NCBI GenBank assembly: GCA_009885445.1
Contig: VFKQ01000270.1
Span: 1 to 36,879 of the forward strand
Reading direction: 5' to 3'
Length of the DNA stretch: 36,879 nt
Source: Anaerolineaceae bacterium
GTDB lineage: Bacteria > Chloroflexota > Anaerolineae > Anaerolineales > Villigracilaceae
Made by a program: the position numbers and the translations under genes. Shown in pieces: positions 1-36,879 of this stretch (within the stretch, counting starts at the first letter, position 1; each line of letters starts with the position of its first letter). Under the pieces are notes generated by a model. The model did no database searches, was not told where the DNA came from, and saw nothing but the letters and a program-made list of their open reading frames with translations.

Positions 1-2
1 AG

Positions 3-85
3 TGGGCGGTGAAGGATTCGAACCTCCGAAGTCTTATGACAACTGATTTACAGTCAGTCCCCTTTGGCCACTTGGGTAACCGCCC
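3..85 (-). tRNA. tRNA-Tyr (anticodon GTA)
   Basis: Reverse complement GGGCGGTTACCCAAGTGG...GACTGTAAATC...GGTTCGAATCC...ACCGCCCA; 7-bp acceptor stem, GTA anticodon, long variable arm, T-loop GTTCGAATC. CCA not encoded. Confidence 0.95.
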
Positions 86-155
86 GGGATATTTATTGCC
101 GTTGCCGGCTTCGTGCTCGGGAACACTTCGCCCCAAGAGCCAACCGTCAACGTAG

Positions 156-227
156 AGCCGACGATGAGAATCGAACTCATAACCGCCCGCTTACAAGGCG
201 GGTGCTCTACCGTTGAGCTACGCCGGC
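156..227 (-). tRNA. tRNA-Thr (anticodon TGT)
   Basis: Reverse complement GCCGGCGTAGCTCAACGGTAGAGCACCCGCCTTGTAAGCGGGCGGTTATGAGTTCGATTCTCATCGTCGGCT; complete cloverleaf, anticodon loop CTTGTAA. Confidence 0.95.
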
Positions 228-368
228 AAGCCGATTTTTAGGCTGGGAGATTATACCAAAGGCCTATTTCAGTAGCAAGTGTTTTTATGGGCAAAATAAG
301 ACGAAATTCCAAAATGACCCTTGGTATCATAGAGCATTGCGCGGAGGACGGACCCACTCGCATCTATT

Positions 369-1172
369 CTACTCGGGGACCAGCCTGTACCCACTGCCAC
401 GCACATTGATGAGGTATTTTGGATTCTGGGGATCGGGTTCAATCGCTTGGCGGATATGATAAACATGCCATTTGACGATCTCCTGCGCCTCGTGCGCTTC
501 CACTTGGTATCCCTGAGCTTCCTTTGCCATCGTCTTATAATCAACCAAGTTCGGAGAATGTTTTGCGAGCACTACAAGATAATCAAAGGCTGTTGGAGAT
601 ATTCCCACAGAATGATTATTAACCGCGATGTTTCGCGTGAGCAAATCCAAAACCAAGTGGCCCAGCTTTATATATCGATCACTTGTAGCTACTGACCGGG
701 TCGCAAAATTTATATTGACCGATTCTTTTGGTACAAGGTTTCTCAACTCCCCCTGCAAAGAATCAATCTGCTTGATGATTTCCCGTTTCCTATGTTCAAT
801 GTTTTGTTCAGCAAAAACGGAATTTGCGCGGTCAACCAGAACATTGGGAAGCAGGGGCTTAATTAAATAATCATGGGCTCCGCCACGAAGCGCCTCAAGA
901 GCTGAATTCAAATCCGGCTGAGCCGTAAAGAGAATCACGGGTAATTCAGGGTATCGCGTATGGATTAATTTTAGCATCTCCAAACCGGTCATATCGGGCA
1001 TGCGAATATCCATATAAACAAGATGGAATTCAAATTGCTCCAGAAGGTCGAGGCCATCTTTGGCGTCCGCCGCCGCACTTACTTCAAAACCGGCGTGTTG
1101 CAAAATGCGCGAAAGTGTTTCACGCAAATGCAATTCATCGTCCACAAGTAAAATTCGCTTTAGGGAACTCAC
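369..1172 (-). CDS. Response regulator: receiver domain plus C-terminal winged-helix DNA-binding domain
   Basis: N-terminus RILLVDDELHLRETLSRIL...VYMDIRMPDMTGLEML...IKPLLP; C-terminus resembles Trans_reg_C (YLINVRGSGYRLVPE). Confidence 0.93.
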   Translation of the reverse strand: MSSLKRILLVDDELHLRETLSRILQHAGFEVSAAADAKDGLDLLEQFEFHLVYMDIRMPDMTGLEMLKLIHTRYPELPVILFTAQPDLNSALEALRGGAHDYLIKPLLPNVLVDRANSVFAEQNIEHRKREIIKQIDSLQGELRNLVPKESVNINFATRSVATSDRYIKLGHLVLDLLTRNIAVNNHSVGISPTAFDYLVVLAKHSPNLVDYKTMAKEAQGYQVEAHEAQEIVKWHVYHIRQAIEPDPQNPKYLINVRGSGYRLVPE

Positions 1173-3775
1173 AAGCCTTCTCCATCACTTGCAGGTAACC
1201 AGATCTTGAAACACGCTCCTGAATCTGGATTATTGATAGCCTCAATCCGCCCTTTATGTCGCATAACGATATCGTAAGTTATGGTCAGGCCCAAGCCAGT
1301 TCCCCTTTCCTTGTTCGTAACAAAAGGATCGAATATATCTGGAAGCATAAGCGGATCAATGCCAATACCCGTATCTAAAACCATCAGCAAAATTTCGCTA
1401 TTAGAAGCCTCAGTGACAACTGTCAGGCAGCCTCCATCAGGCATGGCTTCAACTCCGTTCATCAACAAATTTAACACAACTTGATGAATCTGGTCGGCCA
1501 CTGCCGCTACGGCGGGCAGACCGGGATCGGGGTGAAATTCGAATGCAATTGAGTTTTGTCGAAGGTGAGTTGCCACCAGCGCATAGACTTCTTCAATAAC
1601 ATTGTTGATCTGCACCAGCCGAAAATCCTCCGCGCGTGTTGGGCTGTATGAGGCGCGCAAGCGCCGAATCATTGCCGCCATGCGATCAGTCTCTGAAAGA
1701 ATGATCTGTAGGTCCTGAGTATCCTGCGAGGATATCCTATCGTTCTCCTTCAATAAGTACAGGGCATTTTGAATGGCCTGAAGCGGGTTATTCAGCTCGT
1801 GCGAAACAGAAGCAAGCAACCGTCCCACCAGAGCCAAGCGCTCACTTTGAATCAACTGAAAGCGCATCGCCTGCTCTTGTTTTAGGGAAGCCTGTAGATC
1901 GGAATAGAGTTGGGCTTTTTGCAATGCTACCGCCAATTGCTCTGCTACTGTATTTACCATCTTTAGATCACGCTCAGCAAGTCTGCCCGGAAGGGCTTGT
2001 TGAACATCAATTACACCCATTACGCGGTCATCTACCAAAATCGGTACGGCAAGTTCCGAGTGTGTATCCGGTAATAGTTGGTCCCGTACAAAAAAAATAA
2101 CTTCTTCAACGCTATTGGTAAAGAATGGCTTGCCCGTCTCTAGAACATGGCCAACGATACCCGCCCCTGCGGACACGAGTCTCACTGGCCGCTTTGTTTC
2201 TGCATCCACCAATGGGCTTTCCACTCGAATGATGATTGATCCGCTGTCAGGGTCTATTGTCAGTATCTGCACATGGTAATACTGCAGGCTTTTATATAAC
2301 AGGTTGACCACATCTCTCATTAATTCATCGGTGTTCAGCGATACGGCCAATCCTCTTGAAATTTCATAAAGAGCGCTTGCTTCTTTCAAACCCTGTTGCG
2401 TTGTTTCTAATAAATTGGCGTTTTCAATCGCGATGGCCGCCTGCGTACCGAGTGAAATGAAAAGTTGTTGTTCATCCGATGTGAAGGAATGGGGTAGGCG
2501 GCTTTGAATGCTGATGGTGCCCAGGCGCTCGGAACTACTTTGAATGGGGGAGACCATCAGCGAACGATAATGTGGTTTGCCTGCCTGGCGCAGAAAACGT
2601 GGATCAGTATCAATATCGCCAATATTCACGAGCACCCCCTCTATAATGACCTGACCCGCGACGCCCTCCCCAAGGCGCATCTTCATCGGACCTCGATCTG
2701 GGGTATCAAAGCCCGCGACCGCACGAGGAATCAACGCTTCCTCTTCTTTATCCAATAAATGGATGACAGCCTGCCCTGTGCCAGGGATAAGGTCCCGCGC
2801 AGAATCCACGATTAATTGCAAGACGTGGTCAAGACCCACCCGTTCAGATTCACTCAACGCAAGTCCGATCTGCGCCAGAGCATTGCTCTCTCGCAGGCGG
2901 CGTTGGATCTCAGCATCCTTACGCGCGTTCAACAAGGCCAGGGCCACCTGAATCCCAATCTGGTCGGCGCGATGCAGGTCATCCTGCTTAAATTCCTGGC
3001 GCTCAGTAAATACGATTAACACTACACCAATCTTATTTTCACGGGCGACCAAAGGCATAGCCAACAACGAACCAGTCGTGAATTGCGCGCGGATGTTTGT
3101 GTTCAAGTATGGTGATTTATTCGCATCCTCAATCCCAATTGAATGACCTCCCTCGAATAAGGCCTCAACCAAATTTTCTTCCCCAGGATTCCGCAGTATG
3201 GCGGTGTAATCTGGGCGCGAATCATCCAGTGGATTCTTCCACGCAAGCTGGTCTAAAGTGGTATCCACCATCATGATCTGGCAATCGTCAGCCTTAAAGA
3301 TGGCAGTGATTTTCATTCTTAGATCATGCAAGGCGGGATCAAAAACCTGCATTGACATAAGCCCGCCAACAATCTCATTCAGGCTGACTAGGAATTGCTC
3401 TCGCGCATGCAAGGCATATGCTGTTTGCTCATGCTCGCGTGCCCGTTTGCGCACTAAATTAACAATGACCACCATGACGCACAGCATAAGCGGACGCGGA
3501 ATCAGGCCAAAATAGATTAAGCTGTTCAGATCGAATTTTTCAACAATAACGAAAAAAGCGATATTGAAAGAAACACCCAGCAAGGCCGCAACCAAACCAA
3601 CGGTCAGACCAAAATACCAGGTTATTACACCCACAGGCAAAGCCACCAATACAGTAACAGCCGGGCCGAAAAGAATCTCAAGGCGTGGAAAGATAGCCAA
3701 ATAAGCCAGAGTCAAGACCAGCGAAAGCCTCTTCCCTGTCAGCCACGCGCCGAAATTCCAGCCGAATAGTTCCAT
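1169..3775 (-). CDS. Multi-GAF sensor histidine kinase (N-terminal TM region, GAF domains, HisKA, HATPase)
   Basis: Hydrophobic N-terminus; H-box VSHELNNPLQAIQNAL; N-box NLLMNGVEAMPDGG; G-boxes DTGIGI and GTGLGLTI. 4-bp overlap with the response regulator start. Confidence 0.93.
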   Translation of the reverse strand: MELFGWNFGAWLTGKRLSLVLTLAYLAIFPRLEILFGPAVTVLVALPVGVITWYFGLTVGLVAALLGVSFNIAFFVIVEKFDLNSLIYFGLIPRPLMLCVMVVIVNLVRKRAREHEQTAYALHAREQFLVSLNEIVGGLMSMQVFDPALHDLRMKITAIFKADDCQIMMVDTTLDQLAWKNPLDDSRPDYTAILRNPGEENLVEALFEGGHSIGIEDANKSPYLNTNIRAQFTTGSLLAMPLVARENKIGVVLIVFTERQEFKQDDLHRADQIGIQVALALLNARKDAEIQRRLRESNALAQIGLALSESERVGLDHVLQLIVDSARDLIPGTGQAVIHLLDKEEEALIPRAVAGFDTPDRGPMKMRLGEGVAGQVIIEGVLVNIGDIDTDPRFLRQAGKPHYRSLMVSPIQSSSERLGTISIQSRLPHSFTSDEQQLFISLGTQAAIAIENANLLETTQQGLKEASALYEISRGLAVSLNTDELMRDVVNLLYKSLQYYHVQILTIDPDSGSIIIRVESPLVDAETKRPVRLVSAGAGIVGHVLETGKPFFTNSVEEVIFFVRDQLLPDTHSELAVPILVDDRVMGVIDVQQALPGRLAERDLKMVNTVAEQLAVALQKAQLYSDLQASLKQEQAMRFQLIQSERLALVGRLLASVSHELNNPLQAIQNALYLLKENDRISSQDTQDLQIILSETDRMAAMIRRLRASYSPTRAEDFRLVQINNVIEEVYALVATHLRQNSIAFEFHPDPGLPAVAAVADQIHQVVLNLLMNGVEAMPDGGCLTVVTEASNSEILLMVLDTGIGIDPLMLPDIFDPFVTNKERGTGLGLTITYDIVMRHKGRIEAINNPDSGACFKIWLPASDGEGL

Positions 3776-3799
3776 ATTGCCAGACCTTCTGAAGTTAAC

Positions 3800-5326
3800 C
3801 TACTTGGCAAAATCCACAGACCGGGTCTCACGTATCACCGTGACCTTGATTTGACCCGGATACTGCATGGTCTCTTCGATTTTCTTAGCCACGTCCCGCG
3901 CCAGCCGCGCAGACTCGAGATCGTCAATGTCCTCGGGGCGCACGATGATGCGTACTTCGCGTCCTGCCTGAATAGCAAAACTCTGCTGGACGCCCTTAAA
4001 GGAATTCGCCAAATCTTCCAAATTCTTGATGCGCTTGATATAGGCTTCCAGATCTTCGCGGCGCGCACCCGGGCGCGCACCCGAGATGGCATCAGCCGCC
4101 TCGGTAATGACCGCTTCCACAGTTTCCTGCTCCGCCTCATGGTGATGCGACGCCACCGCGTTGACCACTTTGGGATTCACGCCATAACGCTTGCAATACT
4201 CCGCGCCGAGCAAAGCGTGTGTGCCATCCTGATTGTGATCCATCGCCTTGCCAATGTCATGCAAGAAACCGCCCTGTTTGGCCAGGTCCACGTCCGCGCC
4301 AAGTTCGGCGGCGAGGATGCCCGCCAGCTTCGAGACTTCCACCGCATGCGCCAACTGGTTCTGCCCATACGAAGTGCGGAATTTCAAACGCCCGATCATG
4401 CGCAAAATTTCCGGGTGCAGACCCGCCACGTTCGCGTCGAAGGCGGCTTGCTCGCCGGCTTCATTAATAATTTTATCTACAGCCTTGGTTTCATCTTCAA
4501 TGATCTTCTCAATGTGCGCCGGGTGAATGCGACCATCCACCGTCAGGCGCACGAGCGCGCGGCGCGCAATTTCGCGGCGCACAGAGTCGAAGCACGAAAT
4601 CGTCACAGACTCAGGCGTGTCGTCCACGATCACATCCACGCCGGCGGCCTGCTCAAAGGCCTTAATGTTACGTCCATTGCGGCCCACGATGCGGCCCTTC
4701 ATTTCCTCGTTCGGCAGGGTCACGCGCGAACTGGTCACTTCCGCCACATGCTCAGAAGCCACGCGTTGAATGGCGTCTGCGATTAACTTGCGCGCGCGCT
4801 TCTCCCCCTCCTCGCGGGCCTCCGCTTCGATCTGGCGATAAATGCGCGCCATATCTGCGCGCGCTTCTTTCTCAACAGCGGCAAACAATTCCTTGCGCGC
4901 CTCTTCTTGCGTAAGCGAAGAAACCTGCTCCAACTTCACCATCTGCTCTTCAACCAACTTTTCAACATCGCTGGCGCGCTTATCCATCGTAGATTGGCGC
5001 TTATTCAAAACCTGCTCGCGTTGCTCGAGTTTGTCGGCGCGTCCCTCCAGCTCAGAGCGGCGCTTGTCGAGTCGTTCCGCTTCACGGCTATTCTCGGCGC
5101 GGCGCTCTTTCACATCCTGCTCCGAGCTTAGAATCAATTTCTGAGCATTCTCGCGCGCAGTGGCCTCGATCAAACGGGCCTGCTCATTCGCGCCCTTCAA
5201 TATGTTGACGGTGCGCGCCTGCTGATCACGCTGGGCGCGCTCCACCTGCGCGCGGTGAATAAAATAACCAGCGGCCAGGCCAACCAGAAGTGCTACTACT
5301 GCAATAACAAATGCTAAGGCATTCAT
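3800..5326 (-). CDS. rny: Ribonuclease Y
   Basis: N-terminal TM helix, long coiled coil, KH motif (GRIVGRNGRNIKAFEQAAGVDVIVDDTPE), HD motif (FLHDIGKAMDHNQDGTHALLGAEYCKRYG). Confidence 0.97.
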   Translation of the reverse strand: MNALAFVIAVVALLVGLAAGYFIHRAQVERAQRDQQARTVNILKGANEQARLIEATARENAQKLILSSEQDVKERRAENSREAERLDKRRSELEGRADKLEQREQVLNKRQSTMDKRASDVEKLVEEQMVKLEQVSSLTQEEARKELFAAVEKEARADMARIYRQIEAEAREEGEKRARKLIADAIQRVASEHVAEVTSSRVTLPNEEMKGRIVGRNGRNIKAFEQAAGVDVIVDDTPESVTISCFDSVRREIARRALVRLTVDGRIHPAHIEKIIEDETKAVDKIINEAGEQAAFDANVAGLHPEILRMIGRLKFRTSYGQNQLAHAVEVSKLAGILAAELGADVDLAKQGGFLHDIGKAMDHNQDGTHALLGAEYCKRYGVNPKVVNAVASHHHEAEQETVEAVITEAADAISGARPGARREDLEAYIKRIKNLEDLANSFKGVQQSFAIQAGREVRIIVRPEDIDDLESARLARDVAKKIEETMQYPGQIKVTVIRETRSVDFAK

Positions 5327-5976
5327 GTCTGCTCCTCAAAATTTTCGTTGTCTAAGCTCCCGCCGTGTTCAGACCAAAGTCGCTTCACGGTCGGGGAAAT
5401 AATCTCGTAAGAAAATCCGCGGCGGGCCAGAAAGCCCGAAAGTTTTTCGCGGAACGTGACCCACTCCAGCCCGCTCAAACGGCGGACTTGTTTCTGCGCC
5501 GCCAAATAAGCCAGCGACTCTTCATCCAGCGCCTCGGTCGCCGCGCGGATGGCGGATTCAGCCACCCCTTTGCGCTTCAGCTCGACGGTCAGCGCCCGTC
5601 GGCTACGCGGACGAAACTCGGAACGATTCGCCACCCAAGCCTGCGCGAACTCTTCATCGTTAACCAATTTTTCTTCGCGCAGTCGCTGAATAATTTCATC
5701 CAGCACTTCGGCGGGGAATTCATGTTTCGCAAGGTTCTTGCGAATCTCAGCCTCGGAGCGCGCCCGAAAACTCAAGAAGAGCATTGCCTGCTGATAGGCT
5801 TTTTCAAGCGCCTCGTCGAAGAGCAACTTCTCTACTTTTTGCTCGTCCACGCGCTGACCCACTTTGAGCCACGCGGCGGTGATCTTGGCCAGCCCGAAGG
5901 CAAACTCGTCGTCGAGATAAATGTTCACTCGCCGCGGGTTGTTTTTTTGCACTTCAATGGCGGTGACGGTTTTCAT
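5323..5976 (-). CDS. recX: Regulatory protein RecX
   Basis: RSEAEIRKNLAKHEFPAEVLDEIIQRLREEKLVNDEEFAQAWVANR typical of RecX; 4-bp overlap with rny start. Confidence 0.9.
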   Translation of the reverse strand: MKTVTAIEVQKNNPRRVNIYLDDEFAFGLAKITAAWLKVGQRVDEQKVEKLLFDEALEKAYQQAMLFLSFRARSEAEIRKNLAKHEFPAEVLDEIIQRLREEKLVNDEEFAQAWVANRSEFRPRSRRALTVELKRKGVAESAIRAATEALDEESLAYLAAQKQVRRLSGLEWVTFREKLSGFLARRGFSYEIISPTVKRLWSEHGGSLDNENFEEQT

Positions 5977-5980
5977 TATT

Positions 5981-6021
5981 CTCCCCCTCTCCTGTAATCG
6001 GGAGAGGGCTGGGGTGAGGGT
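5981..6021. repeat. REP-like inverted repeat (ccctctcc...ggagaggg)
   Basis: ctccccctctcctgtaatcgggagagggctggggtgagggt; 8-bp arms 5985-5992 and 6001-6008. Confidence 0.6.
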
Positions 6022-6067
6022 TTAAAAACACACAGCCGAGGTCCGCCAGTGACAGGCCTCGGCTGTG
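6021..6067 (-). terminator. Rho-independent terminator on the minus strand, upstream of recX
   Basis: Perfect 11-bp stem cacagccgagg (6031-6041)/cctcggctgtg (6057-6067) followed on the minus strand by TGTTTTTAAA. Confidence 0.75.
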
Positions 6068-6304
6068 CAAAATGCTTGGGTTGGGTACGCCCGCTCCAAG
6101 TCCGGCCTGAGGCGGGGCTTGGGGGAGGAAAACTTACGTTAAACCGGATGACTCATCCAAAGAATAAATCGCGATACAAAGTCCTGTCACAGCGGTCATT
6201 GTTTCCATTGCCCAAAGTTGGGGGCAATTCGTACTCAAATAGTCAAGTAAAGTTTGCAAGCCGGGCCGCGTGTGCGGCGGAGTTTTCAAGGGGGTGTTAC
6301 AGAT
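6022..6304 (-). ncRNA. Candidate structured non-coding RNA (family not identified)
   Basis: Minus-strand TATAAT at 6316-6311, rho-independent terminator at 6067-6021, and nested helices between: 6112-6121 with 6257-6269, 6130-6137 with 6247-6255, hairpin 6075-6100, hairpin ATTGCCC/GGGCAAT. No convincing minus-strand ORF in the interval. Confidence 0.45.
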
Positions 6305-6432
6305 TGGCAAATTATACATTAAAAACCGGCCGGCATAACTTTTCGCCAGGGCGGGGGTAAGTATTCTCGACTGGGAAAAGGTGGATGGAAGTGACTTCCC
6401 AGCGCCATCAGGCTGGATGATAATGAAACGGC

Positions 6433-8739
6433 ATGAAAAATTTTGGAGGCCGAATGACAAAAATTACCAGGGAAGACGCGCTTGAATATCACCGCTTAAA
6501 AGGAAAGCCGGGCAAGATTGCGGTTGTGCCCACCAAACCCATGGACACGCAACGCGACTTGAGTTTGGCGTATTCGCCCGGCGTGGCCGAGCCGGTGCTA
6601 GAGATCGAAAAGAATCCCGCCGACGTGTATGAGTACACCTCAAAGGGAAATCTCGTCGGCGTCATCACCAATGGCACGGCCATTCTCGGTCTCGGTGACC
6701 GCGGCGCGCTGGCCGCCAAACCGGTGATGGAGGGCAAGGCGGTGCTGTTTAAGAAATTCGCGGATATCGACGTGTTCGACATTGAGATTAATTCGCGCGA
6801 CCCCGAGGAGATCGTGCGCGTCATCGCGGCCATCTCCCCCACTTTTGGCGGAATCAATCTCGAGGACTTTAAAGCCCCCGAATGTTTTTACATCGAGGAA
6901 GAACTTAAGCAGTTGCTGGATATTCCCGTCTTTCATGATGACCAACACGGCACGGCCATCATCTCGTCGGCGGGGCTGGCCAACGCACTGGAAGTGGTGG
7001 GCAAAGAGCACAGCCAGATTCGACTGGTGATTTCGGGCGCGGGCGCATCGGCCGTTTCGTGCGCGGAGCTGGCCATTTCGTGGGGTGTGAAGCGCGAAAA
7101 TATCATGATGGTCGACTCGAAGGGCGTGGTGCATTCGGGCCGCACAGACTTGAACAAATACAAACAACGTTTTGCGCTGGAAACAAAGGCGCGCACACTC
7201 GCCGATGCCATGCGCGACGCGGACGTGTTTTACGGACTCTCGGTGGCGAATGTGCTCACGCCCGAAATGGTGAAGACGATGGCCAAGAATCCGATTGTGT
7301 TTGCCATGGCCAACCCCGACCCCGAGATTCTGCCCGAGCTGGCCAAAGCGGCGCGCAAGGATTTGATCATTGCCACGGGGCGCTCTGATTATCCGAATCA
7401 AGTGAACAATGTGCTGGGCTTCCCGTTTATTTTTCGCGGCGCGTTGGATGTGCGCGCCCGCGCCATCAACGAGGAGATGAAGCTGGCCGCGTCGAAAGCG
7501 CTGGCCGCGCTGACGAAGGAGGACGTGCCCGATTCCGTTTTGCGCGCCTACGGCGTTGACAGCATGAAGTTTGGCCGCGACTATATCATCCCCACGCCGC
7601 TTGATCCGCGCGTGCTTTTATGGGAGGCGCCCGCCGTGGCTGAGGCCGCCATGCAGACCGGCGTGGCGCGCAAGACGATTGACATCGAAGAATATCGTCA
7701 GCAGTTGGCGTATCGGCAGGGCAAGGGCGAGCAGGTGCGACACTTCTTCCAAAACAAGGCCCGCTCAAGCGGCGGGACGAAGCGCGTCGTCTTTGCCGAG
7801 GGCCGCGAAGCGAAGATCATCCGCGCGGCGTATCAGGTGGCGGACGAGGGAATTGCAACGCCGATATTAATTGGCCAGCCCGATGCAATAGCAAAACAAA
7901 TCACAGACCTGGGTTTGGATTATGAGCCGCAAATAGTTGACCCGTCTAATTTTGCGCAAGCTGAAAAATACGCCTCCACTTTTTATGAATTGCGCCAGCG
8001 CAAAGGGCTGACGCGCCACGACGCGGCAATGAGGGTTCGTGAACCAAATGTACTCGGCCCGCTGATGGTTAAAATGGGCGACGCAGACGCGTTCATCTCG
8101 GGGCTGACCTACGACTATCCCGAGGTCCTCCGCCCGGCCCTGCAAGTGCATCACACGCAGACAGGCGCAGTGCGCGCGGCGGGCGTGTACATCATCATTG
8201 TGGAAGACCGCGTCTTCTTGTTCACGGATGCGACCGTCAACATTGACCCGAGCGCCGAAGACCTGGCCGAAATCGCCAGCCTCGCCGCAGACTTTGCCGT
8301 GCGCCTCGAGTTGACGCCGCGCGTGGCCTTCCTGTCGTTCTCCAACTTTGGTTCCACCCCTCACGCGCTGTCGGACAAAGTTCGCCGCGCAGTTGCTTTG
8401 ACCAAGCTACGCCGCCCCGACTTGCAAGTGGACGGCGAGATGCAAGCCGATACCGCCGTTGTGCCCGAGATTGTTGAAGAGCGTTATCCGTTCAGCGCGG
8501 TGAAAGATGCGAATGTGCTGGTCTTCCCTTCGCTTGAGTCAGCGAACATTGCTTATAAACTTTTGGCGCATTTAGGAAACGCAAAAGCCATTGGCCCGAT
8601 TTTGCTGGGCATGGGCGCGCCGATTCACGTTTTGCAAACCGGCGATGACGTGAATGCCATTGTGCAAATCGCCGCGGTCGCCGTGATGGACGCGATGGCG
8701 CGCGAGACCAAGATCGAAGCAAAGGCGAAGAAGAAGTGA
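6433..8739 (+). CDS. maeB: NADP-dependent malic enzyme fused to a phosphotransacetylase-like C-terminal domain
   Basis: [68 protein letters not shown]-terminus PTA_PTB-like ([31 protein letters not shown]). Start may be the ATG at 6454 (MTKITRED). Confidence 0.95.
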
Positions 8740-8779
8740 GACGCGCTACCTGCTGAGTAATTCACCTTACGCAGATTCC

Positions 8780-8866
8780 CGTCATTGCGAGGGCCTACTC
8801 GCGCGAAGCAATCTCAAGGCAAATACAGGGGATTGCTTCGTCGGGAGTACCCTTCTCGCAATGACA
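8780..8866. repeat. Double-stem palindromic repeat (GTCATTGCGAG...GAAGCAATC...GATTGCTTC...CTCGCAATGAC)
   Basis: Outer arms 8781-8791/8855-8865, inner arms 8805-8813/8831-8839; lies between convergent maeB and jag. Confidence 0.85.
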
Positions 8867-8892
8867 GATAGGGTAGAGAAATTTAATTCAAA

Positions 8893-9657
8893 TTATTCTT
8901 TCGGCAAAATGCTCACTTTGCGGCGCGGCTCCTCGCCGACGCTTTCGGTTTTCACCGCTGGATGATTTTCCAATTCCATGTGTACGATGCGGCGCTCAGA
9001 AGCGCTCATCGGTTCGAGCATCACGGCGCGGCCCATCTTCATGGCCTCGTCAGCCATGCGTTGCGCCATCTGACGCAGTTGCTTTTCGCGGCGCGCGCGA
9101 TGGCCCTCAATGTCCACGCTCAATTGCAAAAACTCATTGGCCTGCTTGCCCACCATCAAACTGGCCACATGTTGAAAAGCCTGCAACGTCTCGGCCTGTC
9201 TGCCGATCAACGCGTTCAAGTCGCGTCCGCGCACGTCCACGTGAATGGTGCGATGTCCGTGACGGTCCTGGCCATCGAAATGCGCCGACACCTGCGCCTC
9301 GTAACCCATGTGCTGCATAAGTTTTGAGACGGTGGACTCAGTCAGGTCGAGGACAGGATCGGCCTCGGTGCGAGCAGCAGGCTTGGATGGGCGACCCGCC
9401 GAACGGCTTTGCCCTGAGCCCGTCGAAGGGTCCGCGCCCGAGGCGGGTTTGAGCGACTGATGCATTTCGCCGCCCGGTCCGTTCACGGTGAGTCGCACGC
9501 GCACTTGTCGCCCGCCCAGGCCGAAGAGTCCCTTCGAGCCAGCGTCGAGCACTTCCACAGAAACATCTGCGGCGCTCAGGCCAAGCTGTTCGAGTCCCTG
9601 CGCGAGGGCTTCCTCAACGGTGGGTGCAATGACTTCGAGTGTAGGTCGTTCATACAT
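8893..9657 (-). CDS. jag: Jag (SpoIIIJ-associated) RNA-binding protein: Jag_N, KH, R3H
   Basis: VEEALAQGLEQLGLSAADVSVEVLDAGSKGLFGLGGRQVRVRL (Jag_N); LNALIGRQAETLQAFQHVASL (KH); MSASERRIVHMELENHPAVKTESVGEEPRRKV (R3H). ATG at 9657 preceded by GGAGG preferred over the TTG at 9669. Confidence 0.93.
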   Translation of the reverse strand: MYERPTLEVIAPTVEEALAQGLEQLGLSAADVSVEVLDAGSKGLFGLGGRQVRVRLTVNGPGGEMHQSLKPASGADPSTGSGQSRSAGRPSKPAARTEADPVLDLTESTVSKLMQHMGYEAQVSAHFDGQDRHGHRTIHVDVRGRDLNALIGRQAETLQAFQHVASLMVGKQANEFLQLSVDIEGHRARREKQLRQMAQRMADEAMKMGRAVMLEPMSASERRIVHMELENHPAVKTESVGEEPRRKVSILPKE

Positions 9658-9681
9658 GCGGGCCTCCAAAGGAATTACAAA

Positions 9682-10602
9682 TTATTTGCGCGCGGGTTGC
9701 TTGTTGCCGCCGGGGATTAGGTTGCGCCAATTCACTTTGCCCATCATGGCAGATTGCACGATGGCCAGAATATTTCCCATGAGAATGTAGATGGCCACGC
9801 CCGAGGGAAAGCTGAGCGCGAAGAAGCCGAGCATGAGCGGCATGGTCACGCTCATCGAACTGGTCATCGCGGCGGCCTGATCGTTGGGGTCTGGGTTGCT
9901 GGGCTGAGTCAGTTTTGTCTGCACATAAGTGGTCAGCGCCACAATCACCGCCAGCAAAGGAAAGTGGAAGGAGGCGATGGCAACGAACTCGGGGCGGCCC
10001 AAGTCAAACCACAGGAAACTGCTATTGAGCGGAATGATGGTTTCGATGTTCAAGAAATCTGCGGCAGTGCGGCTGAGGTTGAGCATGGCCAGCGGCGTGA
10101 GTGCCAGCGCCGTGCTGACACTTTGATACACAGCAATGAGCACTGGCATTTGAATGAGCAAAGGCAGACAGCCGCCGAGCGGGCTGATGCCGGCTTCGTT
10201 TTGCAGACGCAATTGCTCGGTCTGTTTTTTCTCGGGTTCTTTTTCGTGCTTCTTTTGAATGGCCTTCCATTCTTTGCTGGCTTGCAAATCCTGCAGGGCC
10301 TTCATGCTTTTCATCTGGCGCGCATTGAGCGGCCAGGTGACAATACGAATTAAGATGGTGAAGAGAATGATCGACCAGCCAAATGCGCCGGGCACGTCCG
10401 CCAACAGCGAGTAAATAAACAACAGGATGTTGCCGAAGATGGATACAAAAAAGGCCCACTGCCAGACGATGACAGCGATCAGCACAGCGATGGCCAGAAA
10501 TTTCAGCATGTCGCGTGACATGGAGGCGGATAGTTGCGGGTTCGCTGGCGCTTGTGTGGCCAGTTGCGGGTCGCGTGGTCTTACTGGTTTGGGATTATTC
10601 AT
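9682..10602 (-). CDS. yidC: Membrane protein insertase YidC/Oxa1
   Basis: PGAFGWSIILFTILIRIVTWPLNARQMKSMKALQDLQ...GCLPLLIQMPVLIAVYQSVSTA; Oxa1-type TM pattern; position next to jag. Confidence 0.95.
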   Translation of the reverse strand: MNNPKPVRPRDPQLATQAPANPQLSASMSRDMLKFLAIAVLIAVIVWQWAFFVSIFGNILLFIYSLLADVPGAFGWSIILFTILIRIVTWPLNARQMKSMKALQDLQASKEWKAIQKKHEKEPEKKQTEQLRLQNEAGISPLGGCLPLLIQMPVLIAVYQSVSTALALTPLAMLNLSRTAADFLNIETIIPLNSSFLWFDLGRPEFVAIASFHFPLLAVIVALTTYVQTKLTQPSNPDPNDQAAAMTSSMSVTMPLMLGFFALSFPSGVAIYILMGNILAIVQSAMMGKVNWRNLIPGGNKQPARK

Positions 10603-10611
10603 TACGATTCC

Positions 10612-11691
10612 TTACTTGGTTACAGCCGGGTATTGCCAAACCTGCTTGCCGTCTACGTCGAGGGCCATGAGCAGGAAATCGCCCTGAAAGGGCGCAACGA
10701 GAATCAGATCGCCAGCCACAACCGGGGTGCTGTAGAGTTTGCCTTTGACGGTTTCAAGAATCTCGGTTTTTCCACTGGCGTCCACAGAAATAACTGTGCC
10801 GCTCTCGGTGACGAGAATCACTTTGCCGTTGAAGAGCACAACCGAAGCAAGGATGGGGCCATCGGGTTTAATGGAAGCAGTAATGGCCGTGCCATCTGCG
10901 GCGTGGACGGTGTAGAAATTTCCGATGGTGTCAGCGAAGTAAAGTGTTTCTCCGTTAAGCGTGGGGCTGCCCCAGATCCATTTTTCGGTCGGCACCGTCC
11001 ATACGACATTGCCATTGGCAGTGTTCAATGCTTCAAAGTTTGCGCCAAACGAGCCGACATACAGCAGGCCATTCGAAACAACAGGCGCGCCGATGTTGGC
11101 GCCGTCCAGTTCAACAACCCAGGCCAGTTTGTGTGTGGCTATGTCTACAGCGTGGACGTGATGGTCGAGCGCGGCGACGTAGACGCGTTCGCCGTCGCTG
11201 ACGGGTTGAGACCAGAGCTTGCCGCCCAAATCAATTTGCCAGACGAGTTTGTCATCGCCAGAGATGGAGAGGTCAAAGACGTAGAGTGTGCCGTCGCTAT
11301 TGGGCGCATATACCATGTCACCCACCACGAGCGGGCTGGCCGCCCAATGATCGCCCGCGTCGCTGAAAGACCAGCTTTCTTTGCCGGTCTGCGCGTCTAC
11401 GAGGAAGAGTCTGTGCTCGGTGCCACTTGAGCCGATCAGAATTTGTCCGTCGGAGGTAAAGACGGGGTTGGCATAAAAAGACCACTTGGCGCTGGGCTTC
11501 TCGGGAAAGCTCCAAAGTTCCTCGCCATCTTTGAGTCGGACGGCAACCATGACAGAGCCATTGGCGAGGTACGCGGTTTCAGAGTCCGCGGCCAGGCCGG
11601 GCCAGGAGGTGGCGGGGGGCGTTCCGCAGGCGCTCAAAGCGAGGGCCAGCACCGTTAGCGAAAAAATAATTGCAAGGCGATTTAATTTCAT
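10612..11691 (-). CDS. PQQ-like beta-propeller repeat lipoprotein (BamB-like)
   Basis: Lipobox signal peptide LALALSACG; repeated blades such as GKESWSFSDAG, DKLVWQIDLGGKLWSQPVSDGERVYVAALDHHVHAVDIATHKLAWVVELDG. Confidence 0.85.
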   Translation of the reverse strand: MKLNRLAIIFSLTVLALALSACGTPPATSWPGLAADSETAYLANGSVMVAVRLKDGEELWSFPEKPSAKWSFYANPVFTSDGQILIGSSGTEHRLFLVDAQTGKESWSFSDAGDHWAASPLVVGDMVYAPNSDGTLYVFDLSISGDDKLVWQIDLGGKLWSQPVSDGERVYVAALDHHVHAVDIATHKLAWVVELDGANIGAPVVSNGLLYVGSFGANFEALNTANGNVVWTVPTEKWIWGSPTLNGETLYFADTIGNFYTVHAADGTAITASIKPDGPILASVVLFNGKVILVTESGTVISVDASGKTEILETVKGKLYSTPVVAGDLILVAPFQGDFLLMALDVDGKQVWQYPAVTK

Positions 11692-11705
11692 GGAAAGTGT
11701 TGCTC

Positions 11706-11999
11706 CTAGAGAACGGGGTCGTACCCGCCGGCAGAAAATGGGTTACAACGCACCACGCGCCAGCCAGCCAACAGTGAGCCTTTGAGGGCGCCGTATTTGT
11801 AAATGGCCTGATAGCCATAGTGTGAACAAGTGGGATAAAAGCGACACGTGTCCACGGCGATGACGCGCGAGAAAGTCATTTGATACAAACGAATTAACGA
11901 GAGCACCAGCAGACGCGGCCAATACAACGGCGAACGCGGCAAATCGCGCAAGCGCGGTTCATCGGCGTAATCGTGCGAGTGGTAGTGATCAGTTTGCAT
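11706..11999 (-). CDS. yidD: Membrane protein insertion efficiency factor YidD
   Basis: LIRLYQMTFSRVIAVDTCRFYPTCSHYGYQAIYKYGALKGSLLAGWRVVRCNPFSAGGYDPV. Confidence 0.95.
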   Translation of the reverse strand: MQTDHYHSHDYADEPRLRDLPRSPLYWPRLLVLSLIRLYQMTFSRVIAVDTCRFYPTCSHYGYQAIYKYGALKGSLLAGWRVVRCNPFSAGGYDPVL

Positions 12000-12339
12000 C
12001 GGGGGGGTTCAGCAGGTGTGCGCGGCGCAAAAGAATGGCGAGGGCGGCGCGAGTCTCGTCGAGGGACGAACCCGCTAACGGCGCGCGTGCAATCAGCAGG
12101 AGGTCAGTGCCCGGCTGAAGGTCCGTCAAGAGCGGTTGCATGGCGGCGCGTAAGATTCGTTTTGCGCGATTCCGTTGCACGGCGTTACCCACCGTCTTGC
12201 CAGCCGTCACGCCCACGCGCACTTTAGGTTGGTCGCTGGGCTGGGCAACTAAGACAACAAGCGGGTGGGCATAGGACTTTCCAAAACGCCGCACCCGCTT
12301 GAAATCTGTAGAGCGGGTCAGGCGAAAATTACGTTGCAA
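11989..12339 (-). CDS. rnpA: Ribonuclease P protein component
   Basis: FRLTRSTDFKRVRRFGKSYAHPL...VRVGVTAGKTVGNAVQRNRAKRILRAAM; between rpmH and yidD. Confidence 0.95.
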   Translation of the reverse strand: MQRNFRLTRSTDFKRVRRFGKSYAHPLVVLVAQPSDQPKVRVGVTAGKTVGNAVQRNRAKRILRAAMQPLLTDLQPGTDLLLIARAPLAGSSLDETRAALAILLRRAHLLNPPDAN

Positions 12340-12388
12340 TCGCTTTACCCATTCTGTGTCTGCCGGGGAACATCACCCCGCCACACTC

Positions 12389-12559
12389 TTACCAGCGCAT
12401 CTTCTTGACGTGATTGTTGGAGGTGACGGTTAATTTGTGGCGGCCTTTCAAGCGGCGACGCTTGAGCACGATTCGGCCATCGGCAGTGGACATGCGCTGA
12501 CGAAAGCCATGCACACGCACGCGGCGGCGAATCTTGGGTTGATAGGTTCTCTTTGGCAT
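12389..12559 (-). CDS. rpmH: 50S ribosomal protein L34
   Basis: Own translation of the minus strand: [56 protein letters not shown] (56 aa). Absent from the supplied ORF track, presumably because it is short. Confidence 0.97.
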
Positions 12560-12642
12560 CGTACATTCCTCGTTAGAAAATGCAACTCCCCAAGGGAAGC
12601 TGTTGACAGATAAATATCCGCGTTTTCGCGGACAGGGACGGG

Positions 12643-12672
12643 ATTATACCGTAACGAATCTGAATCGGTCAA
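12643..12672 (-). promoter_or_regulatory. Sigma70-type promoter for the rpmH operon
   Basis: Minus strand TTGACC (12672-12667), 18-bp spacer, TATAAT (12648-12643), about 80 nt upstream of the rpmH ATG. Confidence 0.8.
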
Positions 12673-12675
12673 ACC

Positions 12676-12835
12676 AATTTAGTGCTCATTGGGAATCTCC
12701 GTGATTAAATACTTTTGTACACGGATTATGCGGACGGGCACGGAAAAACACGGATTTTTTATTGCTTTTTCCGTGCGCGAAATCCGTGTCATCCGTGTAC
12801 AGAATAACGACAACTCGCAGAGAACTAATTTAGTG
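12676..12835. mobile_element. MITE-like element, copy 1, with 9-bp direct repeats AATTTAGTG
   Basis: Direct repeats at 12676-12684 and 12827-12835; interior forms a long imperfect palindrome rich in ACACGGAT/ATCCGTGT and is homologous to 19557-19734 in reverse orientation. Confidence 0.75.
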
Positions 12836-13525
12836 TTTGACTTCGTCGCGCTCAGGGTGACCGGCGGAGGAAAGCAGGTCGGAAAGTTGACGGGCGCTTT
12901 CGGGAGTGGTGATGGCCAGCACTTCGTCCCATTCCTGCAACTTGGTGGAGCCGCGCGGAAGAGTCACCTGACCATCGCGGATGATGGCCGCAATAATACA
13001 CTCGTCCGGCAGGCCGAGTTCCTTGAGCGGAGTGCCGATGGCGCGCGCGCCCTTCTCCACTTTTTCCTCCACGATCGAGTAGCGCCCGCGACGGATCTTG
13101 AGCAAGGTCATCATGTCGCCCAGTGACATTTCCTCTTGAATGAGGTGAGCGAACACGTCGGCCTGATTGAGAGCCACATCTACGTGAAAGTTTTCGTTAA
13201 ACAGCCAGGCATTGCGTGGATTATTGATGCGCGCAATGGTGCGCGGTACGCCAAACATCTTGCGCGACATGAAGCACAGACTCAGATTGGTTTCGTCGCT
13301 GTCTGTGCAGGCGGCCAAAGCGTGCGCCTGCTTAATGCCTGCGGCTTCGAGTACTTCTGGGTCGGTGAGGTTGCCCTGATAAATAGACTCGGTGGGCAGT
13401 TCGAGGTGCAGGCGCGCCAGAATGTCTGGGCGGTTCTCCACCAAACGAACCTTGTAATTTTCAGAAAGCAAAAGCGACGCAAGCTGGGCTCCGGTGCGTC
13501 CGCCGCCGGCAATGAGTACAAACAT
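12830..13525 (-). CDS. TrkA-family (RCK/KTN) NAD-binding K+ transport regulator
   Basis: MFVLIAGGGRTGAQLASLLLSENYKVRLVENRPD Rossmann motif, TrkA_C-like C-terminus. Confidence 0.88.
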   Translation of the reverse strand: MFVLIAGGGRTGAQLASLLLSENYKVRLVENRPDILARLHLELPTESIYQGNLTDPEVLEAAGIKQAHALAACTDSDETNLSLCFMSRKMFGVPRTIARINNPRNAWLFNENFHVDVALNQADVFAHLIQEEMSLGDMMTLLKIRRGRYSIVEEKVEKGARAIGTPLKELGLPDECIIAAIIRDGQVTLPRGSTKLQEWDEVLAITTPESARQLSDLLSSAGHPERDEVKH

Positions 13526-13526
13526 A

Positions 13527-14189
13527 TCAGGCCTCCATTCCAGAATCGAGACGCGCGCGCAAGGATTTCACACCGTCGAAAGTGGCGCTGACGGTAAGCA
13601 CGTCACTACTTTCAAATTTTGTGTCCAACGCCGGCAGGATGGCGCGGCCCGCGCGGGTGAGGGCCACTGGCAATGCCCCTGCATTGTCTTTGCAAAGATC
13701 ACGCCAGGTGCGCGAAACCCAGGCGTCGGGCACAACCAGCTCATAAATTTCCACTTCACCGTTACCCGCCGAGAAAATAGCGCGCGAGGTGACACTGGTC
13801 AACAATTCTTCGGTGCGTTGCGCGCCCCAGGCGGTGGAGCTGACAATTTGCAAACCAAAGGTCTCAAGCATGCTGCGCAGATTCGGGTCATAGTTTCGGC
13901 AGACCACCATGGGCACTTTATATACCGTGCGCGCGGCGTGCGAGACAACCGCGTTGAGCGTATCAGAGTTTGTCACAGCGGCCAGGCCATCGGCTTCTTT
14001 GATGCCTGCGCGTTCGAGCACTTCTTCGCGCAGGGCCTCGCCAGCCACGGTACGTCCGCGAAATTCGGGATTGATACGATTGAACGAGGCCTCGTTCTGG
14101 TCCACCACCACCACATCATGGCCGCTGGCGAACAGGCGCATGGCCAGCTCAGCGCCCACGCGCCCACAACCTACAACAATAAATTTCAT
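13527..14189 (-). CDS. TrkA-family (RCK/KTN) NAD-binding K+ transport regulator, second paralog
   Basis: MKFIVVGCGRVGAELAMRLFASGHDVVVVDQNEASFNRI; immediately upstream of the other trkA-like gene. Confidence 0.88.
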   Translation of the reverse strand: MKFIVVGCGRVGAELAMRLFASGHDVVVVDQNEASFNRINPEFRGRTVAGEALREEVLERAGIKEADGLAAVTNSDTLNAVVSHAARTVYKVPMVVCRNYDPNLRSMLETFGLQIVSSTAWGAQRTEELLTSVTSRAIFSAGNGEVEIYELVVPDAWVSRTWRDLCKDNAGALPVALTRAGRAILPALDTKFESSDVLTVSATFDGVKSLRARLDSGMEA

Positions 14190-16156
14190 TCGTTCTCCTT
14201 CTTATCCGATACCTGATAAGGCACATCGGTGATGACAATGCCCGGCGTGGAAAGTAATTCCTTGCGCAACAAGTCCGCAGTGTTCATGTGCAATGCCATT
14301 TCGAGCGCAGAGCCGGCCACAAATTGCGGCACTACAATGGTGATGATCTCGTTTGGCTGACGCAGTGCAAGGATTTCGTCCACGTAGCCAAGCAGGGGTT
14401 CCACAAAAAGACGGTATGGCGAATCCAAAATAAAGAGGCGCACGCCGTCGCCCCAGGTCGCCCATTTTTTCTGCAATCTCTCGGTTTCGTCCTGATCAAT
14501 CGAAACATGCACAGCGGTCACATCATGTGAGAGCATGCGCGCATAGCGCAAAGCTTCGAGCGTGCCCTGATGCACGCCGCTGACGGGCATGATCACACGA
14601 TGACGTGTGATGTGCGGCGCCGGCTCGGTGTAATTGTCCAGCGACAGGCGGCGGGCGATATCGCGATAATGTCCATTGATTATTTTAAAGAGCCACATCA
14701 TCAGCGGCGTGACGATCAACACCAACCAGGCGCCGTCGTGGAATTTTGTGACCGAGAAGACGAGCATGACCACGCCCGTGCATAATGCGCCAAAGGCATT
14801 CATGCCCATCTTCACACGCCAGTTCGGTTCATAATGCAGAGCTGAGCCGTTCTCAATAATTTCTTCACCGGGCTTCATATGTCCCGTGCGCCACCAGCGG
14901 CGCGACATGCCGATCTGCGCCAGCGTAAATGAAAGGAACACGCCGATGGCATACAACGGAATCAGGCGCGTCACACTGGCTTGAAACACGAAGACCAGCG
15001 CTGCGGCCAGGATGGCCAGCGCGAAAATACCATAGGAGTAGACGAGACGACTTCCGCGATAAGTCAGCTGACGCGGCAGGAACCCGTCCTGGGCGGCCAG
15101 CGCCCCGAGACGCGGAAAGCCAGCGAAGGCCGTGTTCGCGGCGAGCACAAGAATCAGCGCGGTGGAGGCAATTAACATCCCATAAAGAACGCCGCGACCA
15201 TCGAAGATAGTCCGCGCCAATTGCGAGATGACAGTCTCCTGTTCGGAGGGAACGGCCTCAATTTGGGTGGTAATAAATGAAATGGCGGTAAACAGTGAGG
15301 CGAGGATGAAGCCCATCCAAATCAGGGTGATGCCGGCATTCTTACTGCGCGGCTCTTTGAAGGCAGTGATTCCATTCGAGATGGCCTCGATGCCCGTCAA
15401 TGCCGCAGTGCCGCTGGAGAAGGCGTGCAAAATTAAGAAAGGCGTTACCACCGCCAGCGTTTGCGTAATTTCCATTTCGGGAGGATCCACCACCGTGCCC
15501 AGCGACCCGCTCAGGTAGCGGAAGAGGCCGAAGCCCAACGTGGCAAACATCATCAAGATGAAAAAATAATTGGGGATGGCAAACGCCAGTCCTGATTCGC
15601 GTACGCCGCGCAAGTTAATCAGCATCACCAGGAAAATGAGGGCAACGGCCATGTACACGCGCACATCGTAGAGAGCAGGAATAGCAGAAACGATTTGCGC
15701 CACGCCCGATGAAATTGAAACTGCAACTGTGAGAATATAGTCGGTCAGCAATGCGGCCGCAGCCATCAACGAGGCGGTCTCGCCGAGATTGTCCTTGGCA
15801 ACAACATACGCGCCGCCGCCATTGGGATACGAATGGATGATCTGCTCGTATGAAATAGTAACAATAGTCAGCAAGACCACGATGGCAAGTGCAATCGGGA
15901 AAACGTAGCCGAACGCGCCCGTCCCTGCAATGGCCAAGATAACGAGAATCTCCTGGGTGGCGTAGGCATTGGACGAAAGAGCGTCGGAGGCAAAGATCGC
16001 CAACCCAATGGCCTTGCCGACTGTTTCATGTCCCGCGTCGGCGGTGGGCAGGGGCCGCCCGATCAGCCAATGAGTCAACGAGCGCCGCGGCCGATGTTTG
16101 GTGGTGCGGCGCATCATATGGTTTTGTTCGCTGGGTTCTGGTGTTGCTGTGCTCAT
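14186..16156 (-). CDS. APC-superfamily permease, KimA/YdaO-like
   Basis: GKAIGLAIFASDALSSNAYATQEILVILAIAGTG, SYEQIIHSYPNGGGAYVVAKDNLGETASLMAAAALLTDYILTVAVSISSGV; about 12 TM segments plus a C-terminal soluble domain; 4-bp overlap with the downstream trkA-like gene. Confidence 0.88.
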   Translation of the reverse strand: MSTATPEPSEQNHMMRRTTKHRPRRSLTHWLIGRPLPTADAGHETVGKAIGLAIFASDALSSNAYATQEILVILAIAGTGAFGYVFPIALAIVVLLTIVTISYEQIIHSYPNGGGAYVVAKDNLGETASLMAAAALLTDYILTVAVSISSGVAQIVSAIPALYDVRVYMAVALIFLVMLINLRGVRESGLAFAIPNYFFILMMFATLGFGLFRYLSGSLGTVVDPPEMEITQTLAVVTPFLILHAFSSGTAALTGIEAISNGITAFKEPRSKNAGITLIWMGFILASLFTAISFITTQIEAVPSEQETVISQLARTIFDGRGVLYGMLIASTALILVLAANTAFAGFPRLGALAAQDGFLPRQLTYRGSRLVYSYGIFALAILAAALVFVFQASVTRLIPLYAIGVFLSFTLAQIGMSRRWWRTGHMKPGEEIIENGSALHYEPNWRVKMGMNAFGALCTGVVMLVFSVTKFHDGAWLVLIVTPLMMWLFKIINGHYRDIARRLSLDNYTEPAPHITRHRVIMPVSGVHQGTLEALRYARMLSHDVTAVHVSIDQDETERLQKKWATWGDGVRLFILDSPYRLFVEPLLGYVDEILALRQPNEIITIVVPQFVAGSALEMALHMNTADLLRKELLSTPGIVITDVPYQVSDKKENE

Positions 16157-16237
16157 GTGTGCTCAATTCTTCAACAGGCAAAATTTAAGCCCTCCGCAGT
16201 GCGGGGGCGAGGCGGGATTATAGTACAAATTAAAAAC

Positions 16238-19200
16238 TTAGGGACGCGCGGCTTGCGGCTGTGTCAACGGCACTTGCAGAAAAAAGGAACTGCCCTTGCC
16301 CAATTCACTGTCCACCCACACTTTTCCGCCATGCCGCTCAGCAATGGAGCGCACAATGGCCAGCCCCAAACCAGTGCCATGTTGTGCGCGCGCCTCGCGC
16401 TGGCTGCCGCGATAAAATTTTTCAAACAGGCGCGGCAGGTCGGCGGGCGCAATGCCAATGCCGTTGTCGCGAATCTCGAAGAGCATGTCGCTGGGCGTGG
16501 CGCGCACGGCCAGGGTTACACGTCCGCCAGCCAGAGTATATTTGATGGCATTCTCCACAAGGTTATACACGCCCTGATGCAAGAGCGCCTGATCGGCTTC
16601 AATGCTGACCGGCAGGTCGGACGCGGCCTCGGCGCTGAGCGTGATATTCTTTTGAGCCGCCTGCAATTGCAGGGCGCCGGCCACGCGCTCCACGATGTCG
16701 CGCACCGAAACATTTTCCACTTGCAGGCCCACGCCGATTTCGATGCGGCCCAGGTCGAGCAGATTATTAATCAGGCGCGACATATTCTCCACGCCCGAAA
16801 TAATTTTGCGCACATAGCCTTGTTGCTGTTCATTAATCTGTCCCACCATTTCTAGCATGGTGGCATAACCGCGCATCAAGGTCAACGGCGAGCGCAGGTC
16901 GTGACTGACCGTGGCCACAAATTCAGACTTCAGAGAGTCCAGCTCTTTGAAGTGGGTCACGTCACGAAGGACGCATACGCGCCCGACGGGTCGTCCCTCG
17001 GCCATCACGGAGGAGGCCGTAACGAGGTAGGTGCGCCCCCCGGGGAAAACGATCTCAACCGACTTGCGCTCGTCCTGCGTTTCTTTGAGCAAATCCAGCA
17101 GAGGTTGTTGTTGAATCAACTTATCCATCGGTTGACCCATGCTCTTCGCAACGTCCATGCCCACTGCTTTGCCGGCGGCCGGGTTGGCCAGCATCAAACG
17201 TCCCTGCGGGTCAAAGACCAGCACCGGGTCGGGCGTGGAGTTTAGAATCGCCTCCAGCTGTTTGCGGCTGGCCTCCACGCTCAGGAACAAATGCGCATTG
17301 ACCGTGGCCAGCGCGGCCTGCCCGGCCAGCGTGGTCACAAAACGGACCTCAGCCTCCGAGAAGGTGCGCGGTTTGTCATACGCCGCCCACATCACACCGT
17401 AATAACGATTCTCATGCCGCATCGGCACAGCCAGCAATGCGGCAGGCTGAGGCAGATTCGCGTCCAATGCAAGGGTGCGTGTGCGCGACAAATTCGAAAG
17501 CACGATGCGCTCCTGCCCCTGCGCCATTTGTAAAATCTGTTCGTCGAGATGCGAAAATTTATCGGCAGAGATGCCCAGGCTGAAACGAGACGGAAGCTCG
17601 ATTGAAGTTTTGGGCATGATGGCTGGAGAAAGCACCACGCGGACGGCGTTCGCGCCCGTGGAGAGCGCCGCCTCCAAAACGGGTTTAACCGCGTCACCCA
17701 TCTCAAGGCTGGAGGCCACACCCTGACTCACTTCGAGCAGACGATTCAACTCGTCCAGCCGACTCTTCAAGCTGGCGCGCATTTGCTCAAACGCGCGCGC
17801 CAGTTGACCAATTTCGTCCTCGGCCTCGCTGACGAGGGCATGATCCAACTTGCCCTGTGTAATCTGATTCGCGTCGCTGGCTAATTGGCGCAGTGAACTC
17901 GTCACCACGCGCAGGGCAAAACGCAACAGCACCAGCGCCACCAGCGCCAAAAGAATAATCACCGCTGAAAGCGGCAGGGCAATTTCCAGGGCCAGTTCCT
18001 GCGCGCGCCAGGCGGGCAAGGTCAGCACCACTGCCCAGTCACGTCCTTGCACAGGTTGGTAATACACAAATTGACGCGTGCCATCCAACGCAGTGTCGGT
18101 ATAAAAAGAGGCCTCCGCGCCGCGCAAACCTTCATAGGGACTGGTCATCACAATGCTGGCATTCGGGTGATAGAGAATATTGCCAGCCTCGTCGAGCAAG
18201 ATACCTGTGCCCTGTTTTTCAGTCATGCTTTGCAAACTATGAATCAAAGGCTGGGTCAGCGGATTGCTGGCAATATTCGTGCGCCCAATTAACACGCGCG
18301 AAACCTGACCAGCCGAGTCTACGACGGCGGCCAGAAAAGACAAACGCGCCGCGCCGTCTTCGGGGCGGGCCGGCGGGATGCTGTAAAACTGTACGCGCAC
18401 GCCAGAAACCGTCAGCGGGAACGCGGCTTGTTCAACAGCGAACAGCTCAAAGTCCGTGAGCGATTCGGCGGGGTAGCCACCCAGCACATTGCCGCTGAAA
18501 GCGTCCAGCAGAACGATCTGATCAAAGTATGGGTTGGCGCGCATCTGCCCGGCGAGGATATTTGCCAGGTCGGCGTCACCCGCTGTGAGCAGGCGCGGAT
18601 CGGCGGCCAGTTGACTGACGATGTTGTGTCCCGATTCAAGGAAGAAGGGCACACTCTGCGCGGCAGTCACCGCTGAGCTGGCCAGGTTTTCCTGCAACTG
18701 CGCGCGCGCCGAGCGGCCCGCCACAATCCAGTCGCCGACCAGAATGGCCGATAAAAATATCAGGATGAAAATTCCCGTGCCGTATAAAAATCGCGTCTCA
18801 AGACTTTGCTCGGTGTGCGACGGTTGATACGGCAAATTGCGCCCCCATGCCGACGGGTAAGCGGAGGCGAGCACCTGAGCCACCAACCCGCCGACGAGGA
18901 CTTCGCTGGCAAATGCCAGCGCGGCCACACCGGCGTTGCTCAGCGCATAATCGAGGCGCACCGCGGCCAGGCCCGGAAATGTGACAAAGGTGCCGACCAC
19001 GTACACAAACGTGTGTATTGGAATCAACAGCGCCGCCGCGATCAACGGCTGACGAAGCCAGCCATAGATTCCGGCGCGATTACGCTGACGAATGTTGACT
19101 GAAAAAATCGCGGCCAGCAAGGCCAGGTCGGGAATGCTGAACAGGCTGTGCGTGTCCCATGCGCCACGCAAGAGGCCAGCCAACGCGCCCAACAGCGCCG

Positions 19201-19534
19201 CCGCCAACGGCCCCAGCGGACCTGCCGCAATCATCCACGGAATCGCGGAGAGCGGCAACAACGCCGGCGGAAGCGGGTCGGCGGGCATCCCGGGCATCGG
19301 CAAAGCCGCACCAGCTGGCAGGCGCAGACCAGCAAAAAGATTGGTGATTGGAACCAGCACGAGCAGAACAAGGAAGAGCGGCCAGATACTCCCCGTAATG
19401 GCCGGGCCAACGATGCGCCAGCGATAAACGTTATAAACTGTTAAGGCAAGGAACAAGAACCACAGCACCCAGCCGACCAGCGAGGGTGCAGGCAGAGAAA
19501 AAAATCCGGCCAGCAAAGTGCTAACAAAGCTCAT
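16238..19534 (-). CDS. Large hybrid-sensor histidine kinase (TM region, Cache-like, HAMP, GAF, PAS, HisKA, HATPase)
   Basis: H-box ATVSHDLRSPLTLMRGYATML; N-box YNLVENAIKYT; G-boxes IRDNGIGIAPADLPRLFEKFYRG and GTGLGLAIVRSI; HAMP-like LRQLASDANQITQGKLDH. Track starts at 19546 (TTG); ATG at 19534. Confidence 0.92.
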   Translation of the reverse strand: MSFVSTLLAGFFSLPAPSLVGWVLWFLFLALTVYNVYRWRIVGPAITGSIWPLFLVLLVLVPITNLFAGLRLPAGAALPMPGMPADPLPPALLPLSAIPWMIAAGPLGPLAAALLGALAGLLRGAWDTHSLFSIPDLALLAAIFSVNIRQRNRAGIYGWLRQPLIAAALLIPIHTFVYVVGTFVTFPGLAAVRLDYALSNAGVAALAFASEVLVGGLVAQVLASAYPSAWGRNLPYQPSHTEQSLETRFLYGTGIFILIFLSAILVGDWIVAGRSARAQLQENLASSAVTAAQSVPFFLESGHNIVSQLAADPRLLTAGDADLANILAGQMRANPYFDQIVLLDAFSGNVLGGYPAESLTDFELFAVEQAAFPLTVSGVRVQFYSIPPARPEDGAARLSFLAAVVDSAGQVSRVLIGRTNIASNPLTQPLIHSLQSMTEKQGTGILLDEAGNILYHPNASIVMTSPYEGLRGAEASFYTDTALDGTRQFVYYQPVQGRDWAVVLTLPAWRAQELALEIALPLSAVIILLALVALVLLRFALRVVTSSLRQLASDANQITQGKLDHALVSEAEDEIGQLARAFEQMRASLKSRLDELNRLLEVSQGVASSLEMGDAVKPVLEAALSTGANAVRVVLSPAIMPKTSIELPSRFSLGISADKFSHLDEQILQMAQGQERIVLSNLSRTRTLALDANLPQPAALLAVPMRHENRYYGVMWAAYDKPRTFSEAEVRFVTTLAGQAALATVNAHLFLSVEASRKQLEAILNSTPDPVLVFDPQGRLMLANPAAGKAVGMDVAKSMGQPMDKLIQQQPLLDLLKETQDERKSVEIVFPGGRTYLVTASSVMAEGRPVGRVCVLRDVTHFKELDSLKSEFVATVSHDLRSPLTLMRGYATMLEMVGQINEQQQGYVRKIISGVENMSRLINNLLDLGRIEIGVGLQVENVSVRDIVERVAGALQLQAAQKNITLSAEAASDLPVSIEADQALLHQGVYNLVENAIKYTLAGGRVTLAVRATPSDMLFEIRDNGIGIAPADLPRLFEKFYRGSQREARAQHGTGLGLAIVRSIAERHGGKVWVDSELGKGSSFFLQVPLTQPQAARP

Positions 19535-19556
19535 AGTAATCGCCAAATTATAGTCT

Positions 19557-19734
19557 TGAATTATGGTTCATTGGGAGTTGCCGTGATTCTTGATTCTGTA
19601 CACGGATGACACGGATTTCACGGACGCTTCGCGCACGGAAAGAGCAAAAAAAATCCGTGTTTTTCCGTGCCCTTCCGTATAATCCGTGTCCAAAAAATTT
19701 TAATCATGACAATTCCCAGAGAGCCTGAATTATG
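19557..19734. mobile_element. MITE-like element, copy 2, with 9-bp direct repeats TGAATTATG
   Basis: Direct repeats at 19557-19565 and 19726-19734; reverse complement aligns over most of its length with 12685-12826 (CACGGATTATrCGGAmGGGCACGGAAAAACACGGATTTTTT...TCCGTGTCATCCGTGTACAGAAT). Confidence 0.75.
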
Positions 19735-19775
19735 TTCGCGCCCACTTAGGGGAGGTTTGCAATTTGGTTTGAATT

Positions 19776-19830
19776 TGGAATCGGGCGGCAAGCCGCCCGC
19801 ACCCTCAGGGAGCAAGCTCCCTGACGCCAT
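19776..19830. repeat. Paired 20-nt palindrome modules (REP/BIME-like), locus A
   Basis: CGGGCGGC-AA-GCCGCCCG (19782-19799) and TCAGGGAGC-AA-GCTCCCTGA (19805-19824), with flanks resembling locus B at 29783-29842. Confidence 0.75.
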
Positions 19831-19831
19831 A

Positions 19832-20557
19832 TCACCCCTCGCGATAAATGCCTTGATATTCGGGCGGCAGAAGATTAGCCAGCTCACGCATAATGCGCTG
19901 GGTGCCGTTTTTCAAATCTGCGCGGCGGTCATCTGTTTTTTGAATACGAAAGGGCTGGCCCACCGTCAGCGTGGCCGGGGTGCGTTTCCATTTTTTCATA
20001 TTGGGAAAGACGCGGTTATTTTCTGTGCCCGTCACTGCCACAGGAATAATCGGCACGTCCGCTTTCAGTGCCAGGAAGGCCGCGCCAGAGAGTCCGTCTT
20101 CAAGTCCCTCGTTAAGACTCTCACGTCCCTCCGGCGCAATGGACACAAAGCGACCGCGCGCCAAAGACTCGAGCGCGCAGGTGATTGCGCGGCGATCGGG
20201 GTGGCCACGATGTAAAAAAATAACGCCATACTGCTCAATTATTTTTCCCTGCCAGGGCAGATCATACAAATCGCTGGTGGCCAGCGGGTCCACGCTGAGC
20301 GTGGGCAGGTGCGAAAGAATCAGCGCAATATCCGTGTCGCCGAGATGGTTGAGCGTGATCAAGGCCGGGCCACGGCGCGGAAAATTCTCGAGGCCGCGCA
20401 CCTGTAATTTCAAACTTACACGGATTATCAGCCGAAAAACGCTCCACAATATCAAACGTGCAACGCGCCGCCAGGGCGTGTACTCGGGCAGGCGCGTTAA
20501 ATGCGGGCGCACAACTTGGGCAATGGGTTTGGGAGGCAAAGGTGAGGAGGGTTGCAT
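19832..20557 (-). CDS. plsC: 1-acyl-sn-glycerol-3-phosphate acyltransferase (PlsC-like)
   Basis: LITLNHLGDTDIALI (NHxxxxD motif), IFLHRGHPDRRAI, FVSIAPEGRESLNEGL. Confidence 0.88.
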   Translation of the reverse strand: MQPSSPLPPKPIAQVVRPHLTRLPEYTPWRRVARLILWSVFRLIIRVSLKLQVRGLENFPRRGPALITLNHLGDTDIALILSHLPTLSVDPLATSDLYDLPWQGKIIEQYGVIFLHRGHPDRRAITCALESLARGRFVSIAPEGRESLNEGLEDGLSGAAFLALKADVPIIPVAVTGTENNRVFPNMKKWKRTPATLTVGQPFRIQKTDDRRADLKNGTQRIMRELANLLPPEYQGIYREG

Positions 20558-20595
20558 GTTAAAAATTCATCCGCAGATTGCGCTGATTACGCTGA

Positions 20596-21273
20596 TTATT
20601 TCCCACACAATTCCATCACACGCGCAAAAACTTCATCAGCGCTCAGCGAATCAGAGTCGAGCAAAACTGCATCGTCTGCCGCGCGCAGTGGCGCAACGGC
20701 GCGAGTTGAGTCAATGTGGTCGCGTTCCTGCACCTTCGAAAGAATTTCATCGAGTTGTGTTTCACTGCCGCGCGCGCGCGTCTCGTCGAAGCGACGGCGG
20801 GCGCGCTCCTCGGCGGAGGCGTCTAAATAAATTTTCAAATCGGCTTCGGGCAGAACCACCGTGCCGATGTCGCGCCCGACCATGACCACTTTTCCGCGCT
20901 GACCAATGCGGCGCTGTTGCGCACTCAACGCGCGACGCACGCCCGCATAAGCAGAAACGGCGGAGACGTTTGCCTCTACCTCAGGCAGACGAGTCTCCCA
21001 AGTGATATCGCGCCCTTCTATTATGACGTCACACGCGCGCCCATCCGCGCGTGAGGCGGGCGCCACGTCAATGGGCGTCCCCTCCGCCAAAGCAGTGACC
21101 GCCGACTCGTCGCTGATGGCAACGCCGCGTTGCAACGCAAGCCACGTCACGGCGCGATACATCACACCGGTGTCAAAAAATAAATAGCCGAGCGAATCGG
21201 CCAGTCTACGCCCGAGCGTAGACTTTCCCGACGCGGCCGGGCCGTCTATGGCGATGGTGGAGGGAGTTGTCAT
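20596..21273 (-). CDS. cmk: Cytidylate kinase
   Basis: IAIDGPAASGKSTLGRRLADSLGYLFFDTGVMYRAVTWLAL; MVGRDIGTVVLPEADLKIYLDASAEERARRRFDE. Confidence 0.96.
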   Translation of the reverse strand: MTTPSTIAIDGPAASGKSTLGRRLADSLGYLFFDTGVMYRAVTWLALQRGVAISDESAVTALAEGTPIDVAPASRADGRACDVIIEGRDITWETRLPEVEANVSAVSAYAGVRRALSAQQRRIGQRGKVVMVGRDIGTVVLPEADLKIYLDASAEERARRRFDETRARGSETQLDEILSKVQERDHIDSTRAVAPLRAADDAVLLDSDSLSADEVFARVMELCGK

Positions 21274-21300
21274 CAGTGGTCAGTTTTCAGTGATCAGTTG
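21273..21300. repeat. Heptamer tandem repeat (TCAGTGG TCAGTTT TCAGTGA TCAGTTG)
   Basis: Four 7-nt units directly abutting the cmk start codon. Confidence 0.85.
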
Positions 21301-21340
21301 GGTAGTTTGATAGTTTGATAGTTTGATAGTTTGGTAGTTG
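21301..21340. repeat. Octamer tandem repeat (GGTAGTTT GATAGTTT x3 GGTAGTTG)
   Basis: Five consecutive 8-nt units, three identical. Confidence 0.92.
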
Positions 21341-21341
21341 G

Positions 21342-21381
21342 GTGAACGTGTATACGTGTCTACTTGTCTACGCATTTACCT
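21342..21381. repeat. Octamer tandem repeat (GTGAACGT GTATACGT GTCTACTT GTCTACGC ATTTACCT)
   Basis: Five degenerate 8-nt units; same family, reverse orientation, as 23176-23215. Confidence 0.75.
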
Positions 21382-23151
21382 AGACTGCTGGGTACCAACA
21401 GAAAGATCGCCGCGCGCCCAGAGGACGAGGGTGTCTGTCTGGGTTGGGAGTTCATGATAGGTGAGCCATTGCAAAGTGAAGGCAGAGAATTGGTCCCACA
21501 TGGGGGCTTTGCGCCAGGCGAAATCTTGTCCGCGATAGGAGGCGGCGAGTTGTAGCGACTCTTGCGGAAGGGTGATGACCAGCGCGGGCGCAGATGACTC
21601 GTCGAGGCCGGCCACCCGCTCAACGGGGTGGAATCGAAGCGCCCAAATGAGGGCAGGAGAATCGACCCCGTAGACAATGACTTTTAAGTCGAAGGGGTCG
21701 CCCGTAGCCCATTCCGAAATATCTTTCACGGTTTGGGCGAGCAAGTCTGCCTGCGCAATGGGCGCGTCGGTCATCCACAATTCCACTGACAGCGGGTTGC
21801 GCAAACCAGTGGCGCCCCAGGCCGCGCCGAGCGTGAACGCGCCGAGGACGAGGGCCGCACCCCAGGCCAAGCCAACGCGCGCGATGCGCGGTGACCAACC
21901 ATAGGCAACAAGCGCCGCGCTGACGATGAGCAGAAAAAGCGAGCCGGCGAAAAGCCAAATGCGCAATTTGCCTTGCGCGGTGCTTAAGGGTGTGTACCAA
22001 AGCGCGTTGAAATCGAGCCAGGCGAAAAATAAAAGCAGGACGGTGAAGAAGGCCATGCCGACAGTTTCGAGCACGTCGGTGCGCGGCAATTGCAAGTGAC
22101 GTGAGAGTTCGAGGGCGGCGAGAGTTAATAAAGGAAGCACGGCCCAAATAAGATCGTCCGGCAAATGCGCGGGGTAGAGCAGTGGCACCGCGAAAGCCAC
22201 CAGGGTCCACATGCTGAGACGAATGACACGCCGCGCGGTGGTGATTGCGCCGCGCAGCATCGCCATGACGGCCAGCAAGAGGGCCAGCAATTCATAAGCC
22301 GCAAATACTGTGAACAACATGGGGACTGAAAGGAAAGGTGCGGCGGTTTGTGCTTTGAAAAATTCCGGGATGGAGCCCAGCCACGCGCCCAGCCCTTGAG
22401 GCACAATTAGAAAAAGCGTGGAGGCGAAGAGGATGGTGAGGGCGGAGGCCGTGAGCAGTGACCGGTAGTCAGTGTTCAGTGACCAGTTTTCAGTGTTCCC
22501 CAAAGGGGACGCTGTCAGTGTGTGCTGTTCAGTGTTCAGTAATTCGTCTTCAGTGTTGAGAGACTCACTCATGGATGATTCTTCAGTTTGTTTTTCGCGC
22601 GGGGTGAAGCCGAGCAAAAAGAGACGGGTCAGGAGCAGGCCGATGAGTCCCGTCCACAATGATGGGCCGGAGAGCAATGCCAGGCCGAGGAACAATCCTG
22701 CGGGGCGTTGCTGGGCGCGCATCCAAAAGGCGAGGGCCAGCAGGAAAAACGTCACCGCGAAGATGGGGCTACCCACCTGCCGCGAGAAAGCGACGAGGGC
22801 CGGGTCTATGGCGATGAAACCGGCCAATAGAATCGCGGCGCGCGGCTTGAGTTGTGCGCGGAAAAGATAAGGCACAAAGACGAGGGCCGTGCCAGCCAGC
22901 GCGGGCCAGAAGCGGGCCAGAAAGTTGGTACTGCCAAAAATGAAAAACAAAACAGCCGTGAAGTTGACGTAGGCCACTTGACTCGTCAGCGCGGGATCCG
23001 CGCCTTGCGCAATGCCCAGCGCCTGAAGCGCCAGCGCAGCTTCAGAGTCAGTTAACGCGGGCAGGCCGAGGCTGATGAAGCGCAGTCCGAGGGCGAGCAG
23101 GAGGATTAACAGGTATGCAGTTTTTTCAGAACGGGGGGAGCGGGAATCCAT
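21376..23151 (-). CDS. Polytopic membrane protein, glycosyltransferase family 39/PMT-like
   Basis: About 10 hydrophobic segments; N-terminal LGLRFISLGLPALTDSEAALALQALGIAQG resembles the luminal acidic motif of GT-C mannosyltransferase-type proteins. Confidence 0.7.
   Translation of the reverse strand: MDSRSPRSEKTAYLLILLLALGLRFISLGLPALTDSEAALALQALGIAQGADPALTSQVAYVNFTAVLFFIFGSTNFLARFWPALAGTALVFVPYLFRAQLKPRAAILLAGFIAIDPALVAFSRQVGSPIFAVTFFLLALAFWMRAQQRPAGLFLGLALLSGPSLWTGLIGLLLTRLFLLGFTPREKQTEESSMSESLNTEDELLNTEQHTLTASPLGNTENWSLNTDYRSLLTASALTILFASTLFLIVPQGLGAWLGSIPEFFKAQTAAPFLSVPMLFTVFAAYELLALLLAVMAMLRGAITTARRVIRLSMWTLVAFAVPLLYPAHLPDDLIWAVLPLLTLAALELSRHLQLPRTDVLETVGMAFFTVLLLFFAWLDFNALWYTPLSTAQGKLRIWLFAGSLFLLIVSAALVAYGWSPRIARVGLAWGAALVLGAFTLGAAWGATGLRNPLSVELWMTDAPIAQADLLAQTVKDISEWATGDPFDLKVIVYGVDSPALIWALRFHPVERVAGLDESSAPALVITLPQESLQLAASYRGQDFAWRKAPMWDQFSAFTLQWLTYHELPTQTDTLVLWARGDLSVGTQQSR
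22455..22560. repeat. Heptamer repeat tract (TCAGTGT-type) inside the GT39-like CDS
   Basis: tcagtgt tcagtga ccagttt tcagtgt ... tcagtgt gtgctgt tcagtgt tcagtaa ttcgtct tcagtgt; encodes LNTEDEL LNTEQHT ... NTENWSL NTDYRSL. Confidence 0.85.
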
Positions 23152-23175
23152 GTGGCAATTTTAGCATGGAGGGAG

Positions 23176-23215
23176 GTATACAGGTAGACACGTAGACAGA
23201 TAAACACGTAAATGG
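23176..23215. repeat. Octamer tandem repeat (GTATACAG GTAGACAC GTAGACAG ATAAACAC GTAAATGG)
   Basis: Five 8-nt units upstream of the GT39-like gene, inverted relative to 21342-21381. Confidence 0.78.
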
Positions 23216-23275
23216 TACTCAAGAAAAACTTATGGAAGCATGAAAGCCATTCAAGAGAAACGCAATGTTGCCCCA

Positions 23276-23305
23276 TTGACCAATCGCGCCTTCTTCATCT
23301 AAACT
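23276..23305 (+). promoter_or_regulatory. Promoter for the yciH-like gene (TTGACC, 18 bp, TAAACT)
   Basis: -35 at 23276-23281 and -10 at 23300-23305; ATG at 23312 lies where the TSS would be expected. Confidence 0.6.
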
Positions 23306-23311
23306 ATGTGC

Positions 23312-23644
23312 ATGACAAACAGCAAAACGGTGTGGTCTTCCAGCCAGGGCGACTTGCGCAAAGACGGCCAGCAAAGCGTCAGCGCGGACTCGCTCCCCGC
23401 GAGTCAACAAACCGCATACCTGCACCGCGAGTCGAGCGGACGCGGCGGCAAGCCGGTGACTCTGGTGAAAAACTTGAAACTCTCGGCGGATGATCTAAAG
23501 TCTCTGGCGAAGAAACTCAAACAGGAATGCGGCACGGGCGGAACTGTCAAAAACGGCGTGATCGAAATTCAAGGGGAGCAACGCGAGAGAATCGCCGAGG
23601 TGTTGAAGGCGTTGGAATATAAGGTCAAGATTGCGGGAGGGTGA
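23312..23644 (+). CDS. yciH: SUI1/eIF1-like translation factor (YciH family)
   Basis: KPVTLVKNLKLSADDLKSLAKKLKQECGTGGTVKNGVIEIQGEQRERIAEVLKALEYKVKIAGG. Confidence 0.93.
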   Translation: MTNSKTVWSSSQGDLRKDGQQSVSADSLPASQQTAYLHRESSGRGGKPVTLVKNLKLSADDLKSLAKKLKQECGTGGTVKNGVIEIQGEQRERIAEVLKALEYKVKIAGG

Positions 23645-23725
23645 GGTTGATGAGCAGGTTTGCGGGCGGGCAGATTAGTAAATAGACAGTTGATGAAAAA
23701 TTTCGACGCATCCAGAGACAAGCAG

Positions 23726-23731
23726 TATAAT
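23726..23731 (+). promoter_or_regulatory. -10 box TATAAT upstream of the TA module
   Basis: Perfect TATAAT 29 nt before the ATG, followed by AAAGGAGA ribosome-binding site. Confidence 0.55.
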
Positions 23732-23759
23732 ATTGCAAGATTGTAGAAAGGAGATTGAC

Positions 23760-23978
23760 ATGACTCTCAAAGTTTCTCAAATTACTGTGGATGAATTAAA
23801 AGAGCTGATTGGTGCGGCCGTGGAGCAAAAACTGGTTGAACTATTTGGCGACCCGGACGATGGGCTGGTGATGAACGACGCCTTGCATCAGCGCTTTTTG
23901 CAACAGAAGAAAGAAGTCGGCGAAGGCGAGCGTGGCGAGTTGTTGGATGATGTGATTGCACGGCTCGGCCTGACCTAA
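23760..23978 (+). CDS. Putative antitoxin of a RelE/ParE-type module
   Basis: 72-aa acidic protein MTLKVSQITVDELKELIGAAVEQKLVELFGDPDDG... directly upstream of a RelE/ParE-like toxin. Confidence 0.7.
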   Translation: MTLKVSQITVDELKELIGAAVEQKLVELFGDPDDGLVMNDALHQRFLQQKKEVGEGERGELLDDVIARLGLT

Positions 23979-23980
23979 AA

Positions 23981-24244
23981 ATGTATACGATTAGACTCTT
24001 GAAAATGGCGGGTAAGGATTTGGAGCGTTTGGACAAGCCAATCACAAAGCGTATCGTGGCACGCATACAATGGCTCGCAGAAAATATCGAGGACACCAGT
24101 CCCATCCCGCTTCAAGGCGATTTGGCGGGCCTGTATAAACTTCGTGAAGGGGATTATCGGATTGTTTACGAAATCATCCACAAAGAAAAAACCATCCTCG
24201 TGCACGGCATTGGTCATCGCCGAGAAGTCTATCGAAGGAAATGA
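23981..24244 (+). CDS. RelE/ParE family toxin
   Basis: MYTIRLLKMAGKDLERLDKPITKRIVARIQWLAENIEDTSPIPLQGDLAGLYKLREGDYRIVYEIIHKEKTILVHGIGHRREVYRR. Confidence 0.9.
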   Translation: MYTIRLLKMAGKDLERLDKPITKRIVARIQWLAENIEDTSPIPLQGDLAGLYKLREGDYRIVYEIIHKEKTILVHGIGHRREVYRRK

Positions 24245-24363
24245 AATCAGGCCTTCCTCGTTGCTTCTGGGTGGCCATCAGTTAGCGGGCTACGAGATCA
24301 ACAAGCCTTGATGCCTTTCTTGCAAGTTATGCCCGTTCAATATCTTCGCTCAAAGTCGATCAA

Positions 24364-24741
24364 ATGAGTCACAATCCGATGGAAACAATTTCCATGCTCT
24401 TCATACTCGCGGCATATCCGGCGCTCTACTTGTCCATAGGCCGGAATGCATGGCGAGGCCTACACGGCCAGACAACAATGACACACTTCGGGGTCAGGGG
24501 CGGGAGGATTGCTCAAGTCTACGGTGTGTTTTACATCCTTTTCCTCATAGGGATAACAGCAATGATTCCCAGAATCTGGGGGCTTCTGAAAGACCTGACC
24601 CTGCCGGAGCTTGTCAGTGCATTTAAGCTGAGATTCCCCGCAAGTCCTGGGTACGGCTTAATCTTTATTCTGATGGCGTTGGTATTTTTCCCGTTTGTAT
24701 GGTGGGTCTTGAATAAAGCGCAAGCGAGAGATCCAAACTGA
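24364..24741 (+). CDS. Hypothetical membrane protein
   Basis: 125 aa with about three hydrophobic segments; the frame stays open for 64 codons beyond the TGA. Confidence 0.55.
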   Translation: MSHNPMETISMLFILAAYPALYLSIGRNAWRGLHGQTTMTHFGVRGGRIAQVYGVFYILFLIGITAMIPRIWGLLKDLTLPELVSAFKLRFPASPGYGLIFILMALVFFPFVWWVLNKAQARDPN

Positions 24742-25012
24742 GCAAAGAAAATCCGCTTCAGCCTTTACTCAATCCCCGGCCTTATGACGACAATAGGAAT
24801 ACTCGTCACTGTTGGCGCGCCAATTTCTGTAGAGCTTGGTGTCCTATTAAGTTATCTGTATTTTTTGGTTTGGGCCGAAAAGGATTCACTACTCGGTGAA
24901 AATATTCAAAAGGCGGAAGAGCACACTGTAGTCTGAAAATCGAATTTTGAAATGTTGCCGCTTTAAGCCAAGGTTTTTTCTTCCCCTCCTCATCTCTGGT
25001 AAAATCCTCCTC

Positions 25013-25456
25013 ATGGACCTCAAAACAAAACTCAACGACTCGCTCAAAGAAGCCATGAAGGCCAACGATGTCATGCGCAAAGACACATTGCGCATGGCCC
25101 TCGCCGCTGTCAAACAAATCGAAGTGGACAAACGCATCAGCCTCGACGACGGCGCAGTAATGGCCCTCCTGCAAAAGGAAATCAAGAATCGCCGCGAGGC
25201 GCTCGAAGAAGCCAAAAAAGCCGAACGCGCTGATCTCGCCTCCGCCAACGAAGCCGAGATTCTCATCCTTGAGGCCTTCCTACCCAAAGCCATGTCTGCG
25301 GACGAACTGCGCGAACTCGTCAACGCCGCCATCGCAGAGACGGGCGCGGCCTCAGTTAAAGACATGGGCAAAGTCATGAAGGTCGTTATCGAAAAAGCCG
25401 CTGGCCGCGCCGCCGGTGACGCCATCAGCGCCGCCGTGCGCGAGATTCTCAAATAA
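25013..25456 (+). CDS. yqeY: GatB/YqeY domain-containing protein
   Basis: MDLKTKLNDSLKEAMKANDVMRKDTLRMALAAVKQIEVDK...EAEILILEAFLPKAMSADELRELVNAAI; ATG at 25013 rather than the upstream track start. Confidence 0.93.
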   Translation: MDLKTKLNDSLKEAMKANDVMRKDTLRMALAAVKQIEVDKRISLDDGAVMALLQKEIKNRREALEEAKKAERADLASANEAEILILEAFLPKAMSADELRELVNAAIAETGAASVKDMGKVMKVVIEKAAGRAAGDAISAAVREILK

Positions 25457-25457
25457 C

Positions 25458-27569
25458 GTGGACAACCCCAGCGCGCCGCGTTTGACCGCGCGCCTTTCCG
25501 CCTTCCGGCTGATACTGCTGACCCTCGTCAGCGCGGCGGCCTTCGCGGCCCTGACATTGCCCGAAGTCCTGCGCTCGGCCCAGTCCCAACTCACCGCGGG
25601 TGACGTGGCCTCCCGCGATTATCGCTCCCCGACCAACATTACATTCGAAAGCGCCGCCCTCACCCAGCAACGCCGCGATGCCGCGGCGTCTGCTGTTCCA
25701 CTCGTCTACTCGCCCCCCGATCCCTCCATCTTACGCGGACAAGTTGAATCCCTGCGCATCGCGCTGAATGTTGTCACACGCATACGCGCAGACTCGTCTG
25801 CCACGCTCGAGCAAAAACGCGCCGAGTTAATCTCGCGCGCCGAATTTCAACTCAGCGACGACTCGCTCACCAAACTGCTGACCATGTCAGGCACGCGCTA
25901 TGACGTAGTGCAAGCCGAATCGCTGGCCCTGCTCGAAGAAACCATGCGCGCACCCATCCGCACCTTTGAAGTGGGCACCGCCCGCGTCAACCTGCCCGCA
26001 CACATCAGCCTCGCGCTGGACGAAACGCAAGCCGCACTCGTCGTCGAGCTGGTGACGCCCTTCGTAACTGCGAACAGCCTCGAAAGTCCGGCATTGACCG
26101 AGGCCGCCCGCGAAGAGGCGCGAAAAAATATCTCGCCAGTCACCCGCTCTTTTCGGGCGAATGAAATCGTCGTGCGCGGCGGCCAAGTCATCGATGAAGT
26201 GGATATCGAAAGCCTGCAAGCGCTCGGCCTCATTCAAAGCGGCCCGCGCAATTTAGACCTCGTCGGCGCGGGCGCGGTGACAATCTTGTGCACAGTTTTT
26301 TCCGGCCTGTATTTTTATCGCCGCAAGAGACTCGGCTTTTTATATGAAGCGCGCAGTCTGCTGGTCATGGCGTTTTTGTTCATCATCTTTCTGCTTGGCG
26401 CGCGCTTCGTGGTGCCGGGCAATGTTTTGCTCCCCTACATTTATCCACTGCCCGCACTCGGACTTTTGCTGGCCGCGCTGTTTGGCATGGAGGCCGGCAT
26501 CATCGTTTCGCTGGTGGTTTGCATTCTGGCCGCCTATGGATTCAGCGCGGACCTTCTGCCCTATTATCTTTTACCCTCGCTGTGTGGAGTTCTCGCCCTC
26601 GGGTCAGGGCGCCGCTTCGGCTCCTTCATTTTAGCGGGTGCCGCCATCTCGGGCGCGGCTCTGGCTGTATTGCTGGCCTACCGCATCCCCGTCGGCGCAC
26701 CCGACTTATTAGGCGCGGCCCAACTCAGCGCCTCCGCCCTGCTCAACGGATTCCTCTCCGCTGGCGTGGCCCTGCTCGGGCAATATTTTGTTTCGCAATC
26801 ACTCGGGCTCGCCACCGCGCTACATCTATTAGACATCTCGCGCCCCGATTACCCCCTGCTCCAACAATTTTTGCGCAACGCGCCCGGCACATATCAACAT
26901 AGTTTGCAGGTTGCGAATCTCGCCGAACAAGCCGCCGAAGCCATCGGCGCAGACGCATTGTTGACTCGCGTCGGCGCGCTTTATCACGACGTGGGCAAAT
27001 CGGCCAAAGCACCGTTCTTCATTGAGAATCAAGCCCCCGGCCAGATGAACACGCACCAAGACATGCTCCCTCAAGATGCCGCCGCCGCCATCATTCAACA
27101 CGTCCACGATGGCATCACGCTCGCGCGCAAACATCGCCTGCCGCGCCGCATTGATGACTTCATCCTCGAACATCACGGAACAATGCTCACGCGCTATCAA
27201 TACAATCAGGCGCTCGAAAAAGCAAACGGCGACGCCACACAAATAGACCTCGCCCTCTTCCGCTACCCAGGCCCGCGTCCGCGCTCACGCGAAACCGCCC
27301 TGCTCATGCTCGCCGACGGCGCCGAGGCCCGCGCCCGCGCCATGACGCCCAAAAACGAAGAAGAGCTTCGCGCCCTCGTGCGCGGCGTCATCGAACGCGC
27401 CCAACAAGAAGGCCAGCTCGACCACACCAGCCTGACCCTCAGCGATCTAAACACCATCATCGAATCGTTCATGTCCACATTGCGCGGCACCTATCACGCG
27501 CGCATCCAATACCCCGCCGCCGAACCCATGCTCGCCACAGAACCCATCGCCACCGCACCCAGAAAATGA
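25458..27569 (+). CDS. 7TM-HD phosphohydrolase (PgpH-like)
   Basis: N-terminal extracellular 7TMR-HDED-like region, multiple TM segments, HD motif TRVGALYHDVGKSAKAPFFIENQ...IIQHVHDG...IDDFILEHHGT. GTG at 25458 follows the yqeY stop. Confidence 0.92.
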   Translation: MDNPSAPRLTARLSAFRLILLTLVSAAAFAALTLPEVLRSAQSQLTAGDVASRDYRSPTNITFESAALTQQRRDAAASAVPLVYSPPDPSILRGQVESLRIALNVVTRIRADSSATLEQKRAELISRAEFQLSDDSLTKLLTMSGTRYDVVQAESLALLEETMRAPIRTFEVGTARVNLPAHISLALDETQAALVVELVTPFVTANSLESPALTEAAREEARKNISPVTRSFRANEIVVRGGQVIDEVDIESLQALGLIQSGPRNLDLVGAGAVTILCTVFSGLYFYRRKRLGFLYEARSLLVMAFLFIIFLLGARFVVPGNVLLPYIYPLPALGLLLAALFGMEAGIIVSLVVCILAAYGFSADLLPYYLLPSLCGVLALGSGRRFGSFILAGAAISGAALAVLLAYRIPVGAPDLLGAAQLSASALLNGFLSAGVALLGQYFVSQSLGLATALHLLDISRPDYPLLQQFLRNAPGTYQHSLQVANLAEQAAEAIGADALLTRVGALYHDVGKSAKAPFFIENQAPGQMNTHQDMLPQDAAAAIIQHVHDGITLARKHRLPRRIDDFILEHHGTMLTRYQYNQALEKANGDATQIDLALFRYPGPRPRSRETALLMLADGAEARARAMTPKNEEELRALVRGVIERAQQEGQLDHTSLTLSDLNTIIESFMSTLRGTYHARIQYPAAEPMLATEPIATAPRK

Positions 27570-28012
27570 TTCACATCGAAACCACACTGCCTCTGCCCTT
27601 CGACGAGTCCCTGCTCGAACGCGCCGCCCTCGCCGCCCTCGCCCATCAATCAGCCCACGGCGACTTAACCCTCGTGCTGACCGACGACGCACAACTGCGC
27701 CAATTAAATAAAGACTACCGTGGACTCGACGCCCCCACCGACGTGCTCTCATTCCCCGCTTCAGAAACCGACCCCGAAACGGGTTCGCCCTACCTCGGCG
27801 ACATCCTCCTTTCGATCCCCCGCGCCGACGAACAAGCCCGCGCCATCGGCCACCCCCTCGCCGACGAAGCCCAACTGCTCATCGTCCACGGCGTTTTACA
27901 TTTGCTCGGTCACGACCACGCAGAAGCGCAAGAAAAAGATAAAATGTGGACTGCCCAGCATGAAATTTTAGAATCATTGGGCCTCGGCGGAATCATCATC
28001 CGTGAAGAATAG
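27566..28012 (+). CDS. ybeY: Endoribonuclease YbeY
   Basis: LNKDYRGLDAPTDVLSFPASE...LGDILLSIPRADEQARAIGH...HGVLHLLGHDHAEAQEKDKMWTAQHEIL. Confidence 0.96.
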   Translation: MIHIETTLPLPFDESLLERAALAALAHQSAHGDLTLVLTDDAQLRQLNKDYRGLDAPTDVLSFPASETDPETGSPYLGDILLSIPRADEQARAIGHPLADEAQLLIVHGVLHLLGHDHAEAQEKDKMWTAQHEILESLGLGGIIIREE

Positions 28013-28040
28013 CCAGTGTTCAGTGACCAGTAATCAGTCT
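28013..28040. repeat. Heptamer repeat (CCAGTGT TCAGTGA CCAGTAA TCAGTCT)
   Basis: Four 7-nt units directly after the ybeY stop. Confidence 0.8.
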
Positions 28041-28072
28041 CTGGTCTCGGTACGCCGCAAAGTGCGCGGCTA

Positions 28073-28092
28073 CCCTTCGATAAACTCAGGAC
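28073..28092. repeat. CCCTTCGATAAACTCAGGAC element
   Basis: Matches the consensus CCCTTCGAyrrrCTCAGGrC shared with the copy inside jag (9411-9430). Confidence 0.6.
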
Positions 28093-28162
28093 ACCGCTCG
28101 ACCACCAAGTCTCCAGTCTCTAATCACTTAATTCTCGCATCCTCACTTACCAATTACCAATT

Positions 28163-28867
28163 ATGTCCTCCTTCCTCCCCTCCCGCCTCACCTCCCTCCG
28201 CCACGCCCTGCGCGGACTGTGGCACGCCCTGCGCACCCAGCGCAACGCGTGGATTCACAGCGCCGTCAGCCTCGTGGTCGTCGGCCTCGGTATTTGGCTG
28301 ACCCTCCCCGCGCGTGACTGGGCCGTGCTGATTCTCACCATCGCCATGGTCTTCACCGCTGAATTCATCAACACCGCCATCGAAGCCGTGGTAGATTTGG
28401 CGACATCCGAACATCACCCGCTCGCCAAAGTCAGCAAGGACGTGGGCGCGGCCGCGGTGCTCGTGCCCGCCGTCGCCGCGGTGTTGATCGGGCTGTTGAT
28501 TCTCGGTCCGCCGTTGCTGGCGAAAATTTCCAGCTTGAGTCAGCCGCAAGCGCAGTCGAATCAATTGGCCTTCAAAGGCATGGAATTATATTCATGGCAA
28601 AATTCTGCGGGCGAGTGGCAATACATTTTGCTCCCGGGCACCAATCGCGGAAAAACATTTGAAGAAATTCAAGTCTCGCCGCTTGATTTGGACGGCATCA
28701 AAACCGCCCTCGCCGCGCTACCCGAAGGCGAATCCGTTTTTTGGACGAACAATGTTTTCGACACCGCATCCAATCAAACAATCAGCCTGCCCTTCCCGTC
28801 GCAAGCAATTGTCAACGAAATCAAAGACCTTGCCGGCTTACACAACATAAATTTATCCCTGCCCTAA
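28163..28867 (+). CDS. dgkA: Diacylglycerol kinase (DgkA-like) with an additional C-terminal domain
   Basis: ALRTQRNAWIHSAVSLVVVGLGIWLTLPARDWAVLILTIAMVFTAEFINTAIEAVVDLATSEHHPLAKVSKDVGAAAVLV is diagnostic; about 110 further residues follow the last TM helix. Confidence 0.92.
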   Translation: MSSFLPSRLTSLRHALRGLWHALRTQRNAWIHSAVSLVVVGLGIWLTLPARDWAVLILTIAMVFTAEFINTAIEAVVDLATSEHHPLAKVSKDVGAAAVLVPAVAAVLIGLLILGPPLLAKISSLSQPQAQSNQLAFKGMELYSWQNSAGEWQYILLPGTNRGKTFEEIQVSPLDLDGIKTALAALPEGESVFWTNNVFDTASNQTISLPFPSQAIVNEIKDLAGLHNINLSLP

Positions 28868-28899
28868 CAATTACCAATTACTGATCACTGATTACTGGA
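28866..28899. repeat. Heptamer repeat (CAATTAC CAATTAC TGATCAC TGATTAC)
   Basis: 7-nt units between dgkA and the endonuclease IV-like gene. Confidence 0.75.
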
Positions 28900-28905
28900 G
28901 TTCCC

Positions 28906-29757
28906 ATGACTCTCTCATTCAAATTCGGCACCGTCGGTTCGCCCACAGGCACGCCAAAAAAACCCGGTGGCTCTGTCGGCGCGATTGAATTTAGCAAATC
29001 TATTGGCCTCGACGCGCTCGAACTCGGCTGGGTGCAATCGGTGCGCGTCGGTGAGGACACTTGCGCGCTAATCAAGGCACAGGCCGCCGAGCACGGAGTT
29101 TCTCTGAGCGTGCACGCGCCCTACTACATTAACCTGAACGCAGACGCGGACGAATGGCCCAAGTCGCGCAAACGTCTCATGGACGCGGCCCACTACGGCA
29201 ATCTCGCCGGCGCGACCGACATCATCTTTCATCCCGGGTCTTACTTCGAACAACCTGCCGCCGAAGTGCTCAAGCTCGCCCTGCCGCGCCTGCAAGGGTG
29301 CGTGGACGAATTAAAGAAAGCTGGCAACCCGGTCAACTTGCGACCCGAGACGATGGGCAAAAGCGCCATGCTCGGCTCGTTTGAAGACACACTCGAAATG
29401 GCCAAGGCCATGAAGCAAGTGATTCCGTGCATAGACTTCGCCCACCTGCACGCCCGCCCAGGCGACGGGACGATGAACTCGCTCGCAGAGTGGAAAAAGA
29501 TTCTCGGCGTGTATCAGTCCGCGCTGGGCAAGGATGCGCTCAAGCACCTGCACATCCATCTTTCGGGAATCGAGTACGGCCCCAAGGGCGAGAAGAATCA
29601 CCTCACGCTGGCCGATTCAGATTTGAAGTTGAATCAACTCTTCGAAGCGCTGACAGAATTTGCCTGCGCCGGACGCATCCTATGCGAAAGCCCCATCATG
29701 GAAGAGGATGCGCTAAAGATGAAGAAAGCCTGGATGAAAGTGAGCGGGGAGAAATAA
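28906..29757 (+). CDS. nfo: Deoxyribonuclease IV (AP endonuclease family 2)
   Basis: VSLSVHAPYYINLNADADEW...IIFHPGSYFEQPAAEVL...LRPETMGKSAMLGSFEDTLEMAKAM...PCIDFAHLHARPGDG...HIHLSGIEYGPKGEKNHLTL; TIM-barrel metal ligands. Confidence 0.9.
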   Translation: MTLSFKFGTVGSPTGTPKKPGGSVGAIEFSKSIGLDALELGWVQSVRVGEDTCALIKAQAAEHGVSLSVHAPYYINLNADADEWPKSRKRLMDAAHYGNLAGATDIIFHPGSYFEQPAAEVLKLALPRLQGCVDELKKAGNPVNLRPETMGKSAMLGSFEDTLEMAKAMKQVIPCIDFAHLHARPGDGTMNSLAEWKKILGVYQSALGKDALKHLHIHLSGIEYGPKGEKNHLTLADSDLKLNQLFEALTEFACAGRILCESPIMEEDALKMKKAWMKVSGEK

Positions 29758-29762
29758 TATAA

Positions 29763-29842
29763 CGCGAAACCATGGTTTCGCGATTATGGAATCGGACAGC
29801 TTGCTGTCCGACATGCGGGAGCAAGCTCCCGCACTCCATAAT
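29763..29842. repeat. Triple 20-nt palindrome module array (REP/BIME-like), locus B
   Basis: CGCGAAACC-AT-GGTTTCGCG (29763-29782), TCGGACAGC-TT-GCTGTCCGA (29792-29811), TGCGGGAGC-AA-GCTCCCGCA (29814-29833); outer ATTATGGA (29783-29790)/TCCATAAT (29835-29842). Confidence 0.85.
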
Positions 29843-29847
29843 TAATT

Positions 29848-30180
29848 CTAATGCACCGCAGACTTTGAAAATAAATTAATCACCAATATCCCCAGGATGA
29901 TCAACAGAATCCCAAGCCCGCGCGCCCAATCCAGCGTTTCGTGCCAAAAGAGCATGCCTGCGATCACCGTCAACACAATGCCGATGCCGGACCACAGCGC
30001 ATACGCGGTGCCGATGGGCATTACTTTCAAAGTCAGCGCAAGCAGGTAAAACGATATAGCATAGCCAATCACCACGACCACACTGGGAACTAACCTGGTG
30101 AATCCTTCTGAAAATTTTAGCGCGCTGGTGGCAATTACTTCACTCAAGACTGCAAAGAAAAATATCAGGGCGGTTTTCAT
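29848..30180 (-). CDS. Small multidrug resistance (SMR/EmrE-QacE-like) efflux transporter
   Basis: 110 aa, 4 TM; LSEVIATSALKFSEGFTRLVPS...MPIGTAYALWSGIGIVLTVIAGMLFWHETL. Confidence 0.95.
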   Translation of the reverse strand: MKTALIFFFAVLSEVIATSALKFSEGFTRLVPSVVVVIGYAISFYLLALTLKVMPIGTAYALWSGIGIVLTVIAGMLFWHETLDWARGLGILLIILGILVINLFSKSAVH

Positions 30181-30278
30181 AATGAATCCTCTGCAGCATT
30201 ATAATCGGCCATAGCCGCTGAGCTGGCGCACAACCCGCAAACGGGGGTTTGACCGCCACGCACGGCGCGGCCTTCGGA

Positions 30279-30284
30279 TATAAT
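30279..30284 (+). promoter_or_regulatory. -10 box TATAAT upstream of the MPFG/TPR/SLOG-like gene
   Basis: Perfect TATAAT 38 bp before the ATG at 30323, which is preceded by AAAAGGA; no clear -35. Confidence 0.45.
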
Positions 30285-30322
30285 TTCGACGCACGTTATT
30301 CAAGTTTAAAAGGACAACACAC

Positions 30323-32719
30323 ATGGGCGCAAAAAATTTGTTCGGATTGGGCAAGAAGGATTCAAACCCCGAGCAGGCCGCGCCAGCGGACCCTGCCGCT
30401 CAGGCCGCGCCCAAAGCGGGTACGCCCGCTTTAGTGGAGGCCGAACACGCGCTGGAGAAAGTAAAGGAAGCTGTCGCGCAGGCAACGGCAATTGTCGCTG
30501 AATCCGCAACAAAGTCCGCGCCGTTGCGGCCTGTCGTCTTGCCGCATGCTTTTGTCATCATGCCCTTCGGAAAAAAGAAAGGCGCAGATGGGCAGGTCTT
30601 CGACTTCAACGCAATCTATAACGATCTGATCAAGCCCTCGCTGATTATGGCGGGCTTTGAACCGTTCCGCGCTGACGAGGAAACCAAAAGCGGCGACATC
30701 CTGACCGACATGTTCCAGGAATTATTGCTGGCCGACCTGGCCCTGGTAGACATGAGCATTGACAACGCCAACGTTTTTTATGAACTCGGCATCCGCCATG
30801 CGTTTCGCAAACGTGGCATCGTCCACATTCAAGCGGGCCGCGCTTACATGCCTTTTGATGTGTTCAACGTGCGCACCATCCCCTACCATATCGCCCCCGA
30901 GGGCGTGCCCGACCCGTTGTTTCTTGGCAAAGATTGCGTGACCATCGCGCGCGTGGCACGCGATACCTGGGCCTCAGACAGCGAGTCTGTGCACAGCCCT
31001 GTGTTCAACTTGCTGACCGGCCTGCAGGAACCTGACCGCAAAACATTGCGCACGCCGCTGGCCACGGGCTTCTGGCGCGAATATAACGATTGGAAAGAAC
31101 GCGTTGCGATTGCCCAGCGCCGCAAACGCATCGGTGATATTTTGTTGCTCACCGAAGAGATTCGCAACCCGCTGATCAAAGAGGAAGCCATCAACGAAGC
31201 CGGCAAGGCCATGGAAAATCTGGGCCTCAACGAACTGGCCCTCGACCAGTTCCGCCGTGGCATCGAACTCAACCCGGGCAATCTCGAATTTCGACGCAAG
31301 GAATCCTTCCACCTCAATCGCCTGGGCCGCGTAGACGAGGCCATCGTCAAACTCGAAAGCCTGCTCACTGACGCGCCAGACGATCAGGAGGCCATGGCTT
31401 ACCTCGGGCGTATCTACAAAGAAATGTGGCTCGACTCATGGAAAGACCTGCCCGATAAAAAATTGCGTTTGAAGACCGCCTTTGAAACTTATCACTGGTT
31501 ACTGAAGAGCGCCACCACCTACCTGCGCGCGTATCGCACAAATTTACATGAGTACTACCCGGGCGTGAACGCGCTGACCCTGGCCACCATCCTGATTCAA
31601 CTGGCGCAGAAATTCGAAAATCCGCAGGATCGTGATCCTGAGATTGCCCGGCTGGTCGAAATCATGGACGAACTGCGCGGCTCGCTGATCTTCGCCCTCG
31701 AAACAAAAGCCGAAGACGACAACGCCGAATACTGGACGCTGGTCTCGCTGGCCGAACTGCGCGTGCTGACCGCCAAAAAAGTGGAGGGCGTGGTGCGCGC
31801 CTACCGCAAAGCGCTGACCGCCTCGCGGCGTAATCAATTCTTCCTGCAATCCTCAATCAAGCAACTCGAGATTTTGCACGGCCTCGATATGCGCACCGAA
31901 TTTGTGACCGCTGGCATGCAAGTGCTAAATGAAGAACTGGCGCGCATTCAAGCAGATGAAAAACAAGTCAAGTCACCCGCCGCCAGCGCCCTTGAATCAC
32001 CGCGCAAGAAAAGACGTTCCTCAAAAAGCCCGGCGGATGTCTTCCTGTTCACCGGCTACATGGTGGACTATGCGGGCAAGGAAATCTCCAACTTCCCCAA
32101 AGAACGCGAAGCCGAAGTGCGCGCCGACATTGCCAAGCGCCTCGACAAACTTAACGCCGGCTCTGAAGACCTGGCTTTCGTGGCTGGTCTCTCCGCCGGA
32201 AGCGAGCTGATCTTCGCCGAGTTGTGCGCTGAGCGCGGCATTCATTTGGAGGTACACCTGCCTCTGCCCGAGGCCGCTTACGTGCCCGAATTCGTCTCGC
32301 CTGGCGGTGAGGAGTGGGTCGAGCGCTTCTACAAGATTCGCTCCAACCCCTTTGTTGAAGAAGTCTATCAGTCCGATACCATCGGTCCACCTGCCGAGGG
32401 CATGGACCCCTATCGGCGCAACAACCGCTGGGCCTTGTACTCCGCGATGTTACGCGGCAAAGACCGCCTGCACCTCATCGCGCTGTGGGACGGTAAAGCC
32501 GGCCGCCCGCGTGACCGCGACGCGCAGTTGGTGCGCAACATGGTCAACCTCGTCCGCGACACCGGCGGAAAAGTGGAACACATCAATTCTGCAAAATTCT
32601 CGCACACAGGTTACGACGCGCTCGAAGACCTGCTCGGTGATTATTCCTCGCTGGTGCGTTCGTCGGCCACGAAAAAACAGACGGTGGCAAAACGCGTCCC
32701 GAAGAGCAACCCGCAATAA
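30323..32719 (+). CDS. Multidomain protein: MPFG-type deoxyribosyltransferase/DRHyd-like domain, TPR/TRAFs-binding-like scaffold, C-terminal SLOG-like domain
   Basis: HAFVIMPFGKKKG...FNAIYNDLIKPSLIMAGFEPFRADEETKSGDILTDMFQELLLADLALVDMSIDNANVFYELGIRHAFRKRG; TPR-like ALDQFRRGIELNPGNLEFRRKESFHLNRLGRVDEAIVKLESLLTDAPDDQEAMAYLGRIYKEMW; C-terminus FLFTGYMVDYAG...AFVAGLSAGSELIFAELCAERGIHLEVHLPLPEAAYV. Confidence 0.82.
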   Translation: MGAKNLFGLGKKDSNPEQAAPADPAAQAAPKAGTPALVEAEHALEKVKEAVAQATAIVAESATKSAPLRPVVLPHAFVIMPFGKKKGADGQVFDFNAIYNDLIKPSLIMAGFEPFRADEETKSGDILTDMFQELLLADLALVDMSIDNANVFYELGIRHAFRKRGIVHIQAGRAYMPFDVFNVRTIPYHIAPEGVPDPLFLGKDCVTIARVARDTWASDSESVHSPVFNLLTGLQEPDRKTLRTPLATGFWREYNDWKERVAIAQRRKRIGDILLLTEEIRNPLIKEEAINEAGKAMENLGLNELALDQFRRGIELNPGNLEFRRKESFHLNRLGRVDEAIVKLESLLTDAPDDQEAMAYLGRIYKEMWLDSWKDLPDKKLRLKTAFETYHWLLKSATTYLRAYRTNLHEYYPGVNALTLATILIQLAQKFENPQDRDPEIARLVEIMDELRGSLIFALETKAEDDNAEYWTLVSLAELRVLTAKKVEGVVRAYRKALTASRRNQFFLQSSIKQLEILHGLDMRTEFVTAGMQVLNEELARIQADEKQVKSPAASALESPRKKRRSSKSPADVFLFTGYMVDYAGKEISNFPKEREAEVRADIAKRLDKLNAGSEDLAFVAGLSAGSELIFAELCAERGIHLEVHLPLPEAAYVPEFVSPGGEEWVERFYKIRSNPFVEEVYQSDTIGPPAEGMDPYRRNNRWALYSAMLRGKDRLHLIALWDGKAGRPRDRDAQLVRNMVNLVRDTGGKVEHINSAKFSHTGYDALEDLLGDYSSLVRSSATKKQTVAKRVPKSNPQ

Positions 32720-32729
32720 GCGCGACAAT

Positions 32730-32766
32730 GACCCGTTGAAATCTGATTCAGCGGGTCGTTTTTTTT
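32730..32766 (+). terminator. Rho-independent terminator
   Basis: gacccgttgaa-atctga-ttcagcgggtc followed by gtttttttt. Confidence 0.88.
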
Positions 32767-32824
32767 CTCCAGTAAACTGAACATGCCGCAGATTAGGCGG
32801 CAACCAGTCTGCTATAATGACTCT

Positions 32825-33109
32825 GTGACGTCCACCCGACTCCTTTTCCGCGTCCACGCCATTCAGCGCATGTTTGAGCGGCGCATCACGGAAGAAAACG
32901 TGAAGCGCGTTCTGCAAGCGGGCGAAGTAATCGAGGATTATTCCGACGAGATGCCCAACGCGGGCGGAGTGATGTTGGGCAAACGAGGCAGACGTCCGTT
33001 GCATGTGGTCATGTCGGAAAATTCGCGCGAGAATGAAGTGGTCATCATCACCGTGTACGAGCCTGACCCGGCGCAGTGGAATTCAGATTTCAAGACCAGG
33101 AAACGATGA
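32825..33109 (+). CDS. DUF4258-like toxin-type protein
   Basis: LFRVHAIQRMFERRITEENVKRVLQAGEVIEDYSDEMPNAGGVMLGKRGRRPLHVVMSENSRENEVVIITVYEPDPAQW; GTG at 32825 lies 6 nt after TATAAT (32813-32818). The track start at 32783 precedes the -10 box. Confidence 0.82.
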   Translation: MTSTRLLFRVHAIQRMFERRITEENVKRVLQAGEVIEDYSDEMPNAGGVMLGKRGRRPLHVVMSENSRENEVVIITVYEPDPAQWNSDFKTRKR

Positions 33110-33381
33110 TATGCCTGATCTGCAACGAAGCAGAGACGCTTGAGGGCCGCACCTCCGTCGTGCTTGAACGAGACGAAGTTGCGCTGACCTTCCATAACGT
33201 GCCGGCGCGCATCTGTCCGCACTGCGGCGAGGCCTACGCAGATGAAGCTGTGACGGCCAACCTGCTCTGGCAAGCCGAGTCACTGGCTCTGGCCGGCGCT
33301 AAATTTGAAACGCTCGAATATACAAGCATCGAAACACAACCCACCTCCCCACCCGAAAGGAACTTACATTGGCAAAAGTAA
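33106..33381 (+). CDS. YgiT-type zinc finger protein (MqsA-like antitoxin N-domain)
   Basis: MICLICNEAETLEGRTSVVLERDEVALTFHNVPARICPHCGEAYADE with two CxxC motifs; ATGA overlap with the upstream gene. Track start 33076 is likely too early. Confidence 0.87.
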   Translation: MICLICNEAETLEGRTSVVLERDEVALTFHNVPARICPHCGEAYADEAVTANLLWQAESLALAGAKFETLEYTSIETQPTSPPERNLHWQK

Positions 33382-33542
33382 ACTATCAATACGAAAAACG
33401 TCAAAAAGAAATTCAGAAGAAGCGCAAGAAAGACCAGAAGGAAAAGGAAAAGCAAAACAAGAAAGGCATGCCTGCGCAGGTAACCCCCGCCATGCCCGTA
33501 AAGCCTTCAACGGACGCTCCGGCCAAACTTGTGGAAAATTAG
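33369..33542 (+). CDS. Small Lys/Gln-rich basic protein, 57 aa, TTG start
   Basis: Own translation: (M)AKVNYQYEKRQKEIQKKRKKDQKEKEKQNKKGMPAQVTPAMPVKPSTDAPAKLVEN*; AAAGGA ribosome-binding site; directly followed by a terminator. Not in the ORF track. Confidence 0.65.
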   Translation: MAKVNYQYEKRQKEIQKKRKKDQKEKEKQNKKGMPAQVTPAMPVKPSTDAPAKLVEN

Positions 33543-33551
33543 TTTTGACCC

Positions 33552-33596
33552 AAAAAGAGACCAGCCTACTTACGGCTGGTCTCTTTTTGATTTTTT
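33552..33596. terminator. Strong bidirectional rho-independent terminator
   Basis: AAAAAGAGACCAGCC (33552-33566)/GGCTGGTCTCTTTTT (33574-33588), then gattttttacg; between convergent transcription units. Confidence 0.95.
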
Positions 33597-33619
33597 ACGA
33601 ATCGGAAAGCCGAGGCGGG

Positions 33620-34423
33620 CTAGCTTTTCACGAAATTTACAACCTGTTCCTGAATCTCTTTTGATTGCAATGCACCTCTGTGACCCAATCCGCTGGTCTC
33701 GATATATTGCGCGCTTTTCCAGGCTTTGGCGATAGCACGGCTATCGTCTACGGGCGTGACGTTATCGGCGGCGTCATGGAACATCAAGGCCGGGATGTTT
33801 ATTTGCGCGGCCATCGTCTCGTTGGCAATTGCGCTCAGCACAGCCGGGTCAAAATTCTCATAGAGCATGGCGCGTAAACCTTCGATCACCACATCCGGTA
33901 AATTAGCAAGCGTCTGAAAGCGCGGCAAAGAATCAAGCAGGCGGTTGAAGGCTCCGAAATAAACAAGCTTTTTCGGCGGGGGAAGTTTCAAACTTACCAG
34001 CGCATAAGATGTAATCAGCGTTCCGAAGGAATGAGCAAGGATGGCGTCAAATTGTCCTTCGCGCTGTGCGATCAAATTCATCGTGGGGGCAATCTCGAGG
34101 ACGCTCGTCGTGGTCCCGTCTGATTCGCCATGCGCGGGCTGGTCGTAGGTCACGGCGCGAAAACCGGCAGAAAGCAAAGGCTCCACAAAGCCGGTCATTT
34201 GGGTGCGCGCGCCGCCCCAGCCATGCATCAACAAAACGGAAGGGGCATTTTGATCGCCCCAAGTGGTGACGGCCAGCTCGCCAGCCAGATAAGGGATGCG
34301 GTAATTCGTCCCACGTGCTACGATGGCCTGATCTTCAGGCTTCGACTCATGTTTGGTGGGGGTAAAGAAAGCGCGGTAAACTTTTTTCACAATGGCCTGG
34401 GTTTGGTTAATCGGTGTTGTCAT
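33620..34423 (-). CDS. Alpha/beta hydrolase
   Basis: VLLMHGWGGARTQMTGFVEPLLSAGFRAVTYDQPAHGESDG; nucleophile-elbow-like AHSFGT; late Asp/His (AADNVTPVDDS, GLGHRG). Confidence 0.92.
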   Translation of the reverse strand: MTTPINQTQAIVKKVYRAFFTPTKHESKPEDQAIVARGTNYRIPYLAGELAVTTWGDQNAPSVLLMHGWGGARTQMTGFVEPLLSAGFRAVTYDQPAHGESDGTTTSVLEIAPTMNLIAQREGQFDAILAHSFGTLITSYALVSLKLPPPKKLVYFGAFNRLLDSLPRFQTLANLPDVVIEGLRAMLYENFDPAVLSAIANETMAAQINIPALMFHDAADNVTPVDDSRAIAKAWKSAQYIETSGLGHRGALQSKEIQEQVVNFVKS

Positions 34424-34441
34424 GTATTCTCCTTGTTGATA

Positions 34442-34459
34442 ACTTACTTAGTAGTAAGT
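34442..34459. promoter_or_regulatory. Palindromic operator 2 (ACTTACT-TAGT-AGTAAGT)
   Basis: Perfect inverted repeat upstream of the hydrolase; same half-site as 35065-35082. Confidence 0.75.
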
Positions 34460-34479
34460 TTGGGCGGCAAAAAAAATTA

Positions 34480-35052
34480 TCAGGCAAGCAAGTCTTGTTT
34501 GTTTTGTTCCACAACAGCATGGAATTTTCTGGTGCCCATGGCCCGCGCCATTTGCAGTGCACCCTGTAAGCTGGACAGAATCAACGCGGCCTTATCGGCT
34601 GGCTCACCATTGAAGCGGAATGCACCTGAGTCTCTGCCTTCGCTCAGCGTGTCGTGAAGCCAGGTCAGTAATTCTCTGGTCAGCGCACGGGTTTGTTCGC
34701 GCAATGCCTCAGGCAGGGATGTAAATTCAGTTTCTAAAGAACCTGCCAGACAGATCTTGCCTTTGTCGGCGCGCATGTTGGTGTAGATGGCGAGGAACCA
34801 ATCCAGCTTTTGCGCTGGCGCGAGGTCTTTTATGCGCGCGTTGTTGATCCACAAATTAAATCGGTCACGGTAGCGTTGGATAATCGCGCAACCCAGGGCA
34901 TCTTTGGTCGAGAAGTGATAATGGACGGCGGCGTTCTTCACGCCCAACTCGCTGGCTATATGTGCATAACTAAAGCCGTTGTAGCCCCGCTCTTGCAAAA
35001 GGGACTCGGCCAAATCGAGAATCACGCGCTGGGTGTTTGTACTTCTCGCCAT
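34480..35052 (-). CDS. TetR/AcrR family transcriptional regulator
   Basis: RVILDLAESLLQERGYNGFSYAHIASELGVKNAAVHYHFSTKDALGCAIIQRY. Confidence 0.95.
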   Translation of the reverse strand: MARSTNTQRVILDLAESLLQERGYNGFSYAHIASELGVKNAAVHYHFSTKDALGCAIIQRYRDRFNLWINNARIKDLAPAQKLDWFLAIYTNMRADKGKICLAGSLETEFTSLPEALREQTRALTRELLTWLHDTLSEGRDSGAFRFNGEPADKAALILSSLQGALQMARAMGTRKFHAVVEQNKQDLLA

Positions 35053-35064
35053 CCACCCGATATT

Positions 35065-35082
35065 ACTTACTAGTTAGTAAGT
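35065..35082. promoter_or_regulatory. Palindromic operator 1 (ACTTACTAGTTAGTAAGT)
   Basis: Perfect 8-bp arms with 2-nt centre, 12 bp upstream of the tetR ATG. Confidence 0.75.
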
Positions 35083-35125
35083 TGTCAAGGTCTTAAAACC
35101 AGGAGCACACCTGCTCCCTACTGCA

Positions 35126-36358
35126 TTATTTTTTATCCCCGTCCATCCACTTGGCAAGCGCGTTGCGCCGCGCGGCAACAGAGTTCATGTCTTCATCGCC
35201 CGCGCTGAGGCGCAACAATGTGCCGCTGTGCTGGCGCAACAAATTGAACAGGCGCGGAATATACAGCCACGACACGCGCCATGAATTTGCGTCAAACTGA
35301 TTAATCTGCGCCAGTTTTTCGCGCGGAATGAAAACAGCTTGAAACAATTTAACGATTTTATTTTTGAGCCCGCGTTCCTGGGCGAAGGCGGAGATATTAT
35401 CGCTGACCGGGTCGTGGCCGGTGGTTTCGGTACTGAAGAGTTGACCGATGGCGACCGCGAGCATCGCGTCTCGGTCGGGGTGGGCGGATAAAGCTGTCAG
35501 CGTTGAGTCAGGCACGTTGGCGCTGACCAGCGTCCGCGCGGTGGCGAGCGCGAGGTAGATGATGCGCGACCAGCCCCAGCGCTGAGTCCGCTCGAGGAGG
35601 GAGTTCCAATTTAATTCCGCTGCATAAAAATCAATGGCCCAGGCGATGTCGCAGATGGCGCGCAGTCCGCCGTAGCCGAAGCGATGCGTGTGCGCGATGT
35701 GTTTGCACAGATAAAGCAGGTTGTCTTCGGCGCTGAGGGCGTGGACATTTGCCTTAACCAGTTTAACGGGGACACTGCGCTCAATCACATCTTGCGGCGT
35801 GTCGTCATCGAGCATGATCGTCCAATGCAATTCAATGATGATGCCCGTGGACGAAACGAGCGGCGCGATGTGTCCGCCTTTGTTGAGGCTCAGCGCTTTC
35901 TCGCCGTGGACGGTGTAGCCGAGTTGGTCAACGAGCAGACGATAGGCTGATTCGATGCGGCCATTGGGAATCAAAATGTCAATGTCACTCATGCGCCGAA
36001 TGCCGATATTTTTATAAACCTTGTCGGCGAGAAACAAACCTTTGAGGGCAATGATTTTTATGTTGTGCGGGCTGAGCGTTTGCGAAATTTTTTCAAGCTC
36101 TGAATACAGCCCCAGATTCGTTACAGAGTTTTGCATGAGTTGCGCTGACCAGCGTTTGGCCTGACGCGGCGGGGCAAATTTAATTAAATCTTTTTTGCGC
36201 AGTTGATGCACGAGCAATGTGTCTACGCGGTGCAACACAGCCAACTTGTACAAGTCTGCCCATTCTTGTGCAGAGGCGGGCAGGTGCTCAATTTTTTCGG
36301 CGCGCATGTTGAGCAATTGCAACAGCAGACTTTGCGTAGCGAGCGTTGCGTTATCCAA
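35126..36358 (-). CDS. Nucleotidyltransferase family protein (NTP_transf_5-like)
   Basis: HNIKIIALKGLFLADKVYKNIGIRRMSDIDILIPNGRIESAYRLLVDQLGYTVHGEKA...GGHIAPLVSSTGIIIELHWTI. Confidence 0.85.
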   Translation of the reverse strand: MDNATLATQSLLLQLLNMRAEKIEHLPASAQEWADLYKLAVLHRVDTLLVHQLRKKDLIKFAPPRQAKRWSAQLMQNSVTNLGLYSELEKISQTLSPHNIKIIALKGLFLADKVYKNIGIRRMSDIDILIPNGRIESAYRLLVDQLGYTVHGEKALSLNKGGHIAPLVSSTGIIIELHWTIMLDDDTPQDVIERSVPVKLVKANVHALSAEDNLLYLCKHIAHTHRFGYGGLRAICDIAWAIDFYAAELNWNSLLERTQRWGWSRIIYLALATARTLVSANVPDSTLTALSAHPDRDAMLAVAIGQLFSTETTGHDPVSDNISAFAQERGLKNKIVKLFQAVFIPREKLAQINQFDANSWRVSWLYIPRLFNLLRQHSGTLLRLSAGDEDMNSVAARRNALAKWMDGDKK

Positions 36359-36821
36359 AGATAGCCACCACGCCGAAACGACTGCGAATTTTTCCGCCGG
36401 TCACATAGAATGGACCGCAACGGAGCCAGGCGTGCGCTTCCATTTCGTCGCGCTTGTTCACTTTGAAAGCCGCGCCCATGTATAACGTGCTGTGAATGCC
36501 GCGGCGATGCAAGAGATATTTTGCCGAAACGGCCTGCGGATAACAGTTACTCTTCCACGGTGTATAACGACTGGCCGAATCAATTGCCCAGGCCACGCGG
36601 CGCGCCTCGGCAAGATGAGACTCGCTTTCCTGGGCTTGACTCTCAACTCGTGTGGGGCCGAGATAGCGCGCAATGCGCTCGAACGAAACGGTGAGGATGA
36701 TGAAGCGCGACAGGCCCAACAGAATGTAGGCTTTTACAAACAGCCACTTATCGCGCAAAGGCTTGCGCAAAAAATGGCGCAAGCGCACGAGGTGACGTTG
36801 TGTGCGGGGGGAGAGTTTCAT
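36351..36821 (-). CDS. Lasso peptide biosynthesis B2-like protein (transglutaminase-fold Cys protease)
   Basis: AWAIDSASRYTPWKSNCYPQAVSAKYLLHRRGIHSTLYMGAAF...MEAHAWLRCGPFYVTGG; Cys and His context typical of B2 proteins. 8-nt overlap with the downstream NTP_transf gene. Confidence 0.85.
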   Translation of the reverse strand: MKLSPRTQRHLVRLRHFLRKPLRDKWLFVKAYILLGLSRFIILTVSFERIARYLGPTRVESQAQESESHLAEARRVAWAIDSASRYTPWKSNCYPQAVSAKYLLHRRGIHSTLYMGAAFKVNKRDEMEAHAWLRCGPFYVTGGKIRSRFGVVAIFG

Positions 36822-36824
36822 GAA

Positions 36825-36864
36825 GTTGGATAGTGAGATAGTTTAATAGTTCGATAGTTGGGCG
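36825..36864. repeat. Octamer tandem repeat (GTTGGATA GTGAGATA GTTTAATA GTTCGATA GTTGGGCG)
   Basis: Five 8-nt units of the GATAGTTT family (compare 21301-21340), next to the B2 start codon. Confidence 0.8.
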
Positions 36865-36879
36865 CTTACAAATGATGGG

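Follow-up and report, generated by a model that had tools for sequence, protein, structure and literature searches.

What does a protein do that joins a DRHyd-like domain, a TPR-S scaffold and a SLOG-like domain in one chain, and with which partners does it act? This question is raised by gene T, which stands alone in the stretch of 36,879 nucleotides from an Anaerolineaceae bacterium that was analyzed here (the window). To answer it, the three domains were examined separately, the neighborhoods of related genes were compared and the copy in the window was placed among its relatives.

Gene T and its surroundings

The ORF of gene T starts with ATG, has no internal stop codon and is present as a single copy in its own genome (3.0 Mb, 404 contigs). 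Since full-length orthologs with 50-70% identity are spread across the Anaerolineae, it is not a chance ORF. In comparison with the closest relative (L002, 69% amino acid identity), codon positions 1, 2 and 3 differ at 200, 121 and 526 sites, respectively, and the protein has therefore been under purifying selection. It contains the motifs VIMPFGKK, RADEETKSGDIL, ANVFYELGIRHA, FLFTGYMVDYAG and GLSAGSELIFAELCAERGI. An earlier sequence-only reading had described three domain regions within the one 798-aa ORF, and these were recovered by the motifs, the TPR-S score, profile matches to DNPH1/Rcl and a Rossmann model of the C-terminus. The linker that precedes them is only 31% identical to that of the nearest relative, as compared to 91% for the DRHyd-like domain. 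The positions of all features are compiled in Table 1.

Table 1. Features of gene T, with positions counted from the first nucleotide of the window
Feature	Position	Strand	Basis
Gene T, 798-aa DRHyd-like / TPR-S / SLOG-like protein	30323..32719	+	ORF, Pfam hits, full-length orthologs
Residues 1-70, Ala-rich, low-confidence linker	30323..30532	+	pLDDT <50 over residues 1-71
DRHyd/NDT-like domain under the strongest constraint (residues 72-200)	30536..30922	+	PDB profile matches, invariant residues, constraint
M130 codon, aligned with second catalytic acid of DNPH1	30710..30712	+	HMM alignment; M130 invariant
E154 codon in the YELG motif; pairs with the YELG Glu of DNPH1 and is the candidate nucleophile	30782..30784	+	Invariance, alignment
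Residues 245-549, helical scaffold resembling TPR-S / ASK central regulatory region	31055..31969	+	PF20308, PF13281, 5ulm match, all-helical model
Residues 571-762, SLOG-like Rossmann domain	32033..32608	+	AF2 core pLDDT ~90, Foldseek
Intrinsic terminator, 14-pair stem and T-run	32727..32768	+	Terminator check

In the window, gene T is flanked by a divergent SMR transporter gene upstream and a DUF4258/MqsA-like pair downstream. The terminator that had been assigned to it was found; the promoter of its own, postulated from a -10 element, did not rise above chance, with one sigma-70-like site found and 1.1 expected. Directly past the terminator (32783-33381) lie the DUF4258 gene and, overlapping it, a gene for a YokU/MqsA-like zinc-finger protein (weak matches below the cut-off), which are likely a toxin-antitoxin-type pair. 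In the diacylglycerol-kinase-like gene at 28163-28867, conservation in the genus extends over the first ~93 residues, but for the next ~140 residues of the window copy no counterpart was found at this locus in relatives.

The N-terminal DRHyd-like domain

A profile of the N-terminal domain built from 15 sequences was compared with the PDB. DNPH1/Rcl accounted for 12 of the 14 matches (E=0.002-0.07, the best being 0.002), and human ASK1 (8qgy) was matched at only E=0.66. In the Pfam scan T gave no NDT match, and a diverged relative matches Nuc_deoxyrib_tr only below the cut-off. The domain is modeled with moderate pLDDT in the full-length protein and is the most constrained one, with 91% identity to the nearest relative versus 69% for the other domains. 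E154 of the YELG motif is invariant across the aligned members, as are R116-A117-D118, D143, N148, N150, F178 and D179. The second catalytic acid of DNPH1, which we take to be D80 in the numbering of the human enzyme, is Asp in the wild-type chains and A or N in 8rpt/8rps. In one local HMM alignment it pairs without gaps with M130 of T, and Met is found here in every aligned member. Because of this Met, and as far as the alignment goes, it appears doubtful that T hydrolyzes deoxynucleotides in the manner of DNPH1; chemistry that needs the Glu only, as in TIR NADases, is conceivable. The earlier suggestion that one end of the protein could make or cleave a nucleotide and the opposite end sense it stays a conjecture, with E154 invariant and Met in place of the second acid. 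PADLOC 2.0 matched T weakly to a TIR-effector model (E=0.006), and relatives of the N-terminal domain match its 'TIR effector' model as well.

Genes with a DRHyd-like N-terminal domain (31-36% identical), annotated as 'hypothetical', are also present in Staphylococcus and Streptococcus phages (records H41-H60). A genus-mate lacking T carries a stand-alone DRHyd-like gene that adjoins a DRHyd-like/FGE-sulfatase fusion (L153; G064 contig 51, 2021-3889). T relatives were not found in the viral contigs. The annotated phages have only the N-terminal domain in common with T. The idea that T is a phage gene was rejected.

The TPR-S scaffold and its relation to ASK

The central region matches the TPR-S family PF20308 with E=6.5e-16 (59.2 bits, cut-off 27.6) and MAP3K_TRAF_bd (PF13281) with a score of 27.0 at a cut-off of 24.1. 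Across the phylum, matches to PF20308 outside the family of T are mostly weak and resemble those of generic TPRs. A profile of DRHyd plus TPR-S, drawn from Chloroflexota, Pseudomonadota, a 'Deltaproteobacterium' and Campylobacterota, matched the crystal structure of the ASK1 central regulatory region (5ulm) with E=2.5e-8 over 235 positions, which was the top-scoring match once engineered consensus-TPR proteins were set aside. The resemblance of the middle part to the TRAFs-binding/TPR scaffold of ASK kinases, noted earlier by eye, is thus supported by both the Pfam match and the profile match to 5ulm. Burroughs and Aravind (2020, J Bacteriol) reportedly proposed the TPR-S scaffold and linked it both to DRHyd, to which it is coupled, and to ASK. 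In ASK1, the TPR domain passes changes of the N-terminal domain on to the kinase according to structural work (PMC10972558), and a bacterial origin of ASK signalosome components is cited in PMC8195603. No kinase family is among the Pfam hits of T, and a function as a kinase was rejected.

The C-terminal domain

Foldseek searches of the PDB with the whole model were dominated by TPR proteins without usable superposition, and the C-terminal domain was folded alone. AlphaFold gave a confident alpha/beta Rossmann fold (core pLDDT ~90). The SLOG domain of ThsA bound to 3'cADPR (7uxs) was matched with a Foldseek probability of 0.97, but with E=0.007 and TM scores of 0.33/0.41, and a LOG-like molybdenum-cofactor carrier protein (2iz7) with a probability of 0.96, a modest E-value and poor global superposition. 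A trimethylamine methyltransferase, the top match by E-value, was discarded as a chance alignment (rmsd 14). The whole T model matched a phage DprA-like protein with a TM score of 0.69 and an rmsd of 4.6; judged by its length, this match must cover a Rossmann part of T, presumably the C-terminal domain.

Among the PDB sequences the C-terminal profile found nothing significant. The YAcAr family of Pfam scored 13.0 bits on T (cut-off 28.2, E=0.09) and had no match in 41 related genomes; the GGASGGDLLFAE motif of the alphaproteobacterial members resembles YspA/YAcAr, with a Pfam score below the cut-off. The domain is therefore called SLOG-like here: the model suggests such a fold, and the Pfam sequence score stays below the cut-off. 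The earlier description of a Rossmann-like C-terminus resembling SLOG agrees with the confident model and with the presence of ThsA SLOG among the most probable Foldseek matches.

Relatives of gene T lie in a conserved operon

For the comparison of neighborhoods, about 60 loci of relatives were collected. In the family of T, an operon of fixed order is usually found in which genes for a C39-like peptidase with SH3 (~468 aa), a TIR-WD40 protein (~1,005 aa) and a double SLATT protein (~446 aa) are followed by T as the last gene. The gaps are tight, with medians of 14-16 bp. The double SLATT protein consists of DUF4231/SLATT_3 and then SLATT_1, the latter scoring above its cut-off. The TIR domain of the TIR-WD40 protein retains the glutamate of the CxxEL motif and matches the ThsB models of PADLOC. 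For T and the double SLATT partner PADLOC 2.0 has no model, and no SLATT model was hit.

Among 152 genomes of the family, T is present in 56 and the SLATT gene in 60, including all 56 genomes with T (Fisher p 3e-37, uncorrected for relatedness). The SLATT gene lies directly upstream of T on the same contig and strand in 54 of these 56 genomes; of the other two, one is interrupted by a contig break (G521) and one is the genome of the window itself. The search for recurring neighbors that the sequence-only reading had recommended as a check identifies the double SLATT gene as the regular companion of T. The same reading had taken T to be monocistronic, with an effector that would be intramolecular or encoded elsewhere. 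This is true of the window copy only, as SLATT is encoded directly upstream of T or fused to it in relatives.

SLATT does not always need T, because four genomes contain SLATT operons without it: C39/TIR-WD40/SLATT on one contig (G337), TIR-WD40/SLATT in the same genus (G421) and C39/SLATT (G428 and G491), seen at loci L178, L179, L180 and L152. T is thus an optional module of SLATT operons. Of 40 loci, 29 carry next to the operon a conserved gene of ~156-195 aa without a Pfam family; it lies downstream of T on the opposite strand (e.g. L009, 10414-10998, -).

SLATT fusions and wider relatives

A second family of the class, f124, encodes SLATT-SLATT-DRHyd-TPR-S-SLOG as one protein of ~1,100 aa at all five loci examined, with a frameshift inside the SLATT part at one of them. 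The linker at the N-terminus of T corresponds in position to the stretch between SLATT and DRHyd in these proteins. That T and SLATT work as a single machine is best supported by this natural fusion. In family f9, SLATT is located 16 bp upstream of T (L168) or nearby, together with TIR-WD40 (L167).

Proteins with all three domains also occur in Reyranella (Alphaproteobacteria, ~32%). On a plasmid of Rhizobium leguminosarum, SLOG-like and DRHyd-TPR-S proteins are encoded by adjacent genes ~4 bp apart near patatin and DUF4231 genes. The Rhizobium plasmid locus (L078, CP050566.1, 262-12609) holds two stand-alone SLOG-like, two DRHyd-TPR-S, DUF4231, patatin and DUF3380 genes and represents a split version of T. 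DRHyd-TPR-S genes without the SLOG part are carried beside TIR genes by plasmids of Agrobacterium, Rhizobium, E. coli, Klebsiella, Aeromonas and Acinetobacter, and, except in Acinetobacter, also beside DUF4231/SLATT genes. A deltaproteobacterial DRHyd-TPR-S gene is followed by a TIR-WD40 gene. The earlier assignment of T to nucleotide signaling or conflict fits both its domain mix and these neighbors of its relatives, that is TIR, SLATT and plasmid islands.

In other Chloroflexota, proteins composed of RyR, TPR-S, a SLOG-like part and a nucleotide cyclase adjoin TIR genes; here RyR takes the place of DRHyd, and the cyclase that of the output. Such RyR/TPR-S/(SLOG-like)/adenylate-guanylate-cyclase proteins are encoded at L115 (2841-5687, -) and L116 (9088-11166, +), the latter also beside genes for CRP-type and cNMP-binding proteins. 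They form a separate architecture that is possibly more surprising than T.

Two other roles could be assigned to T. It could itself be the toxic effector, a DRHyd NADase or nucleotide hydrolase switched on via TPR-S/SLOG, with SLATT as a second effector. The strong constraint on DRHyd with its retained Glu and the 'TIR effector' matches of this domain and its relatives point in this direction, as does the NADase effector function of some DRHyd domains in conflict systems (PMC9503650). However, another effector, SLATT, is fused to T or encoded alongside it, the D80 position of DNPH1 is occupied by Met, and the RyR-type relatives replace DRHyd altogether, which makes this role rather unlikely. 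Alternatively, T could be an off-switch in which DRHyd hydrolyzes the TIR product and so holds SLATT shut below a threshold of the signal. Operons of C39/TIR-WD40/SLATT without T suggest a modulator, and enzymes of the DRHyd type cleave N-glycosidic bonds, but neither a SLATT fusion nor two sensor-like domains would be needed for this purpose. We consider the off-switch unlikely.

The window copy is derived and solitary

In the phylogenetic tree, the window T groups with the T of G477, which lies in an operon, as its sister (support 100/99). Since this branch falls inside an operon-bearing clade, the solitary state in the window is derived. To look at the site itself, the Nfo gene that adjoins T in the window was located in six genomes of the same genus and 18-19 kb were taken. 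YbeY and DgkA are kept beside Nfo in five of the six, and to the right of Nfo none of the window genes, T included, was found in these segments. As full-length T is present in only one of eight genomes of the genus, the window T lies in a genus-variable region. Because the other seven lack a full-length copy, a role as a housekeeping gene was rejected as well.

On contig 365 of the genome of the window, a SLATT gene is still intact. This orphan double SLATT gene precedes the opposite-strand gene that as a rule lies behind T in the family (L132, 8635-10530). This site appears to be a remnant of the family operon from which T, TIR-WD40 and C39 were lost. No close ortholog of TIR-WD40 was found in this genome, the nearest protein being ~30% identical. 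T may have moved within the genome or have been gained anew. As T is solitary, SLATT lies on a different contig and TIR-WD40 is without a close match, the system is split here and may be re-purposed or decaying.

The question thus arises whether the window T is a stranded, decaying remnant without present function. Its isolation in a variable region and the absence of TIR-WD40 and C39 from the old operon site would agree with this, and its branch is about three times longer than that of its sister (0.46 and 0.16), the extra change falling mostly in TPR-S and SLOG (~2x the unique changes of the sister) and not clearly in DRHyd. On the other hand, the ORF is intact, the codon-position differences given above indicate purifying selection over most of the divergence, DRHyd is not accelerated and the SLATT gene is intact as well. 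A functionless remnant is therefore very improbable.

The patchy distribution, i.e. T in 56 of 152 family genomes and in one of eight within the genus, likewise speaks against T being part of an ordinary stress-signaling pathway of filamentous Anaerolineae instead of defense, and so do the TIR and SLATT partners and the relatives on conjugative plasmids. Despite the homology of TPR-S to a eukaryotic stress kinase and the CRP-type regulators next to related RyR/TPR-S/cyclase proteins, such a pathway seems quite improbable.

A proposed role for T and comparison with known systems

We therefore lean towards T being the subunit that receives and processes the signal in a TIR/SLATT conflict system. 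In such a defense by cell suicide, T is probably the switch that senses a nucleotide; in the window it is found away from its partners. The WD40 part of TIR-WD40 would sense an intruder or damage, and the TIR domain would produce an NAD-derived messenger. On binding of this messenger by its TPR-S/SLOG half, T would open or assemble the SLATT membrane effector, so that the cell would be permeabilized (abortive infection). DRHyd could adjust the signal through synthesis or breakdown of a nucleotide, for which E154 would be the nucleophile, or may only bind the nucleotide. SLATT has been predicted to be a pore effector responsive to nucleotide signals and SLOG has been described as a sensor of cADPR (PMC7159879, PMC9503650), and in Thoeris TIR makes and SLOG senses cADPR variants (PMC9503650, PMC11204291). 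More tentatively, and with somewhat less than even confidence, we propose that Anaerolineae possess an undescribed four-gene, NAD-signal-gated membrane system with TIR-WD40 as generator, a C39-like peptidase, a double SLATT pore and an ASK-like DRHyd-TPR-S-SLOG controller, the pore and the controller forming one polypeptide in one family.

The TPR-S conflict systems (PF20308) of Burroughs and Aravind 2020 reportedly combine the TPR-S scaffold with DRHyd, a predicted sensing of NAD-derived signals and TIR neighbors. T likewise has TPR-S, a DRHyd-like domain and, in its relatives, TIR neighbors; the SLOG-like third domain, the fixed C39/TIR-WD40/double SLATT operon and the natural SLATT fusion are not known from those systems. 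SLATT proteins are the SMODS and SLOG-associating 2TM effectors, whose pairing with SLOG is stated in the family name. In comparison with known SLATT systems (PF18181, PF18184, PF14015), the partner of T scores above the SLATT_1 cut-off and the pairing with a SLOG or SLOG-like domain is alike, whereas SLATT is a tandem double here and the controller is DRHyd-TPR-S-SLOG, not a bare SLOG or SMODS. With Thoeris (ThsB TIR plus ThsA SIR2-SLOG), the T system shares a TIR signal maker and a partner with a SLOG or SLOG-like domain, but its output runs via SLATT and it has DRHyd, TPR-S and peptidase extras. No SIR2 was found in T or in the scanned operon proteins, and the relation is one of working alike, not of membership. 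DNPH1/Rcl 2'-deoxynucleoside 5'-phosphate N-hydrolases are the nearest solved relatives of the N-terminal domain by profile and share the YELG Glu with T, which differs in the Met aligned to D80, the multidomain context and the missing NDT hit in Pfam. The core of the animal ASK1 (MAP3K5) signalosome and T share a Rossmann-like N-terminus and, after it, TPR regions that are homologous, but T has a SLOG-like C-terminal domain and no kinase domain, and its output is probably the SLATT membrane protein.

In the literature searched, whose scope leaves aside Burroughs et al. 2015 and Burroughs and Aravind 2020, a TPR-S protein together with SLATT and SLOG is undescribed both as an operon and as a fusion. 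As far as checked, the parts and the principle of the T system are thus known, and the operon and the SLATT fusion are new.

Overall, a single window can mislead, since the copy found here is the exception that was separated from its operon. Viewed across the family, a bacterial relative of the ASK signalosome core is now tied to a concrete predicted effector, and the SLATT fusion and the regular operon make the question of sensing and switching by TPR-S directly testable. If the proposed four-gene system exists, bacteria would have an equivalent of the ASK signalosome that acts through a pore instead of a kinase.
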